Positions 1-64,000 of a stretch of 64,000 bases of DNA are shown here, one piece after another. Both the position numbers and the translations under genes were made by a program. This DNA comes from Brucella grignonensis. GTDB taxonomy: Bacteria > Pseudomonadota > Alphaproteobacteria > Rhizobiales > Rhizobiaceae. A model generated the notes under the pieces. It had not been told where the DNA came from and ran no database searches. It was given only the letters and a program-made list of their open reading frames with translations. The first letter of the stretch is position 1, and each line of letters opens with the position of its first letter. Location of the stretch: assembly GCF_002252505.1 (NCBI RefSeq), contig NZ_NNRL01000163.1, positions 377,981 to 441,980 of the forward strand, given 5' to 3'.

Positions 1-2
1 CT

Positions 3-287
3 TTTGGTCATTCGACCATGGCTGTAGATACGCATATTCTGCGCATAGGCAACCGGATCGGGCTTGCACCGGCCAAGACACCGGATGCGGTGGAAGCTAT
101 TCTCATGCGGGTCATTCCGAAAGAATATCTGTTCCACGCACATCACTGGCTGATCCTGCACGGGCGCTATACCTGTAAGGCACGCAAGCCTGAGTGCGAG
201 AGTTGCGTGATTGCCGATATCTGTAAGTTTCCCGGCAAGACTTGCGATGTGCCCGCAGCGCTCATTCCGTTACCGCCGCAGTTTTAA
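3..287 (+). CDS. nth: Endonuclease III, C-terminal part (cut by window start)
   Basis: DNA glycosylase/AP lyase of base excision repair that removes oxidised pyrimidines. Only about the last 94 residues are in the window; the frame is open to the left edge, reading FGHSTMAVDTHILRIGNR. This holds the family's conserved VDTH segment with the catalytic Asp region. The C-terminus carries the four iron-sulfur cysteines in the spacing C-X6-C-X2-C-X5-C (CKARKPECESC then VIADIC), diagnostic of the [4Fe-4S] loop. The ATG at 18 is internal, not a start. The 3' end overlaps the convergent EI24 gene by 18 nt. Confidence 0.93.
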   Translation, partial: FGHSTMAVDTHILRIGNRIGLAPAKTPDAVEAILMRVIPKEYLFHAHHWLILHGRYTCKARKPECESCVIADICKFPGKTCDVPAALIPLPPQF

Positions 288-986
288 AGTTTCCTTCTCA
301 GATATAGCCTTGTGCAGATGGATCATCATTGCCGCTGCAAAGAGCGGTGTCAGAAGATTGACAATCGGAATTGCCATGAAGCCGGCAATGAGCAGTCCTG
401 CAAGAAATACCGTCACACCATATTGAGAGCGGAGTGCCTTGGCCTCACGCTCTGTTCGATGACGCATGGCTGCAAACTCAAAGAATTCCCGGCCGAGCAG
501 ATAAGCGTTGATCACGAAGAAGGCGATCAGATTGATGCCGGGTACGAAGAGCAGAAACAGCGCCACGATATTGCCGAGAATAACTACGCCCAGAAACTTG
601 AGTGACACGACAATGGAATGGCCCAGTGGCAGGGGCGTACCTGCGGGTTCATCGGGATAATCCTCTCGTTCGACAACGTCTGCGACATCATCAAGGAAAA
701 TACCGGCGACAAGCGCTGTAACGGGCGCGATCATCAAAGCGAGAACGAGTGCCAGTCCAAGACCTGCCACGATTGCTGCAACGATACCGAGCCAACCTGC
801 CCATTCGGGCATTCCCGGCAGCAATTGCTCCATCCAGGGCCATGCGAAAGTAAAAAAAACCTGCCTTATGGCGACCCAAAACCCGAGGAGAAGCAAAAGC
901 GTCAAGCCAAGCGTTTTCCATAAAACCGAGCGAAACTCCGGAGTTGGAAGACGTTTAAGCGCCTTCAGCGCAGCATCAATGATCAT
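270..986 (-). CDS. EI24/CysZ-like integral membrane protein
   Basis: 238-residue membrane protein of the EI24 (Etoposide-induced 2.4 / CysZ) domain family. Hydrophobic segments lie near residues 25-45, 62-95, 130-160 and 190-220, with a conserved-looking FVPGINLIAFFVINAYLLGREFFE stretch typical of the family. CysZ of enterics is a sulfate permease. Whether this one carries sulfate is not shown, though the window does contain a full sulfate assimilation set several kb away. It faces nth tail to tail, with 18 nt of overlap. Function beyond family membership is inference. Confidence 0.75.
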   Translation of the reverse strand: MIIDAALKALKRLPTPEFRSVLWKTLGLTLLLLLGFWVAIRQVFFTFAWPWMEQLLPGMPEWAGWLGIVAAIVAGLGLALVLALMIAPVTALVAGIFLDDVADVVEREDYPDEPAGTPLPLGHSIVVSLKFLGVVILGNIVALFLLFVPGINLIAFFVINAYLLGREFFEFAAMRHRTEREAKALRSQYGVTVFLAGLLIAGFMAIPIVNLLTPLFAAAMMIHLHKAISEKETLKLRR

Positions 987-1196
987 TTTGGGTTCACTCT
1001 CCGCAATCTCATGCGATCAAAATAGGAAGGCCGTTTGATCTGCACAAGACGGTCTGCCCACAAGTGGCAACACTGACGGACTAGCCAAAAACTTTTCAAA
1101 AGGCTAAACCGACCCCAAATGAATGCCGCTAGATCGCCGCCACAATTCTTCAATCGAAGATGGCGGCAGACAAGAAGGGGAGCCCCAGACCAGCTC

Positions 1197-2192
1197 ATGG
1201 CTACATTCGACGTTCTTTGCATTGGCAACGCCATTGTCGATATTCTTTCGCGCACAGAAGATGCGTTTCTCGAAGCCAATGGCATCATAAAAGGCGCCAT
1301 GAACCTGATTGATGGCGACCGGGCAGAACTGCTCTATAGCCGCATTAAAGGCCAGTTCACGGAAATGTCCGGTGGCAGTGCGGGCAATACTGCTGCAGGT
1401 GTTGCAAGTTTCGGCGGACGCTCTGCCTATTTCGGCAAGGTTGCAACCGACCATCTCGGGCGGGTCTTTGTTCATGATATCCGTGCGCAGGGTGTAGCCT
1501 TCGATACACGGGCTTTGGAAAACGGTTCACCAACGGCGCGTTCGATGATCTTCGTCACGGCTGATGGCGAGCGTTCAATGAACACTTATCTGGGTGCGTG
1601 CGTTGAGCTCGGGCCGGAGGATGTCGAAACCTCCAAGGTTGCCGATGCCCGCATTACCTATTTCGAAGGTTATCTGTGGGATCCGCCGCGCGCCAAGGAA
1701 GCCATCGTTCTGGCATCAAAAATTGCACATGAACATGGTCGTCAGGTTGCCATGACCTTGTCCGATCCGTTCTGTGTCGATCGTTATCGCGAAGAGTTCC
1801 TGGGTCTGATGCGCAAGCGCATTGTCGATATCGTTTTTGCGAACGAAGACGAGGTGAAGTCGCTCTATCAGACCAAGTCGCTTGATGAAGCTGTTGAAGC
1901 CATCCGCAAGGATTGCCCGCTTGCAATCGTCACGCGTTCGGAAAAAGGCGCAATTGTCATCACTGCCGATCAGACGTTGCATGTGCCCGCGATCGAGATT
2001 GAAGAGCTGGTCGACACAACGGGCGCTGGCGATCTTTATGCGGCTGGTTTCCTCTATGGCTATACCAAGGATCGTTCGCTTGAAGATTGCGCACGATTGG
2101 GTTCACTTGCTGCGGGTATGATTATTCAGCAGATGGGACCACGTCCACTGATCGATCTTCAGGCTGCAGCAAGCCAAGCTAAACTTATCTGA
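1197..2192 (+). CDS. PfkB-family kinase, probable adenosine kinase
   Basis: 331-residue sugar/nucleoside kinase. It shows the PfkB N-terminal glycine motif GGSAGNTAAGVASFGG near residue 60 and the C-terminal signature DTTGAGDLYAAGFLYG near residue 280, whose Asp is the catalytic base. The N-terminus FDVLCIGNAIVDI and the overall pattern match the alphaproteobacterial adenosine kinase group rather than ribokinase. Adenosine salvage to AMP is therefore the likely role. The start chosen is the ATG at 1197, because family members begin about there; an in-frame ATG at 1119 would add 26 residues with no family character. The stop abuts the next, convergent gene with no gap. Confidence 0.85.
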   Translation: MATFDVLCIGNAIVDILSRTEDAFLEANGIIKGAMNLIDGDRAELLYSRIKGQFTEMSGGSAGNTAAGVASFGGRSAYFGKVATDHLGRVFVHDIRAQGVAFDTRALENGSPTARSMIFVTADGERSMNTYLGACVELGPEDVETSKVADARITYFEGYLWDPPRAKEAIVLASKIAHEHGRQVAMTLSDPFCVDRYREEFLGLMRKRIVDIVFANEDEVKSLYQTKSLDEAVEAIRKDCPLAIVTRSEKGAIVITADQTLHVPAIEIEELVDTTGAGDLYAAGFLYGYTKDRSLEDCARLGSLAAGMIIQQMGPRPLIDLQAAASQAKLI

Positions 2193-2852
2193 TTATTGAT
2201 CAATTCGCACAATCCGGTCGCGCTTGAGTTCTTCCTCTGTGCGGCCGGGACGGCTTTTATAAACAGGCAGATTCCAGCCGAAATAGAGCGCACCTCCGCG
2301 CACGATGAATGCGGTTAGCGCAGCAGCAAGTGCTGCAAACAATGGGTCGATCCCGAAACGCTCCAGCACCACATAAAGACAAGCACCTGCAAGGGCTGCG
2401 GTGACATAGATTTCCCGCCGCATCAGCACAGATGGCTCGCCTGCCACCATGTCGCGTAAAATGCCGCCAAGCGTGGCGGTGAAGATGCCAGTCACAATCG
2501 CGACCGATGGGCCGAAGCCAAGCGTCAGTCCTTTGGCGGCCCCCACAACCGTATAAGCAGACATACCAATAGCGTCACACCAGAGCAGAAGCCGGTAGCG
2601 TGATTCGAACAGATGGGCTGTGAAATAGACGATGATGGCGGCTGATGTACCTGCCATCAGATAAAAGGGCTGGACGACCCAGAAAACCGGCGCACCCAAC
2701 ACCAGGTCGCGCATTGTGCCGCCGCCAATGCCTGTAATGTTGGCGAGGAAAATGAAGCCGATAATATCAAGCTGGCGGCGTGAGGCGGCAAGAGCGCCGG
2801 TGGCAGCGAAGACGAAAACCCCTGAAAAGTTTGCAAAATCAAAGATCGTCAC
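2193..2852 (-). CDS. TRIC channel / UPF0126 (YicG-like) membrane protein
   Basis: 219-residue protein with two repeated UPF0126 halves, each with about three membrane spans and the glycine-rich GIGGGTMRDLVLG and LGGILRDMVAGE motifs (residues about 40-55 and 128-142). These repeats define the bacterial trimeric intracellular cation channel family. Some homologues are described as glycine transporters. It is convergent with the kinase, sharing the boundary at 2192/2193. Substrate cannot be read from sequence. Confidence 0.85.
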   Translation of the reverse strand: MTIFDFANFSGVFVFAATGALAASRRQLDIIGFIFLANITGIGGGTMRDLVLGAPVFWVVQPFYLMAGTSAAIIVYFTAHLFESRYRLLLWCDAIGMSAYTVVGAAKGLTLGFGPSVAIVTGIFTATLGGILRDMVAGEPSVLMRREIYVTAALAGACLYVVLERFGIDPLFAALAAALTAFIVRGGALYFGWNLPVYKSRPGRTEEELKRDRIVRIDQ

Positions 2853-2900
2853 GCACGGCCTCCCAGCTGATAGTGTGTCGATAGTCCAATGGATAGCGAC

Positions 2901-2936
2901 AAAAAGAAAGAGCGGCGATGAACACGCCGCTCTTTC
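2901..2936 (-). terminator. Rho-independent terminator, probably for hrcA-grpE
   Basis: Perfect 11-12 bp stem: arms 2906-2917 and 2925-2936 with a 7-nt loop. On the minus strand it is followed by TTTTT. It lies about 190 bp beyond the grpE stop; the space between is filled by the composite repeat at 2949-3117. Confidence 0.7.
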
Positions 2937-2948
2937 TCCAATGTTTTA

Positions 2949-3117
2949 GAGCATAATTTTAAAGTGTTAGAGCGACCTTTGTGCGCCCAATAGGACGCCC
3001 GGGCTCTAGAATGTGAACGCATCCCGAAAAGTGTGAAACGGTTTTCGGGATGCGCGTTAAGACAAACATTGAGACGCGCCGATCTGATAAAATCAGATCG
3101 AAACGTGCTCTAATGAG
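2949..3117. repeat. Composite dispersed repeat (modules B, A and C)
   Basis: Three modules in a row. Module B (about 2955-3008) contains the string TGCGCCCAATAGGACGC. Module A (about 3017-3058) is a hairpin of ATCCCGAAAA / TTTTCGGGAT. Module C (about 3085-3116) is an imperfect inverted repeat around GATCTGATAAAATCAGATC. The same modules recur singly or together through the window. They are non-coding and sit between grpE and its terminator. Confidence 0.85.
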
Positions 3118-3125
3118 CTGCTTAA

Positions 3126-3806
3126 TTAAGCATTGCCTTCAGGCGCGGCCTCAGCGGCAGCCTTTGGGCCACCCTTTGAAACGCCGACCATGGCCGGACG
3201 CAGCACGCGGTCGCCGATGGCATAGCCTGCCTGCATAACCTGCACGACCGTGTTGGCTGGCAGTTCAGGGTTCGGGACTTCAAAAATAGCCTGATGGAAG
3301 TTCGGATCGAACTTTTCACCTTCAGGATTAAGCTTGGTCACGCCATGGCGTTCCAAAGCCTGCAACATGGCACGTTCGGTCATTTCCACGCCCTCAGCCA
3401 GTGACTTGAGGTTTGCATCGGTTTCCAATGCATCGGCGGGGATGGCTTCGTGCGCACGGCTCAGGTTGTCGGAAACCGACAGCATGTCACGAGCAAAATT
3501 GGTCACGGCATAGGTGCGGGCGTCCTGAACATCGCGCTGGGTGCGCTTGCGCAGGTTTTCCATCTCGGCAACGAGACGCAGCATCTGATCCTTGAGTTCA
3601 GCATTGTCCGCTTCAAGCGCTGCAATCGTATTTGCAGCCAGGCTATCGGCATCAACGGCGTCCTCTTCGGCTTCAGCGCGTGCCTCAGCCTTGCGGCTTT
3701 TCAGAAAATCGTCGGCAGCACGCTTCAGCGCATCACGATCACGAGGATTGTTGATATCGCGCTGCTCAAGATCGGGGTTTTCGGGTGTATTCTTTTCATC
3801 AGCCAT
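3126..3806 (-). CDS. grpE: GrpE, nucleotide exchange factor of DnaK
   Basis: 226-residue co-chaperone that releases ADP from DnaK. The N-terminal half is charged and coiled-coil forming (from about residue 25 to 110, including [20 protein letters not shown]). The C-terminal half has the GrpE signature [20 protein letters not shown] near residue 190-210. It lies downstream of hrcA on the same strand with a 97-nt gap, so both are probably cotranscribed. The tail is Ala/Glu-rich. Confidence 0.96.
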
Positions 3807-3903
3807 AATGCTTCTTCCGTCTTGAATAGTGTTTGGGCCGGATATCGAGTTTCACGGCGTTAAAATCAAGGTTTAATTTCCCTGCCTTGTTAAGTCTGAC
3901 AAC

Positions 3904-4974
3904 TTAACGCAGCAACCTCGAGACGATCTGGGCGGTGTAATCGACCATCGGCACGATGCGAGCATAGTTAAGCCGGGTTGGTCCAATGACCCCGAGAGCA
4001 CCGACAACACGCTGTTCGCTGTCACGATAAGGAGCCACCACCAGCGATGAACCGGAAAGCGAGAACAGCTTGTTCTCCGAGCCGATGAAAATCCGCACGC
4101 CAGAACCCGATTCAGCCAGATCAAGCAGCTGGATCATGCCGTCCTTGGTTTCGAGGTCGTCAAACAGGTGACGCAGACGTTCGATATCTTCCTGTGCATG
4201 AATGTTCTCAAGCAGGTTGGCACGACCGCGCACGATGAGGCGTGCAGGCTGGTCAGAACCCGCGCCGCTCCAGACGGCTATGCCCTGTGCTACCAATTCC
4301 TGCGAGAGCTGATCAAGCTCCTGTCTCGTTTCTTCGGAAAGTTTTTCCAGTTCCGATTTCGCTTCCGACAGCGTATGGCCATGGATATGCGCATTGAGGA
4401 AGTTGGACGCTTCCACGAGCTGCGACGCAGAAATGCCGGCGGGCAGATTGATGACGCGGTTTTCAACATCGCCATTCTGCATCACTAGCACGGCAAGCGC
4501 GCGGGTCGGTTCAAGACGCACGAATTCTATATGTTTAAGCGCGCCTTCAGCCTTGGTGGCAAGCACAAGGCCTGCGCCGCGCGACAGGCCGGAGAGAACC
4601 TGACTGGCTTCGGTCAACACGCTCTCGACCGAATTATTCATGCCTGCCGAGCGAACCTGTGCCTCAATGGAGGAACGTTCATCGGGCGGCAGGTCGCCCA
4701 CTTCCATGAAAGCATCGACGAAGAAACGCAGACCGATCTGCGTTGGTAGACGTCCGGCAGAAATATGCGGTGCGTAAATGAGACCGAGCTGTTCGAGATC
4801 GCTCATCACATTGCGAATGGTGGCAGGCGAAAGACTATGAGGCAAAAGACGCGACAAATTACGCGAGCCGACTGGATCACCATCATTGAGATAGCTATCG
4901 ACAATCAGCCGAAAAATATCACGCGACCGCTGGTCGAGCGAATTAAGCAGCTGATGTTCCGGTGATTTGATCAT
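3904..4974 (-). CDS. hrcA: HrcA, heat-inducible transcription repressor
   Basis: 356-residue repressor that binds CIRCE operators and controls groESL in many alphaproteobacteria. It has an N-terminal winged helix ([22 protein letters not shown], residues about 48-70, with SAGRLPT after it) and a C-terminal IF3-like/GAF-like part ending in [12 protein letters not shown]. The start at 4974 gives [20 protein letters not shown], the usual family N-terminus. A longer frame to 5037 would run into the promoter. I see no CIRCE sequence near this gene or grpE, so the target is elsewhere. Confidence 0.95.
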
Positions 4975-5009
4975 GGTCTTAGAGCGAACCCTCTGAATTG
5001 CATGCCATA

Positions 5010-5037
5010 AATATAAGACTGGTATTGAAGGCGTCAA
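5010..5037 (-). promoter_or_regulatory. Putative sigma70-type promoter of hrcA-grpE
   Basis: On the minus strand TTGACG (5032-5037), a 16-nt spacer, then TATATT (5010-5015). Transcription would start about 30 nt upstream of the hrcA ATG at 4974. Pattern match only. Confidence 0.5.
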
Positions 5038-5159
5038 AGGCTTTGCGCCAGTAATGACAGTTCTCTCAACATCTCTCTTGAAGGATCACGCGAAATTCCT
5101 TTCCATTCTGGCGCGACAGGCCTAAAAAGCCGCAACGATAAATGAATTGAGGAAATACA

Positions 5160-5876
5160 ATGCGTCCATCCAAGCGCGCTGCTGATGAAATGCGCGCCGT
5201 CTCTTTCGAGCGCGGCGTCTCCAAACATGCGGAAGGCTCGTGCCTCGTCAAGTTCGGCGACACCCATGTTCTTTGCACGGCAAGCTTAGAGGAAAAGGTG
5301 CCGGGCTGGATGCGCAATTCCGGCAAGGGCTGGGTCACTGCAGAATATGGCATGTTGCCACGTTCGACCGGCGACCGTATGCGCCGTGAAGCAGCCACAG
5401 GCAAGCAAGGTGGCCGTACGCAGGAAATCCAGCGCCTGATCGGCCGTTCGCTGCGTGCTGTCGTTGATCTTCAGGCGCTTGGCGAATTCCAGATCACGGT
5501 TGACTGCGATGTCATTCAGGCCGATGGCGGCACCCGTACTGCTGCGATTACCGGCGGCTGGGTAGCGCTGCATGATTGCCTGCGCTGGATGGAAGCGCGT
5601 CAGATGATCCGCTTTGAGAAGGTGCTTAAAGATCATATCGCAGCCATTTCCTGCGGCATCCACGAAGGTCAGCCTGTGCTTGATCTCGACTATGTCGAGG
5701 ATTCGGCGGCTGAAACCGACAGCAATTTCGTGATGACCGGTCAGGGTGGTATCGTCGAAATTCAGGGTACGGCAGAAGGCGCACCGTTCTCGGAAGAAGA
5801 GTTCACAGCGCTCATGAAGCTTGCACGCGGCGGCATTAATCAGCTCGTCGAGTTGCAGAAAGCCGCACTTGCCTGA
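5160..5876 (+). CDS. rph: Ribonuclease PH
   Basis: 238-residue phosphorolytic 3'-5' exoribonuclease that trims tRNA 3' ends. The full-length family pattern is present: [19 protein letters not shown] start, then [30 protein letters not shown] and the phosphate-site region [18 protein letters not shown] near residue 115-130. Divergent from hrcA, with 185 bp between start codons, a common alphaproteobacterial arrangement. Followed by a very strong terminator. Confidence 0.97.
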
Positions 5877-5877
5877 T

Positions 5878-5936
5878 AGTTACAGCGGTTCCAGTTAAGA
5901 ATGAATCGTTGGAACCGCTGTAACTGTTTGTTTTTA
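5878..5936 (+). terminator. Terminator of rph
   Basis: Perfect 16-bp inverted repeat: arms 5878-5893 and 5910-5925 with a 16-nt loop, followed by GTTTGTTTTT. Begins two bases after the rph stop. Confidence 0.85.
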
Positions 5937-5983
5937 CGCATTATCCGACGCAAAACTGCTTCGCACTTTTGCTGGAAATGCTA
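5937..5983. repeat. Dispersed palindromic repeat, module A (reverse orientation)
   Basis: 47-bp hairpin unit starting CGCATTATCCGACGCAAAAC and ending AAATGCTAT. The same unit is at 15047-15093, and a diverged one is in the TPP riboswitch at 46045-46091. Confidence 0.85.
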
Positions 5984-6018
5984 TAAGGCCTTCTCTTATT
6001 CACGAGGGGGCCGAGGCT

Positions 6019-6423
6019 ATGCAAGCATCCCGCATTCTTGAAACCGCGCTCTATGTCCGTGATGTTGCCGAGGCGATTGCGTTTTATCGCGACATCATTG
6101 GGCTTGAGCCGGTGGGCAAGGTCAGTGAACGCAATGCATTCTTCCGCTGTGGCAACGGCATTCTGCTGCTGTTTAAAGCGGAAGAAACTTTGAAGCCACC
6201 TCTACCCGGATCGCTGCCGGTGCCGCCGCATGGGACGATCGGTGCTGGGCATGTCTGTTTTGCAGCCACACGTCATGAAATTGACGACTGGCGCACCTAT
6301 CTCGAAAAGCACAACATTGCTATCGAGTCTGATTTCGAATGGCCTAATGGCGCACGTTCGATTTATTTTCGCGATCCTTCCGGCAACTCGCTGGAATTCG
6401 CTGAGCCGAAACTTTGGAGCTAA
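6019..6423 (+). CDS. VOC-superfamily (glyoxalase/bleomycin-resistance fold) protein
   Basis: 134-residue single-domain member of the vicinal oxygen chelate superfamily. Two beta-alpha-beta-beta-beta modules are visible: residues 4-55 (ILETALYVRDVAEAIAFYRDIIGLE) and 75-130 ending in IYFRDPSGNSLEFAE. A His in GHVCF and the Glu in SLEFAE are in positions used for metal binding in the family. A strong GAGGGGG ribosome site precedes the ATG. The exact substrate is unknown. The stop falls at the edge of a palindromic repeat. Confidence 0.8.
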   Translation: MQASRILETALYVRDVAEAIAFYRDIIGLEPVGKVSERNAFFRCGNGILLLFKAEETLKPPLPGSLPVPPHGTIGAGHVCFAATRHEIDDWRTYLEKHNIAIESDFEWPNGARSIYFRDPSGNSLEFAEPKLWS

Positions 6424-6424
6424 A

Positions 6425-6470
6425 GCATGATCCCGAAAAGTGGATACCGGTTTTCGGATAAGATCATGCG
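6425..6470. repeat. Dispersed palindromic repeat, module A
   Basis: Hairpin GCATGATCCCGAAAAG ... TTTTCGGATAAGATCATGC between the VOC gene and rdgB. It ends 18 nt before the rdgB start and so lies in its leader. Confidence 0.85.
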
Positions 6471-6488
6471 TAAAAAGGTAGAACTTAA

Positions 6489-7151
6489 ATGAAGGCGCTT
6501 GAAAAGGGCAAACTGATCGTCGCATCGCACAACGCAGGCAAACTGCGCGAGTTCGATGGGCTTATTGCTCCGTTTGGTTTTGAGGTCAGTTCTGTTGCAG
6601 CTCTCGGCCTGCCGGAGCCGGAAGAAACCGGCACCACATTTGAGCAGAATGCCTATATCAAGGCGCTGGCCGCAGCTAGAGCCACCGGTTTGCCTTCTCT
6701 GTCTGACGATTCCGGCCTGATGGTAGATGCGCTTGATGGCAATCCCGGCGTTTACACCGCTGACTGGGCAGAGACTGAAGACGGCACGCGTGATTTCAAT
6801 ATGGCGATGCAGAAGGTTGAAGACCTTTTGCAGGAAAAAGGTGCTGTCACACCGGCTGAGCGCAAGGCGCGCTTTGTTTCGGTGATCTGCCTTGCATGGC
6901 CGGATGGTGAAGCACAATATTATCGCGGTGAAGTGGAAGGCACGCTGATCTGGCCTCCGCGTGGGCGTATCGGCTTCGGTTATGATCCGGTCTTCAAACC
7001 GGATGGCTATGAAAAGACCTTTGGTGAAATGACTGCCGACGAAAAGCATGGCTGGAAGCCGGGTGACGCGTCCGCGCTTTCGCATCGTGCACGCGCCTTC
7101 AAGCTGTTTGCTGAAAAGGCGCTTGATGTTGTTTCGGATGCTGCTGTATGA
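6489..7151 (+). CDS. rdgB: XTP/dITP diphosphatase (Ham1/RdgB)
   Basis: 220-residue house-cleaning pyrophosphatase that removes dITP, XTP and ITP from the nucleotide pool. Family motifs are present: [11 protein letters not shown] at residues 13-23 (SHNxGK), [25 protein letters not shown] (SDDSGL) and the C-terminal [19 protein letters not shown] with SHRARA. The stop overlaps the hemW start in ATGA, so translation is coupled. Confidence 0.96.
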
Positions 7152-8356
7152 ACCATCATTTTTCTCCACCCGCCGGAAGTGCCGATATTCTGCCAATTGC
7201 ACGCGCGGATGGGGAAACGGCTTTTGGCGTTTATTTGCATTGGCCGTTTTGTCTGGCCAAATGCCCTTATTGCGACTTCAACAGCCATGTGCGCCATCAG
7301 CCGGTTGATCAGCCACGCTTTGCGGAAGCTTTCAATCGCGAGATGGACACATTGCGCGCCCGCACAGGCCCGCGCACCGTCACCAGCATCTTTTTGGGCG
7401 GCGGCACACCATCGCTGATGCAGCCGTCGACTGTTGGCAGCCTACTTGATGGGATTGCTTCGCGCTGGACTGTCGCACCCGATATTGAAGTAACACTGGA
7501 AGCCAATCCGACAAGCGTGGAAGCCGATCGTTTCCGCGGCTATCGCGCAGCGGGCGTCAATCGCGTTTCGCTTGGCATTCAGGCGCTGAATGATCCTGAT
7601 CTGCGTCGTCTGGGCCGTATGCATTCAGTCGAAGAAGCAAAAGCCGCAATCCGGCTTGCGCGTGAAATTTTCCCGCGTCTTTCGTTCGATCTCATCTATG
7701 CGCGGCCCAATCAGACCATTGAGGCATGGCGCGAGGAACTAAAAGAAGCCATCGGTCTTGCCGCTGATCATCTCTCGCTCTACCAGCTGACAATCGAAGA
7801 AGGCACGCAGTTCTATAATCTCTGGAAGGCGGGCAAGCTCACCACGCCAGAGCCTGATCATGCGGCGGCTCTTTATGAGGAAACGCAGAAGATTACAGCG
7901 GAACACGGTCTTCCGGCCTATGAGATCTCAAACCATGCAGTGCCGGGGCGTGAATCCCAGCACAATCTGGTTTACTGGCGTTATGGGCAATATGTTGGCA
8001 TTGGTCCGGGTGCACATGGCCGTTTTGTTGAGAATGGCACGCGCACGGTCACAATGACCGAAAAGCACCCGGAAACCTGGCTCGAAAAGGTCGAGACCAA
8101 CGGTCACGGCATCATTGAAGAAGAATATCTCAATGGCAATCAGGAAGGCGATGAGTTTCTGATGATGGGGTTGCGGCTGCGCGAAGGCATTGATCTTGCG
8201 CGTTATCAGCGTTTGACGGGCCACGATATTGATCGCAAGCGCCTTGAACGGCTGATTGCATCAGACATGATTGAAAAGATGGATGGAAGCTTCATCCGTG
8301 CAACGCCGGATGGCGCACTGGTGCTTGATGCGCTGGTGGCTGATCTGGCTGCATAA
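7148..8356 (+). CDS. hemW: HemW, radical SAM heme chaperone
   Basis: 402-residue HemN-like protein. The radical SAM cluster CX3CX2C is seen as FCLAKCPYC at about residues 34-42. The HNxxYW motif ([20 protein letters not shown], about residue 275) distinguishes HemW from true coproporphyrinogen dehydrogenases. Role: heme insertion into acceptor proteins. It overlaps rdgB by 4 nt and is followed by rsmI after 9 nt, so these genes probably form one operon. Confidence 0.93.
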
Positions 8357-8365
8357 GGAATTTAG

Positions 8366-9274
8366 ATGAGCGAATTTTTGGACGAGCAGAAACGCGAATT
8401 TGTCGTCGGCGGCATTGCCCAGCGTGCGCGCCCCATCGAACCCGCGCTCTATATCGTCTCGACCCCGATTGGCAATCTCGGCGACATGACGCTGCGCGGG
8501 CTGGAAGTGCTTGCGAGTGCCGACATTGTGGCCTGTGAAGATACGCGCGTGACCCGCGTGTTGCTGGATCGCTATGGCATTTCACGCCGCCCGATAAGCT
8601 ATCACGAACATAATGCTGCGGAAGCAGGCGCAAAACTAATCGCTGCCCTTGAAAGCGGAAAGAGCGTGGCGCTTGTATCAGATGCAGGCACGCCACTTGT
8701 TTCTGATCCGGGCTTCCGGCTTGTTGGTGAGGCACGCGAGGCAGGCATCCGTGTGGTGCCAATTCCGGGTGCCTCGGCACTTCTCGCAGCGCTGGCTGCT
8801 TCCGGACTTCCGACCGATGCTTTCATGTTCTGCGGCTTTCTGCCGGTTAAGCACGGCCAGAAAACCTCCAAGCTCGAAAGCCTCAAGAATATCGAAGCAA
8901 CGCTTGTGTTCTATGAATCGCCCAACCGCACGGCGACAACGCTCGCCGATATGGCAGAGGTTTTTGGCGATGGGCGTGAAGCAGCCCTTTGCCGGGAGCT
9001 GACCAAGGCGTACGAGACCATTGTCACCGCTACTCTGGGTGAGTTGAAACAGCAATTCGATGGCGAAGATCGCATTCGCGGTGAAGTCGTGTTGCTGGTC
9101 GGTCCGCCAACAGGCGAGGCGGGTCCGCAAAGCGAAGAAGACATCGACAAGCTGCTGCTGTCGCTCTCAAAGGAATTGCCTCCATCCAAGGCGGCAGGCG
9201 AGGCGGCGAAGATGACTGGCGGGCAGAAATCGGTGCTCTATCAGCGCTTGATGCAGCTTAAGGCGCAAGGCTGA
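8366..9274 (+). CDS. rsmI: 16S rRNA (cytidine1402-2'-O)-methyltransferase
   Basis: 302-residue SAM-dependent methyltransferase of the tetrapyrrole-methylase fold. It modifies C1402 in the ribosomal P site. Motifs: [21 protein letters not shown] at about residue 28-48, [25 protein letters not shown] near 100-113 and [19 protein letters not shown] near 130. A clear AAGGA ribosome site precedes the ATG. The stop overlaps the yraN start by one base. Confidence 0.96.
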
Positions 9275-9654
9275 TGAGTGATTTCCGCGAGAAAAAGCGT
9301 GTTGCTTTCTTTCGCGGACACAGCGCCGAGCGGCTGGCCGCGTTTGCGCTTATGCTCAAAGGTTTTCGCATCGTGGCACGCCGCTACCGCACGCGGCTTG
9401 GCGAAATCGATCTGATCGCCCGGCGCGGCAATCTTGTTCTCATTGTTGAAGTCAAAGCACGGGCAAGCGTGGAAGCAGCGCAACTTGCCGTCACGCCGCA
9501 GGCCATGCGCCGTATCGAGGCGGCGGCGGATATGTGGCTGCAACGACAAAAGGATTATGCACAATTGTCGTTGCGCTTTGATCTGATCGCGGTGTTGCCA
9601 CGACGCTGGCCAAAGCATGTGCCAGCCTTTTTTACGTCAGGCAATTACCTCTAA
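9274..9654 (+). CDS. YraN family (UPF0102) endonuclease-fold protein
   Basis: 126-residue protein of the restriction-endonuclease-like UPF0102 family. The core pattern is [27 protein letters not shown] (residues about 36-62), with the GEIDLIA and VEVKxR residues equivalent to the nuclease-fold metal site. Commonly found next to rsmI, as here, where start and stop overlap (TGATG). The biological role is not settled in the family. Confidence 0.9.
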
Positions 9655-9666
9655 CCACGCATCGAC

Positions 9667-9690
9667 CCAAAAATCGAAATCGATTTTTGG
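9667..9690. terminator. Hairpin after yraN
   Basis: Perfect 11-bp arms CCAAAAATCGA (9667-9677) and TCGATTTTTGG (9680-9690) with a 2-nt loop, nested in an outer pair GCATCGA (9659-9665) / TCGATGC (9696-9702). Probably the terminator of the rdgB-hemW-rsmI-yraN operon, or another repeat type. Confidence 0.5.
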
Positions 9691-9715
9691 AAAGCTCGAT
9701 GCACATTTTTAGTGT

Positions 9716-9759
9716 TTGAGCGTCCTTTGTGCGCCCAATAGGACGCACGGCGCTCAAAT
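9716..9759. repeat. Dispersed repeat, module B
   Basis: TTTGAGCGTCCTTTGTGCGCC through AGGACGCACGGCGCTCAAAT is an imperfect inverted repeat. The same module as in 2949-3008, 26720-26776 and 30515-30553. Confidence 0.8.
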
Positions 9760-9763
9760 GTAA

Positions 9764-9819
9764 ATCCTATAAAAATTATGGGATATAATTTGAGGCAAAC
9801 AGGAATTAAAATCCTCAAA
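9764..9819. promoter_or_regulatory. Two inverted repeats upstream of cysG
   Basis: First, 9764-9784: ATCC-T-ATAA / TTAT-G-GGAT around AAA, symmetric except one T-G pair. Second, TTTGAGG (9789-9795) / CCTCAAA (9813-9819). They sit 115-170 bp before the cysG start and could be operator sites for the sulfite operon. No regulator is identified. Confidence 0.3.
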
Positions 9820-9932
9820 ATGCCTTTTCTGAGAAAAAGCGATGCTCCGCGCGATTTGCGCACGCAAGCCCGTTTCTTATAAAATTTCGCCAGTCCGGGA
9901 ATAATGGCGGCCATCTAAAAAAGGATGGCTCC

Positions 9933-11372
9933 GTGGCTCTTACGTCCCAACGACTTCTTGCTGATTTTCCTGCCTTCTTCCGTGTATCGGAAGAGGTGGT
10001 TGTTATTGTCGGCGGTGGCGAGGAAGCGCTCAACAAAGCAAGGCTTGTGGCCCAGACGTCCGCTCGTTTGCGCATAATTGCGCGAGAGCTTGAACCAGCC
10101 TTGGCGAGTTTCATCGAAAGCCACATTAAAAGCCATCGCGCGGAACATCTTTCTCAATCTTTCAGCGCTGATCTTCTTGAAGGTGCGAAGCTGGTTTTTG
10201 TTGCCACGGGTGATGAAGATCGGGATCGCGCGATTGCAGCATCGGCCAAGGCGCAGAAAATTCCAGTCAACGTTGTCGACCGCCCTGCGCTCTGTGATTT
10301 CCTGACACCTGCCATCGTGAACCGTGCGCCGATTGCAATTGCGATTGGCACAGAAGGTTCGGCCCCTGTGCTGGCGCAGATGGTGCGTGCGCGTATTGAT
10401 GCGGCCTTCTCGCCACGCCTTGGTGAGCTCGCACATTATGCCGAAAGTTGGCGTCCGTTGGTCGAAAAGCTTTTGCCAAAAGGTTTGGCGCGCCGCAGTT
10501 TCTGGCGCGGGTTCTTCTCCGGCTCCGTTGCGCGTTCTGTTGAAAATGGCGACCGCGAGGAAGCTTATAGAGCAGCAAATGAATTAATCACAGAACCGCA
10601 GAATGCTACGGGTTATGTCTGGCTTGTTGGTGCCGGTCCGGGTGCCGAAGACCTGCTGACCTTGCGCGCACATCGCGTTCTGATGGAAGCTGACGTGATT
10701 GTGCATGACGCGCTGGTGCCGGAGGGCGTGATCGCCATGGGGCGGCGCGATGCAGAACGCGTTTCCGTGGGCAAGCGCAAGGGTTGCCATTCCAAGAGCC
10801 AGAACGAGATCAATGATCTGCTGGTCAGGCTTGGTCGTGAGGGCAAACGCGTGGTGCGCCTGAAAGCAGGCGACCCGCTGGTGTTTGGCCGTGCGGGCGA
10901 AGAAATGGCAGCATTGCGCGCGGCCGGTATCGGCTTTGAAATCGTGCCGGGCATTACGTCTGCTTTCGCTGCCGCAGCCGATATGGAACTGCCGCTCACC
11001 TTGCGTGGTGTGGCCTCCTCACTGGTGTTCACGACGGGCCACGACATGGCAGGCGATGTGCTGCCGGGATGGGCCAAGCTTGCAGTCTCGGGTGCGACAA
11101 TCGCCGTCTATATGGGCTCAAGCGTTGCAGCCTCCGTTGCAAGCCGTCTGATCTCTGCGGGTCTCCACGAAGATACGGCCGTCGCGGTTATTGAGAATGC
11201 CAGCCGCAAGGACAAGCGGCTGTTTCATGGAACATTGAAAGATCTGCCGTCTCTGGAAGAGCGCAAAGAACTCTCCGGTCCGGTCATGGTCATCATCGGC
11301 GATGCTGTTGCAGGCGCCGCTATCGACAAAGCGCAGGCGCTGGCAGTCAAGCCAGTCGCGGTCGCTGCCTGA
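9933..11372 (+). CDS. cysG: Siroheme synthase CysG (trifunctional)
   Basis: 479-residue fusion. The N-terminal half (residues 1-200) is precorrin-2 dehydrogenase/sirohydrochlorin ferrochelatase with the NAD-site VGGGEEALNKARL near residue 29. The C-terminal half (from about residue 230) is uroporphyrinogen-III methyltransferase, with VGAGPGAEDLLTLRAHRVL, RLKAGDPLVFGRAGEE and VPGITSAFAAAADMELPLTLRG motifs. Makes siroheme for the adjacent CysI. Starts with GTG at 9933 preceded by AAGGATGG. First gene of a tight operon: DUF2849 follows after 17 nt. Confidence 0.95.
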   Translation: MALTSQRLLADFPAFFRVSEEVVVIVGGGEEALNKARLVAQTSARLRIIARELEPALASFIESHIKSHRAEHLSQSFSADLLEGAKLVFVATGDEDRDRAIAASAKAQKIPVNVVDRPALCDFLTPAIVNRAPIAIAIGTEGSAPVLAQMVRARIDAAFSPRLGELAHYAESWRPLVEKLLPKGLARRSFWRGFFSGSVARSVENGDREEAYRAANELITEPQNATGYVWLVGAGPGAEDLLTLRAHRVLMEADVIVHDALVPEGVIAMGRRDAERVSVGKRKGCHSKSQNEINDLLVRLGREGKRVVRLKAGDPLVFGRAGEEMAALRAAGIGFEIVPGITSAFAAAADMELPLTLRGVASSLVFTTGHDMAGDVLPGWAKLAVSGATIAVYMGSSVAASVASRLISAGLHEDTAVAVIENASRKDKRLFHGTLKDLPSLEERKELSGPVMVIIGDAVAGAAIDKAQALAVKPVAVAA

Positions 11373-11389
11373 ACCTGAGGAGTTTGGAA

Positions 11390-11692
11390 ATGGTTGTAAA
11401 AGTTCTCACCGCAAACCGGCTCATCGATGGACAGGCTGTGTGGCTTGGTGCTGACGGATCATGGCAGGAAACCATTGATGGTGCCTTGGTTGCCCGTCAT
11501 GTGGAAGCGGTCAGCGCTCTCGAAGACGCTGGTAAGGTCGCTGCCAAAGCCAATCTGGTTGTCGATGTGAATGTGATCGATGTCGAAGAGCGTGACGAAG
11601 GGCTCTATCCCATTCGCCTCCGCGAACGCATCCGACTCTCTGGTCCCACCATCATTACGCTTGGTCAACCGGCCCTGAAAAAAGCCTCCTGA
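11390..11692 (+). CDS. DUF2849 protein of the sulfite reductase operon
   Basis: 100-residue protein of the DUF2849 family. In alphaproteobacteria this family sits between cysG and cysI, as it does here. It has no recognisable catalytic motif. The start is ATG 11390, with CTGAGGAG about 9 nt upstream; an upstream TTG at 11384 is less likely. The role is unknown but the conserved placement suggests it supports sulfite reduction. Confidence 0.85.
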   Translation: MVVKVLTANRLIDGQAVWLGADGSWQETIDGALVARHVEAVSALEDAGKVAAKANLVVDVNVIDVEERDEGLYPIRLRERIRLSGPTIITLGQPALKKAS

Positions 11693-11712
11693 TCTGAATA
11701 TCGGAAGTAAAT

Positions 11713-13383
11713 ATGTATCGTTATGATGAATTTGACCGCGACTTTGTTGCGGCCCGCGTTGCACAGTTCAAGGATCAGGTTGGACGTCGCCTTTCTGGCG
11801 AATTGACGGAAGACCAGTTCAAGCCTTTGCGGCTGATGAATGGTCTTTATCTGCAATTACATGCCTATATGCTGCGTGTTGCGATCCCTTACGGCACATT
11901 GTCGAGCCGCCAGCTGCGCAGGCTTGGCGCAATCGCGCGCGATTATGATCGGGGCTTTGCGCATTTCACGACGCGTCAGAACATCCAATACAACTGGCCG
12001 GCACTGAAAGATGTGCCGCAAATTCTGGAAGAGCTGGCCGAAGTCGAAATGCATGCAATCCAGACTTCGGGCAATTGCATTCGCAATGTGACGGCTGATC
12101 ATTTTGCAGGTGCAGCTCATGATGAAGTAGCTGATCCGCGTCCCTTTGCAGAAATTCTGCGCCAGTGGTCGTCGCTGCATCCGGAGTTTTCCTATCTGCC
12201 ACGCAAGTTCAAGATTGCGATTGTCGGTTCTGAACATGATCGTGCAGCCATTCAGGTGCACGACATTGGCTTGCAGCTTAAGAAGAACGAAGCAGGCGAA
12301 CTGGGCCTTGCCGTCTATATCGGTGGCGGACAGGGGCGCACGCCGATGGTCGCCAAGAAAATCCGCGATTTTCTGCCTGTCGAAGACATGCTGACCTATG
12401 TGACAGCTATCGTTCGTGTCTATAATCTCTATGGACGTCGCGATAACAAATACAAGGCGCGCATCAAAATCCTCGTTCATGAAACGGGCGTAGAGCCGCT
12501 GGTGGAAGAGATTGATGCCGAGTGGGAACAGATCCGTTACGGTGATCTGAAACTGCCGCAGCGCGATATCGATGCAATCGAAAGCTATTTCCGGATGCCG
12601 GATCTGCCGCAGCGTCCTGAAGGCTGGGAAATTCTGGCGGTTACGCAGAAATCCGACGCTGATTTTGCGGCATGGACCAAGCGCAATGTTACGCCACACA
12701 AGAACCCGGATTATGCCGTTGTCACGATTTCGCTGAAACCTATTGGCGGTATTCCGGGCGATGCGAGTGCGGAGCAGATGGAACTGGTGGCGGATATTGC
12801 CGAAACCTATTCTTTCGATGAAATTCGCGTCAGCCATGAACAGAATCTGGTTCTGCCGCACGTGGCAAAAGCCGATCTTCCGGCGGTCTATGATCTCTTG
12901 CAATCGGACGGGCTGGTGACAGCCAATGCCGGTCTGATTACTGACATCATCGCATGCCCCGGCCTTGATTATTGCGCGCTGGCCAATGCGCGTTCGATCC
13001 CGGTTGCACAGCGCATTTCCGAGCGCTTCGGAGATCAGCAGCGCCAGCTTGAAATCGGTGATCTCAAGATCAAGATTTCCGGCTGCATCAATGCCTGCGG
13101 TCATCACCATGTCGGCCATATCGGTATTCTTGGCGTCGAGAAGAAGGGCGAAGAACTCTACCAGATCACGCTTGGTGGTTCGGCTGACGAGCATTCGTCG
13201 ATTGGCGACATCACCGGACGCGGATTTTCATCCGAAGAAGTGGTCGATGCCATTGAAACCGTGGTCGATACCTATCTCGGTTTGCGCGCAAACAACGAAG
13301 AGACTTTCCTTGCTGCCTATCGTCGGGTTGGCATGGAGCCGTTTAAACGTGCGCTTTATGGAGAAGTGAGCCGTGCGGCCTGA
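11713..13383 (+). CDS. cysI: Assimilatory sulfite reductase, hemoprotein (ferredoxin-type)
   Basis: 556-residue nitrite/sulfite reductase family protein reducing sulfite to sulfide with siroheme and a [4Fe-4S] cluster. The cluster cysteines are CPGLDYC near residue 415 and CINAC near 457, followed by GHHHVGHIGI. No flavoprotein CysJ is adjacent, so electrons probably come from ferredoxin or another donor. The 3' end overlaps cysH by 11 nt. Sits between its cofactor maker cysG and its substrate supplier cysH. Confidence 0.94.
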   Translation: MYRYDEFDRDFVAARVAQFKDQVGRRLSGELTEDQFKPLRLMNGLYLQLHAYMLRVAIPYGTLSSRQLRRLGAIARDYDRGFAHFTTRQNIQYNWPALKDVPQILEELAEVEMHAIQTSGNCIRNVTADHFAGAAHDEVADPRPFAEILRQWSSLHPEFSYLPRKFKIAIVGSEHDRAAIQVHDIGLQLKKNEAGELGLAVYIGGGQGRTPMVAKKIRDFLPVEDMLTYVTAIVRVYNLYGRRDNKYKARIKILVHETGVEPLVEEIDAEWEQIRYGDLKLPQRDIDAIESYFRMPDLPQRPEGWEILAVTQKSDADFAAWTKRNVTPHKNPDYAVVTISLKPIGGIPGDASAEQMELVADIAETYSFDEIRVSHEQNLVLPHVAKADLPAVYDLLQSDGLVTANAGLITDIIACPGLDYCALANARSIPVAQRISERFGDQQRQLEIGDLKIKISGCINACGHHHVGHIGILGVEKKGEELYQITLGGSADEHSSIGDITGRGFSSEEVVDAIETVVDTYLGLRANNEETFLAAYRRVGMEPFKRALYGEVSRAA

Positions 13384-14146
13384 CGTTGATCCCAATTCAG
13401 ATCTTAATGCAGACCAGAGGGCCGAGGCGCAAGCCCGTCTTTTGGAGGGAAGCCATGGGGCTTCCTCTCCGCAAGAGGTGATTGCGCTCAGCACACGCGA
13501 ACTCTTTGATGGACGCATTGCAGTCGTTTCGTCCTTTGGCGCTGAATCGGCTGTGCTACTGCACATGATTTCCGAGATCGATCCGGCAACTCCGGTTCTG
13601 TTTCTCGATACGGGTAAGCATTTCCGTGCAACACTCGATTATCGGCATGATCTCGTAGACCGGTTGGGTCTGCTCAATGTGCAGGATATTCTGCCGCTTG
13701 AGGAAAACGTGAAAGCCGATGATCCGTTCGGCGCTTTGTCGATGACCGACAAGGATCGCTGCTGCTTCATTCGCAAGGTGGAGCCGATGGCGCGTGCTGT
13801 CGCACCTTATGATGCATGGATGACTGGCCGGAAGCAGTTTCAGGCCTCGACCCGCAATGCTTTGCCGGTTTTTGAATCAGTCGGCCCGCGTATTCGCATC
13901 AATCCGCTTGCACATATGAGCGCGGAAGATTTGCGTGCCTATGCGCGCGTGCACGATCTCCCCGTCCACCCGCTGACAGAGCAGGGGTATCGGTCAATCG
14001 GCTGCATGCCCTGCACACGACCGGTCAGCGATGACGAAGATCAGCGCGCAGGACGTTGGGCAGGATCGGAAAAGACCGAATGCGGCATCCATCTGACGGG
14101 CCTTGCTGATAGCCTGAATAATCTAGGAGCTTTGGACCAGAAATGA
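13373..14146 (+). CDS. cysH: APS reductase (assimilatory, [4Fe-4S] type CysH)
   Basis: 257 residues. It reduces adenylyl sulfate to sulfite plus AMP. It carries the iron-sulfur cysteines that separate APS reductases from enteric PAPS reductases: CC in KDRCCFIRKVEP (about residue 125) and CMPC in SIGCMPCTRPV (about 210). The catalytic ECGIHL motif is near the C-terminus. The start is GTG 13373, inside the end of cysI, with GGAGAAG 6 nt before it. Overlaps the next gene by 4 nt. Confidence 0.93.
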   Translation: MRPDVDPNSDLNADQRAEAQARLLEGSHGASSPQEVIALSTRELFDGRIAVVSSFGAESAVLLHMISEIDPATPVLFLDTGKHFRATLDYRHDLVDRLGLLNVQDILPLEENVKADDPFGALSMTDKDRCCFIRKVEPMARAVAPYDAWMTGRKQFQASTRNALPVFESVGPRIRINPLAHMSAEDLRAYARVHDLPVHPLTEQGYRSIGCMPCTRPVSDDEDQRAGRWAGSEKTECGIHLTGLADSLNNLGALDQK

Positions 14147-14670
14147 GTGAAACAATAGCTGAAACCCAACTCTGGTCTGAGCAAGGCTTTCGTGAAGACG
14201 ACTATATTTTTGCGGATGATCTCGAAACCGCAGGCGATGCGCCTGCGATTATCATCCCTTTGGCCGTCTGGCTGGGGCTTGATGAGGAACGGCGCCGTTC
14301 TTCCAATCGCCGCATCGGTGTTTCGGTGACGCCGGGTGAGAAGATTGAGCCACTGCTCGACCATCTGGCAAGTTTGCCTGTCATCGCTTTGCAGTTTCCA
14401 GCCTTCAATGATGGACGCTCCTACTCCAAGGCAGAAGTTCTGCGTCGTGCGGGCTTTGAGGGCGAATTGCGTGCGACGGGCGATGTGCTGATTGATCAGG
14501 CAGCGCTCATGCTGCGCACGGGTTTCGACAGCTTGCAAGTGACCAACAAGGTTGCGCAATCGCGTCTTGGCGAGCAGCGTCTCGTCGATACACCGGGCTA
14601 CTATCAGCCCGGCCGTGGTTCTGTGCAGCAAGAGGGTGGATTTGCCTGGCGTCGAGTTAAGGCTGGTTAA
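14143..14670 (+). CDS. DUF934 protein, sulfite reduction associated
   Basis: 175-residue DUF934 family protein, usually annotated as a probable oxidoreductase of sulfite reduction because it always travels with cysI/cysH. The conserved core is RIGVSVTPGEKIEPLLDHLA, then FPAFNDGRSYSKAEVLRRAGFEGELRATGDVLIDQ (residues about 85-125). Last gene of the cysG operon; its start overlaps the cysH stop (ATGA). Confidence 0.88.
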   Translation: MSETIAETQLWSEQGFREDDYIFADDLETAGDAPAIIIPLAVWLGLDEERRRSSNRRIGVSVTPGEKIEPLLDHLASLPVIALQFPAFNDGRSYSKAEVLRRAGFEGELRATGDVLIDQAALMLRTGFDSLQVTNKVAQSRLGEQRLVDTPGYYQPGRGSVQQEGGFAWRRVKAG

Positions 14671-14707
14671 ATCTTAGCAATCACCTTTTTGTGGTTTTTC
14701 TTGCCAG

Positions 14708-14735
14708 CTTGATGGGGTAGATACGCCCCATCAAG
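14708..14735 (+). terminator. Hairpin between DUF934 and Dabb gene
   Basis: Perfect 10-bp stem CTTGATGGGG (14708-14717) / CCCCATCAAG (14726-14735), followed by ATTT. It ends 15 nt before the next start codon, so it could be the cysG operon terminator or a control on the following gene. Confidence 0.5.
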
Positions 14736-14750
14736 ATTTGGAGACAAGAA

Positions 14751-15044
14751 GTGATCCGCCACATTGTTTTCTTCAGCGTCAAGCCCGACCAGGACATAGA
14801 AATCGTCCGCAAGGGTTTGGAGCAGTTGGGCACCATTCCACATTCCGACGTGTTTGAAGTTCTGCCGAATTCCAAGGTCGATCCGATGGGCAACGATATT
14901 GATCTCGTTGTCTATGCCGAGTTCAGGGACGAAGAAGCGCTTTTTGCCTTCAAGAAACACCCAACCTATGATGCGACTACACAGCATGTTCGCCCCATGC
15001 GTGAGCTGCGTTTCTCTGCGGATGTTGTAACTGACAAGGGCTGA
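14751..15044 (+). CDS. Dabb (stress-responsive A/B barrel) domain protein
   Basis: 97-residue ferredoxin-like alpha/beta barrel protein. It shows the Dabb pattern: IRHIVFFSVKP at the start, then a DLVVYAEFRDEEALFAFKKHPTYD region around residues 45-70. Family members are small dimeric proteins of stress or polyketide pathways, with no fixed function. Starts with GTG at 14751 behind GGAGACAAGAA. Its TGA overlaps the first base of a repeat-borne ATG at 15044. Confidence 0.8.
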   Translation: MIRHIVFFSVKPDQDIEIVRKGLEQLGTIPHSDVFEVLPNSKVDPMGNDIDLVVYAEFRDEEALFAFKKHPTYDATTQHVRPMRELRFSADVVTDKG

Positions 15045-15046
15045 TG

Positions 15047-15093
15047 CGCATTATCCGACGCAAAACCGCTTCGCACTTTTGCTGGAAATGCTC
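15047..15093. repeat. Dispersed palindromic repeat, module A (reverse orientation)
   Basis: 47-bp unit CGCATTATCCGACGCAAAAC ... GGAAATGCTC, immediately after the Dabb stop and before the kinase gene. It is the closest match I can align to the riboswitch P3a arm at 46045-46091 (34 of 47 positions identical, counted by eye). Confidence 0.85.
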
Positions 15094-15124
15094 TAACCCG
15101 GCTCTGACGGAAGGTGATAGGCAT

Positions 15125-15646
15125 ATGTTTATCGTGTTTGCAGGTTTGCCGGGCGTTGGGAAAAGTACGATTGCGCATAGATTGGCGGGCATTTTGCCCG
15201 CTTTTTATTTGCGCATTGATACGATCGAAAAAGCCATCGTTGCTTCCGATATGCTTTCACAGCCGGGAGCTGCAGGTTATTTGACCGCTTACAGTATTGC
15301 AGCGGATAATCTGGCGATTGGGCACACGGTCATTGCAGATTCTGTGAACCCTCTCAAAATTACACGTGATACCTACAGGTCTGTGGCGATTTCCGCGAAA
15401 GTGCCGCTGACTGAAGTAGAAATCATCTGTTCTGACGTCGTGGAGCATAGAAGACGCGTTGAGTCGCGTCGGGAGAAGTCTCAGGACCCCTCTCAGCCGA
15501 CATGGAACGCTGTTCTATCTCGGGAATATGCCCCCTGGGATAGACCACGTCTTGTGATCGATACAGCGTTGGTCTCAACGAATGATGCCGTCGGATTGAT
15601 CGTAGATCAGCTGCGTCATTCGGGTTGGCGGGATTTGCGTAATTAG
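15125..15646 (+). CDS. P-loop kinase-like AAA family protein
   Basis: 173-residue small P-loop NTPase. Walker A is GLPGVGKST at residues 8-16 of the chosen start. The pattern IADSVNPLKITRDTYRSVA resembles the zeta-toxin/gluconate-kinase-like group that phosphorylates small molecules. The start at 15125 has GGAAGGTGATAGG before it. An in-frame ATG at 15044 would translate the palindromic repeat as 27 extra residues and is rejected. Substrate unknown. Confidence 0.75.
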   Translation: MFIVFAGLPGVGKSTIAHRLAGILPAFYLRIDTIEKAIVASDMLSQPGAAGYLTAYSIAADNLAIGHTVIADSVNPLKITRDTYRSVAISAKVPLTEVEIICSDVVEHRRRVESRREKSQDPSQPTWNAVLSREYAPWDRPRLVIDTALVSTNDAVGLIVDQLRHSGWRDLRN

Positions 15647-16221
15647 TCTTCGGGTGTCCGTCGTGCCTGCAACGGCAAGCCACCGAACAAATCCGGCTCG
15701 AGCGATGTTCTGGCGCGTTCAATATTGAGCAGACGCAGCTTGGTCGCCGTGCCGCCCGCAGCCGAAAAACCGCCGACCTTGCCGTTGGAGCCTAAAACCC
15801 GATGGCAGGGCACTATAATCGGAAAAGGGTTTTTGCCGAGCGCATAGCCCACCGCCTGTGAAAGACTGACATCGCCCAGCCTGCGCGCGATTGCGCCATA
15901 GGTGATAGTCTCGCCAGCTTTGAGCTCGAGGAGGACTTCATAGACCTTGCGGTTGAGATCGGGCACCGAATCAAGCGCGAGTGGTGTCACGGAGAAATCC
16001 GGATCGCCGCCCTCAAGAAGTATGCGAACTTTGTCGATAGCTTCTGTGACGAAAACGGGTGGGGATGATACCTCTATTTCAGAGAAGCGGCTTTTCAGCC
16101 TGTAACGGGTCTCATTTTCATCTGCGTCACCAATTTCCACGCCGACGATTTTGTCTGCATGCCAGGCGATGCCGCAAGGGCCTATCGGTGTTTCAAAGAT
16201 GTTAAGACCAGACGATTCCAT
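15643..16221 (-). CDS. ogt: Methylated-DNA-protein-cysteine methyltransferase
   Basis: 192-residue suicide repair enzyme that takes O6-alkyl groups off guanine. The active-site motif IVPCHRV is near residue 140, preceded by GETITYGAIARRLGD with the DNA-binding helix and followed by GKVGGFSAAGG. The start is uncertain: ATG 16221 gives MESSGLNIFETPIGPCG, and ATG 16233 would add MITA. Neither has a clear ribosome site. Converges with the kinase gene, overlapping by 4 nt. Confidence 0.93.
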   Translation of the reverse strand: MESSGLNIFETPIGPCGIAWHADKIVGVEIGDADENETRYRLKSRFSEIEVSSPPVFVTEAIDKVRILLEGGDPDFSVTPLALDSVPDLNRKVYEVLLELKAGETITYGAIARRLGDVSLSQAVGYALGKNPFPIIVPCHRVLGSNGKVGGFSAAGGTATKLRLLNIERARTSLEPDLFGGLPLQARRTPED

Positions 16222-16445
16222 GGCTGTAATCATAACATGAGTTGGGGTTTTTGCGAAAATGCCTACGTGAAAGTCGTGACAATTGCAGCGGATCGTGCTG
16301 CGAAATGGTTGAAGAACGAAGCAAATAGTGATTGTGTGAGAATAACCTGGCAATGACATGGGAAATGACCATGTCTTTAAATGGCCAAATGAATGAGCGA
16401 TATCTTCTGGCGCGCGTTTGGCGTGATCGGGACAAGGAATTTTAG

Positions 16446-16691
16446 ATGGACGATTACGAACGCTATGCCACAGGGCTGATGATCGTGTTTGGTGCGCTGA
16501 TCGTCGGCGCACTGATGGCGGCCAATCTTTACCATGGCGACAAGCCCGGTTTTCTTTTCGCGCTGGGTGCGGCGGTGGTGGCTTGGTTCTCTGCCTTTGC
16601 CGTGCTTTTCGATAAACCTCGTATTTACGGCGTTATGATCGCCATTGCGATCGGATTGGTCGCAGCCTCTATCGGCGCTTTCGTAACCTGA
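16446..16691 (+). CDS. Small three-span membrane protein, unknown function
   Basis: 81 residues with three hydrophobic segments (about residues 9-27, 35-53 and 60-79) and a short acidic N-terminus MDDYERYATG. AAGGAA lies 6 nt before the ATG and a strong terminator follows, so it is a real short gene. I do not recognise a family beyond a generic membrane protein of Brucellaceae. Confidence 0.7.
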   Translation: MDDYERYATGLMIVFGALIVGALMAANLYHGDKPGFLFALGAAVVAWFSAFAVLFDKPRIYGVMIAIAIGLVAASIGAFVT

Positions 16692-16712
16692 TCTTTGAGA
16701 TATTCACTATGG

Positions 16713-16742
16713 AAAAGCCCCGGTTCGTCCGGGGCTTTTTTG
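16713..16742 (+). terminator. Rho-independent terminator
   Basis: Arms AAAAGCCCCGG (16713-16723) and CCGGGGCTTTT (16729-16739), loop TTCGT, then a T run. Ends the small membrane protein gene. Confidence 0.9.
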
Positions 16743-16744
16743 TT

Positions 16745-16845
16745 TAGAGCGCCGATCTGATTGGATCAGATCGGCGCTCTAAATATTTGTTTTAACGCGC
16801 ATCTTTGTCCGAAAACCGTTTCACACTTTTCGGGATACGCTCTAA
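16745..16845. repeat. Composite dispersed repeat (modules C and A)
   Basis: Module C 16746-16782 is a near-perfect palindrome: AGAGCGCCGATCTGATTGG is mirrored by ATCAGATCGGCGCTCT. Module A follows at about 16797-16843 (GCGCATCTTTGTCCGAAAAC ... CACTTTTCGGGATACGC). The right end supplies the stop codon of the BA14K gene. Confidence 0.88.
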
Positions 16846-17276
16846 ATATAAGGCGAATAGCACTGACGCCGTGGTCCATAATTGGGCTGAAACGTATTGT
16901 CATAGGCGCGGTAAGAGCGATAGCGGTTGTAACACCAGCGCACATGCGCATTGCCACCACGATACATCGGGGCTGGGCGATAGCGCGGTGGATGGCGATA
17001 GATCGGTGGCGGTCCCCAATCGCGATAGTATGGCCGATAATGAGGGCGATAATACCTGTAGCCATCCCGATAGCGTGGCGGATGGTGGCGCCAATGGCGT
17101 CTATCGCCGCGATAGTCGTAATACTGCACATTTTCGACCGGAGCCTGTGCGCCGGGTGCTGTTGCAGGTGCGATGAGCGTTGTCGGCTGTGCCGCATTGG
17201 CGCTTGCTGTTATAGCGGGTACGCCTATGCCGAATGACAGACAGGCTGCGAAGAAGGAAGATGCAAATCTCTTCAT
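16842..17276 (-). CDS. BA14K family secreted protein
   Basis: 144-residue exported protein. Residues 1-29 are a signal peptide ending ASANA. The middle is a low-complexity run of Tyr/Arg/Pro/His ([20 protein letters not shown] and similar). The C-terminus [19 protein letters not shown] and PRRQC is the BA14K motif, known from the immunoreactive 14-kDa Brucella protein with lectin-like activity. The two Cys could form a disulfide. GGGAGAAA precedes the ATG. The last codons run into a palindromic repeat. Confidence 0.9.
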
Positions 17277-17611
17277 CGGTTTCTCCCTAATATAGTGGCT
17301 TTGTTATCAACGTCCCTGAGACCTATCTTACTCCCGCAATGTGGCGGGTAGGCGGCTGGGAAAACTCACTTTTTCTTCTCAACGGCAACAGTTTGGTGAG
17401 GACGGGAACGGTGATTCAAAATACATCAATCGAATTGACATAAAGATATGTTTATGTCATTAAATGAGCCCTATGTGCTGTGGGTTCATACAGAACCATC
17501 AAACGCGCGCTCTATGAAGTAATCTACACATCGCGTTTACTGAAAATCCTTTGCGGATTTCGGGCGGTGTTGTAGCGATGAAGCGTATCTGAATACAGGT
17601 GGTAATCCCCT
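17277..17611. other. Intergenic region between BA14K gene and metH
   Basis: 335 bp holding the divergent promoters. Apart from the palindrome at 17436-17459 I see no riboswitch; in particular I could not fit a SAM-II or SAH aptamer. Confidence 0.6.
17436..17459. promoter_or_regulatory. Palindromic operator candidate upstream of metH (SahR-like)
   Basis: TGACATAAA (17436-17444), GATATG, TTTATGTCA (17451-17459): 9-bp perfect arms. From memory, the core ATAAAGATAT-n-TTTAT resembles the site described for SahR-type ArsR regulators that control methionine-cycle genes in alphaproteobacteria. Located about 150 bp before the metH start. Confidence 0.45.
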
Positions 17612-20600
17612 ATGACGTCTTCCCTCGATAATCTTTTTGGTTCAACGGCGGCAAAGCCGGACGGTTCGGAAGTGCTTGCAGCACTGACCAAAGCCGCAAG
17701 CGAGCGCATTCTGATTCTCGACGGTGCCATGGGTACGCAGATTCAGGGACTTGGCTTTCACGAAGAGCATTTTCGCGGCGAGCGTTTTGGTGCCTGCCAT
17801 TGCCAGTTGCAGGGCAACAACGATCTTCTGACACTCACCCAGCCAAAGGCGATTGAAGAAATTCACTATGCCTATGCAATGGCTGGCGCTGATATTCTCG
17901 AAACCAATACATTCTCCTCAACGACCATCGCCCAGGCTGATTACGGCATGGAAGATGCTGTCTATGAGCTGAATCGTGATGGCGCACGTCTGGCGCGTCG
18001 CGCGGCAATCCGTGCGCAGCAGAAAGACGGCCGCCGCCGCTTTGTTGCGGGTGCGTTGGGGCCGACAAACCGTACCGCGTCGCTGTCTCCGGATGTTAAC
18101 AATCCGGGCTATCGTGCGGTGACATTCGATGATCTGCGCATTGCTTATGCTGACCAGATCCGCGGGCTGATCGATGGTGGCTCCGACATTATTCTCATTG
18201 AGACGATCTTCGATACGCTGAACGCCAAGGCCGCTGTCTTTGCCGCCGAAGAAGTGTTCATTGAGAAGGGCGTGCATCTGCCGGTGATGATTTCCGGCAC
18301 GATCACCGATCTTTCGGGCCGCACGCTTTCCGGCCAGACGCCGACGGCGTTCTGGTATTCGTTGCGCCATGCCAAGCCTTTCACCATCGGGCTTAATTGC
18401 GCGCTCGGTGCCAATGCGATGCGCGAACATCTCGCGGAAATTGCCGGTATTGCCGATACATTTGTCTGCGCCTATCCGAATGCTGGTCTGCCAAATGAAT
18501 TCGGCCAATATGACGAAAGCCCGGAAGCCATGGCGGCGCAGATCGAAGATTTTGCGCGTGAAGGCCTCGTCAACGTGGTAGGCGGCTGTTGTGGTTCGAC
18601 GCCGGACCATATCCGCGCCATTGCGCAAGCGGTGGCCAAGCATCCGCCGCGCAAACCCGTCAAGGTGCCACCGCTGATGCGCCTCTCGGGCCTTGAGCCT
18701 TTCACGCTGACCAAGGATATTCCTTTCGTCAATGTCGGCGAGCGCACGAATGTTACCGGTTCAGCTCGTTTTCGCAAGCTGATCAAGGCTGGCGATTATT
18801 CGACAGCGCTCGATGTGGCGCGCGATCAGGTCGAAAACGGCGCGCAGATCATCGACATCAACATGGATGAAGGTCTGATCGACAGCCAGAAGATCATGGT
18901 TGAATACCTCAACTTGATTGCGGCAGAGCCGGATATCGCGCGCGTTCCGGTAATGATCGACAGCTCCAAGTGGGAAGTGATCGAAGCTGGCTTGAAATGC
19001 GTTCAGGGCAAGCCGATCGTCAATTCGATCTCGCTCAAGGAAGGCGAAGAAGCCTTCCTGCACCATGCGCGTCTGGTGCGTGCCTATGGTGCTGCAGTTG
19101 TCATTATGGCATTTGACGAAACCGGACAGGCGGACACTGAACAGCGCAAGGTCGAGATTTGTACCCGCGCTTACAAGATCCTGACCGAGCAGGTTGGTTT
19201 CCCGCCGGAAGACATCATCTTCGATCCGAACGTCTTTGCGGTCGCAACCGGCATTGACGAGCATAATAATTACGGCGTCGACTTCATCGAAGCCACGCGC
19301 AAGATCACCGAAACGCTGCCGCACGTCCATATTTCGGGTGGTGTATCAAATCTGTCCTTCTCGTTCCGCGGTAACGAGCCGGTGCGCGAAGCGATGCATG
19401 CTGTCTTCCTTTATCATGCCATTCAGGTCGGCATGGATATGGGTATCGTCAATGCTGGGCAGTTGGCGGTCTACGATACGATTGACGCAGAACTGCGTGA
19501 AGCTTGCGAAGATGTGGTGCTGAACCGTCGTGATGACGCGACGGAACGACTGCTCGAAATCGCGGAGCGTTTCCGCGACAGCGGCACAAAAGAAGCCAAG
19601 ACGCAGGATCTGAGCTGGCGTGAATGGTCGGTCGAAAAGCGGCTTTCCCATGCGCTGGTCAATGGCATTACCGAATATATTGAAGCCGATACCGAAGAAG
19701 CGCGTCAGGCGGCTGCACGTCCGCTGCATGTCATCGAAGGTCCGCTGATGGCTGGTATGAATGTGGTTGGCGATCTGTTCGGCTCGGGCAAGATGTTCTT
19801 GCCGCAGGTGGTCAAGTCCGCCCGCGTCATGAAGCAGGCCGTGGCTGTACTTCTGCCTTACATGGAAGAAGAAAAGCGCCTGAATGGTGGCGAAGGCCGC
19901 CAGAGCGCTGGTAAGGTGCTGATGGCCACTGTGAAAGGCGACGTGCACGACATTGGCAAGAACATTGTCGGCGTGGTCCTCGCCTGCAACAATTACGAGA
20001 TCATCGATCTTGGCGTGATGGTGCCGACGCAGAAAATTCTCGATACGGCGCGCGCTGAAAATGTCGATGTCATCGGGCTGTCTGGTCTGATCACCCCATC
20101 GCTCGACGAGATGGTGCATGTGGCTGCTGAAATGGAACGCGAAGGCTTCAATGTGCCGCTGCTGATCGGTGGTGCGACGACCAGCCGTGTGCATACTGCG
20201 GTGAAAATCCATCCGCGTTATGAGCAGGGACAGGCGGTCTACGTGATTGATGCCAGCCGTGCGGTGGGTGTTGTTTCCAATCTGCTATCGCCTGAAAACA
20301 AGGCGGGTTACGTTGAGGGCATCCGTGAGGAATATGCCAAGGTTGCGGCAGCGCATGCGCGCAATGAGGCAGAAAAGAAGCGTCTGCCACTAGCTCGTGC
20401 GCGCGAAAACGCCCACAAGCTCGACTGGGACGCCTACACACCGCCAAAGCCGACATTCCTTGGCACCAAAACATTTGAGAACTACGATCTCGCAGAGATT
20501 GCTCGTTATATCGACTGGACACCTTTCTTCCAGACATGGGAGCTGAAAGGCCGTTATCCGGCTATTCTCGAAGATGAGAAGCAGGGCGAAGCAGCGCGTC

Positions 20601-21394
20601 AGCTCTGGGCGGATGCACAGGCCATGCTCGCAAAGATCATTGATGAGAGGTGGTTTGCGCCGCGTGGCATAATCGGTTTCTGGCCTGCCAATACGGTGGG
20701 CGACGATATTCGTCTCTTTACCGATGAAAGCCGCAAGGAAGAACTCGCAACCTTCTTCACGCTGCGTCAGCAATTGTCAAAACGTGATGGTCGTCCGAAT
20801 GTCGCTATGTCCGATTTTGTTGCACCCGCCGATAGTGGCAAGCAGGACTATGTCGGTGGCTTCGTCGTCACGGCGGGTATCGAGGAAGTGGCAATTGCCG
20901 AACGCTTCGAGCGGGCCAATGACGATTACTCGTCCATTCTCGTGAAGGCACTGGCCGACCGTTTTGCCGAAGCCTTTGCCGAACTGATGCATCAGCGCGT
21001 GCGCAATGAGTTCTGGGGCTATGCGCCGGGCGAGGAGCTTACGAATGATGATCTGATCCACGAGCGTTATGCGGGTATCCGTCCGGCACCGGGTTATCCG
21101 GCGCAGCCTGACCACACCGAAAAGAAGACCTTGTTCGAACTGCTGGATGCCACAGCGCAAACCGGCGTCGAACTGACGGAAAGCTATTCCATGTGGCCGG
21201 GTTCGTCCGTGTCGGGCCTCTATATCGGCCATCCGGAAAGCTATTATTTCGGTGTCGCCAAGGTCGAGCGTGATCAGGTCGAAGATTACGCGAACCGCAA
21301 GGGCATGAGCGTTGAGGAGGTCGAGCGCTGGCTGGGACCGATTCTAAACTATATACCGGGGCAGACGCCAGAGCCGGTTGAAGCTGCTGCTTGA
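17612..21394 (+). CDS. metH: Cobalamin-dependent methionine synthase
   Basis: 1260-residue four-module enzyme transferring a methyl group from methyl-tetrahydrofolate to homocysteine through cobalamin. The homocysteine domain (1-340) has zinc Cys in GLNCALG (about 260) and GGCCGS (about 324). The pterin domain begins at [13 protein letters not shown] (about 371). The B12 domain has [11 protein letters not shown] with the cobalt-ligating His (about 777). The reactivation domain contains [12 protein letters not shown] (about 1156) and [11 protein letters not shown] (about 1193). Full length, with a terminator behind it. No metF is adjacent. Confidence 0.97.
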
Positions 21395-21417
21395 GTAATT
21401 TATAAAATAATGATGAT

Positions 21418-21445
21418 AAAAGCCCCGCGATGCGGGGCTTCTATA
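21418..21445 (+). terminator. Terminator of metH
   Basis: AAGCCCCGC (21420-21428), loop GAT, GCGGGGCTT (21432-21440), then CTATACTT. The T tract is weak. Confidence 0.75.
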
Positions 21446-21826
21446 CTTAATTCACTAAATTTAAATTTATGTAGAATAAATATTAGTTTTCTGAAATCTC
21501 CATAAGAAATTGAAATCATTCTGTATAGATGACCCAAGAATCATGTGTTATGTAATACAGGTGGCTTACGGTTTTGTAGTCGATGATTTGAATTCGCGGA
21601 TTCCGGCGCCATAGAATCCCTTCAGTTTATATGTGTTTGTCTGGCAGAGTTTTAGCGCGTCCCGAAAAGTGTGAAACGGTTTTCGGAAAAGATGCGCATC
21701 AAAACAAAATGTCAGAGTGCGATCTGATTCAATCGGATCGAAATGCGCTCTGATGCCGGAGTGTGCCTGCTTGCAGCGTTTTCAGAGTAAATATTGCTTC
21801 ATAAGGAAAATGTTGGGATTTATGCG
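21446..21826. other. Intergenic region upstream of the LuxR gene
   Basis: About 380 bp, AT-rich in its first 150 bp, with a composite repeat at 21654-21753. I see no lux-box-like palindrome and no open frame worth calling. Confidence 0.5.
21654..21753. repeat. Composite dispersed repeat (modules A and C)
   Basis: Module A at 21654-21701 (GCGTCCCGAAAAGTGTG ... GGTTTTCGGAAAAGATGCGC) and module C at 21715-21753 (GAGTGCGATCTGATTC ... AATCGGATCGAAATGCGCTC). Same order as at 2949-3117. Confidence 0.88.
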
Positions 21827-22534
21827 ATGAAATGGGAAGATTTATACGAAAAGATACAATCATCCGACGATGCAGAGCACTTATTTGAACACGTTAGGTC
21901 TTACGCTGAAGCGCTCGGCTTTCAATATGCTTCATATGCCATGTGTGTGCCGTCTCTAAACAGTTTTGCTCGCTGGGTGCGTTATGAATCCTTGCCTGAT
22001 GGGTGGCAGAAGCACTATGCCGCCAAGAAATATGCGGATATCGATCCGATTATCAGGCGGGGCATAAACAGCATCGAGCCTTTGGTTTGGTCGGCCCGAC
22101 AATTTGCGGAGGCCCCACAAATATGGGCAGATGCACAAGAGTTTGGTTTGAAGGCTGGTATCTCCCAGCCGTGCTGGGCGGCTCAGGGTGTTTTTGGAAT
22201 TCTTACATTCTTGCGCGAAAAGCCAGCGCTGTCAGAGGGGGAAATCTCGATGCTGCGTCGGCAGATGCAGATTGTAGCTAACCTTCTACATCTCGCCATG
22301 TATGAACATGTCGATGTTCCAAGCATCAATTGTGTGGCGGAGGTTAATCTGACGGCGCGCGAACGGGAGATTTTGCGGTGGACGAGTGAAGGAAAGACCG
22401 CCGAAATTATCGGAAAAATCCTCAACATCTCGACCCGAACCGTCAATTTCCATATCAGCAATGTTCTCATCAAACTTGTTGCTGTGAACAAGGTGCAGGC
22501 TGTCGCTAAGGCGCGCACTTTTGGTCTTCTGTAA
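21827..22534 (+). CDS. LuxR-family regulator with autoinducer-binding domain (solo)
   Basis: 235-residue TraR/LuxR-type regulator. The N-terminal domain (about 1-160) keeps residues typical of acyl-homoserine-lactone binders: W and Y in DGWQKHYAAKKYADIDPII, the Asp that follows, and a later Trp in PLVWS. The C-terminal HTH (about 170-232) is LTAREREILRWTSEGKTAEI ... STRTVNFHISNVLIKL. No luxI-type synthase is near, so it is a solo. The start at ATG 21827 is chosen over an in-frame TTG at 21794; the ribosome site is weak. Confidence 0.85.
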   Translation: MKWEDLYEKIQSSDDAEHLFEHVRSYAEALGFQYASYAMCVPSLNSFARWVRYESLPDGWQKHYAAKKYADIDPIIRRGINSIEPLVWSARQFAEAPQIWADAQEFGLKAGISQPCWAAQGVFGILTFLREKPALSEGEISMLRRQMQIVANLLHLAMYEHVDVPSINCVAEVNLTAREREILRWTSEGKTAEIIGKILNISTRTVNFHISNVLIKLVAVNKVQAVAKARTFGLL

Positions 22535-22912
22535 CAGTGCTTAATCCTTCGGCGGTCTGGCTCGAAGGACAATTTACCCCTTCAAAATTATCTTAATACC
22601 ACAAATTTAGTAGTATTTTCCGCGGTTTGGCCGAAAATTGCCCCTTTCGATCTGACGCAAGTTTGTTCCTGCTTCGGGCTTAAAACAGGCACGTTTTCGC
22701 TTAACCCTCTCGCAATACGCGATAGCATACTTTTCCTTTTGCCCTGTCTTTCACGACAATGCGCTCAACGTGGCTTGCCACATCTGCGCCGGATCAGGGC
22801 TCTTGCCAGTCTCCCGCCAGTACCAAAGCGCATTCCGAAAAGTGTGAAACGGTTTTCGGGCAAGATGCGCGTCAAAGTAGAGTTAGTTAGCCGGTTTCCG
22901 GGAGAAACAGAC
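22535..22912. other. Intergenic region upstream of cysD
   Basis: 378 bp. It contains an imperfect inverted repeat AATACCAC-N7-GTAGTATT at 22595-22617 (7 of 8 pairs) that may be an operator, and a module A repeat at 22827-22876. No gene is seen. Confidence 0.45.
22827..22876. repeat. Dispersed palindromic repeat, module A
   Basis: GCGCATTCCGAAAAGTGTG ... GGTTTTCGGGCAAGATGCGC, about 40 bp upstream of the cysD start, so inside the likely leader. Confidence 0.85.
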
Positions 22913-23833
22913 GTGCATCATGCATCCCTGAGTAAAAACCTGACACATCTTGAGCGTCTGGAAGCAGAAGCAATTCATATCTTTCGCGAGGTTGCTGCGA
23001 CCTTCTCCAATCCGGTGATGCTTTATTCGGTGGGCAAGGATTCCTCCGTCATGCTGCATCTGGCGATGAAGGCGTTCTATCCAGCTCCCCCGCCATTTCC
23101 GTTCCTGCATGTTGATACAACATGGAAATTCCGCGAAATGATCGAGTTTCGCGATGCACAGGCCCGCGAAAAGGGTTTTGAGTTGCTCGTTCATATCAAT
23201 GAAGATGGCGTGCGCGATGGTGTTGGCCCATTCACGCATGGCTCAAACGTCCATACCCATGTCATGAAGACAGTAGGTTTGAGGCAGGCATTGGACAAAT
23301 ACAAATTCGATGCCGCCTTTGGCGGTGCGCGGCGCGATGAGGAAAAATCCCGTGCCAAGGAGCGCATTTTTTCATTCCGCAATGCACAGCACGGCTGGGA
23401 CCCGAAGAACCAGCGACCGGAAATGTGGAAGGTCTATAATACCCGCGTCGCAGCTGGTGAATCGATCCGCGTCTTCCCACTCTCCAACTGGACCGAACTC
23501 GATATCTGGCAGTATATCCTGCAGGAAAATATCCCGATTGTGCCGCTCTATTTTGCCGCTCCCCGTCCGGTGGTGGAGCGCGATGGCATGTTGATCAAAC
23601 TCGATGACGACCGCATGACGCTACGCGCCGGTGAAAAGGTGGAAGAACGACTGGTGCGCTTCCGCACACTTGGCTGCTACCCGCTGACGGGTGCAATTGA
23701 ATCAAGCGCCACCAATCTTTCCGATATTGTGGAAGAAATGCTGATCGCCCGAACATCCGAGCGTCAGGGCCGCGCCATTGATCGCGATGAGGCGGGCTCA
23801 ATGGAAAAGAAGAAGCGCGAGGGCTATTTCTGA
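22913..23833 (+). CDS. cysD: Sulfate adenylyltransferase subunit 2
   Basis: 306-residue ATP-sulfurylase catalytic subunit that makes APS from sulfate and ATP with the CysN GTPase. The PP-loop is [18 protein letters not shown] near residue 38. Also seen are [35 protein letters not shown] and the tail [10 protein letters not shown]. The start chosen is GTG 22913, with GGGAGAAA about 8 nt upstream; frames reaching back to 22739 would translate the repeat at 22827-22876. The stop overlaps the cysNC start by one base. Confidence 0.95.
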
Positions 23834-25767
23834 TGAACGCCGTATTGAAGCCTTCTGTAACGAGTGCGGCGGTCAGTGACTTTCTCGCTGATCAGGAACG
23901 CAAGACGCTGCTCCGCTTTTTGACGTGTGGTTCTGTCGATGACGGCAAGTCTACGCTGATCGGTCGACTTCTCTATGATACCAAGCTGATCTTTGAGGAT
24001 CAGCTGGCTACGCTGAAGAACGACAGCCGCAAATTCGGCACCACGGATGATGATTTTGACTTTGCATTGCTGGTGGATGGTCTGGAAGCCGAACGCGAGC
24101 AGGGCATCACTATTGATGTGGCCTATCGCTTTTTCTCGACACCGCGCCGCAAGTTTATCGTGGCTGATACGCCCGGCCATGCGCAATATACCCGCAACAT
24201 GGCGACGGGCGCTTCGACCGCCGATCTTGCGGTTGTGCTGATCGATGCGCGTCAGGGTGTGCTGACGCAGACGCGCCGTCACAGCTTTATTGCTTCGCTT
24301 TTGGGCATCCGGCATATCGTGGTGGCCGTCAATAAGATCGATCTGGTTGATTTCTCGCAAACTGCGTTTGATCGGATCGTTGCCGACTATATGAGTTTCG
24401 CCAAAGACCTGGGCTTTGCCAGCATTCAGGCTATCCCGCTTTCCGCGCGCTTCGGTGATAATGTCAGCAGCCTTTCACCGCGTATCGGCTGGTATGAAGG
24501 ACCGTATCTGCTTGAGCATCTGGAAACGGTGCGTCTTGAAGCGGATAGTATCGGCAAGCCGTTTCGCTTTCCGGTGCAATATGTGAACCGACCCAACCTC
24601 GATTTCCGAGGCTTCTCCGGCACTGTTGCCTCGGGATCGATTGCCGAGGGTGACACGGTCGTTGTTGCAAAATCGGGTAAACAGTCGAAGGTGAAACGCA
24701 TCGCCACCTATGACGGCGACCTGCCGCGTGCAACCGAAGGGCAGGCGGTTACGCTGGTTCTCGAAGACGAGATTGAGGTGTCTCGTGGCAATATGCTGGT
24801 GGGTACAGAGGCACGGCCTGAAGTAGCAGATCGCTTTGCGGCCAATATCGTCTGGTTCGGCGAAGACGCTTTGCAGCCAGGGCGTTCCTATCTGCTGCGC
24901 ACCGAAACCGACCAGACGCCGGTAACGATCAGCGAGATTAAATACCGCACCGACGTCAATACATTTGCCCGCGAAGATACAGCGCATCTCGACCTCAACG
25001 AAGTGGGACTTTGCCATCTTCAGACGGCGGATCAGATCGTGTTTGATCCCTATGCGGATAACCGCGTGACGGGTGCTTTCGTGCTGATTGACCGTCTCAC
25101 CAATGCAACCGTTGGCGCAGGCATGATCGATCATGCGCTGCGGCAGGCAACCAATGTGCATTTGCAGGCTTTCGATCTCGACAAGCAGGCACGCGCTGCG
25201 CAGAAATTCCAGAAGCCGGCGGTGCTCTGGTTTACAGGACTGTCCGCCTCAGGCAAATCCACTATCGCCAACAGGCTCGAGCAGCGGTTGCATGCGCTTG
25301 GCAAGCACACCTATCTGCTGGATGGCGATAATGTCCGTCACGGTCTCAACAGTGATCTCGGCTTTTCGGATGAAGACCGTGCGGAGAATATCCGCCGTGT
25401 TGGCGAAGTGGCTGGGCTTATGGCCGATGCCGGATTGATTACGCTGGTGTCGTTCATTTCGCCGTTTCGCGCTGAACGGGACCGGGTGCGGTCACGCTTG
25501 CCGGAGGGAGAATTCATCGAAATCTTTGTCGATACGCCGATTGAGGAATGCATGGCGCGTGATCCGAAAGGGCTCTATGCGCAAGCTTTACGGGGCGAGA
25601 TCAAGGCCTTCACAGGCATCGATTCACCTTATGAAGCTCCGCTTTCACCCGAGTTGCATCTTAATACTGCAGGGCGTGACATTGACGAGCTCGTCGCGGA
25701 GGTAGAAAAGTACCTGGCTGAACGCGGTGTTATCGGCAGCTATGGCAGCGATTCCTGGTCGATTTGA
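23833..25767 (+). CDS. cysNC: Fused sulfate adenylyltransferase GTPase subunit and APS kinase
   Basis: 644-residue fusion. The N-terminal CysN part (about 1-450) has EF-Tu-like G motifs [28 protein letters not shown] and NKIDLVD. The C-terminal CysC part has its own P-loop [15 protein letters not shown] near residue 469 and makes PAPS from APS. The product set is odd with an APS-type CysH elsewhere in the window: PAPS is not needed for reduction, so the kinase may serve sulfation or buffering. Cotranscribed with cysD (TGATG overlap). Confidence 0.95.
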
Positions 25768-25771
25768 GAAA

Positions 25772-26611
25772 ATGAAAATATTCGCCTCACCAAAAAAAGA
25801 GCCAGATGGCCAGACGCTTCTTGCTGCTTTGCGGGATGCAACGCTTGAGGCGGGACGCGTGATCATGAAGCATTATGCCAATGGTTGCGCAGTTCATTCC
25901 AAGAAGGATCAGTCGCCGGTTACAGAAGCCGACCACGCTGCAGAAGCCGTGATTCTATCGGCTCTCTCCTCTATTGCTCCCGATGTTCCAGTCGTTGCGG
26001 AAGAGGAGGCTGCAGCGGGCCGTTTGCCTACTCATCTGGGACGAAACTTCTTCCTGATAGATCCCCTTGACGGAACGCGGGAGTTTCTGCTGCGTAATGG
26101 CGATTTTACGGTGAATATCGCGCTTATTGAGGATGGAGTACCTGCGCTGGGCCTTGTCTATGCGCCGGTACGCAATCTCCTCTACGTGGGAAGCCCCGAT
26201 GGTGCCGTTGAAATCGTGACGACAACCGATCATGCCGCCGAGAGCCAGCGATCGATTAAAGCGCGCATCGCGCCCTCCAAACGTGTCGTGGTTTGCAGTC
26301 GTTCCCATATCACAATGGAGACGGAGCAATTTCTCAAAGCCAACAACATCGGCGATTGCGTTTCTGTGGGATCTTCACTCAAATTTTGCATGATTGCGCG
26401 GGGCGAGGCTGATTTATATCCGCGCTTTGGCCCGACAATGGAGTGGGATACGGCGGCAGGGGACGCAGTGCTTCGTGCCGCTGGTGGGATGACGACTACG
26501 CTTGATGCGCGCCCACTGACTTATGGCCAGCGCTCCGATGGCACAGTGCAAAGTTTCGCAAATCCGGATTTTGTCGCCTACGGCGCAGGAGCGGCACCGG
26601 TTTTTGCTTAA
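25772..26611 (+). CDS. cysQ: 3'(2'),5'-bisphosphate nucleotidase CysQ
   Basis: 279-residue inositol-monophosphatase-fold phosphatase that clears PAP, the by-product of PAPS use. Metal-site motifs: VVAEEEAAAG (about residue 85), LIDPLDGTREFLLRNGDFTVN (about 105) and EWDTAAGDAVLRAAGG (about 225). The start ATG 25772 lies four bases after the cysNC stop, so it is the third gene of the operon. An in-frame start at 25727 inside cysNC is possible but adds no family residues. Consistent with PAPS really being made here. Confidence 0.93.
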   Translation: MKIFASPKKEPDGQTLLAALRDATLEAGRVIMKHYANGCAVHSKKDQSPVTEADHAAEAVILSALSSIAPDVPVVAEEEAAAGRLPTHLGRNFFLIDPLDGTREFLLRNGDFTVNIALIEDGVPALGLVYAPVRNLLYVGSPDGAVEIVTTTDHAAESQRSIKARIAPSKRVVVCSRSHITMETEQFLKANNIGDCVSVGSSLKFCMIARGEADLYPRFGPTMEWDTAAGDAVLRAAGGMTTTLDARPLTYGQRSDGTVQSFANPDFVAYGAGAAPVFA

Positions 26612-26665
26612 AATAAGCGGCTTCAAAACCCCACCCGTTGAAACTGATAAGCCAGCTAATCAGAC

Positions 26666-26776
26666 GTAGCATAATTTTACCTCCAACTTGAAACAGTTTA
26701 AGGTGAAATTATGCAGCAAATTTAAAATGTTAGAGAAATCTTAGTGCCTCCAATAAGACGTACGGCACTCTATGTC
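26666..26776. repeat. Dispersed repeat, AT-rich palindrome plus module B
   Basis: GCATAATTTTACCT (26668-26681) is mirrored by AGGTGAAATTATGC with one mismatch. A module B copy follows to about 26776 (TTAGAGAAATCTTAGTGCC ... AATAAGACGTACGGCACTC). A similar AATTATGCAGC edge precedes module B at 30488. Confidence 0.75.
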
Positions 26777-26810
26777 TCAAAAAGACTGCAAAAAAAGCCT
26801 GATACTCCCC

Positions 26811-26839
26811 TTGCGACTTGAAAACGGCAGCGCTATAAG
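26811..26839 (+). promoter_or_regulatory. Putative promoter of tRNA-Pro
   Basis: TTGCGA (26811-26816), 17-nt spacer, TATAAG (26834-26839), about 45 bp before the tRNA 5' end. Confidence 0.55.
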
Positions 26840-26883
26840 CCGCTTCACAGTCGGGCTTGTGAGAGTCACGATTAAGATGGTCA

Positions 26884-26960
26884 CGGAGCGTAGCGCAGCC
26901 TGGTAGCGCACCTGATTTGGGATCAGGGGGTCGGAGGTTCGAATCCTCTCGCTCCGACCA
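26884..26960 (+). tRNA. tRNA-Pro (anticodon TGG)
   Basis: 77-nt cloverleaf with encoded CCA. The acceptor CGGAGCG pairs with CGCTCCG. The anticodon stem CCTGA/TCAGG encloses loop TTTGGGA with anticodon TGG. The T arm is GGAGG-TTCGAAT-CCTCT. Reads CCN proline codons, mainly CCA. Confidence 0.97.
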
Positions 26961-27011
26961 TGTCTTCCCCAGCGATGTTGTAAAATGATCTGTATTTGTC
27001 AGCAGGCGAAG

Positions 27012-27776
27012 CTAGTTCGTTCTGCCGAAAACTGACATTCGCATGAATGCGCCGTCATATTCGGCGATTTCGATCAGTCGAGGCCGATTGATAATTTCGA
27101 CGTTGTAATTTCTGAACGTGATCAGCCCTTCTTCGCGCAACTCACGCATCATGCGGTTGAGATGAATGGGCGTGAGGCCCAAAGCATCTGCAAGCTGGTA
27201 CTGTGTGAGCGGACAATAAAAGGAATCTGGCTCACCCATCCCGCAGGATTTAACGCGGTCAGATAACTCCAGCAAAAGATGCGCTGTGCGGATAAAAGCA
27301 CTTCGGCAACCAACATTGGTCAGATGTTCGATGAGCATTGAGCGTTGTCGTGAAAGCAGCTCGATGAAAATCATGCCCAATCTTGGTACTTGGCGGATTG
27401 TTTCTTCAAGTGACGTTAGCGGTATTTCATAAACGGACATCGGTGTGATCGTCTTGATCGTATTATAGCTGTAACCATCTGCGGTCCTCAGCCCGACAAA
27501 ATCGCATCTCATGGGAAAATCGATGATCTGACGCTCGCCACTCGAAAGATCGCGATAAACACATCCCCAGCCTGAACGGACCAGATGAATGCTTCTGATT
27601 GAAGCGCCCTGATTAATGATGACAGCATCAGCAGGATAACTGCTCTCGGAAATGACGAGAGACTGCAACGCTTCTTTTTCCTGCGTGTTCAATTTGGCCA
27701 GAATTGGAGGGGATTCCAATAAGCTAACCAATCCGTCGATCATCAGGGCGGTGGTGTTCTGGTTACCACTATGCAT
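27012..27776 (-). CDS. Crp/Fnr-family transcriptional regulator
   Basis: 254 residues: a cyclic-nucleotide-binding-like beta-roll (about 25-140), a dimer helix, and a Crp-type HTH (about 180-225) with LTQYQLADALGLTPIHLNRMMRELREEGLI. No N-terminal Cys cluster of FNR type is present, so it is not an oxygen-sensing FNR. The ligand is unknown; similar alphaproteobacterial proteins answer to stress or redox signals. A perfect palindrome lies 19 bp upstream of its start. Divergent from the next regulator. Confidence 0.88.
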   Translation of the reverse strand: MHSGNQNTTALMIDGLVSLLESPPILAKLNTQEKEALQSLVISESSYPADAVIINQGASIRSIHLVRSGWGCVYRDLSSGERQIIDFPMRCDFVGLRTADGYSYNTIKTITPMSVYEIPLTSLEETIRQVPRLGMIFIELLSRQRSMLIEHLTNVGCRSAFIRTAHLLLELSDRVKSCGMGEPDSFYCPLTQYQLADALGLTPIHLNRMMRELREEGLITFRNYNVEIINRPRLIEIAEYDGAFMRMSVFGRTN

Positions 27777-27794
27777 CTGCTGCCTATGCCCAAC

Positions 27795-27819
27795 GAAAGT
27801 TATAGAATTTATAACTTTC
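27795..27819. promoter_or_regulatory. Perfect 25-bp palindrome upstream of the Crp/Fnr gene
   Basis: GAAAGTTATA (27795-27804), GAATT, TATAACTTTC (27810-27819). It lies 19 bp before the regulator's start codon, inside the divergent promoter region, which fits an autoregulatory operator. Confidence 0.55.
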
Positions 27820-28021
27820 TGTTCCCGAAGTCGTTCTTATGGCGATTGCATTTTTTTATAAAGCGCTAACATAAGTTAATGACACGTTTATTTGACGGTA
27901 GCAATATTTAGACCAGCCGTCATCTGAATTGGCAACGAAAATCCTAATAAACTAGCGCAGTTTTTGGCATGACTAGTGTTTTGCGTTGAATGCAAACCTG
28001 AGTAACAGGGGAAACTAAGCA

Positions 28022-28783
28022 ATGTTTGAAGTCAGAGAACAATACTTATGGGCAGCACCTGATGGCAATAGTGACGGAGTTTCTGTTGCTGTAGGTGGGC
28101 GAACAAAAGAAGGGGGACATTCGGCCGGTTTGTCTGTGCAGAATGAACCACATTTGATGCTTGTTTGTAAAAGCAATCTGGAGCGGGAATGTCTTTTCAA
28201 TGGGCTGATGATGAACGGACTTAAACTTCCGGTCGTCAGCTACGCATCTATTGATAAAAACATGCCGTTGAATGGTGCAATCGTTATCCTCATGCATATC
28301 GGTTCAAAGCGCCTCGCTGATCCGTTTTTTTCCGATGAGGTGGAGGCTGCGGTTAAAGCATGGCATCCGACGCCGCTTGTGCTCCTTGCCGAACGCGAAG
28401 AGTGGTCGCAGGTTTTGCGTGCGATGGAAATCGGAGCCCGCGGCTACATTCCGACATCGGTTGATATCAAGATCTGTGTGGAAGCAATTCATCTTGCCTT
28501 GGCGGGTGGTATGTATGTACCGGCTTCGATGCTGATGAAGCCGCCGTCACAGGATTTGAACGATGATGTGCTGGGCGAGCTATTGACGGTGCGCGAGATT
28601 GAAGTTGTTCACGCGATCCGGGTGGGCAAATCCAACAAGATTATTGCTTTTGAACTTGGTATGAGTGAAGGCACGGTAAAGGCGCATGTTCATAACATCA
28701 TGAGAAAGATCGGTGCTGCCAACCGCACCGAAGTCGCTTGCAAGCTGCATAAAATGTACGGTAATAAATTCAGCGAGGAATGA
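28022..28783 (+). CDS. NarL/LuxR-type regulator with a degenerate receiver domain
   Basis: 253 residues. The N-terminal domain (about 45-165) has receiver-like order, but the phospho-acceptor strand reads AIVILMHIGS with no Asp, the acidic pair is absent (LVCKSNLERE) and the conserved Lys position reads PTSVD. It therefore probably is not phosphorylated. The C-terminal HTH (about 188-245) is LTVREIEVVHAIRVGKSNKI ... SEGTVKAHVHNIMRKIGAANRTE. ACAGGGGAAAC precedes the ATG. No histidine kinase is nearby. Confidence 0.85.
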   Translation: MFEVREQYLWAAPDGNSDGVSVAVGGRTKEGGHSAGLSVQNEPHLMLVCKSNLERECLFNGLMMNGLKLPVVSYASIDKNMPLNGAIVILMHIGSKRLADPFFSDEVEAAVKAWHPTPLVLLAEREEWSQVLRAMEIGARGYIPTSVDIKICVEAIHLALAGGMYVPASMLMKPPSQDLNDDVLGELLTVREIEVVHAIRVGKSNKIIAFELGMSEGTVKAHVHNIMRKIGAANRTEVACKLHKMYGNKFSEE

Positions 28784-28817
28784 GCATTCGCATGCATACA
28801 TATACATTCTGGAAACT

Positions 28818-28855
28818 ATGAAGCGCCGGACTGACAAGCTCAGTCGGCGCTTCAT
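28818..28855 (+). terminator. Terminator-like hairpin after the NarL/LuxR gene
   Basis: ATGAAGCGCCG-G-ACTGA (28818-28834) pairs with TCAGTCGGCGCTTCAT (28840-28855): 16 bp with one bulged G and a 5-nt loop. There is no long T tract. Confidence 0.55.
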
Positions 28856-28886
28856 GGCTTTCGGAGCCATGTATGGAGCCACGTAT

Positions 28887-29020
28887 AACGCAGAGATTGT
28901 TCTGCGTTTAAGTAAAAAGGGTAGGGGCAGATTTTCACCTGCCCCTAAGAATGAGAGGGGTATTCTTTGAGGGGTCTCTCATTCTTTTCTGAGCGAGAGT
29001 AAACGCGATGACCTCTCGCT
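28887..29020. repeat. Run of four further perfect stem-loops
   Basis: AACGCAGA/TCTGCGTT (28887-28908); TAGGGGCAG/CTGCCCCTA (28922-28947); AAGAATGAGAG/CTCTCATTCTT (28947-28986); AGCGAGAG/CTCTCGCT (28992-29020). Each is perfectly paired with loops of 6-18 nt. Could be terminators, a structured RNA, or decayed repeat elements. Confidence 0.6.
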
Positions 29021-29514
29021 ACAGCCTTTCGAGTTCCGCGAATTTTCAATTTTAGCGAGTCCAGCCAAGATTGGTTCGCTGAACTCCCTATAATTATTTT
29101 TCTTACTCACTATCACTGGCAAAGCTACGTCAAATTTCTGGGTCAATTGCTCCATAGGTAAAGGATGCCCAGTTTAGATGTATATAATCCCTCTAGATTC
29201 AAGTCAGAAAGGATGTTGTTTAACAATATAAGAATTTTAAATCCTGTGAATATAAATGTTATGATATTTATTACGTAAATTGTGTAATGTTTTAATTATT
29301 ATTAATCTTTAGATTTATCACAAGAGTATTTTCAGATTATTGGTTCTGACGTTAGTTGCGCTTCTACACGAAAGTTTATATCTATCGACATTATCTGACG
29401 CGCTACGTCGGCAGGCGCAGGATCAAGTAAATTGACAGGCTTGCAAACGTAACGTGAAAATTACGGACTGATGGCGTCACTTTCCAGCTGATTTGTCATC
29501 AAGCGGTTGCTTTC

Positions 29515-29532
29515 TTTCGCAAAACAGCGAAA
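29515..29532. promoter_or_regulatory. Palindrome TTTCGCAAAACAGCGAAA upstream of glpR
   Basis: Perfect 6-bp arms TTTCGC / GCGAAA. It shares the TTTCG half-site with the triple array before glpD, so it may be a GlpR autoregulatory site, about 146 bp upstream of the glpR start. Confidence 0.4.
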
Positions 29533-29545
29533 TTACGAACTTAAA

Positions 29546-29644
29546 GCTTGTCGCGGAAAAGTGGGAACCGGTTTTCTGACAAGATGTGCGAAAAAAAGCA
29601 AAAAGATAGAGCATTTCTAATGATTCAACTTAATCTGGAAATGC
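29546..29644. repeat. Composite dispersed repeat (A- and C-like modules)
   Basis: A-like module CTTGTCGCGGAAAAGTGG ... GGTTTTCTGACAAG, then a C-like inverted repeat GAGCATTTCTAATGATTC ... CTGGAAATGCTC. It ends 34 bp before the glpR start. Confidence 0.8.
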
Positions 29645-29677
29645 TCTCGTTAGAACAATTCTATTGCCGGACAAAAA

Positions 29678-30445
29678 ATGCAGCTTACTCCTCGCCATAA
29701 TGCAATTTTGGATATCGCCCGCCGACAGGGGCAGGTGCTGGTCGACGATCTGGCAGCTGCGTTCGATGTGACACCGCAAACCGTGCGCAAGGATCTTAAT
29801 GATCTCTGCAAGGCGCGTTTGCTGCGGCGCATTCATGGTGGTGCACTCTATCCATCCGGCGTCGAGAACATGGAATATGAGGCGCGCCGCCGGATTGCAG
29901 CACATGAGAAGGAGTTGATCGGGCGGGCTGCTGCTGAAATGATCCCCGACGGCGCATCGCTTTTTATCAATATTGGCACAACGACCGAGGCTGTCAGCCA
30001 TGCACTCATTGACCACAATCACCTGATGGTCATCACCAACAATATCAATGTCGCCAATACGCTGCGTGTCTATCCTGAAATAGAGGTGGTTATTGCTGGC
30101 GGTGTCGTGCGCGCCTCTGATGGCGGTATTGTTGGCGAAGCTGCGGTTGATTTTATCCGTCAGTTTAAGGTCGATTATGCGGTCATTGGTACCTCGGCGA
30201 TGGATGAAGATGGTGCACTGCTCGATTTCGATTTCCGCGAAGTGAAGGTCGCACAGGCCATCATCGCCAATGCACGTCATGTGATTCTTGTGACCGACTC
30301 AACCAAGCTGGAACGAACGGCGCCCGTGCGTCTGGGGCATATATCGCAGGTCCATACTTTCATCACCGACCGCTGTCCGTCGCAGCAACTGCGTGATTTA
30401 TGTCGGGAAAATGAGGTTGAACTCATTGAAACAGCGGTTGAATAG
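29678..30445 (+). CDS. glpR: DeoR-family repressor, probable GlpR
   Basis: 255 residues. The N-terminal DeoR HTH is RHNAILDIARRQGQVLVDDL then DVTPQTVRKDLNDLCKARLL (residues 6-50), followed by RRIHGGALYPS. The C-terminal sugar-phosphate isomerase-like sensor domain has NIGTTTEAVSHAL and ITNNINVANTL. These features and the adjacent glpD indicate the glycerol-3-phosphate repressor. Same orientation as glpD but 208 bp apart, with a repeat and putative operators in between. Confidence 0.87.
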   Translation: MQLTPRHNAILDIARRQGQVLVDDLAAAFDVTPQTVRKDLNDLCKARLLRRIHGGALYPSGVENMEYEARRRIAAHEKELIGRAAAEMIPDGASLFINIGTTTEAVSHALIDHNHLMVITNNINVANTLRVYPEIEVVIAGGVVRASDGGIVGEAAVDFIRQFKVDYAVIGTSAMDEDGALLDFDFREVKVAQAIIANARHVILVTDSTKLERTAPVRLGHISQVHTFITDRCPSQQLRDLCRENEVELIETAVE

Positions 30446-30487
30446 CCTGCAATTTAATTCTTTGGGCCAAAATCGAATTAAACCAAA

Positions 30488-30553
30488 ATTATGCAGCGAA
30501 TTTAAACCGTTAGAGCGACGTTTCAGTACCCTATAGGAGGTATGTCGTTCCAA
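30488..30553. repeat. Dispersed repeat, module B with AT-rich edge
   Basis: AATTATGCAGCGAATTTAAA followed by a B-type inverted repeat GAGCGACGTTTCAGTACC ... TAGGAGGTATGTCGTTC, between glpR and glpD. Confidence 0.78.
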
Positions 30554-30572
30554 TGGGCAGAAAGAATCGCAG

Positions 30573-30600
30573 TTTCGTTTCATTTTCGTTTTGCTTTCGT
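30573..30600. promoter_or_regulatory. Three TTTCGT boxes at exact 11-bp spacing before glpD
   Basis: TTTCGT at 30573, 30584 and 30595, each one helical turn apart. DeoR/GlpR-type repressors are known to use repeated half-sites. The array lies 54-81 bp upstream of the glpD start, a plausible repressor position. Confidence 0.55.
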
Positions 30601-30653
30601 ATGAAATGAATTATATTCGCTTTGGTGGTTGGAGAGGGTCTTCAGGGTTCGCC

Positions 30654-32165
30654 ATGGTGCAGAATAAAATATTCGATATTTTCGTAATTGGTGGCGGCAT
30701 CAATGGATGCGGCATTGCAAGAGATGCGGTGGGGCGTGGCTTCTCCGTTGGTCTCGCCGAAATGAACGATCTGGCAAGCGGCACCTCGTCGCGGGCCACC
30801 AAGCTCATTCATGGCGGTTTGCGCTATCTGGAGCATTACGAATTCCGTCTGGTGCGCGAGGCGCTGATGGAGCGGGAAGTACTGTGGGCCAACGCGCCGC
30901 ATCTCATCCATCCTATGCGCTTTGTGCTGCCTTTTCATAAGGGTGGGGTTCGCCCGGCCTGGCTTTTGCGCCTTGGCCTGTTTCTGTACGATCATCTCGG
31001 TGGTCGGAAGAAACTGCCTGTGACGCGCACGCTCGATATGCGAACCGACCCCTCGAGCGCACCGTTGAAGCCGCTTTTCACCAAGGCCTTCGAATATTCC
31101 GATTGCTGGGTGGATGATGCGCGTTTCACTGCCCTGACTGCGCGTGACGCCGCAGATCGTGGTGCAATGATCCGCACGCGCACCAAGGTCATATCCGCTC
31201 GCCGTGACCATGAGGCATGGACGGTGACGCTGGAAAACATTGACACGGGTGCGCGCGAAGAGTTTCGCGCACGGCTTCTGGTCAATGCAGCAGGCCCATG
31301 GGCCGACCAGGTTTTGCAAGGTGTTGAAGGTGATCGCCAACTACATAATGTGCGTCTGGTTCAGGGCAGCCATATTGTGGTGCGCAAAAAATTCTCTGAT
31401 CCGCGGTCCTATTTCTTCCAGAACAATGACGGACGTATCATCTTCGCCATTCCCTATGAGGATGATTTCACGCTGATCGGTACAACCGATCAGGACTATC
31501 AGGGCGATCCGGCCAAGGTCGCGATCACAGACAAGGAAGCTGATTATCTCTGCGCTTGTGCCAGTGAATATTTCAAGGAGCCGGTGCGTCGTGAGGATAT
31601 TGTCTGGACCTATTCTGGCGTGCGTCCGCTTTATGACGACGGTGCGAGCAAGGCACAGGAAGCAACACGTGATTACGTGCTAAAAGAAGATGCTCCGCAG
31701 GGTGCCGCACCGCTGATTAACGTCTTTGGCGGTAAGCTGACCACTGCGCGCAGGCTGGCTGAGCATATGCTTGAGAAGATTGAGCATCACTTGGGCAAAA
31801 AAGGTGCTCCTTGGACCCATGCCGCACCTCTACCGGGCGGTGATTTTCAGGAAGTAGCCTTTGATCGTGAGCTTGAAAAGCTGAAAGCAGCTTATCCGTT
31901 CCTTTCACCCACCCATGCCCGTCGCCTCTTCCGGCTTTATGGAACACGGGCACGCGCCTTGCTCGGAAAGGCCAGTTCGCTCGCTGATCTGGGACAGCAT
32001 TTTGGTGCCGATCTCTATGAGGCAGAAGTGCGCTATCTCATTGAAAATGAATGGGCACATACGGCAGAGGATATTCTGTGGCGGCGCACAAAGCTTGGCC
32101 TTCGTTTGACTAGCTCGGAGGTTGTTGCGCTGGAATCTTTCTTGAAGTCGGTGAAGGCGGCTTGA
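30654..32165 (+). CDS. glpD: Glycerol-3-phosphate dehydrogenase (aerobic, FAD)
   Basis: 503-residue membrane-associated flavoenzyme oxidising glycerol-3-phosphate to dihydroxyacetone phosphate and feeding electrons to quinone. The FAD dinucleotide fold is FVIGGGINGCGIARDAVGRG at residues 10-29. The family motif SGTSSRATKLIHGGLRYLEH is near residue 42-61. A C-terminal DAO_C domain follows about residue 390. The start ATG 30654 has CAGGG 6 nt before it; an upstream in-frame ATG would encode residues lying in the promoter. No glpF/glpK in the window. Confidence 0.96.
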   Translation: MVQNKIFDIFVIGGGINGCGIARDAVGRGFSVGLAEMNDLASGTSSRATKLIHGGLRYLEHYEFRLVREALMEREVLWANAPHLIHPMRFVLPFHKGGVRPAWLLRLGLFLYDHLGGRKKLPVTRTLDMRTDPSSAPLKPLFTKAFEYSDCWVDDARFTALTARDAADRGAMIRTRTKVISARRDHEAWTVTLENIDTGAREEFRARLLVNAAGPWADQVLQGVEGDRQLHNVRLVQGSHIVVRKKFSDPRSYFFQNNDGRIIFAIPYEDDFTLIGTTDQDYQGDPAKVAITDKEADYLCACASEYFKEPVRREDIVWTYSGVRPLYDDGASKAQEATRDYVLKEDAPQGAAPLINVFGGKLTTARRLAEHMLEKIEHHLGKKGAPWTHAAPLPGGDFQEVAFDRELEKLKAAYPFLSPTHARRLFRLYGTRARALLGKASSLADLGQHFGADLYEAEVRYLIENEWAHTAEDILWRRTKLGLRLTSSEVVALESFLKSVKAA

Positions 32166-32242
32166 TCCCACACTTGCAACCCTCGATATAAAAAGCCATT
32201 ATCCCTCCAGCAGGCGGTTTCCAGCCTTTCTGGGAGGAAAAC

Positions 32243-33211
32243 ATGGGCGCACCGCAAGACAGAATTCATGCTGACCGCATCCATTCCGCTATAGATACGG
32301 GTGGTGCGGCTCGCTCGGCTCTTGTCGCATCGTGGCGGCGATCTGCGCAATTGCATGGGCTGGACCCGGCAGAGCTTGGTTCAGTTCAAACGCTCTCTGA
32401 CGGCGAGTTTCGCAATATACGTCAACGTATGGAGCGTGTGGTCAACATAGCGCAAGCGAGCATGGATCGCCTTTATATGGCGGTTGGCGGCGTTGGTTGC
32501 TGTGTGCTTCTGGCTGACAGTAACGGTGTGCCGGTCGAGCGACGAGGTGCTGCAGGCGATGATGATACATTCTATGATTGGGGTCTGTGGACCGGTGCCG
32601 TGTGGAGTGAAGCTGTCGAAGGCACAAACGGGATTGGGACCTGTATTGCCGAACAACGAGCGCTGACCATCCACCGTGACCAACATTTTCACACGCGAAA
32701 CATAGGCCTTTCCTGTACGGTTGCACCGATCCATGATCATCGGGGTCGGCTTATGGCAGCGCTTGATGTTTCATCGTGCCGCAGTGATCTCACGGAGGCT
32801 TTTGTTCAGCTGATTTCTGTGGCTGTCATTGATGCCGCGCGTCGGATAGAGGCCGAAAATTTCCGCCAGGCTTTTCCGCAAGCGCGTATCATGTTGGCTC
32901 CAAGCGCTGATCGCACCGGCGGCGCGCTGATTGCTGTCGATAAGGATGACCTGGTGGTTGGTGCCACAAGAGCGGCAAGGCTTTCGCTTGATCTTACCGA
33001 TGAAGCGCTTTCGACGGCACTCCCGGCTGCCGACCTTTTGGGTTGGCATGCCGATCCGCGAGAGGATATGGCGGAGTCGGAAAGGAGTGTCATCTTGCGG
33101 GCTATTGCACGTTCAGACGGCAATATTTCTTCCGCTGCCAAGCTTCTTGGTATCAGCCGCGCCACACTTCACCGCAAGCTCAATCGACTGAAAATCATTC
33201 GGACGAACTAG
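32243..33211 (+). CDS. GAF-Fis regulator (AcoR-like, lacking the AAA+ domain)
   Basis: 322 residues. The N-terminal part (about 20-200) has the AcoR-type start SALVASWRRS followed by a GAF sensor with EGTNGIGTCIAEQRALTIHRDQHFH. The C-terminus (about 275-318) is a Fis HTH: AIARSDGNISSAAKLLGISR ATLHRKL. The sigma54-interacting AAA+ ATPase of true AcoR (with GAFTGA) is missing, so it probably acts with the housekeeping polymerase. Upstream of aldehyde and alcohol dehydrogenase genes, its likely targets. Confidence 0.85.
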   Translation: MGAPQDRIHADRIHSAIDTGGAARSALVASWRRSAQLHGLDPAELGSVQTLSDGEFRNIRQRMERVVNIAQASMDRLYMAVGGVGCCVLLADSNGVPVERRGAAGDDDTFYDWGLWTGAVWSEAVEGTNGIGTCIAEQRALTIHRDQHFHTRNIGLSCTVAPIHDHRGRLMAALDVSSCRSDLTEAFVQLISVAVIDAARRIEAENFRQAFPQARIMLAPSADRTGGALIAVDKDDLVVGATRAARLSLDLTDEALSTALPAADLLGWHADPREDMAESERSVILRAIARSDGNISSAAKLLGISRATLHRKLNRLKIIRTN

Positions 33212-33234
33212 ATTTTACGTTAGGCCTTCCAAAC

Positions 33235-33252
33235 TGTCTCATTATTGAGACA
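33235..33252. promoter_or_regulatory. Palindrome TGTCTCATTATTGAGACA before the aldehyde dehydrogenase
   Basis: 7-bp perfect arms around TTAT, 24 bp after the regulator's stop and 105 bp before the aldehyde dehydrogenase start. Probable operator of the GAF-Fis regulator. A small hairpin AACGCCG/CGGCGTT (33319-33338) sits closer to the start. Confidence 0.5.
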
Positions 33253-33356
33253 CATTGATATTGTATAGTCATTCGTGTGGATGACTCCTCCCAAGAGCCG
33301 CGCCATCTTGAATAAAGAAACGCCGTAGGAGCGGCGTTGTCTTTGGGAGGAATGTC

Positions 33357-34874
33357 ATGAACAAGGTAGAATTTCACCGCTCCGTTAAGCCGGAGTTTGC
33401 CAAACGCTATGGCAATTTCATTGGTGGCAAATGGGTTGAACCCAAGTCTGGCCGCTATTTCGAAAACACATCCCCGGTCAATGGTCAGGTTCTGTGCGAA
33501 GTTGCGCGTTCCGATGCCGCTGATATCGATGCGGCTCTTGATGCGGCACACGCAGCCAAGGATGCATGGGGCAGAACCAGCCCTGCGGAACGCGCTGTGA
33601 TCCTCAACAAGATCGCAGATCGCATGGAAGCAAATCTGCCAAAGCTTGCTGCCGCCGAAACATGGGACAATGGCAAGCCGATCCGCGAAACCACTAATGC
33701 CGATCTGCCACTCGCTATTGATCACTTCCGTTATTTTGCCGGTGCAATCCGTGCGCAGGAAGGTGGTATTTCGGAAATCGACCACGATACGGTTGCGTAT
33801 CATTTCCACGAGCCGCTCGGTGTGGTCGGCCAGATCATCCCTTGGAATTTTCCGCTGCTGATGGCCGTATGGAAGCTGGCACCAGCCCTTGCTGCCGGTA
33901 ACTGCGTTGTGCTGAAGCCTGCTGAACAGACACCTGCATCCATTCTTGTACTGATGGAGCTTATTGGTGATCTGCTGCCTGCGGGCGTGCTCAACGTGGT
34001 CAATGGTTTTGGTCTGGAAGCTGGCAAGCCGCTGGCATCGAGCCCGCGCATTGCCAAGATCGCCTTTACCGGTGAAACGACGACTGGTCGTCTCATCATG
34101 CAATATGCCAGCCAGAACCTCATCCCGGTTACGCTGGAACTGGGCGGAAAATCGCCAAACATCTTCTTCTCTGACGTTACGGCAGAAGATGACGATTTCT
34201 TCGATAAGGCCATTGAAGGCTTTGTCATGTTTGCGCTCAATCAGGGTGAAGTCTGCACCTGTCCAAGCCGAGCGCTGATCCATGAAAAGATCTATGACAA
34301 GTTCATGGAGCGCGCATTGAAGCGCGTGGAAGCTATCGTGCAGGGCGATCCTCTTGACCCGGCAACCATGATCGGTGCGCAGGCATCCAGCGAACAGCTC
34401 GAAAAAATCCTGAGCTATATCGATATCGGCAAACAGGAAGGCGCAGAAGTGTTGACCGGCGGCGGGCGCAACGAGCTGGCCGGTGATCTTGCAGGCGGCT
34501 ATTACGTCAAGCCAACTGTCTTCAAGGGCACCAACAAGATGCGGATTTTCCAGGAGGAAATCTTCGGTCCTGTTGTTTCGGTCACGACGTTTAAGGACGA
34601 TGCCGAAGCGCTCGCAATTGCCAATGACACACTTTACGGTCTTGGCGCAGGTGTATGGACGCGTGACGGCACGCGCGCTTATCGCTTTGGTCGTGCCATT
34701 CAGGCAGGCCGCGTCTGGACAAATTGCTACCACGCCTATCCGGCCCATGCGGCGTTCGGTGGTTATAAGCAGTCGGGTATCGGTCGTGAAAACCACCTCA
34801 AGATGCTCGATCACTACCAGCAGACCAAGAACATGCTGGTGAGCTACAGCCCGAAGAAACTCGGCTTCTTCTAA
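33357..34874 (+). CDS. NAD-dependent aldehyde (acetaldehyde) dehydrogenase
   Basis: 505-residue ALDH superfamily enzyme. NAD site: [22 protein letters not shown] near 160-180. Catalytic Glu in [13 protein letters not shown] (about 265). Catalytic Cys in [16 protein letters not shown] (about 300), the paired-Cys form of the AldA/AcoD/ExaC group that oxidises acetaldehyde. GGGAGG precedes the ATG. Clustered with an alcohol dehydrogenase and a DUF779 protein, which points to ethanol or short-chain alcohol oxidation. Confidence 0.93.
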
Positions 34875-34882
34875 ACAGCGAA

Positions 34883-34920
34883 GGCGGTTCGTGGCTTTCG
34901 AAGCTCGGACCGCCGTTCTC
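34883..34920 (+). terminator. Hairpin after the aldehyde dehydrogenase
   Basis: GGCGGT (34883-34888) pairs with ACCGCC (34909-34914), with an inner GGCTT/AAGCT pair, then GTTCTCCTC. Partial terminator or processing hairpin between the two dehydrogenase genes. Confidence 0.45.
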
Positions 34921-35059
34921 CTCACAGTTTATCGGTACAGTACGGCTTCACTTGCTACATCATGCTGAGGTCGTTTCCCCCCTGTTTCCTCCCAGGAAAG
35001 GGGCGGGTCGGCAGGGTTTGTATTCCTGCCCGCCCGCCCAAAAACAGAAGGAACTTCCA

Positions 35060-36094
35060 ATGGCAAAGACAATGAAAGCGGCTGTAGTCCGCGAATTCGG
35101 CAAACCACTGACAATTGACGAAGTTCCAATTCCGCAGCCGGGAGACGGTCAGATTCAGATAGCCATTCAGGCATCCGGCGTCTGTCACACTGATCTTCAT
35201 GCCGCGGAAGGCGATTGGCCTGTGAAGCCCAATCCTCCATTTATCCCCGGACATGAAGGCGTTGGCTTTGTGTCTGCAGTGGGTAAAGGGGTAAAACACG
35301 TCAAGGAAGGTGATCGCGTCGGCATTCCATGGCTCTACACGGCTTGCGGTCATTGCGTGCATTGCCTTGGCGGCTGGGAAACACTCTGTGAAGAACAACT
35401 GAATACTGGCTATTCTGTCAATGGCGGCTTTGCTGATTATGTGGTTGCAGATCCGAATTTCGTTGGGCATCTGCCGAAGAACATCGAGTTCAATGAGATT
35501 GCACCTATCCTTTGCGCTGGCGTGACGGTCTATAAAGGCCTTAAAGTCACGGACACCAAGCCTGGTGACTGGGTGGTGATTTCCGGCATTGGTGGCCTTG
35601 GCCATATGGCGGTGCAATATGCCAAAGCGATGGGGCTCAATGTCGCCGCCGTCGATATCGATGACAAGAAGCTCGACCTTGCCCGTAGGCTTGGTGCGAC
35701 TGTTACGGTCAATGCCAAGACGCATAATGATCCGGCTGCTTATATTAAAAAAGAAACTGATGGCGGTGCACAGGGCGTACTTGTCACAGCCGTTTCGCCA
35801 AAGGCCTTTGAACAGGCAATCGGCATGGCTGCGCGCGGTGGCACGATTGCGCTCAATGGCCTACCAGCGGGTGAATTCCCTCTGTCGATTTTCAATATGG
35901 TGTTGAACGGCGTCACCGTGCGCGGTTCCATCGTCGGTACCCGTCTCGATTTGCAGGAATCCATCGATTTTGCCGCCGACGGCAAGGTTAAGGCGACCAT
36001 CCGCACAGACAAGATCGACAACATCAATGCAATTTTTGATGAAATGCGCGCCGGTCAGATTGAAGGCCGTGTCGTGATGGACCTCACGCAGTAA
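35060..36094 (+). CDS. adhP: Zinc-dependent alcohol dehydrogenase (AdhP/AdhA type)
   Basis: 344-residue medium-chain ADH. Catalytic zinc ligands: Cys in [17 protein letters not shown] (about residue 38), GHEGVG (about 60) and the Cys in [13 protein letters not shown]. Structural zinc cysteines: [16 protein letters not shown] (about 95-110). The Rossmann motif [17 protein letters not shown] is near 175. The start is ATG 35060 behind AGAAGGAAC. Follows the aldehyde dehydrogenase on the same strand and ends in a terminator. Confidence 0.93.
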
Positions 36095-36114
36095 TCGGTT
36101 CATAGTTCAAATAG

Positions 36115-36142
36115 AGCCGCCGTAGTGATGCGGCGGCTTTCT
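36115..36142 (+). terminator. Terminator-like hairpin after adhP
   Basis: AGCCGCCG (36115-36122), 8-nt loop, CGGCGGCT (36131-36138), then TTCTTT. The next gene starts only 19 nt later, so it may attenuate rather than fully stop. Confidence 0.6.
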
Positions 36143-36160
36143 TTATGGGAGGAGGAAACC

Positions 36161-36508
36161 ATGACCCAGCTCGCACAAGAGCAGCAGGTTACTGCGACTG
36201 ATGCAGCGCTTGAGCTCATAAAGGAATTGCAGGCCGAATATGGGCCGATCATGTTTCATCAGTCCGGTGGTTGCTGTGATGGCTCTTCGCCGATGTGTTA
36301 CCCGCAGGGCGATTTGCTGCTGTCTGACGCTGACGTAAAACTTGGTGAGATTGGCGGTGCGCCATTTTACATCAGCGGTTCGCAATACGAAGCCTGGAAG
36401 CATACCGAACTCATCATCGATGTCGTGCCGGGGCGGGGTGGTATGTTCTCGCTCGATAATGGCCGTGAAAAACGCTTTCTCACCCGCTCCAAGATATGCT
36501 CGATTTGA
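36161..36508 (+). CDS. DUF779 protein
   Basis: 115-residue DUF779 protein, commonly next to acetaldehyde dehydrogenase genes, as here. A Cys-rich motif SGGCCDGSSPMCYPQGD lies at about residues 37-52; it may bind metal. The start is ATG 36161, with a strong GGGAGGAGGAA ribosome site. No enzymatic role is known to me; a helper function for the neighbouring dehydrogenase is inferred from context. Confidence 0.85.
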   Translation: MTQLAQEQQVTATDAALELIKELQAEYGPIMFHQSGGCCDGSSPMCYPQGDLLLSDADVKLGEIGGAPFYISGSQYEAWKHTELIIDVVPGRGGMFSLDNGREKRFLTRSKICSI

Positions 36509-36592
36509 AGCATGCCCCCCAAAAGTGGACACCGGCTTTGGGGATAACGACATGCGTAAAAGCAATAGTTAAAGCGCGTCGCGCTTTAACGC
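36508..36592. repeat. Dispersed repeat, module A variant plus hairpin
   Basis: GCATGCCCCCCAAAAGTGG ... GGCTTTGGGGATAACGACATGC, a G/C variant of module A that keeps pairing (CCCCAAAA/CTTTGGGG). Then a perfect hairpin TTAAAGCGC/GCGCTTTAA (36569-36589). Same arrangement at 39915-39994. Confidence 0.8.
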
Positions 36593-36659
36593 TTTGCGTT
36601 GACAGGCAAAGCAGCTAGTTAAATTGTCGGAAATACCGGGGAGAGAGTACATAACGGCC

Positions 36660-37682
36660 ATGGCCGCATCCAATAAAAGAGCGACAATCCATGATGTGGC
36701 GCGTCTTGCTGGCGTGTCTATCAAGACAGTATCACGGGTTTATAATGACGAACCCAATGTCCGCGACACGATCCGCGAGCGTGTGAGAGAAGCGGGGGCC
36801 GAGTTGCGCTATCGCCCGAATGCGGCAGCGCGCAATCTGGTTGAAAGACGCTCGCATCTCATTGGACTTTTCTTTGAAAATCCGAGCCACAGCTATGTCA
36901 CGGAATTGCAGAACGGTGCGCTTGATCGCCTGCGCGGTACCCGCTATCGGCTTTTGATCTTTCCGGTCGAAAATCGCGCCGATATTCGTGGATCCTTGAT
37001 TGAAACCGCTCATGCTTCCGGGCTTGATGGCATAATCGTCACGCCGCCCATGTCTGATGATCCGGAGATTTTGCAGGAATTGATTGCTTCCGCCATGCCA
37101 TTTGCGCGGGTGGCGGGCGATTTTAACGTGCATCCGACTGACAGTGTGGCAATTGATGACGAAGCCGCCACTATCGACTTGATGGATTACCTTCTCAAGC
37201 AGGGTCATACGAGGATTGCCATTGTCATTGGCGATCTGACCCATCGTTCCGCGCAATTGCGGCTCGCGGGGTATCGGCGAATGCTTGATGAGGCGGGCAT
37301 TGAGCACAATCCCGATTATGAGGTTGGGGGTGGGTTCAGTTTCGCCAGCGGGCTGACAGCAGGTAGGAAACTGATGGAACTGCAAAAGAGGCCAACGGCC
37401 ATTTTCGCTTCCAATGATGATATGGCGGCTGCCGTTTTGCAGATCGCCTATGATTATAAGCTGGACGTACCTGGCGATCTGACCATTGTCGGCTTCGATG
37501 ACAGCGCTATCGCCAGCATGGTGTCGCCGCAGATTACGACCGTTCGTCAGCCCATACGCGAGATGACCCGCGATGCCGTAGAAATGCTTCTGCAGCAGAT
37601 CGAAAGCGGCGATGCATCACCGTCGCGCCATGTCGAATATAAGCTGATTATCCGCCAGTCTTCCGGCAAGGTGGCGGAATAA
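36660..37682 (+). CDS. LacI-family transcriptional regulator
   Basis: 340 residues. The N-terminal LacI HTH is ATIHDVARLAGVSIKTVSRV then YNDEPNVRDTIRERV, with the hinge RPNAAARNL. The periplasmic-binding-like sensor follows (from about 60), with FASNDDMAAAVLQIA and DLTIVGFDDSAIASMVSPQIT TVRQP. The start is ATG 36660, with GGGGAGAGAG upstream; an in-frame TTG at 36624 is possible. The neighbouring genes (DUF779 unit, ABC exporter) give no obvious sugar operon, so the target is unknown. Confidence 0.88.
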   Translation: MAASNKRATIHDVARLAGVSIKTVSRVYNDEPNVRDTIRERVREAGAELRYRPNAAARNLVERRSHLIGLFFENPSHSYVTELQNGALDRLRGTRYRLLIFPVENRADIRGSLIETAHASGLDGIIVTPPMSDDPEILQELIASAMPFARVAGDFNVHPTDSVAIDDEAATIDLMDYLLKQGHTRIAIVIGDLTHRSAQLRLAGYRRMLDEAGIEHNPDYEVGGGFSFASGLTAGRKLMELQKRPTAIFASNDDMAAAVLQIAYDYKLDVPGDLTIVGFDDSAIASMVSPQITTVRQPIREMTRDAVEMLLQQIESGDASPSRHVEYKLIIRQSSGKVAE

Positions 37683-37683
37683 A

Positions 37684-37710
37684 AAAGGGCCGGTAATCCC
37701 GGCCCCGCTT
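37684..37710. terminator. Bidirectional terminator between LacI and ABC genes
   Basis: GGGCCGG (37688-37694), loop TAATC, CCGGCCC (37700-37706), flanked by AAAAAA on the left, which serves as a T tract for the minus-strand gene. Confidence 0.7.
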
Positions 37711-37719
37711 CATTTCTTA

Positions 37720-39579
37720 CTATGAAGGAAGAACGTCTTCCAGTCCCTTGGTCAGTTCCAGCGCCTGCCGTTCGAACATGCGGCGATAGATGCCGCCCGG
37801 CTTACGGATAAGCGCATCATGATCGCCTTCTTCCAAAATCTTGCCCTTGTCGAAGACCAGCAACCGGTCAAGCGCACGAACCGTCGAAAGCCGGTGTGCA
37901 ATGACGAGTGTTGTACGACCGATCATCAGCCGTTCCATGGCCTGCTGGATCAGCACTTCCGATTCTGAATCAAGGCTCGACGTCGCCTCGTCCAGAATAA
38001 GGATTGGTGCATCTGCCAGAAATGCACGGGCAATCGCTACACGCTGACGTTCACCGCCCGAAAGCTTCACGCCGCGTTCGCCAACGAGTGTCGCATAGCC
38101 CTTTGGCAGACGCATGATGAAGTCATGCGCACTGGCAAGCATCGCTGCATGCTCGATCTCGGCCTGAGTTGCGCCGGGGCGAGCATAAGCAATGTTCTCA
38201 GCCAGTGTGCGGTGAAACAGGATCGGTTCCTGCTGCACGATAGCAATCTGCGAACGCAGTGACCCTTGCGTGACTTCGGCAATGTTCTGTCCGTCAATCT
38301 TGATGGCGCCGCCACTGACATCATAAAGACGCTGGATGAGCTTGACGAATGTCGTCTTGCCCGAACCCGAATGACCGACCAGACCAACCCGTTCACCAGC
38401 TTCGATCCTGACCGAGAAGTCGCGATAAAGAGCTGTGTCGTGACTGCCGTAATGGAAGGTGACGTTGTCGAATGTGATCTCACCATTTCCAATCTTGATT
38501 GCACCAGCACCTGGCCTGTCGGCAATGCCATAAGGCTCGGCTTCAATCTGAACCAGTTCTTCCATATCGTTAACCGAACGCTGCAGGTTGCGGATATGCA
38601 TACCCACATCACGCAGGTAGCCCTGCAACATGAAGAAGGCCGTCAGAACGAAGGTGATATCACCGGCCGTTGCCTTGCCCTGGCTCCACAGATAGAGCGC
38701 AAAGGCAATGACCACGCCACGCATCACCAGCAGGTTTACCCCCTGAATGAAGCCGTTCAGCGTGCCGATCAGCCATGTGCGGCGTGTACGACCGCGCCAC
38801 TTGGTGACGACCTTTGCGAGACGTCCATCTTCACGACCTTCCGCACCGAATGCCTTAACAACGGCATTGCACGAAATGGCATCGGCCAAAGCGCCGCCCA
38901 TACGTGTGTCCCAGCTATTGGCGAGCGTTGCTGCAGGCGCAACAAAGCCCAGTGAAATCACGATCGTGCAGACGATGAAAAGCACCGAGCCAATTGCAAC
39001 GAGCAAGCCCATCATTGGCCAGTACCATGAGAGCAGCGCCACTGAGCCAAGCAGCATCAGGATTGATGGCAGCAAGGCAATGAGCAGCGTGTCATTGAGC
39101 AGATCGAGCGCCCACATGCCGCGCGAGACTTTGCGCACGGTTGATCCGGCAAAAGCATTGGCGTGCCAGTCGGTCGAAAATCGCTGTAACTTGCGAAATG
39201 AGCTGGCTGCCATGTCGCTCATGATCTTCAGCGTGAAGTCGGTGATGACATAGAAGGTCAGCTGACGTGTGATCAGCGCCAGTGCACCCAGTGCAAGCAG
39301 GATAATCAGCGCATGAACCGCACCATCCCATGCGCTGTCTTTGCCAAGAGAAAGGGCGTCAACGAGCCGCCCGGAATAAAGCGGTGTGAGAACATCTGCG
39401 GCCGTTGCAAGTAGCATACTGATGATAATCAGCGTCAGCCGCAGAGGCTGACTTCGCCAGTGGCCAAATGTGTAGCCGAGGACATTGCGGAAGGCAGGTC
39501 CCCGGAAATCGATACGAAACCGAGTCATATGAATAATACCAGGCCGCGCGAAGACGGATTCTGGTTCCTTTAAAATCAT
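37720..39579 (-). CDS. ABC exporter, fused permease-ATPase (MsbA-like half transporter)
   Basis: About 619 residues: six membrane spans in the N-terminal ABC_membrane domain and one C-terminal nucleotide-binding domain. The latter has Walker A GHSGSGKTTFVKLI, Q-loop IVQQEPILF, signature VKLSGGERQRVAIARAFL, Walker B ILILDEATSSLD and the H-loop VIAHRLSTV. It works as a homodimer or heterodimer. Substrate unknown (lipid, glycan or drug are the usual classes). The start is uncertain: ATG 39579 is used here, ATG 39528 is the next candidate, and neither has a clear ribosome site. Confidence 0.87.
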   Translation of the reverse strand: MILKEPESVFARPGIIHMTRFRIDFRGPAFRNVLGYTFGHWRSQPLRLTLIIISMLLATAADVLTPLYSGRLVDALSLGKDSAWDGAVHALIILLALGALALITRQLTFYVITDFTLKIMSDMAASSFRKLQRFSTDWHANAFAGSTVRKVSRGMWALDLLNDTLLIALLPSILMLLGSVALLSWYWPMMGLLVAIGSVLFIVCTIVISLGFVAPAATLANSWDTRMGGALADAISCNAVVKAFGAEGREDGRLAKVVTKWRGRTRRTWLIGTLNGFIQGVNLLVMRGVVIAFALYLWSQGKATAGDITFVLTAFFMLQGYLRDVGMHIRNLQRSVNDMEELVQIEAEPYGIADRPGAGAIKIGNGEITFDNVTFHYGSHDTALYRDFSVRIEAGERVGLVGHSGSGKTTFVKLIQRLYDVSGGAIKIDGQNIAEVTQGSLRSQIAIVQQEPILFHRTLAENIAYARPGATQAEIEHAAMLASAHDFIMRLPKGYATLVGERGVKLSGGERQRVAIARAFLADAPILILDEATSSLDSESEVLIQQAMERLMIGRTTLVIAHRLSTVRALDRLLVFDKGKILEEGDHDALIRKPGGIYRRMFERQALELTKGLEDVLPS

Positions 39580-39991
39580 TTTCAGCAAATGTGCGATGCG
39601 GTTATGCGCCGGACGATGCGTGAAAACGAAGACAAAACAAACAGCTGAAAATAGCTGCGGCAAATTTGGAAGTTGTTAGGAATGTGCCCTTTTAGGGAGG
39701 GCGGTCAGGCCTTAGCCTGCAACACGGGCCAAAGACTTAAAGCTTGGAAGCGCCCGCATTAACACCGGGCACCGACGGAAATGGATAAGCACGCATCTCA
39801 TACCTCTTGCCAGTGTTTCAGATGGCTGCACAATAAATGAGCAAATCTATTTGCCAAGTGGCAAAATACGGAAGTTTAATTTCAATCCATTGAGTGTGGC
39901 AAAAATGTCAGGCCACGCATGTCTCCCAAAAGTGGGAACCGGTTTTGGGGTTAAGACATGCGTAAAGCAAAAAAATAAAGCGCTTTACGCT
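39580..39991. other. Intergenic region between ABC exporter and thiX
   Basis: About 410 bp. It contains a perfect palindrome TTTGCCAAGTGGCAAA (39850-39865) that could be an operator, a dispersed repeat and the thi operon terminator. There is no thiZ-like ATPase here. Confidence 0.6.
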
Positions 39992-39994
39992 TTA
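39915..39994. repeat. Dispersed repeat, module A variant plus hairpin
   Basis: GCATGTCTCCCAAAAGTGG ... GGTTTTGGGGTTAAGACATGC, then the hairpin that forms the thi operon terminator. Parallel to the copy at 36508-36592. Confidence 0.8.
39967..39994 (-). terminator. Terminator of the thi operon, overlapping the thiX stop
   Basis: On the minus strand: stem TAAAGCG / CGCTTTA (arms 39988-39994 and 39976-39982), loop TAAAG, followed by TTTTTTTT. The TAA stop of thiX forms the base of the stem. Confidence 0.8.
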
Positions 39995-40762
39995 AAGCTT
40001 TCGAGGCCACGCGGCGAGCTTGCGCGCAAAATGTGAGATCGTTGCATGCAATAGCATGGTGAAGGCCGCCAGCACAAACAGGCTTGCGAACATGAGATCG
40101 ACCTTGGCGCGCCCATTGGCGAGCAGCATCAGATAGCCAAGCCCTTTGGATGCGCCGACCCATTCGCCCACCACGGCACCGATGGGTGCGTAGACGGCTG
40201 CAAGACTTAACCCCGAAGCGAGCGACGGGAACGCTGCCGGGATGCGAATGCGAAACAGAATTTGCATGCGCTTGGCACCGAGATTTTCCGCCGCGTTGAT
40301 GAGAGTTTGATCGGTACGCTGCATTCCATCCAGAAAGGTCGAGACGACCGGAAAGAAGATCATCAGAATGGTGACAGCGATTTTGGATGTAGGGCCGTAG
40401 CCGAGCCAGAGCGTTAAGATGGGCGCAAGCGCAAATATCGGGATCGCCTGACTGAACACCATCACTGGCATGACCAGCCGTTGTGCAAGCGGCGACATCA
40501 TCAGGCAGATGGCAGTCAGTACGCCAATGGCAGAGCCGAGAAATAGCCCGCCCAGCACTTCGCCAAATGTCACAACGGCATTGTCAGCAATCAGCTGCGC
40601 ATTGGTGATAAGCGATTGAACGACATCGAGCGGACCGGGCAGGATGAAGCGCGGCATCTGCCAGATGCTCACCACAGCCTGCCATAGTACCAGCATTGCA
40701 AACGCCGACAGAAAACCGTCGGCGATGCGTTTTTTGCGCGAGTGCGGGATCACGCCCGTCAT
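39992..40762 (-). CDS. thiX: ABC permease for pyrimidine precursor uptake (ThiX)
   Basis: 256-residue inner-membrane permease with about six spans. The EAA loop ENLGAKRMQILFRIRIPAAFPS (about 165-187) contacts the ATPase. Its position after thiY and tenA identifies it as the ThiX partner importing formylaminopyrimidine/HMP-type compounds. The start overlaps the tenA stop in ATGA. Last gene of the operon; the matching ATPase ThiZ is absent. Confidence 0.87.
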   Translation of the reverse strand: MTGVIPHSRKKRIADGFLSAFAMLVLWQAVVSIWQMPRFILPGPLDVVQSLITNAQLIADNAVVTFGEVLGGLFLGSAIGVLTAICLMMSPLAQRLVMPVMVFSQAIPIFALAPILTLWLGYGPTSKIAVTILMIFFPVVSTFLDGMQRTDQTLINAAENLGAKRMQILFRIRIPAAFPSLASGLSLAAVYAPIGAVVGEWVGASKGLGYLMLLANGRAKVDLMFASLFVLAAFTMLLHATISHFARKLAAWPRKL

Positions 40763-41454
40763 GCTCCTTTAAGGCCCATACTCCAGAAATCGGCTTCAAG
40801 CCTGCTTGCGGTTGCAAAAATCTGACAGAGTTTTGGCCAGCGCGGGCTGCTCTCGAAATCTGTGCCAATGCGATCTCTGGCAGCCTGATCGAAGAGTTTG
40901 CCAACTGTGTGGCACATCTCCTGATAGTCAGCGCCTGCATAGGTGTCGATCCACTCCTGATAGGGTGTACCGGTATGGGCAGTGGTTGCGAGGTTGATCC
41001 CGATCTCGCCATAGCCATGCGCGCAGGGAACAAGGGCGGTCAGCAGATCGAGGAAGTCGCCTGCCTGCCCGCAATCGAGCACATAACGCGTATAGGCTAG
41101 GTTTTCCGGCTCTTCTTTTGTGTTGTAAAGATCGTCTTCGGTTATGCCTTCGCGAGCGCAGATGCCGACATGCAGCGGCAATTCCGTCACTGCCAGCCCA
41201 TGCATGATTTCAGCGCAGAGCCGCGTTTCCTGAAGACTGCCTGCCTTCACGACACCAAGCGCAAAGGCGCGGGCATAGTGATGCAGATAGACATAATCCT
41301 GCCTGAGATAGTGCAGGAATGCCGATTTCGGCAGAGTTCCGTCGCCAAGTCCACGCACAAACTCATGATCGATATAGGGCTTCCAGTCATCAAGTGTTGC
41401 AGCACGCAGACGGGTGAACAGTTCTGACGAATAATGCGGCTGTGGCTGGCTCAT
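40759..41454 (-). CDS. tenA: TenA, aminopyrimidine aminohydrolase (thiaminase II family)
   Basis: 231-residue all-helical TenA protein. In salvage it hydrolyses aminomethyl-aminopyrimidine from degraded thiamin to HMP. Family features: LPKSAFLHYLRQDYVYLHHYARAFALG (about 38-65), AVTELPLHVGICA, the catalytic Cys segment LVPCAHGYGEIG (about 145) and NLATTAHTGTPYQEWIDTY with the conserved Tyr. The start ATG 41454 overlaps the thiY stop; longer frames back to 41613 lie inside thiY. Neighbours thiX and thiY supply its substrate. Confidence 0.94.
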   Translation of the reverse strand: MSQPQPHYSSELFTRLRAATLDDWKPYIDHEFVRGLGDGTLPKSAFLHYLRQDYVYLHHYARAFALGVVKAGSLQETRLCAEIMHGLAVTELPLHVGICAREGITEDDLYNTKEEPENLAYTRYVLDCGQAGDFLDLLTALVPCAHGYGEIGINLATTAHTGTPYQEWIDTYAGADYQEMCHTVGKLFDQAARDRIGTDFESSPRWPKLCQIFATASRLEADFWSMGLKGA

Positions 41455-42431
41455 GACTTGCTCCCTTCCGCGTTGACGTCTATGGCGAATTTCTCGACAG
41501 GCAGGATGGAGGGCACGAGGCCGTTTTCCTTGAGATAGGTTTCGTAGCGGCTCCAGCGTCCGTAATCGAGACTTGCAGGCGAGCGCGAGAAACGGGCGAC
41601 GGTGTCTTTCCATGCGCGCTGGTTCAGCTCGTCTTTGAGTTCGGAACTATAGGATGCAAACAGGTCGTAGCTTTGCTCTGGATGATTGACGATATATTGC
41701 GCGGCCTTTTCTGTGGCGGCGAGAAAGCGCGAAATCCGCTCTTTTTCGCTCGCATCAAGCTTGTTGGAATTGGCGACATAAACCAGCTCGTCATAGACCG
41801 GCACGCCTTCTTCCTCGACGAAGAAGCATTTGCCCGCAACCCCTTCAACCGCCATCTGGTTGAGTTCAACATTGCGATAGGCGCCCATCACCGCATCGAC
41901 CTGCTTTGACATCAGCGATGGTGCCAGAGAGAAGTTTACGTTGATGAGTTCGACATCGGAAAGCTGAATATCGTGGCGTTTAAGAATGGTGCCAAGCACC
42001 GTTTCTTCAACGCCTGCAACCGAGAAGCCAATCTTCTTGCCCTTGAGATCGGCAATTGAATTGACCGAACCATCATCGCGGACCATCAGGCAATTGAGTG
42101 GGGAATCGACCAAAGTGCCGACGCGGATCAGCGGAATATCGGCATGTACATCGAGATGCACCTGCTGCTGATAGGAAATTGCGAGATCAGCCTGTCCGGC
42201 GGCAACCATTTTGGGTGGCACGGATGCATCCGCAGGCGCCACGATTTCGACATCGAGACCCGCATCCTTGAAGTAGCCGAGTTTGTCGGCGACGATGATC
42301 GGACCATGATCAGGGTTCACATACCAGTCCAGTATGAGTTTAAATTTATCGTTTGCGTATGCTGCCTGAGCTGACATCAGGGTAAACGAAGCCGTGGCGC
42401 TGAAAAGCGCAGCAAAAATCAGTTTTTTCAC
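41451..42431 (-). CDS. thiY: Periplasmic pyrimidine-binding protein ThiY
   Basis: 326-residue NMT1/ThiY-like solute-binding protein. The signal peptide is residues 1-26 (MKKLIFAALFSATASFTLMS then AQAAYA). The mature start KFKLILDWYVNPDHGPIIVA matches the ThiY/THI5 ligand-pocket region. Binds N-formyl-aminopyrimidine for the ThiX permease. The stop overlaps the tenA start (ATGA). It lies 15 nt after thiE. Confidence 0.88.
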   Translation of the reverse strand: MKKLIFAALFSATASFTLMSAQAAYANDKFKLILDWYVNPDHGPIIVADKLGYFKDAGLDVEIVAPADASVPPKMVAAGQADLAISYQQQVHLDVHADIPLIRVGTLVDSPLNCLMVRDDGSVNSIADLKGKKIGFSVAGVEETVLGTILKRHDIQLSDVELINVNFSLAPSLMSKQVDAVMGAYRNVELNQMAVEGVAGKCFFVEEEGVPVYDELVYVANSNKLDASEKERISRFLAATEKAAQYIVNHPEQSYDLFASYSSELKDELNQRAWKDTVARFSRSPASLDYGRWSRYETYLKENGLVPSILPVEKFAIDVNAEGSKS

Positions 42432-42446
42432 TGTTTCCTCCAGAAA

Positions 42447-43055
42447 CTAAATTACATAGGCACGCGTAATGTCGATCCATTGCCGCACGCGGGCTTCGGG
42501 ATCGGGGTTGAGAGTGATGTCGGTGACGACTGAAACGATATCGGCTCCGACTTCAAAGACGCCGGAGGCACGCTCCACATTCATACCGCCAATGCCAACG
42601 AGCGGAATATCGCCAATGGCGGCTTTCCATTGGCTTACACGGTCCAGTCCCTGTTCATGCCATTGCATCTTCTTGAGAATGGTCGGATAGACAGGACCGA
42701 GCGCGATATAGGCAGGCTTAAGCGCCATGGCACGATCAAGTTCAGCTCTATCATGGCTGGATACGCCAAGCTTCACGCCGCTCGCGCGGATCGCATCAAG
42801 ATCAGCATCATCAAGGTCTTCCTGACCGAGATGAATGAAGTCGCAGCCTTCCTCAATCGCCAGCTTCCAGTAGTCATTGATGATGAGTTGGCAATCATAT
42901 CGGGCGCAGATTTCGCGAGCTGCACGAATTTCTGCGCGCAGTTGCGTGTCGTCCTTATCCTTGATGCGTAGCTGCACGAGTTTGATGCCAAGCGGTACCA
43001 AGCGCTCACACCAGCTTGCGCTGTCAAAGATCGGGTAGAACGGATCAAGGGCCAT
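42447..43055 (-). CDS. thiE: Thiamin-phosphate synthase
   Basis: 202-residue TIM-barrel enzyme joining HMP-PP with thiazole phosphate. Seen: LVQLRIKDKDDTQLRAEI (substrate loop, about 27-44), QLIINDYWKLAIEEGCDFIHLGQEDL (about 75-100), ALGPVYPTILKK and the phosphate-binding VGIGGMNVERASGVFEVGAD (about 152-171). The start overlaps the thiG stop by one base. Confidence 0.94.
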   Translation of the reverse strand: MALDPFYPIFDSASWCERLVPLGIKLVQLRIKDKDDTQLRAEIRAAREICARYDCQLIINDYWKLAIEEGCDFIHLGQEDLDDADLDAIRASGVKLGVSSHDRAELDRAMALKPAYIALGPVYPTILKKMQWHEQGLDRVSQWKAAIGDIPLVGIGGMNVERASGVFEVGADIVSVVTDITLNPDPEARVRQWIDITRAYVI

Positions 43056-43825
43056 TACAAAAACGCCTTTCCGATGAGGGGAGTGGAGGGGGCTGCCATG
43101 TCGCGGGCTTCAATCGGGTCCGCTTCATAAGCGATGCGACCAGCTTCAACAGCGAGCGCAAAAGCGTGGGCGATTGCGCAAGGATCACCTGCTTTGGCAA
43201 CGGCGGTGTTGATCAGCACGGCATCAAAGCCAAGTTCCATGGCGGTTGCAGCGTGCGATGGCACGCCAATACCGGCATCCACGACCAGTGGAGTATCGGG
43301 GAAATGCGCACGCATGGTTTTAAGCGCATAAGGATTGTTGAGGCCCCGACCTGAACCAATCGGCGCGCCCCATGGCATCAACACCTTGCAGCCTGCTTCG
43401 ATAAGTTTTTCAGCCACCACCAGATCGTCATTCGTATAGGGAAAGACGTCAAAACCTTCATCGCAGAGAATATGGGCTGCTTCGACCAGCCCGAAAGGAT
43501 CGGGCTGCAATGTGTCGTGATCGCCGATGACTTCAAGCTTGATCCAGCTGGTGCCGAAAACGTCACGCGCCATTTTTGCCGTGGTCACAGCTTCACGTGC
43601 GGTATGGCACCCGGCAGTATTGGGCAGAACCGAAACACCCAAATCTTTGATGAGCGTCCAGAAATCTTGACCGGCACGCTGGTTTCCGCTCTCGCGCCGC
43701 AGTGAAACTGTTACGATTTCCGTCTTTGAAGAGCGGACGCTGTCTGCGAGAATTGAAGGCGATGGATATTGTGCCGTTCCCAATAGCAGGCGGCTTTCAA
43801 ATGTTTTCCCGTAAAATTCCAGCAT
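43055..43825 (-). CDS. thiG: Thiazole synthase
   Basis: 256-residue TIM-barrel enzyme that builds thiazole phosphate from DXP, dehydroglycine and ThiS thiocarboxylate. Motifs: [14 protein letters not shown] at the start, [16 protein letters not shown] with the Schiff-base Lys (about residue 96), [18 protein letters not shown] (about 158) and [28 protein letters not shown]. The start is ATG 43825; its GGAGG ribosome site is the last codons of thiS, so the two are translationally linked. Confidence 0.96.
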
Positions 43826-43826
43826 C

Positions 43827-44024
43827 TTAGCCTCCCTGCATGGGCGCGAGCACTTCAATGCGGTCGCCTTCACCGATCAAGGTTTCTTCACGTTCGTCAC
43901 CCGCAATGAATTCGCCATTGAGCGCGGTCGCCACCACGGCCTCATCCAGTTCGATTTCTGCAAGCAGGGCCAAAAGATTGGCGCTTTTGGTCTCAAAGAC
44001 CGCGCCATTTAAAACGATGGTCAT
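43827..44024 (-). CDS. thiS: ThiS sulfur carrier protein
   Basis: 65-residue ubiquitin-like carrier ending in the essential Gly-Gly (APMQGG), which is thiocarboxylated to donate sulfur to ThiG. The N-terminal [12 protein letters not shown] and the [14 protein letters not shown] and [13 protein letters not shown] strands fit the beta-grasp fold. The start overlaps the thiO stop in ATGA. No thiF is present next to it. Confidence 0.93.
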
Positions 44025-45013
44025 GCCAGGTTCTCCAGAAGTTCAGGCTGTTGTTCGGCCTCGGTTGCTGCCGCAACCGCCATGCGTGCAACCGCAGGCG
44101 AGAGCAGAAATCCGTGCCGGTAAAGCCCGTTGACATAGATTGTTTGGCCACGCTTGCGCACACGCGGCAGATTGTCGGGGAAGGCGGGGCGGGCATCGAC
44201 GCCCGTTTCCAGAATTTCCGCCTCGCCAAATGCTGGATGCAGCGCATAGGCGGCGCTTAACATTTCCAGCGTTGAGCGAACGCTGATACCGCCCCTCTCA
44301 TCGCTTTCGATCATGGTTGCGCCGATCATGTGGATGCCATCGCCGCGTGGCACGATGTAGAGCGGAATGCGCGGATGCAGCAGTCGCACTGGGCGTGAAA
44401 GACTGATGTCGCGGGAGCGAACCACCAGCATTTCGCCCTTCACGCCGCGCAGATCCTGCAATTGATCGCGTGCTGCCAGACCGCGCGCATCGACGGTGAT
44501 ATCGGTATCGATTTTGACGTCTTTCGCATCTTGACCGAGATGAAAGACGACGCCTTTCTTTTGCAGGTTTTCGGCAAGCTCGATCAGTGTATTGCGTGGG
44601 TTGAGGTGGCCTTCTTCGGCAAAGAAAAGCCCCTGCCGGAAACGGCCTGCGAGGTCTGGTTCCAGCGCACCAATCTGTTCGGAATCGATTGTGTCGAATG
44701 CTTCCGTGCGACGGGCAAAGCGGCGCAATTCAGTCGCATCGCGGGTGTGGGAGATGACGAGGGTGCCCTTGCGGTGGACCGTCGAAACATGCCGCTCCCA
44801 CCAGCCAATCGCCTCTTGTCCCAACCTGACGACGGGTTCTTCCGCACTCTCGCCCTCGCACCATGGGGCGAGCATTCCGCCTGCAAACCACGAGCAACTG
44901 TCGGAACCGATTGCGGCGCTTTTCGCAATCACGGTGACGGCATGTCCCTGATCGCTAAACTCTGCAGCGCAGGCAAGGCCAGCAACGCCTGCGCCAATGA
45001 TGGTCACACGCAT
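44021..45013 (-). CDS. thiO: Glycine oxidase ThiO
   Basis: 330-residue D-amino-acid-oxidase-family flavoprotein oxidising glycine to dehydroglycine for thiazole synthesis under aerobic conditions. The FAD fold is VTIIGAGVAGLACAAEFSDQG at residues 3-23. Later motifs are FAGGMLAPWCEGE and the C-terminal NGLYRHGFLLSPAVARM that holds FAD. The start ATG 45013 overlaps the thiD stop. Confidence 0.92.
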   Translation of the reverse strand: MRVTIIGAGVAGLACAAEFSDQGHAVTVIAKSAAIGSDSCSWFAGGMLAPWCEGESAEEPVVRLGQEAIGWWERHVSTVHRKGTLVISHTRDATELRRFARRTEAFDTIDSEQIGALEPDLAGRFRQGLFFAEEGHLNPRNTLIELAENLQKKGVVFHLGQDAKDVKIDTDITVDARGLAARDQLQDLRGVKGEMLVVRSRDISLSRPVRLLHPRIPLYIVPRGDGIHMIGATMIESDERGGISVRSTLEMLSAAYALHPAFGEAEILETGVDARPAFPDNLPRVRKRGQTIYVNGLYRHGFLLSPAVARMAVAAATEAEQQPELLENLA

Positions 45014-45873
45014 CAGACTGTCTCCCACAAATTATGGAAGTGATGCACAGGACCATGCCCGCTGCCGACTTTAAGCTTGTCTGCGTTCTGGATCGCGCCT
45101 TGCAGATAGGCGTGGGCCTCGCGGAGTGCTTGCTCAAGAGGGAGATACTTACCAAGTCCGGCTGTAATTGCGGAAGATAGCGTACAACCCGTTCCATGCG
45201 TGTTTGCGGTGTAAATGCGGGGTGCTTCAAGCCGCATCGTTGGCTGGTCACTGCGGATCAAAAGGTCCGTACAGATTGCGCCTTCAGCATGTCCCCCTTT
45301 CATCAAGACGGTTTTAGCGCCGAGCTTTAGCAAAGCACGGCCCTGTTCCTCTACATCGTCTTCATTGGTCGCCACAGGCGTGTCGAGAAGGCAGGCAGCT
45401 TCCGGTCTGTTGGGGGTTAAAATGGCTGCAAGCGGGATCAGCTTTTCGCGCAGGATTGAAATAGCATCTTCACTCAACAAGCGATCACCCGATTTGGCGA
45501 TCATCACCGGATCAAGAACGATAGGGCCGGAAAAATGCTCGAGGCTTCGCGCGATTGCCTGAATTGTCTTAGGAACCGAGACCATGCCAATCTTGACCGC
45601 AGCGACATTGAGATCGCTGAAAACCGCATCGATTTGTCCGGCGACAATTTCCGGTGGCACATCATGCACCGCCGTCACAGCACGTGTATTCTGCGCGGTG
45701 ATTGCCGTGATAATGCTTGCGCCATAAACATTAAGGGCCGAAAAGGCTTTCAGGTCGGCCTGAATGCCCGCGCCGCCGCCGCTGTCAGAGCCGGCAATAG
45801 TTACGCATATGGGCACGAATGCCGCACTGCCGTTTGCTGTTGTTCGGGAGAAACTGTTTTTTTGGTCCATCAT
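45013..45873 (-). CDS. thiD: HMP/HMP-phosphate kinase
   Basis: 286-residue ribokinase-fold kinase phosphorylating hydroxymethylpyrimidine twice. Motifs: CVTIAGSDSGGGAGIQADLKAF (about 23-44), VLDPVMIAKSGDRLL, LTPNRPEAACLL and the anion-hole NTHGTGCTLSSAI (about 232). The start is ambiguous between 45885, 45873 and 45870. I use 45873 because GAGAG precedes it, and because the 45885 ATG is buried in a hairpin (45880-45904). First gene of the operon under the TPP riboswitch. Confidence 0.94.
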   Translation of the reverse strand: MMDQKNSFSRTTANGSAAFVPICVTIAGSDSGGGAGIQADLKAFSALNVYGASIITAITAQNTRAVTAVHDVPPEIVAGQIDAVFSDLNVAAVKIGMVSVPKTIQAIARSLEHFSGPIVLDPVMIAKSGDRLLSEDAISILREKLIPLAAILTPNRPEAACLLDTPVATNEDDVEEQGRALLKLGAKTVLMKGGHAEGAICTDLLIRSDQPTMRLEAPRIYTANTHGTGCTLSSAITAGLGKYLPLEQALREAHAYLQGAIQNADKLKVGSGHGPVHHFHNLWETV

Positions 45874-45879
45874 GTCGTC

Positions 45880-45904
45880 TCTCATTCCGAACGGAAAAAT
45901 GAGA
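45880..45904 (-). promoter_or_regulatory. Hairpin at the thiD translation start (possible expression platform)
   Basis: TCTCATT (45880-45886) pairs with AATGAGA (45898-45904), with inner TTCCG/CGGAA. It covers the first in-frame ATG and adjoins the GAGAG ribosome site, so it could be the switching element of the riboswitch. Confidence 0.45.
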
Positions 45905-45969
45905 CGTCATGAACCTGTTTGGAGCCTGAACTCCGATGAGGGAACTCCCTCGGCCGCGACGCGTCAAAC

Positions 45970-46109
45970 TCCGTTCCCTACGCAGGTATTACCCGGATCA
46001 GGTTCAATGGGTTAACGCGATCAGCGTCTCTCAGCCTTTTGTGTCGCAATACCGGACGGAAAACTGCTCAGCACTTTTCCTGATATCGCTTCGAAGGCAC
46101 CCCAACGAA
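45970..46109 (-). promoter_or_regulatory. TPP (THI-box) riboswitch with repeat-derived P3a arm
   Basis: Minus-strand order: P1 TTCGTT (46104-46109); GGGGTGCC (46096-46103); P3 GCCTT/AAGGC (46094-46098 with 46034-46038); a 47-nt P3a insert (46045-46091); CTGAGA (46029-46034); AACCTGATCCGGGTAATACC (45985-46004); GTAGGGAACGGAG, closing P1 at 45970-45975. All conserved THI-box strings are present. It binds thiamin pyrophosphate and represses thiDOSGEY-tenA-thiX. Confidence 0.95.
46045..46091 (-). repeat. Diverged module A repeat forming riboswitch P3a
   Basis: The 47-nt arm aligns without gaps to the repeat at 15047-15093 with about 34 identities. The stem pair GCAAAA/TTTTGC of the repeat is GGAAAA/TTTTCC here, a compensatory change. 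Confidence 0.65.
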
Positions 46110-46122
46110 TTTTGCGTCTTTA

Positions 46123-46151
46123 GGCATAGGCCGGAACGGCAAGCCGGTCAA
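46123..46151 (-). promoter_or_regulatory. Promoter of the thi operon
   Basis: Minus strand TTGACC (46146-46151), 17-nt spacer, TATGCC (46123-46128). Predicted transcription start is near 46116, just before riboswitch P1 at 46109, which supports both calls. Confidence 0.65.
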
Positions 46152-46347
46152 GAGACAGAGCAAAGCTCTCTGAATTCCAAATAAGATGGGCTAATTTAGC
46201 AATTCCGATAATTTGTATATAATTTGTTAAAATTATGCGCCGTAAGCTATCCACGGGATTGTTTCGTCCTGCTACAGACAGTTTGGTTTGATTCTCCAGA
46301 CATGAGAACAGAGAACATCCAGTCAGGATAAGTCTGATGAGGGGACA

Positions 46348-48471
46348 ATGATGAGGAAGCGGGAAGCCGATCAGGCTCGCTCGGATGGTGCCATGGTGCG
46401 CACCTCCGAAGAAGATTTCCGCGTTCTTTTTACAACCCATCCGACGCCGATGTGGGTTTATGATCCTGAAACGCTGCATTTCATTGTCATGAATGAAGCA
46501 GCCCAAGGGCTCTATGGCTATTCCATTGATGAAATACCCGGCATGACGGTGCTGGACATTCGCCCGCAGACCGAACGTGACAGAATGTTTGCTGCAGTGC
46601 GTGACAGGAGTGATCTGGAGCGCCCGGAGCGTTGGCAGCATCTGAAAGCCAACGGCAAGACCATCGATGTTCTGACTTACGGGCGTCAGGTAATCTTTGA
46701 TGGCAAACAGGCCATCCTTGCAATTGTGCAGGATATTACCGAGCTGGAAGAAGCTAACCGGCAGGCAAATCATGTGCAATCGCTGCTCGACAGTCTCGTC
46801 AATAACCTGCCGCTTGGCGTGTTCGTCAAGGACATGAAGGATGAGGGGCGCTATCTCCTCTACAATCAGGCGGCGTCCAGCATCAGTGGGCATAAAATTG
46901 ATCGGGTTGTTGGTTCGATAGATGCAGAAATCTTTCCGGTTGAGGAAGCAAAGCTTCTAGCCCAGCAGGATCGTCAGGCCATGCGCCGCGGCAATGTTTT
47001 GACGGTTGAACGTGATATCCGTTGCGCCGATGGCAAGCCGCGCCGGATGCGCATTATAAAGCGCTCGATCCCTCCGATAGAGGGCGATCAGCCGCGCTAT
47101 CTTATTGGTTTGGTAGAGGATACGACAAAGCAGCGGCAGATTGAGGAACGCATGGCTCATGTTGCCATGCATGACAGTCTGACGGATTTACCTAACCGTG
47201 CCTATTTCTCACAGCATATTGCCGGGGTGTTGAAAAAGAGAGAGCGCGCTCCCGCATTCGCGCTGTTTTATCTCGACATCGATCATTTCAAGACCATCAA
47301 TGACAGCAGAGGTCACCAGATTGGCGATCTGCTTCTCCAACAGGTTGCTGTTCGGCTCAAAAATATCATCAGTGATCAGTTTATCGCGCGACTTGGTGGC
47401 GATGAATTCGCCATCATTTATCATTGCGATACGGTTGAACAGATGGCCATGTTTGCCGACTGTCTCCTTTCCGCATTTCAAGATCCGTTCGATCTGGGCG
47501 ATATCTCGGAATTTGTGACATGCAGTATCGGCATTGCACAGGCACCGATGCACGGTGACGATCCCGATGTGCTGATGCGAAATGCCGATCTTGCACTTTA
47601 TGCCGCCAAGGCAGATGGTAGACGGACTTTCTGCTTTTATCAGCATTCTCTGCGCCTTGCCGTTGAAAAACGTCATGCTATGACGACCGACCTGCGACTG
47701 GCTTTGGCAGCGCGGCAGTTCGAGTTGCATTATCAGCCGATCTTCAATCTTGAAACTGGACACATATCCGGTTTTGAAGCCTTGCTGCGTTGGTATCATC
47801 CCCTATTGGGCATGATTTCTCCGGTCGAGTTTATTCCGATTGCCGAAGAGGCGGGACTCATCGGCCCCATCGGCGACTGGGTGCTTGGCGAGGCGTGTCG
47901 GGAGGCGGCTTCGTGGCCTGACGACATCAAGGTTTCCGTCAATCTTTCTCCGGTTCAGTTCAATCAGTGCATGTTGCTTGATTCCGTGAAGGACGCATTG
48001 CATGCAGCGCGGCTTTCTCCCGACCGTCTTGAACTGGAAATTACGGAATCGGTCTTTCTGCAAAACAGCAAGCACAATACTGAGCTGCTGTTCGAGTTAC
48101 GCCAATTGGGCGTACGCATTGCCATGGATGATTTTGGCACCGGTTATTCATCGCTGAGCTATCTGCGCTCGTTTCCTTTCGACAAGATCAAGGTCGACCG
48201 GAGCTTCGTTTCCGGTATCGAAATTGATAGCCGCGATCTGGCAATCATTCAGGCTGTTGCGACGCTTGGAGCGGGCTTCAAGATTGTCACGACCGCCGAA
48301 GGGGTTGAGACGACGCAACAGCTTGAATGTCTGCGTAGACAGAATTTCGGTGAAGTGCAGGGCTTCCTCATGGGACGGCCGATGCCTGCAGCCGACGTGC
48401 CGGACTTCATTCAGACCCGCTGCGGTTCAATCCTCGTTGCGCTGCAGCCGCAGAACGAAATGGCAGTCTGA
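46348..48471 (+). CDS. PAS-PAS-GGDEF-EAL cyclic-di-GMP protein
   Basis: 707 residues: PAS 1 (about 22-130), PAS 2 (about 145-255), GGDEF (about 270-430) and EAL (about 445-695). The GGDEF motif RLGGDEFAIIY is intact at about 350, and no RxxD inhibitory site is seen before it. The EAL domain keeps its catalytic set: GFEALLRWYHP (about 475), ELEITESVFL, MDDFGTGYSSLSYL, KVDRSFVSG and AEGVETTQQ. It is probably an active phosphodiesterase, and perhaps bifunctional. No membrane spans or signal peptide, so cytoplasmic. GAGGGGAC precedes the ATG. Confidence 0.92.
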   Translation: MMRKREADQARSDGAMVRTSEEDFRVLFTTHPTPMWVYDPETLHFIVMNEAAQGLYGYSIDEIPGMTVLDIRPQTERDRMFAAVRDRSDLERPERWQHLKANGKTIDVLTYGRQVIFDGKQAILAIVQDITELEEANRQANHVQSLLDSLVNNLPLGVFVKDMKDEGRYLLYNQAASSISGHKIDRVVGSIDAEIFPVEEAKLLAQQDRQAMRRGNVLTVERDIRCADGKPRRMRIIKRSIPPIEGDQPRYLIGLVEDTTKQRQIEERMAHVAMHDSLTDLPNRAYFSQHIAGVLKKRERAPAFALFYLDIDHFKTINDSRGHQIGDLLLQQVAVRLKNIISDQFIARLGGDEFAIIYHCDTVEQMAMFADCLLSAFQDPFDLGDISEFVTCSIGIAQAPMHGDDPDVLMRNADLALYAAKADGRRTFCFYQHSLRLAVEKRHAMTTDLRLALAARQFELHYQPIFNLETGHISGFEALLRWYHPLLGMISPVEFIPIAEEAGLIGPIGDWVLGEACREAASWPDDIKVSVNLSPVQFNQCMLLDSVKDALHAARLSPDRLELEITESVFLQNSKHNTELLFELRQLGVRIAMDDFGTGYSSLSYLRSFPFDKIKVDRSFVSGIEIDSRDLAIIQAVATLGAGFKIVTTAEGVETTQQLECLRRQNFGEVQGFLMGRPMPAADVPDFIQTRCGSILVALQPQNEMAV

Positions 48472-48490
48472 AATTCATTTCAGATTAAGG

Positions 48491-48523
48491 CTTGACCTTC
48501 CAACGGTGGGAAGGGTTACTTAT
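48491..48523 (+). promoter_or_regulatory. CueR-type operator-promoter of copA
   Basis: TTGACC (48492-48497), 19-nt spacer, TACTTA (48517-48522). The spacer holds the dyad ACCTTCC / GGGAAGG. The over-long spacer with a dyad inside is the hallmark of MerR/CueR-activated promoters. Confidence 0.75.
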
Positions 48524-48572
48524 TGTGCAACTCGTCATATCGCCCCTCAAATAGGGGCTGAAAGGGATTGCC

Positions 48573-51056
48573 ATGAACAAGCCAGTCAAACCCGAAAACA
48601 CAAGCTTTGCCATTCCCGTTGAGGGCATGAGCTGCGCGTCCTGTGTGTCTTCCATTGAGAAAGCCGTCGCGAAAGTGCCGGGCGTTGACAAGGTTCTGGT
48701 CAATCTTGCGACGGAACGCGCTGATGTAACTTTTAAAGCCGCTCCTGATATGCCTGCGGTCATCGATGCCATCCGCAAGGCTGGCTACGACGTGCCATCT
48801 GGGAGTGCCGATCTTGCCATTGAAGGCATGACCTGCGCGTCCTGCGTCAGCAAGGTTGAAAAGGCGTTGAACGCCGTTCCGGGTGTTGCGCGGGCCAGTG
48901 TCAATCTGGCGACCGAGCGTGCGCATGTAGAGCTTGCAGGTCCGGTGCCCCTCAGTGATCTTATCAAGGCTGTCGAGACTGCAGGCTATGAGGCTCGCTC
49001 GCTTGATGAAGCGCGCAGCGATGCGAAGCAGGAAACGCAATCCGACAAGCGCGATGCAGAAGCTGCAGAACTCAAGAAGAGCGTGATCCTTGCCGCAGTT
49101 CTGACGTTGCCGGTATTCATTCTTGAAATGGGGTCACATATCATTCCGGCGGTGCACATGTTCGTCATGGACACGATCGGAATGCAGAACAGCTGGTATT
49201 TCCAGTTTGTACTTACCACCATGGTGCTGTTCGGTCCCGGTATGCGCTTTTTCAAGAAAGGCATTCCGGCATTGCTGCGCGGCACACCGGACATGAATTC
49301 TCTGGTGGTGGTCGGAACGACAGCCGCATGGGGTTTTTCGGTCGTTGCAACTTTCTGGCCCGAAATTCTTCCTGAAGGCACGGTGAATGTTTACTTCGAG
49401 GCAGCCGCTGTCATCGTCACGCTGATCCTGATCGGTCGTTATCTGGAGGCGCGTGCCAAGGGTCGTACTTCCGCTGCAATCAGCCGCCTGGTCGGTTTGC
49501 AGGCAAAATCTGCGCGCGTCGTGCGCGATGGTGAGACAGTCGATGTGCCGCTCGATCATGTATTGGTCGGCGATATCGTGCAGGTGCGTCCGGGCGAAAA
49601 AGTGCCAGTGGACGGCGAGGTGATTGAGGGTTCGTCCTATGTGGATGAATCGATGATCACGGGCGAGCCGGTGCCCGTTGCCAAGGAAGAAGGAGCCGAA
49701 GTTGTCGGTGGTACGATCAACAAGACTGGCGCCTTCACGTTCCGCGCGACCAAGGTTGGCCGCGATATGGTGATCTCGCAGATCGTGCGCATGGTCGAGG
49801 ATGCCCAAGCCGACAAGCTGCCTATTCAGGCGAAAGTTGATAAAGTCACCGGCTGGTTCGTGCCAGCGGTTCTGGCGGCTGCGGCGCTGACCTTCGTGGT
49901 CTGGCTGGTAATCGGCGGCACGGGCATGATGGGCTATGCGCTGGTCAATGCCATCGCCGTTGTCATCATTGCGTGCCCATGCGCCATGGGCCTTGCAACA
50001 CCGACCTCAATCATGGTCGGAACGGGCCGTGCAGCCGAATTTGGTGTGCTGTTCCGTCGAGGCGATGCACTGCAAACACTGCGTGATGCCTCGGTGATCG
50101 CGGTCGATAAGACCGGCACACTGACACAGGGCAAACCTGCACTTGCACATTTTGCTGTTGTTGATGGCGTTGACAAGGATGAAGCCCTGGCCCTGGTTGC
50201 CGCGGTGGAAGCGCGTTCTGAGCATCCGATTGCCGATGCGATTGTGGCTGCAGCAAAGGAAAAGGGCCTTAAGCTTGCGGATGTCTCAGCCTTTGAATCT
50301 GTCCCGGGCTTTGGCCTGAAAGCCAGTGTTGCCGGTCATGAAGTTGCGATCGGTGCTGATCGTTATATGGTAAAGCTTGGCTTTGACGTGGCTGTTTTTG
50401 CCGATGATGCAAGTCGCCTTGGCGATGAAGGCCAGACACCGCTTTATGCAGCAATTGATGGCAAGCTTGCCGCGATCATCACCGTTGCCGATCCAATGAA
50501 GGAAACCACACCCGCAGCCATTGCAGCGATGCATGAACAGGGTTTAAAAGTGGCAATGATTACGGGCGACAACCGTCGCACGGCGCAGGCCATTGCCAAG
50601 CGTCTGGGCATTGATGAAGTGGTGGCCGAAGTATTGCCTGACGGCAAGGTCGAAGCCTTGAAGCGCCTCTCGGCAGGTGGCAAGCGTATTGCCTTTGTTG
50701 GTGATGGCATCAACGATGCGCCAGCCCTTGCTGCGGCCGATGTCGGCATTGCCATTGGTACGGGCACGGATATTGCGATTGAAAGTGCAGACGTTGTGCT
50801 GATGTCCGGTGATCTGCGTGGCGTGGTGAATGCGATTGCGATCTCGAAGGCAACGATCCGCAATATCAGCGAAAACCTGTTCTGGGCCTTTGCCTATAAC
50901 GTGGCGCTGATCCCGGTTGCAGCTGGTATCCTCTATCCGTTCACCGGCACGTTGCTGTCTCCGGTTTTGGCTGCGGGAGCCATGGCGCTTTCAAGCATCT
51001 TCGTCTTGAGCAATGCTCTGCGACTGAAGGGCTTTAAGAGTCCGATGGCGAGCTGA
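48573..51056 (+). CDS. copA: Cu(I)-exporting P1B-type ATPase
   Basis: 827 residues. Two N-terminal heavy-metal domains with GMSCASC (about 18) and GMTCASC (about 85). Transmembrane region with the ion-path CPC in [15 protein letters not shown] (about 467). Phosphorylation motif [11 protein letters not shown] (about 512), then [16 protein letters not shown] and [20 protein letters not shown]. Exports Cu(I) across the inner membrane. A CueR box precedes it, and cueR itself lies 2.7 kb downstream on the other strand. Confidence 0.95.
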
Positions 51057-51213
51057 TAAAAGAAATATTGGAATAGTTACATCGGCAGTCGTGAAGGCTG
51101 CCGATTCATTAATGTGAATTTTTAGATACACGCCTCTGGATTTTTCATTTTACAGCCTATGTGGATGAACAGGCAGCTAGTGTTGCGTGGCAAAGGATTT
51201 GCTGCGACACTCT

Positions 51214-51240
51214 TACCCAAATCAGGCCTACCCAAATCAG
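51214..51240. repeat. Tandem direct repeat upstream of gcd
   Basis: TACCCAAATCAG at 51214-51225 and again at 51229-51240 (15-bp period), in the 278-bp gap between copA and gcd. Could be a pair of activator sites or a small duplication. Confidence 0.4.
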
Positions 51241-51334
51241 AAATGCCTCGAATTCGGTTTAATCCGTGCAGCTTTCAATAGATTAACAGTCATGCACGGC
51301 GGGACTGCAGTCACTACTTGAAGGGGGTAATGTC

Positions 51335-53629
51335 TTGCTTGTTTCTCTTACGGCTATTGTGTTGTTACTGATTGGCCTTGTGCTCGGCGCAGCAGGGATT
51401 TATCTCGTCACGCTGGGCGGTAGTTGGGCCTTCATCATCATCGCTGTCGGCTTCCTGCTGACAGGTTTCTTCCTTCTCAAACGAAGCTCTATGGCGCTCT
51501 GGATCTATGCGTTGGTCATTTTCGGAGCGCTTGGCTGGGCTGTTTATGAAGTAGGATTCGATTGGTGGCGACTGGGTTCCACGGGCGGCATCATTGTGTT
51601 GCTAGGCCTCTGGCTCCTCACTCCATGGATCAGGAAGCCGCTCAATGGTGGTGGATTACCATTGACCATTGCGACACTCGCAGCTCTCGTTGTCGCGGGT
51701 TACTCGATGACGCAGGACCCGACCAGCATCAAGGGTGATCTGCCGACGGAAAAGGTAGCCGCAACGCCTGATCTTGGTGGCAATGTACCCGATGGCGAAT
51801 GGCATCAATATGGGCGCACGCCTTACGGGCAGCGCTATTCGCCGCTTGCACAGATAACGCCTGAAAATGTCTCCAAACTGCAGGTCGCCTGGCAATACCA
51901 GACCGGCGATGTGAAACAGCCTGAAGATGTGGGCGAAACCACCTATCAGGTGACACCGCTCAAGATAGGTGACTCGCTTTTCCTCTGCACGCCGCACAAT
52001 TGGGCGATTGCGCTTGATGCGGCAACGGGCAAGGAAAAGTGGAAGTTCGACCCGAAGGTTGGTTTCAATACAGACCGTCAGCATCAGACCTGCCGTGGTG
52101 TAAGCTACTGGAAGGATTCAACCGCGAGTGCTGGCGCTAAATGCTCTGAGCGTGTCTATCTGCCGACTTCGGATGCCCGTCTGATCGCGCTTGATACTGC
52201 TACCGGCGAAATCTGTACCGACTTTGCCAGTGGTGGCACGCTCGATCTCAGCCATGGGATGAAATATAACCCGGCTGGCTATTATTACTCGACCTCGCCA
52301 CCAGCAGTCGTCGGCGACAAGATTATTGTCGGCGGTGCGGTCAATGACAACTATTCGACTGAAGAACAGTCGGGCGTTATCCGCGCGTTCGATATCCGCA
52401 CAGGTGCGCTGCTTTGGAACTGGGATTCAGGCAATCCGGATGTAACGACACCGCTGCCGGAAGGTGAGCACTACACGACCAATTCGCCTAACAGCTGGTC
52501 GGTATTCAGCGTCGATGACAAGCTCGGCCTTGTCTATATCCCGCTTGGCAATCAGGTGCCTGATCAGCTCGGTATGGGCCGCAGCGAGAATGTCGAAAAA
52601 TACTCGTCATCCATCGTGGCGCTTGACGTGAATACAGGGCAGGTGAAATGGGTTCGCCAGACCGTCCATCACGATTTGTGGGATATGGATGTTCCGGCAC
52701 AACCCGTCCTGCTTGACATCAACGGTGTTCCTGCACTGGTTGGCCCGACCAAGCAGGGCGATCTCTATGTGCTCGACCGCCGCACTGGTGAGCCGATCAT
52801 TCCGATCAGCGAGATTGCGGCGCCCACAGGCGCAATTCCGGAAGATCATACATCGCCCACGCAACCGATCTCTGATCTGACATTCAGCCCGCCGCCGCTT
52901 AAAGAAAGCGACATGTGGGGCGTCACATTGTTCGATCAGCTTGCCTGCCGCATTTCGTTCCATAAGCATTTCTACGAAGGGCGCTATACGCCACCTTCGC
53001 TTAAAGGCACGATTGTTTATCCGGGCAATTTCGGCGTCTTCAACTGGGGCAGTGTGGCAGTCGATCCGGTGCGTCAGGTGATGTTCGGTATGCCGACCTA
53101 TCTCGCCTTTACATCGCGCCTTGTGCCACGTGCAGACATTCCACCGAAAGGTCAGGGCGAGAAGGGCAGCGAGCAGGGCCTGAACCGCAATGACGGCGCG
53201 CCTTATGGCGTCTTCATGGGACCGTTCTTAAGTCCGCTCGGCATTCCGTGTCAGTCGCCACCATGGGGCTATGTTGCGGGTGTTGATCTGCGAACCGGCA
53301 AGACGGTTTACAAACACCGCAACGGCACCATCCGCGACATGGCACCGGTTCCGCTGCCATTCAAGGTGGGTGTGCCGGGTATTGGTGGGCCGATGATCAC
53401 AGCTGGTGGCATTGCCTTCTTGGGCGCTGCAGTCGATGATTATCTCCGCGCCTATAATCTCACCAATGGTGAGGTTCTGTGGGAGGCGCGCCTGCCTGCG
53501 GGCGGTCAGTCCACACCAATGACCTATACGGTTGACGATCAGCAATTCGTGCTGATGGTTGCGGGCGGTCACGGTTCGGTTGGTACCAAGCCGGGTGACT
53601 ACGTGATTGCCTATACGCTGCCGAAATAA
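51335..53629 (+). CDS. gcd: Membrane-bound PQQ-dependent glucose dehydrogenase
   Basis: 764 residues: five N-terminal membrane spans (about 1-130), then a periplasmic eight-bladed PQQ beta-propeller. The propeller begins EWHQYGRTPYGQRYSPLAQI, with later TCRGVSYW, GLVYIPLGNQVPDQLGMGR, VHHDLWDMDVPAQPVL and GGPMITAGGIAFLGA. Oxidises glucose to gluconolactone and passes electrons to ubiquinone. The start is TTG 51335, with AAGGGGG 7 nt upstream; the nearby ATG at 51330 is out of frame. No pqq biosynthesis genes are in this window. Confidence 0.93.
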   Translation: MLVSLTAIVLLLIGLVLGAAGIYLVTLGGSWAFIIIAVGFLLTGFFLLKRSSMALWIYALVIFGALGWAVYEVGFDWWRLGSTGGIIVLLGLWLLTPWIRKPLNGGGLPLTIATLAALVVAGYSMTQDPTSIKGDLPTEKVAATPDLGGNVPDGEWHQYGRTPYGQRYSPLAQITPENVSKLQVAWQYQTGDVKQPEDVGETTYQVTPLKIGDSLFLCTPHNWAIALDAATGKEKWKFDPKVGFNTDRQHQTCRGVSYWKDSTASAGAKCSERVYLPTSDARLIALDTATGEICTDFASGGTLDLSHGMKYNPAGYYYSTSPPAVVGDKIIVGGAVNDNYSTEEQSGVIRAFDIRTGALLWNWDSGNPDVTTPLPEGEHYTTNSPNSWSVFSVDDKLGLVYIPLGNQVPDQLGMGRSENVEKYSSSIVALDVNTGQVKWVRQTVHHDLWDMDVPAQPVLLDINGVPALVGPTKQGDLYVLDRRTGEPIIPISEIAAPTGAIPEDHTSPTQPISDLTFSPPPLKESDMWGVTLFDQLACRISFHKHFYEGRYTPPSLKGTIVYPGNFGVFNWGSVAVDPVRQVMFGMPTYLAFTSRLVPRADIPPKGQGEKGSEQGLNRNDGAPYGVFMGPFLSPLGIPCQSPPWGYVAGVDLRTGKTVYKHRNGTIRDMAPVPLPFKVGVPGIGGPMITAGGIAFLGAAVDDYLRAYNLTNGEVLWEARLPAGGQSTPMTYTVDDQQFVLMVAGGHGSVGTKPGDYVIAYTLPK

Positions 53630-53630
53630 A

Positions 53631-53680
53631 GCGCATCCCGAAAAGTGTGAGTCGGTTTTCGGGATAAGATGCGCGTAAAA
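53631..53680. repeat. Dispersed palindromic repeat, module A
   Basis: AGCGCATCCCGAAAAGTGTG ... GGTTTTCGGGATAAGATGCGCG, directly after the gcd stop. Confidence 0.85.
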
Positions 53681-53704
53681 ATAAACCGACAGAACACATC
53701 AAAC

Positions 53705-53740
53705 AAAAACGCCGGGAATTTCCCGGCGTTTTGCTTTTTT
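53705..53740. terminator. Bidirectional terminator between gcd and cueR
   Basis: AAAACGCCGGGA (53706-53717), loop ATT, TCCCGGCGTTTT (53721-53732), then TGCTTTTTT. On the minus strand it is also followed by a T run, so it can serve cueR. Confidence 0.88.
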
Positions 53741-53766
53741 GAAATGTCTCTTGTCCAAAGAGCGTT

Positions 53767-54216
53767 TCAAACTTTTCCGTGCAGCAACTCGCCCTTCCGA
53801 GGCGCAGGACGCCCAGGCTTTTGTACGCTATGGGTGGCAAGTTCTTGAATAATCGGACAGTCGGGACGGTTATTGCCCTGGCAATTATGAGCGAGATGGC
53901 GCAGTGTATCGGCCATATTCTGCAGCTGCCTCATCTTGGCTTCGAGGTCTTCGACATGCTGAAGTGCGACCTTCTTTACATCGGCAGATGCGCGGTTGCG
54001 ATCGCGCCAAAGTGCCAGCAGTTCCTTGATCTGTTCGACCTGAAATCCGAGATCGCGGCTTGAGCGGATGAAACGCAGCGTTTCGACATCATTCTGCGTA
54101 TAGACGCGATAGCCCGAGCTGGTTCTGTCGGCAGCCTCGATAAGCCCGATGGTTTCATAATGGCGGATCATTTTCGCCGATATGCCCGATGCTTTGGCGG
54201 CTTGCCCGATATTCAT
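53767..54216 (-). CDS. cueR: CueR, copper-responsive MerR-family activator
   Basis: 149 residues. The N-terminal MerR HTH is MNIGQAAKASGISAKMIRHYE then GLIEAADRTSSGYRVY. A dimer coiled coil runs about 75-110. The metal-binding loop is CQGNNRPDC, a C-X7-C spacing matching CueR Cys112/Cys120. The Cu(I)-selective C-X7-C loop and the CueR box before copA make the assignment firm. It lies opposite to copA-gcd, with gcd between it and its target. Confidence 0.94.
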   Translation of the reverse strand: MNIGQAAKASGISAKMIRHYETIGLIEAADRTSSGYRVYTQNDVETLRFIRSSRDLGFQVEQIKELLALWRDRNRASADVKKVALQHVEDLEAKMRQLQNMADTLRHLAHNCQGNNRPDCPIIQELATHSVQKPGRPAPRKGELLHGKV

Positions 54217-54361
54217 CCCGTTCCTCGCGGTTTCCTGATTTCACAAGATATAGGGATGGCAAGGCTTTATTCAAAGAGCCTTGCAGGCATGTATTATACG
54301 ATTGTTATTCTAAAAGGCCGGATTATTGCCGCTTGACAAAAGTTGCGTACGAAAGAGGCCT

Positions 54362-54385
54362 CTCCTGCCAGATGTCTGACAGGAG
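54362..54385 (-). terminator. Hairpin after gdhA
   Basis: CTCCTG-C-CAGA / TCTG-A-CAGGAG (54362-54372 and 54375-54385), symmetric with one mismatch, 22 bp beyond the gdhA stop. Confidence 0.55.
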
Positions 54386-54406
54386 GGACAGTTTCAAAAT
54401 GCGCAA

Positions 54407-55672
54407 TCAGGCAGAGAAGTAGTTCTGCGTGCCGTGCGCCTCGATGGCCTGTGCGAGACGTTCCAGTGCATGAACATAGGCGGCCGAGCGAACAGTTACG
54501 TTGTGCTGCTTGGCATGGTTCCAGATGGCGCGGCCTTCGCGTTCCATGATGACCTTCAGGCGCTCATGGATTTCTTCAAGCGTCCAGTAATAGCCCTGAC
54601 GGTTCTGCACCCATTCGAAATAGGAAACCGTCACGCCACCGGCATTGGCCAGAATATCCGGCAGAACGATAACGCCCTTTTCCTCCAGGATTTTGTCGGC
54701 TTCTGGCGTCACAGGACCGTTTGCCAGCTCAACAATCAGTTTGCTCTGGATGGATGCAGCATTGTCGACATGGATCATGTTTTCCATGGCGCTTGGTGCC
54801 AGAACATCGCAATCAACAGCAAGCAGTTCATCAGCGCTGATCGCCTCATGGCCCTTGTTGCCGGCGGTGGAAACAACCGACTTGCCCTGTTCTTTTGCAG
54901 CCAGCAGCAGATCGAGATCAAGACCATTCGCGCAATAAACAGCGCCCGACGAATCCGATACGGCTACAATCTTGTGGCCGTCGCTGGCCATAAGTTTCGC
55001 AAAGAACTGACCGGCATTGCCGAAACCCTGAACCGTGACGCGGAGCTGTGCAGCGAGGCCGAGGTCGTGAGCCAAATGGCGAACCAGATAGAAGCCGCCG
55101 CGTGCAGTGGCATCGTTACGACCCAGCGAGCCGCCCAGCGCCAATGGCTTGCCGGTAATCACGGCAGGTGAGGATTGGCCGACGATCTGTGAGTATTCGT
55201 CTGCCATCCAGCCCATGATCATGGAATTGGTATAGACGTCTGGTGCCGGAATATCACGGTCCGGGCCGATGATACCGGAGAAAGCCTGAATATAGGCACG
55301 CGAAAGGCGCTCAAGTTCCGCCTTTGAAAGCTTGCGGGGATCGACCTGGATTGCACCCTTGCCGCCGCCATAAGGCAGGTTCATGACCGCGCATTTGAAA
55401 GTCATCCAGAAAGCGAGCGTTTCAACTTCTTCAGCGGTTGATTCGGGATGATAGCGAATGCCGCCCTTGGTTGGTCCGCGGGTGTCGTCATAACGGCAGC
55501 GCCATGCAAGAAAGGATTTCCGCGAACCGTCGTCCATGCGGATCATCAACCGCACCTTCATGGTTTCACGAGCGTATTTCAGCTTTTCGATAACATCCGG
55601 ATCAATATTGATGTGGCTTGCGGCTTCATCCAGACGAACGAGCGCGCTTTCGAGTAGATTTTCCCTAGTCAC
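54407..55672 (-). CDS. gdhA: Glutamate dehydrogenase (Glu/Leu/Phe/Val family)
   Basis: 421 residues, the size of the NAD-type catabolic enzymes such as RocG rather than the 447-residue NADP enzyme. The catalytic Lys lies in NLPYGGGKGAIQVDP (about residue 100-115). Also TKGGIRYHPE, AYIQAFSGIIGPDRDIPAPDV and the NAD fold VQGFGNAGQFFAKLMA (about 230). Interconverts glutamate and 2-oxoglutarate. The start is GTG 55672, with AAAGGTGA before it. Confidence 0.93.
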   Translation of the reverse strand: MTRENLLESALVRLDEAASHINIDPDVIEKLKYARETMKVRLMIRMDDGSRKSFLAWRCRYDDTRGPTKGGIRYHPESTAEEVETLAFWMTFKCAVMNLPYGGGKGAIQVDPRKLSKAELERLSRAYIQAFSGIIGPDRDIPAPDVYTNSMIMGWMADEYSQIVGQSSPAVITGKPLALGGSLGRNDATARGGFYLVRHLAHDLGLAAQLRVTVQGFGNAGQFFAKLMASDGHKIVAVSDSSGAVYCANGLDLDLLLAAKEQGKSVVSTAGNKGHEAISADELLAVDCDVLAPSAMENMIHVDNAASIQSKLIVELANGPVTPEADKILEEKGVIVLPDILANAGGVTVSYFEWVQNRQGYYWTLEEIHERLKVIMEREGRAIWNHAKQHNVTVRSAAYVHALERLAQAIEAHGTQNYFSA

Positions 55673-55759
55673 GAAATCACCTTTCTTGCGTTTAAGTTTT
55701 TTTAAATGCGATTTTGCGCAAGTCTGGGTATCTGTTCACGCAATAAAAGGAAAGAGAAA

Positions 55760-55778
55760 AGGACAATATTATTGTCCT
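55760..55778. promoter_or_regulatory. Perfect palindrome upstream of gdhA
   Basis: AGGACAATATTATTGTCCT, 9-bp arms around one T, 88 bp before the gdhA start. Looks like an operator for an Lrp/AsnC-type or other dimeric regulator; none is adjacent. Confidence 0.45.
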
Positions 55779-55853
55779 ATCTCAAAGATATGTTTTGGAC
55801 TTTTTCTAAAATTACTTGTTGCTAATATAATGAGGCGGATACAAATGCAGCAT

Positions 55854-56507
55854 TCAGCCCTGCTTCAAAAATCCACGCTCAACACCTTCCGCGATAATCC
55901 GCTGTGCAGCTTCCCAAAGCGTATCAGATGCGTGGGAAATCGGTGACTTCCGGTCAAGCACCACAGGCGCAGTTACGCCGGGCGTATGCCAGGTGCCGCC
56001 ACTTGTGAAGAAATTGTGCAGGAGTGGTTGCAGCCGATCCATCGCGCGAGCGAACTGCGCTTCTGCCGTTTTGCGTGCCTCGAACTCATCCCAAAGGGCG
56101 CGGAATTCCAGCGCCTGATCGTCGGGCAGAATGCCGAATATCCGGGTGGCTGCCTGTATTTCACGCTCTTCCTGGTCGAGCGCTCCCGCGTCGTCATAGA
56201 TAAAGGTGTCGCCTGCATCGATTTCCACGATGTCGTGGATGATCAGCATCTTGAGCACGCGCAGCAGATCAACTTTTTCATTCGCATGTTCCTGCAGAAC
56301 CATCGCCATGAGCACCAGTTCCCAGGTGTGCTCGGCATCGTTCTCGCGGCGCGACCCATCCAGAAGCGGTGTCCGCCGCATCACCTGCTTCAGCTTTTCG
56401 ACTTCAAGAATGAACTGGAACTGCTGCCGCAGTCTGGCATTCGGCACGAGATTTGCAAATTCGCTTTCAGGTAGATCGAGCGGCTTAAGCGGCAATGTGT
56501 CGGTCAT
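55854..56507 (-). CDS. HD-domain hydrolase (YfbR/HDDC2-like)
   Basis: 217-residue metal-dependent phosphohydrolase of the HD superfamily. Metal ligands: His/Glu in NDAEHTWELVLMAMVL (about 56-71), the HD pair in LIIHDIVEIDAGDTF (about 88-102), and a later Asp in ARAMDRLQPLLHNF (about 153). The arrangement resembles 5'-deoxynucleotidases of the YfbR group. Upstream of gdhA on the same strand, 181 bp away, so probably separate. Exact substrate not shown. Confidence 0.87.
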   Translation of the reverse strand: MTDTLPLKPLDLPESEFANLVPNARLRQQFQFILEVEKLKQVMRRTPLLDGSRRENDAEHTWELVLMAMVLQEHANEKVDLLRVLKMLIIHDIVEIDAGDTFIYDDAGALDQEEREIQAATRIFGILPDDQALEFRALWDEFEARKTAEAQFARAMDRLQPLLHNFFTSGGTWHTPGVTAPVVLDRKSPISHASDTLWEAAQRIIAEGVERGFLKQG

Positions 56508-56750
56508 CGGGAAATCCAGTCAAAGTTGATGCGGTGCGTTCAAATTCACTCCACTACTGTCTGGCTATGGGAACAATTGCAACTTCTGACGGGAATAAGC
56601 GAGCATGTCGCGAAATGGTGCTAATGTCGTATTTGTGACGTCTTTTGACGCAAGCCTGCTGTCGATCTTGCTCGTGAGTCAATACAAATATCGTCAGAGA
56701 TTTTTCGTGTGCCGCATGGGTGCATGAACCGTAAGACTGGTGGTTTGTCT

Positions 56751-58004
56751 ATGTCCCGCTTTTCTGCTGCTTCTATTATTAAAAATGCGCTTTCCGGCAA
56801 CAAGAACTGGAAGCCGCAATGGCCGAATGCCGAACCCAAGGCCGAATATGACGTGATCATCGTCGGCGCGGGCGGGCATGGTTTGGGTGCCGCCTATTAT
56901 CTGGCCAAGGAACATGGCATCACCAATGTTGCGGTCATCGAAAAAGGCTGGCTTGGCGGCGGCAATACCGGGCGCAACACCACCATCATCCGCTCCAACT
57001 ATCTCTATGATGAGAGCGCGCATCTCTACGAACATGCGATGAAGCTGTGGGAAGGCTTGAGCCAGGACCTCAACTACAACGTCATGTTCTCGCAGCGCGG
57101 CGTGATGATGCTGGCCCATACGGTGCATGATGTGCAGAGCTTCAAGCGTCACATCCATGCCAATCGTCTCAACGGCATCGACAATGAATGGCTGACCAAG
57201 GAGCAGGCGAAGGAATATTGCCCGCCGCTCGATATTTCAACCAATGCGCGCTATCCGGTCGTCGGTGCCACCTTGCAGCGGCGCGGCGGCGTGGCCCGTC
57301 ACGATGCGGTTGCCTGGGGTTATGCACGCGGCGCGACAGAGCGCGGCGTCGATATCATCCAGAATTGTCCGGTTACAGCCATTCGTCGCGATGCGTCGGG
57401 TCGCGTGACCGGCGTTGATACGCCACGCGGTTTCATCAAGGCGAAGAAAGTGGCCGTTTCGGCAGCTGGCAGCACATCGATTGTCATGGATACGGCAGGC
57501 GTGCGGATGCCGCTTGAAAGCTATCCGCTACAGGCGCTCGTGTCCGAGCCGGTCAAGCCGATCTTCCCATGCGTGGTCATGTCCAACACGGTTCATGCCT
57601 ATATCAGCCAGTCCGACAAGGGCGAGCTGGTGATCGGTTCCGGCACTGACCAATATGTGTCTTACAGCCAGCGCGGCGGCCTACCACTGATCGAGCATAC
57701 GCTTGCGGCCATCTGCGAAGTCTTCCCGATCTTCACCCGTATGCGGATGCTGCGCAAATGGGGCGGTATCGTTGACGTCACGCCGGATCGTTCGCCGATC
57801 ATTGGCAAGACCCCGGTTCAGGGCCTCTTTGTCAATTGCGGCTGGGGCACGGGCGGCTTCAAGGCAACACCGGGTTCCGCGCATGTCTTCGCTCACACCA
57901 TCGCGCGCGACGAACCACACTGGATCAACGCGCCATTCACGCTGGAACGCTTCACCACCGGTCGCCTGATCGATGAAGCGGCTGCCGCCGCCGTGGCTCA
58001 CTAA
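56751..58004 (+). CDS. soxB: Sarcosine oxidase beta subunit
   Basis: 417 residues, the usual length of SoxB. It binds FAD through [22 protein letters not shown] (about 34-55). [17 protein letters not shown] (about 182-198) holds the His to which FMN is attached in the family. Oxidises sarcosine (N-methylglycine) and passes the methylene to folate with SoxA. The start is ATG 56751; an in-frame ATG at 56709 is possible but outside family length. First of four sox genes. Confidence 0.94.
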
Positions 58005-58023
58005 GGAAATAGGGGAAACACTA

Positions 58024-58329
58024 ATGCTTCTTATCCGTTGCCCTTATTGCGAGATGGAACGCCCAGAGCTGGAATTCGCCTATGCGGGCGAAGCGCATAT
58101 TGCGCGCCCAGCCGACCCATCGACATTGACCGATGATGAATGGCGCGATTTCCTGTTCACGCGCTCCAATCCGCGCGGCACCCATTATGAACGCTGGCGG
58201 CATATCAATGGCTGCGGCCGCTTTTTCAATGCGGTGCGCGATACGGTGAGCGACAAGTTTGTCACCACCTACAAGGCCGGCGAACCCCGTCCTGCTTTGG
58301 CAGAAACTCCGGCTGCGGAGACGAAATAA
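58024..58329 (+). CDS. soxD: Sarcosine oxidase delta subunit
   Basis: 101-residue zinc-binding subunit. Zinc ligands: CPYC at residues 6-9, plus a later His and Cys in HYERWRHINGCGRFF (about 55-69). Small and hydrophilic, as in other heterotetrameric sarcosine oxidases. The start is ATG 58024, with AGGGGAAAC upstream. The stop overlaps the soxA start by one base. Confidence 0.94.
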   Translation: MLLIRCPYCEMERPELEFAYAGEAHIARPADPSTLTDDEWRDFLFTRSNPRGTHYERWRHINGCGRFFNAVRDTVSDKFVTTYKAGEPRPALAETPAAETK

Positions 58330-61328
58330 TGACCGATATGCGCATTCATAACAAAGGCCGTGTCAATAAGGCCAAGTCCGTTCGGTTCACCCTCAACGGC
58401 AAGACCTATTCCGGCTTTGAAGGTGATACGCTGGCATCCGCCATGCTTGCCAATGGCGAGCATCTGGCCGGTCGTTCGTTTAAATATCACCGCCCGCGCG
58501 GCATTCTTTCTGCCGGTTCCGAAGAGCCGAATGCACTGATGGGCGTCTCGCGTGGGCCAGGTCGGTTTGAGCCGAACACCCGCGCAACGGTGCTGGAACT
58601 CTATGACGGCCTCAAGGCTGAAACCCAGAACCACTGGCCGTCGCTCAAGCACGATGTCGGCGCGATCAATGATGCATTCTACATGTTCTTCTCGGCAGGC
58701 TTTTACTACAAGACCTTCATGTGGCCGAAAAGCTTCTGGAACAAGGTCTATGAGCCTTTCATCCGTGGTGCCGCCGGTCTTGGCAAATCGCCGTCCGAAC
58801 CGGACCCGGATACCTATGCCAGCCGCTATGCTTTCTGCGATGTGCTGGTTGCCGGTGGTGGACCTGCGGGTCTGGCTGCGGCTCTTGAAGCCGCCAAGAG
58901 CGGCGCGAAGGTTATCCTCGTTGACGAGCAGGCAGAATTTGGCGGCTCGCTTCTGTCGGAACCGGAGCCGGTCATCAATGGCCGCGCAAGCTGGGACTGG
59001 CTGAACGAAACCATAGAAGTGCTCAAGGCTAATCCGAATGTCACGCTTTTGCCGCGCACGACGGCCATTGGCTATTACCATCAAAACATGGTTGGCCTTT
59101 GCGAACGCCTGACCGATCATCAGGCCAAGCCTGCCTCCAATACGCCGCGTGAGCGTATGTGGCGCGTGCGCGCAAAACAGGTGGTGCTGGCGCAGGGCGC
59201 GATTGAAAAGCCGCTGGTCTTTGCAGGCAATGACCGCCCCGGCGTGATGCTGGCATCGAGCGCACGCACCTATCTCAATCGCTATGGCGTCAAGGTCGGC
59301 AATCAGGCTGTCGTCGTCACCTCGCATGACAGCGCATGGCTTGCGGCTTTCGATCTCGCTGTTGCAGGTGTGAAGGTTCCAGCCATCATCGATGTGCGTT
59401 CAAGCGTTGCCGACAGCCTCGTCAACCGCGCCAAAATGCTTGGCATTGAAACACTGACCGGCTGGACTGTGACGGATTCTGGCGGGCGCCATCGCGTGTC
59501 GTCTGTGCGGGCTAATCCGGTTTCCCATGGCTCGGTCGGTGCTGCGCGCACGATTGCTTGCGATGTGCTGCTGATGTCCGGCGGCTGGAATCCGAGCGTG
59601 CATCTGTTCTCGCACACGAAAGGCTCTCTCGTCTGGGATGAAGCGCGTCAGATTTATCTGCCCGGCGAACGCACCGAGGAAAGCCGCTGTGCCGGTGCAG
59701 GCAATGGCAATTTCGACCTACAGGCCGCATTGCGCGAGGGTGCGGAAGCGGGTGCTGCTGCTGCCAATGACTCCGGACACAAAGCCAAGGCATCGGAATA
59801 TGCGGTCGCCGGTGATTTTGTCTGTGATGGCGTAAGCTGTCGCGAACTGCCAACCGATCGCGATCCGGGCAAGGCCAAAGCTTTCATCGATTTCCAGAAC
59901 GATGTGACTGCCAAGGATATTCGTCTGGCCGTGCGCGAGGGTTTCCATTCCATCGAGCACGTCAAGCGCTATACCACCAACGGCATGGCGACGGATCAGG
60001 GCAAGACCTCGAACATCAACGGTCTGGCCGTTGCAGCCGATGCGCTCAAGCGCCCAACGCCGCAGGTAGGTCTCACCACCTTCCGCCCGCCTTACACGCC
60101 GACGACCTTTGGCGCTTTCTGCGGTTACAATCGCGGCAAGCTGTTCGATGTCACGCGCAAGACGCCAATCGATAGCTGGGCTGAACAGCATGGTGCTGCT
60201 TTCGAGCCGGTCTCGCTGTGGCGTCGCGCATGGTACTTCCCGAAAACCGGCGAAGACATGCATCAGGCCGTGGCGCGCGAGTGCAAGGCAACCCGCCAGT
60301 CACTCGGCATGTTCGACGCCTCAACGCTTGGCAAGATCGAAGTGGTTGGCCCGGATGCTGCGGAATTCATGAACCGCATGTACACCAATCCATGGACGAA
60401 GCTTGGTGTCGGGCGCTGCCGCTATGGTCTGCTGCTTGGCGAAGATGGTTTCATCCGGGATGACGGTGTTGTCGGGCGTCTGACGCAGGATCGTTTCCAT
60501 GTGACGACCACGACCGGCGGTGCTGCGCGTGTTCTCAATATGATGGAAGACTATCTCCAGACCGAGTGGCCGGACCTGAAAGTGCGGCTTACTTCAACCA
60601 CGGAACAATGGGCCGTGGTGGCAATCAACGGCCCGAATGCGCGCAAGCTCATTGAGCCAATGGTTGAAGGTCTGGATATTTCCGATGAAGCCTTCCCGCA
60701 TATGTCGGTGGCGGAATGCACATTCCTTGGCGTGCCAGCGCGTCTGTTCCGCATGAGCTTCACCGGCGAGCTGGGCTATGAAATCAACGTGCCTGCCCGT
60801 TACGGCCTGTCACTCTGGAAGGCGCTCTATGAGGCCGGTCAGCAATATGACATCACGCCTTACGGCACCGAAACCATGCACGTTCTGCGCGCTGAAAAGG
60901 GCTATATCATTGTCGGTCAGGACACTGACGGCACAATTACGCCGGATGATGCAAGCCTAGGCTGGGCTGTCGGCAAGCAGAAGCCGGATTTCGTCGGTAA
61001 GCGTTCGCTGGCGCGTCCGGATATGCTGAAATCGGACCGCAAGCATCTCGTGGGTCTGCTCACCAACGATCCGAAGCTGGTGCTGGAAGAAGGTGCGCAG
61101 ATTGTTGCCGATCCAAAGCAGGCGCTGCCGATGACCATGCTCGGCCATGTCACCTCGTCCTATTGGAGCGAGGCGCTTGGTCGTTCCATCGCCATGGCCG
61201 TGGTATCAGGCGGCAAGGATCGTATGGGTGAAACGCTTTATATGCCGATGCCGGATGGCAGCGTGCACGAAGCCACCGTTTCGGGCATGGTCTTCTATGA
61301 TCCCGAAGGAAAGAAACTGAACGGATAA
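58329..61328 (+). CDS. soxA: Sarcosine oxidase alpha subunit
   Basis: 999 residues. N-terminal 2Fe2S-ferredoxin-like fold (about 15-100, RFTLNGKTYSGFEGDTLASA). NAD-binding dinucleotide fold LVAGGGPAGLAAALEAAKSG (about 173-193). C-terminal aminomethyltransferase (GcvT-like) half from about 620, with FTGELGYEINVPA, which takes the methylene group to tetrahydrofolate. Full length for the family. The stop is followed at once by a 144-bp palindrome that separates soxG. Confidence 0.96.
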   Translation: MTDMRIHNKGRVNKAKSVRFTLNGKTYSGFEGDTLASAMLANGEHLAGRSFKYHRPRGILSAGSEEPNALMGVSRGPGRFEPNTRATVLELYDGLKAETQNHWPSLKHDVGAINDAFYMFFSAGFYYKTFMWPKSFWNKVYEPFIRGAAGLGKSPSEPDPDTYASRYAFCDVLVAGGGPAGLAAALEAAKSGAKVILVDEQAEFGGSLLSEPEPVINGRASWDWLNETIEVLKANPNVTLLPRTTAIGYYHQNMVGLCERLTDHQAKPASNTPRERMWRVRAKQVVLAQGAIEKPLVFAGNDRPGVMLASSARTYLNRYGVKVGNQAVVVTSHDSAWLAAFDLAVAGVKVPAIIDVRSSVADSLVNRAKMLGIETLTGWTVTDSGGRHRVSSVRANPVSHGSVGAARTIACDVLLMSGGWNPSVHLFSHTKGSLVWDEARQIYLPGERTEESRCAGAGNGNFDLQAALREGAEAGAAAANDSGHKAKASEYAVAGDFVCDGVSCRELPTDRDPGKAKAFIDFQNDVTAKDIRLAVREGFHSIEHVKRYTTNGMATDQGKTSNINGLAVAADALKRPTPQVGLTTFRPPYTPTTFGAFCGYNRGKLFDVTRKTPIDSWAEQHGAAFEPVSLWRRAWYFPKTGEDMHQAVARECKATRQSLGMFDASTLGKIEVVGPDAAEFMNRMYTNPWTKLGVGRCRYGLLLGEDGFIRDDGVVGRLTQDRFHVTTTTGGAARVLNMMEDYLQTEWPDLKVRLTSTTEQWAVVAINGPNARKLIEPMVEGLDISDEAFPHMSVAECTFLGVPARLFRMSFTGELGYEINVPARYGLSLWKALYEAGQQYDITPYGTETMHVLRAEKGYIIVGQDTDGTITPDDASLGWAVGKQKPDFVGKRSLARPDMLKSDRKHLVGLLTNDPKLVLEEGAQIVADPKQALPMTMLGHVTSSYWSEALGRSIAMAVVSGGKDRMGETLYMPMPDGSVHEATVSGMVFYDPEGKKLNG

Positions 61329-61472
61329 CACTACAGCTGCATTCTTCGTGATGCCGGGCTGCAAAGAGCAATTTGTCTGCGTTCCGGTGCTCACGTACCT
61401 TTAAGTACGCTCCCCTCCGGTACTCGAAAATCACTCTTTTCGCCACGGCCTGACGAATTTGCAACTGTAGTG
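61329..61472. repeat. 144-bp imperfect palindrome inside the sox operon
   Basis: Ends CACTACAGCTGCA (from 61329) and TGCAACTGTAGTG (to 61472) are inverted copies with one mismatch. Similarity runs through both arms to a centre GTAC-CTTTAA-GTAC near 61397-61410. It starts on the base after the soxA stop. This is a different family from modules A-C, and of the size of the Bru-RS/ERIC class of palindromic elements. Confidence 0.8.
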
Positions 61473-61486
61473 ATAAGGATTGAACC

Positions 61487-62029
61487 ATGCTTGTTGAGAC
61501 AAAACCTTATTCGAACCGCAAGGTCGCCATTCCCGGTCGTCTGGAAATCCATGCAGCCGATGATGCCGCCCGTTTCATCCTGCGCATTGCCCCGGCAAAA
61601 CTGGCCTTGGCCGAAAAGGCGCTGGGTGCAAAAATCCCGGCAAAGATCGGCGGTTTGATCCGCACGGACGATATTGCCGTTGCCTGCATCGGACCGGATG
61701 AATGGTATATCTGGGCCGAGGAAGCCAAGGGCGCAGCCATCACACAGGCTTTCGCCAAGCTTTATGAAACAGAGCCGCACAGCCTGACGGAAGTAAGCCA
61801 TCGGGAAACCGGCATCGATATTTCCGGCCCCAAAGCGGAGTGGCTGTTGAATGCCGCTTCCCCGCTTGATCTTTCGCAGATGAGCTTTCCCGGTGCTGCC
61901 CGCACGATCTTCGATCACGCCCAGATCATTCTGTTGAAGTGGGATGCCGATCATTACCGGATTGAAGTGTGGAACTCATTCGCGGATCACGTCTGGACCT
62001 TGCTGGAACTGGCCAGCAACGAAGTTTAA
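61487..62029 (+). CDS. soxG: Sarcosine oxidase gamma subunit
   Basis: 180 residues of the SoxG/YgfZ-GcvT-related family. Typical patterns: RFILRIAPAKLALAEKALG, AVACIGPDEWYIWAEEAKG and SLTEVSHRETGIDISGPKAEWLLNAASPLDL, with HYRIEVWNSFADHVWTLLE near the end. Completes the SoxBDAG complex. Set 158 bp behind soxA by the palindrome. A terminator follows. Confidence 0.93.
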   Translation: MLVETKPYSNRKVAIPGRLEIHAADDAARFILRIAPAKLALAEKALGAKIPAKIGGLIRTDDIAVACIGPDEWYIWAEEAKGAAITQAFAKLYETEPHSLTEVSHRETGIDISGPKAEWLLNAASPLDLSQMSFPGAARTIFDHAQIILLKWDADHYRIEVWNSFADHVWTLLELASNEV

Positions 62030-62059
62030 CACGCAATCCAATTCATCAAATCGGGACTG

Positions 62060-62088
62060 AAAACGCCGCCCAACCGGGCGGCGTTTTT
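62060..62088 (+). terminator. Terminator of the sox operon
   Basis: AACGCCGCCC (62062-62071), loop AACC, GGGCGGCGTT (62076-62085), then TTTGC; A-rich on the left side. Confidence 0.85.
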
Positions 62089-62179
62089 GCATTCAAAGCC
62101 CAAATTCGGTCTTGCCTTCCATAAATCCATATGTGAAGACTATATTTACATAAGAAATTCATGAGGAGGGAATTTCCCG

Positions 62180-63337
62180 ATGTCGGAAAGCGAACTGCCG
62201 CTGAGCGGGCTTGTCGTTGTTGATATGAGCCAGTTTCTGTCGGGGCCTTATTGCTCGTTGCGTCTGATGGATCTGGGCGCACGCGTCATCAAGATTGAAC
62301 GGCCCGATGGTGGCGATCTCTCGCGCAGGCTTTATCTGAGTGACACGGAGATCGGCGGTGATTCCACGATTTTTCATGCGATCAATCGCGGCAAGGACAG
62401 CCTTGCGATTGACCTCAAAAATCCTGACGATCTGGCAGCATTGAAAAAGCTTCTCACACAGGCCGATGTGGTTATTCAGAATTTCCGTCCCGGTGTCATC
62501 AAGCGTCTTGGCCTTGATTACGAGGCAGCCAAAGAAATCAATCCGCGTCTCGTCTATGCATCGATCAGCGGCTATGGCGAAGAAGGGCCATGGGTCGGGC
62601 GTCCGGGGCAGGATCTGCTGGCGCAGGCGCGCTCAGGCCTCATGTGGCTCAATGGTGATGAAGGGCAGGGACCGGTGCCATTCGGTCTGGCGGTTGCCGA
62701 TATGCTGGCGGGGGCCGCGGCCGCACAGGGAATTCTCGCAGCGCTGGTTCGCCGCGGCATCACCAATAGAGGCTCGCATGTCGAAACCAGCCTTCTCGAA
62801 GCGCTGGTTGATTTCCAGTTTGAAGTGCTGACCACCCACCTTAACGATGGTCGCCGCCTGCCAAAGCGGTCCGATTTCCGCAGCGCGCATGCCTATCTTG
62901 CAGCACCTTACGGTGTCTATCCAGCAGCGGACGGTTATCTGGCGATTGCCATGATGCCGATTGCGAAACTCGCACCACTGCTTGAAACCGATACGCTTTC
63001 GCCTTTCATTGAGGATGCGAAACTGGCTTTTGCCAAGCGCGATGAGATCAAGCGTCTGATTGCTGATTGTATTGCCACGAAGACGGTCGATGAATGGCTC
63101 GCCATTCTGGAACCAGCTGATATCTGGTGCGCTCGCGTTCTCAACTGGGAAGAACTACTTGCAAGCGAAGGTTTTTCAACCCTCGATCTGCTCCAGACGG
63201 TAACGCGTGAGGATGATGTTTCCATCACCACCACACGTTCCCCACTGCGCATCAATGGACAGCGTCCGAAGGTGGCACGTGCTGCACCGCGCATTGGCGA
63301 AAACAGCAAAGAAATTCGCGAGGAATTCGGTCTATGA
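62180..63337 (+). CDS. Class III CoA-transferase (CaiB/BaiF family)
   Basis: 385 residues. N-terminal family signature VVVDMSQFLSGPYCSLRLMDLGARVIKIERP (about 12-42), then NRGKDSLAIDLKNPDDLAALKKLLTQADVVIQNFRPG and a GYGEEGPW segment. These define formyl-CoA/carnitine-CoA type transferases moving CoA between carboxylic acids. The substrate is not readable. GGAGGGAA precedes the ATG. The stop overlaps the next gene (ATGA), linking it to a substrate-binding protein. Confidence 0.9.
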   Translation: MSESELPLSGLVVVDMSQFLSGPYCSLRLMDLGARVIKIERPDGGDLSRRLYLSDTEIGGDSTIFHAINRGKDSLAIDLKNPDDLAALKKLLTQADVVIQNFRPGVIKRLGLDYEAAKEINPRLVYASISGYGEEGPWVGRPGQDLLAQARSGLMWLNGDEGQGPVPFGLAVADMLAGAAAAQGILAALVRRGITNRGSHVETSLLEALVDFQFEVLTTHLNDGRRLPKRSDFRSAHAYLAAPYGVYPAADGYLAIAMMPIAKLAPLLETDTLSPFIEDAKLAFAKRDEIKRLIADCIATKTVDEWLAILEPADIWCARVLNWEELLASEGFSTLDLLQTVTREDDVSITTTRSPLRINGQRPKVARAAPRIGENSKEIREEFGL

Positions 63338-64000
63338 GCACGATCAAGCTGAAAGGCATGACCTGGAGCCACCCGCGCAGCTATGATCCGATGGTTGCCG
63401 GTGCCGAGCAGTGGCTCGCGGACAAGGGCGTCGAAATCGAGTGGGAAAAGCGGTCGCTACAGGATTTCGAGACCTTTCCGGTCGAGGAACTGGCGTGCAA
63501 TTTCGATATGATCGTGATCGACCATCCGCATGTGGGCCAGATCACCAAGGAAGGCTGTCTGCTGCCGCTTGATGTGCCGGGCCGCGAAACGGAACTGAAA
63601 AAGCTTGCCGAAGGTTCGGTCGGCCAGTCCTTCCCAAGCTATAACTGGCAGGGGCGGCAATGGGCATTTCCGCTTGATGCCGCCACACAGGTTCAGGCAT
63701 GGCGTCCCGATCTGATGGATAGTCCTGCAAGCTCATGGGGTGAAGTTCTGCGCCTTGCGCGCGCCGGGAAAGTTCTGCTGCCACTGCGCTCACCGCATTC
63801 GCTGATGTGCTTTTATACACTCGTTGCCAATGCCGGAACGCCTTGCGCGGTTGAAGGCGAACTGATCTCTGTTGAGGATGGCGCGAAAGCTTTTGAGCAA
63901 CTGCGCGAGATCGCTTCGCTGGTAAAGCCGGAATGCTTCGGCATGGATCCGATTGCCGTGTTTGAAGAAATGGCAGAGCTGGAATCCGAAATCGCGTGCT
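63334..64000 (+). CDS. Extracellular-type solute-binding protein without signal peptide (partial)
   Basis: About 222 residues are visible, open to the right edge. The start MSTIKLKGMTWSHPRSYDPM runs straight into the family-1 solute-binding fold (VIDHPHVGQITKEGCLLPLD; PSYNWQGRQWAFPLDAATQV) with no hydrophobic signal segment, unlike normal periplasmic binding proteins. The start is fixed by the 4-nt overlap with the CoA-transferase. The product may be cytoplasmic or exported unusually; I recall similar leaderless homologues in rhizobia. The ligand is probably linked to the acyl-CoA chemistry next door. Confidence 0.75.
   Translation, partial: MSTIKLKGMTWSHPRSYDPMVAGAEQWLADKGVEIEWEKRSLQDFETFPVEELACNFDMIVIDHPHVGQITKEGCLLPLDVPGRETELKKLAEGSVGQSFPSYNWQGRQWAFPLDAATQVQAWRPDLMDSPASSWGEVLRLARAGKVLLPLRSPHSLMCFYTLVANAGTPCAVEGELISVEDGAKAFEQLREIASLVKPECFGMDPIAVFEEMAELESEIAC

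What the first reader, a model, noticed from the sequence alone, without database searches (positions are those of the whole stretch)
46045..46091. A dispersed palindromic repeat has become the P3a arm of a TPP riboswitch
The THI-box core on the minus strand is complete, but P3 carries an unusual 47-nt extra arm. Read against the repeat at 15047-15093 it aligns without gaps with about 34 of 47 identities, keeps the AAAAGTGC loop flank, and shows a paired change (GC to CG) that keeps the stem. This suggests a mobile palindrome inserted into a tolerant loop of a regulatory RNA and was then kept under structural selection. Insertions of REP-like elements into riboswitch variable arms are rarely described.
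Basis: partly seen in the sequence, partly recalled or inferred. Interest (0 to 1): 0.78.

Follow-up and report, generated by a model that had tools for sequence, protein, structure and literature searches.

The report
Mobile palindrome captured as riboswitch arm
A short palindromic DNA repeat that is scattered through this bacterium's genome landed long ago in a loop of the RNA switch that senses vitamin B1, and related repeats have landed in loops of vitamin B1 and B12 switches in other bacteria, which shows one way in which RNA switches gain new arms.

Summary
45958-46114(-) is a TPP riboswitch (69.8 bits) ahead of thiD; its P3 hairpin carries an arm that is a copy of a dispersed palindrome. 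A covariance model from 22 dispersed copies, without this or any other riboswitch arm, scores it 37.0 bits (E 2.8e-8, rough). Identity to the 15047 copy is 34/47; 0 of 20,000 structure-keeping shuffles reach that. The same riboswitch has a short P3 in 19 of 35 genus genomes and the arm in 16: an insertion at an orthologous site. It recurs: a related repeat lies in P3a of a second TPP riboswitch (9 of 34 genomes), two loops of a cobalamin riboswitch are hit in other species, and two metagenome-assembled genomes outside the genus carry their own repeat in TPP P3. Corrections: the arm tops P3, not P3a; the GC-to-CG pair is normal for the source subfamily, not a later compensation; pairing is kept, but dispersed copies outside riboswitches are as well or better conserved, so selection for the arm is unproven. 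Most likely a tolerated, self-folding extension. Ten searches of the held papers showed no report of this; BOX between T-boxes and BIMEs as attenuators are related.

The parts
45958..46114 (-). TPP riboswitch aptamer (THI element, RF00059)
   Evidence: cmscan 69.8 bits against gathering score 54.3
46035..46097 (-). extended P3: closing helix CCTT/AAGG plus the inserted arm
   Evidence: alignment A1 of 16 orthologous arms; MFE fold keeps P2, P3 and P3a
46045..46091 (-). inserted palindromic repeat (model match 46045-46089)
   Evidence: R1 37.0 bits, E 2.8e-8, not in training set; 34/47 to the 15047 copy, 0 of 20,000 shuffles
46029..46034 (-). CUGAGA core element
   Evidence: sequence and cmscan alignment
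46013..46028 (-). native P3a hairpin, without insert here
   Evidence: cmscan alignment and MFE fold
45013..45885 (-). thiD, first gene after the riboswitch
   Evidence: TIGR00097 321.6 bits
44021..45028 (-). thiO-like FAD oxidoreductase, next in the operon
   Evidence: Pfam DAO 176.8 bits; the name thiO is recalled from context
15047..15091 (-). dispersed repeat copy, GCAAAA subtype
   Evidence: R1 67.3 bits (in the training set as L101)
5937..5981 (-). dispersed repeat copy, GCAAAA subtype
   Evidence: R1 63.4 bits (training set)
39917..39962 (+). dispersed repeat copy, CCAAAA subtype
   Evidence: R1 59.5 bits (training set)
16796..16840 (-). dispersed repeat copy, CGAAAA subtype
   Evidence: R1 55.0 bits (training set)
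29546..29590 (+). dispersed repeat copy, GGAAAA subtype
   Evidence: R1 51.6 bits (training set)
6425..6470 (+). dispersed repeat copy, CGAAAA subtype
   Evidence: R1 51.5 bits (training set)
22828..22871 (+). dispersed repeat copy
   Evidence: R1 47.5 bits (training set)
36510..36556 (+). dispersed repeat copy
   Evidence: R1 47.5 bits (training set)
53631..53675 (+). dispersed repeat copy
   Evidence: R1 47.5 bits (training set)
21655..21698 (+). dispersed repeat copy
   Evidence: R1 46.8 bits (training set)
3019..3056 (+). dispersed repeat copy, shorter
   Evidence: R1 38.1 bits (training set)
39576..39620 (+). degenerate dispersed repeat copy, not in the training set
   Evidence: R1 23.3 bits, E 2.8e-4

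Best explanation
The arm is a copy of a mobile or formerly mobile palindrome of about 45-55 nt. It entered the P3 loop of the thiD-operon TPP riboswitch in an ancestor of part of the genus and has been inherited since. Because the palindrome folds on its own and enters at the tip of P3, it becomes a self-contained extension of P3 and leaves the aptamer core usable. Insertion of the same repeat superfamily into loops of other TPP and cobalamin riboswitches is recurrent; in every case seen here it lies in a loop, not in the conserved core. Shown by computation: homology to the repeat, orthologous filled and empty sites, recurrence, retained pairing. Inferred: that TPP binding and gene control are little changed, that the arm is close to neutral, and that the repeat moves at all today (no enzyme was identified).
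For: R1 37.0 bits, E 2.8e-8, in the window. All 15 other orthologous arms score 27.2-53.8 bits and all 9 thiB-type inserts 26.2-61.8 bits. Arm in 16 of 35 and short P3 in 19 of 35 genomes at the same riboswitch. A relative's arm as query gives 105 matches in the genus: the 16 arms and 89 other places; of 34 of these that I read out, 29 have the GGAAAA core. Insert in P3a of a second TPP riboswitch in 9 of 34. Cobalamin inserts in L226, L227, L228 (site 2) and L224, L225 (site 1), each above all of 300 plain shuffles (alignments). TPP P3 inserts in two MAGs outside the genus, whose genomes give 18 and 52 R1 matches, the riboswitch copy included. MFE folds keep P2 and P3 in 16 of 16 armed riboswitches.
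Against: The distribution is patchy: at least 7 changes on an rpoB tree, or one gain and 8 losses, so losses or transfers must be invoked. G019 has different flanks around its arm, which leaves a second insertion possible. Some members score low: L227 13.5 bits, L225 16.0 bits, L224 not found by R1. The Rhodobacteraceae cases are weak (19.4 and 17 bits, with 1 and 0 R1 matches at E <= 1e-4 in their genomes). In the four cases outside the genus the MFE fold keeps P2 in only 2. No mobilising enzyme was linked: the one family sought (Y1_Tnp) gave 0 matches in G000. Ligand binding was not tested.
Confidence: 0.88

Rival explanations
1. The arm has become a working part of the switch: it tunes folding speed, stability or decay of the leader, or binds a protein that also binds the dispersed copies, and it is kept for that.
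For: Pairing kept in 97.1% of 314 cells, five cells at two pairs with changes on both sides. Arm stems differ by 0.098 per site and its loops by 0.185, against 0.537 at fourfold sites of thiD (105 pairs of 15 genomes). The GACAC tail after the stem is the same in 15 of 16 arms.
Against: 14 pairs of dispersed copies at shared places outside riboswitches differ by only 0-4 of 47; in the five genome pairs where both were compared the arm differs by 0, 8.8, 8.8, 2.0 and 3.9 of 47 and the dispersed copy by 0, 2, 2, 2 and 2, so the riboswitch arm is not the better kept. 19 of 35 genomes do without the arm.
Confidence: 0.2
2. P3 grew its own long hairpin by slippage and point mutation, and the likeness to the repeat is a by-product of being a palindrome.
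For: Long optional insertions that fold as stem-loops are described for many riboswitches (PMC2258182, passages seen).
Against: 0 of 20,000 structure-keeping shuffles reach 34 of 47. A relative's arm matches a dispersed copy at 89% over 55 nt, E 2.6e-14. The loop AAAAGTG and the one-sided GTCC bulge are shared with dispersed copies.
Confidence: 0.02
3. The arm was inserted independently more than once in the genus at the same P3 loop.
For: Patchy distribution, minimum 7 changes. G019 has other flanks, and its right flank holds ATCA as do the short P3 loops of G003 and G032. Separate hits at TPP P3 do occur outside the genus.
Against: 15 of 16 arms share nearly the same borders, and all 16 can be derived from a GCAATATC/GATATTGC outer stem that none of the 34 dispersed copies read out has (34 of 89).
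Confidence: 0.1

Closest known systems
Optional variable insertions in riboswitch aptamers (Barrick and Breaker 2007, PMC2258182; passages seen)
   Same: Long non-conserved stem-loops at specific tolerant sites that leave the core fold alone; P3a is the optional stem of TPP riboswitches.
   Different: In the passages seen these insertions are given no source; here the source is identified as a dispersed palindrome, with orthologous filled and empty sites.
BOX element between two T-box riboswitches in Streptococcus pneumoniae (PMC3049150; passages seen)
   Same: A dispersed repeat forms a composite leader RNA with riboswitches and is transcribed with them.
   Different: BOX lies between two riboswitches; here the repeat lies inside the aptamer, in a loop.
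Mobile attenuators and BIME-based attenuators (PMC2965389; passages seen)
   Same: Mobile or palindromic repeats proposed to be taken up as parts of 5' regulatory RNAs.
   Different: There the repeat supplies a terminator or attenuator; here it supplies a peripheral arm of a ligand-binding aptamer.
RIME, Sm-repeat and AB/C palindromes of Sinorhizobium; Bru-RS1/2 of Brucella (PMC2573895 passages; titles in reference lists)
   Same: Abundant intergenic palindromes in Rhizobiales; the stretch of the window that holds the arm has blastn matches on Sinorhizobium and Rhizobium plasmids (20 of 41 records listed).
   Different: Their published sequences were not held here, so identity of family was not tested; the two plasmid stretches fetched were not analysed further.

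Membership tests
TPP riboswitch (RF00059) | covariance score above gathering score | tested here: met
   69.8 bits against 54.3
TPP riboswitch (RF00059) | placed before thiamine genes | tested here: met
   thiD TIGR00097 directly downstream
TPP riboswitch (RF00059) | binds TPP and controls expression | not testable with these tools
   no bench data
Dispersed palindrome of this genome (model R1) | sequence and structure match to copies outside this riboswitch | tested here: met
   37.0 bits, E 2.8e-8, arm not in the training set
Dispersed palindrome of this genome (model R1) | many scattered copies | tested here: met
   150 matches, all at E <= 4.5e-8, from the 150 of 3304 candidates that were scored; 55 exact core matches, 0 in the reversed control
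Dispersed palindrome of this genome (model R1) | absent from the orthologous site in relatives | tested here: met
   short P3 in 19 of 35 genomes
REP/REPIN element mobilised by a RAYT transposase | Y1 transposase in the genome | tested here: not met
   0 Y1_Tnp (PF01797) matches in G000, while 5 of 14 control genomes ring; a RAYT elsewhere in the lineage is not excluded
RIME, Bru-RS or AB/C palindromes | published consensus sequence | not testable with these tools
   consensus sequences not in the passages seen; a search of the papers for two words of the repeat listed 11 papers, none about such repeats by title
P3a arm (as named in the finding) | stem between CUGAGA and the 3' strand of P2 | tested here: not met
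   the arm lies before CUGAGA, on P3; P3a is separate at 46013-46028

The most novel reading that the evidence does not exclude
Dispersed palindromes are a general and recurrent source of riboswitch arms, and because the same folded element may sit in many other transcripts of the cell, the captured arm wires the vitamin B1 and B12 switches to whatever protein or nuclease recognises the repeat, giving them a second input.
Probability: 0.12. Interest if true: 0.85.

Novelty: new variant of a known kind. Interest (0 to 1): 0.62.

Why it matters
Riboswitches carry optional arms whose origin is usually unknown. Here the origin can be read off: orthologous filled and empty sites, an identified source repeat, and further events in TPP and cobalamin riboswitches. 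It turns the question of how regulatory RNAs gain peripheral domains into something that can be counted across genomes, and gives natural insertion maps of which loops an aptamer tolerates.

Tried and rejected
A DNA search of the window's own genome with the window arm found only itself at a useful E-value; the next match (E 0.29) is in fact a true copy, L094. The link came through a relative's less diverged arm. The P3a-type pattern over 397 genomes of the order, of which only G000 is from the genus, gave 1 match that by its letters is not the repeat. Seven longer TPP riboswitches of order relatives (L217-L223, 124-178 nt) gave no R1 match. The insert of L229 is not the repeat (276 of 300 shuffles as good). 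Of the 40 genome-wide pattern matches, 25 lacked a downstream ACCTG and were set aside; of the other 15, 9 are the genus arm, 4 are L236, L237, L265 and L267, and 2 (L249, L258) do not show the repeat loop and were not checked further. The whole-leader fold is not clearly more stable than shuffles (z -0.99, 35 of 200 as good), so fold energy was not used as evidence. I considered conservation of the arm as proof of selection and dropped it when dispersed copies proved as well or better conserved; those copies were picked for likeness to one arm, which biases them towards conservation. That the six cobalamin loci L224-L229 are one orthologous riboswitch is judged from the likeness of their aligned sequences, not tested by neighbouring genes. 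Papers: ten searches, of which I saw listings; passages of eight papers; no paper read whole.

Full report
What is there. The minus strand of 45958-46114 is a complete TPP riboswitch (69.8 bits, gathering score 54.3). It lies ahead of thiD (TIGR00097) and a thiO-like gene (Pfam DAO); open frames that look like thiS, thiG and thiE follow (these names are recalled from the sequences, not scanned). In the 19 relatives with a short P3 that hairpin is 10-16 nt long, counting its outer G-C pair; here it is 65 nt by the same count, and holds a stem-loop at 46045-46091. The minimum-energy fold shows this as an extension of P3, with P2, P3 and P3a present.

Is it the repeat? Against the copy at 15047 the gapless identity is 34 of 47, against the copy at 5937 it is 35. 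Of 20,000 shuffles that keep the arm's own stem none reached 34 and the best was 28; plain shuffles reached 25. I built a covariance model from 22 dispersed copies of the window's genome; their places do not overlap the TPP or cobalamin riboswitches listed for that genome, and other riboswitch classes were not checked outside the window. Eleven of the 22 lie in the window, so their scores are by construction. The arm was not in training and scores 37.0 bits, E 2.8e-8; one degenerate copy, also untrained, scores 23.3 bits; the other four matches score 13 bits or less. E-values of this model are rough. The repeat is abundant: 55 exact matches of a strict core in the genome against none for the reversed control, and 150 model matches at E 4.5e-8 or better from the 150 candidates that were scored, out of 3304.

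The right source subfamily. The window arm is diverged and finds no good partner by DNA search. Of 34 of the 89 that I read out, 29 have the GGAAAA core, mostly with outer stem GCAATTYC/GRAATTGC or close variants; none has GCAATATC. One GGAAAA copy lies in the window's own genome (L094).

Filled and empty sites. The same riboswitch, recognised by its shared leader, occurs in all 35 genus genomes searched: with the arm in 16, with a short P3 in 19. In order relatives the TPP matches are mostly 94-128 nt long; the seven longer ones I fetched (124-178 nt) gave no repeat match. I read this as insertion within the genus, not loss of an ancient arm. On an rpoB tree of 34 genomes (G013 gave no rpoB) the arm needs at least 7 changes (12 of 2000 label shuffles need as few), or one gain and 8 losses; on a tree of the DNA after the riboswitch (thiD and the start of thiO) 6 changes, or 9 losses. 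The nearly shared borders and the shared outer stem favour one insertion followed by losses or exchange; G019, whose flanks differ, could be a second event.

It is not alone. A second TPP riboswitch was found in 34 of 35 genomes (not in G028). For L052 the gene behind it is thiB (TIGR01276); the others were assigned by leader sequence. In 9 of the 34 its P3a hairpin, the other variable arm, holds a copy of the GCAAAA subtype (26.2-61.8 bits); this needs 3 changes on the rpoB tree. In what looks like one cobalamin riboswitch two different loops are hit in different species: site 2 in L226, L227 and L228 (a pattern search finds this form in 3 of 35 genomes) and site 1 in L224 and L225. Each insert scores above all of 300 plain shuffles when aligned to the window's repeat copies, whereas a sixth long form, L229, does not (alignments). 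R1 itself scores L226 36.2, L228 31.5, L225 16.0 and L227 13.5 bits and does not find L224. I fetched 12 cobalamin loci from the incomplete list, chosen for unusual length with some ordinary ones, so no total for cobalamin can be given.

Outside the genus. One pattern for a repeat loop inside TPP P3 was run over one genome for each of 84,980 species: 40 matches, 15 with a downstream ACCTG, of which 9 are the genus arm, 2 are Rhodobacteraceae records, 1 is a Xanthobacteraceae record, 1 is a record titled only Pseudomonadota, and 2 do not show the repeat loop. The four non-genus cases pass the TPP gathering score. Flanks and P3a differ between the two, so I take them as separate insertions. The two Rhodobacteraceae arms score only 19.4 and 17 bits, and their genomes give 1 and 0 matches at E 1e-4, so they are suggestive only. 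The pattern asks for exact core words, so other cases will have been missed.

How it most likely works. The palindrome folds on its own, so a loop that accepts it keeps the aptamer intact. In minimum-energy folds P2 and P3 persist in 16 of 16 armed riboswitches and in 17 of 17 short ones analysed (18 of the 19 were given, one of these did not match the search expression). Of 9 thiB-type forms P2 persists in 8 and P3 in 9; of the four outside cases P2 persists in 2 and P3 in 3. The last figures may reflect that the folds lack ligand. I infer, without bench evidence, that TPP control is little changed.

Is it kept by selection? In 15 distinct arms 97.1% of 314 pair cells are standard pairs, against 38-49% when the partner is slid, a control that flatters a structure taken from these sequences. 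Five cells at two pairs show changes on both sides. The covariation score and the percentage paired exceed all 500 shuffles and the number of double-changed cells all but one, but the number of pairs with double changes and the number of pair types do not (114 and 397 of 500 shuffles reach them). Over 105 pairs of 15 genomes the arm stems differ by 0.098 per site, its loops by 0.185, fourfold sites of thiD by 0.537 (G019 dropped because its thiD motif was not found). That is upkeep. But 14 pairs of dispersed copies at shared places outside riboswitches differ by only 0-4 of 47, and in the five genome pairs where both were compared the arm was as different or more so (0, 8.8, 8.8, 2.0, 3.9 of 47 against 0, 2, 2, 2, 2). 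The dispersed copies were found by likeness to one arm, which biases them. So the upkeep may belong to the repeat, or to untranslated DNA in general, not to the riboswitch.

What is known. Long optional insertions in riboswitches, and P3a as an optional stem, are described (PMC2258182, passages). A BOX repeat lies between two T-boxes in the pneumococcus (PMC3049150, passages), and BIMEs and insertion-sequence terminators have been proposed as exapted attenuators (PMC2965389, passages). In the listings of ten searches of the held library and the passages seen I found no report of a dispersed palindrome inside a riboswitch aptamer; most subscription papers are not held. From memory, not from a call: short repeats inside cyanobacterial RNase P RNA genes and Rickettsia palindromes inside genes are related precedents. 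The repeat is REP-like, but I do not file it as a RAYT-mobilised REP, since no Y1 transposase was found in the genome.

Noticed in passing
L265:4867-6885: The ThiC frame behind the Xanthobacteraceae riboswitch holds an in-frame, proline- and glycine-rich stretch of about 36 residues ahead of the radical SAM domain; a 132-nt piece of DNA that holds it folds at -78.8 kcal/mol. It looks like another palindromic repeat, inside the coding region of the same transcript.
   Followed up: partly
L229:201-446: A cobalamin riboswitch of G020 has at site 2 a different 47-nt hairpin that is not the repeat by alignment, though its outer ends resemble those of the inserted repeats; possibly a remnant.
   Followed up: partly
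window 9658-9703: A near-perfect palindrome (GCATCGA..AAAAATCGAAATCGATTTTT..TCGATGC) of similar architecture but different sequence, perhaps another repeat type.
   Followed up: no
window 2958-3002, 9706-9750, 26721-26765, 30501-30545: A second dispersed 45-nt family (D2; the three other copies are 71-89% identical to the reference copy).
   Followed up: no
window 36537-36595 and 39943-40001: Two palindrome copies are followed by a shared second module that ends in an AAAGCG..CGCTTT palindrome (D5), which suggests a mosaic repeat.
   Followed up: no
L217 (G052), L218 and L219 (G057): TPP riboswitches of 159, 178 and 136 nt in other families of the order without a match to this repeat; the source of their extra length is unknown.
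   Followed up: no
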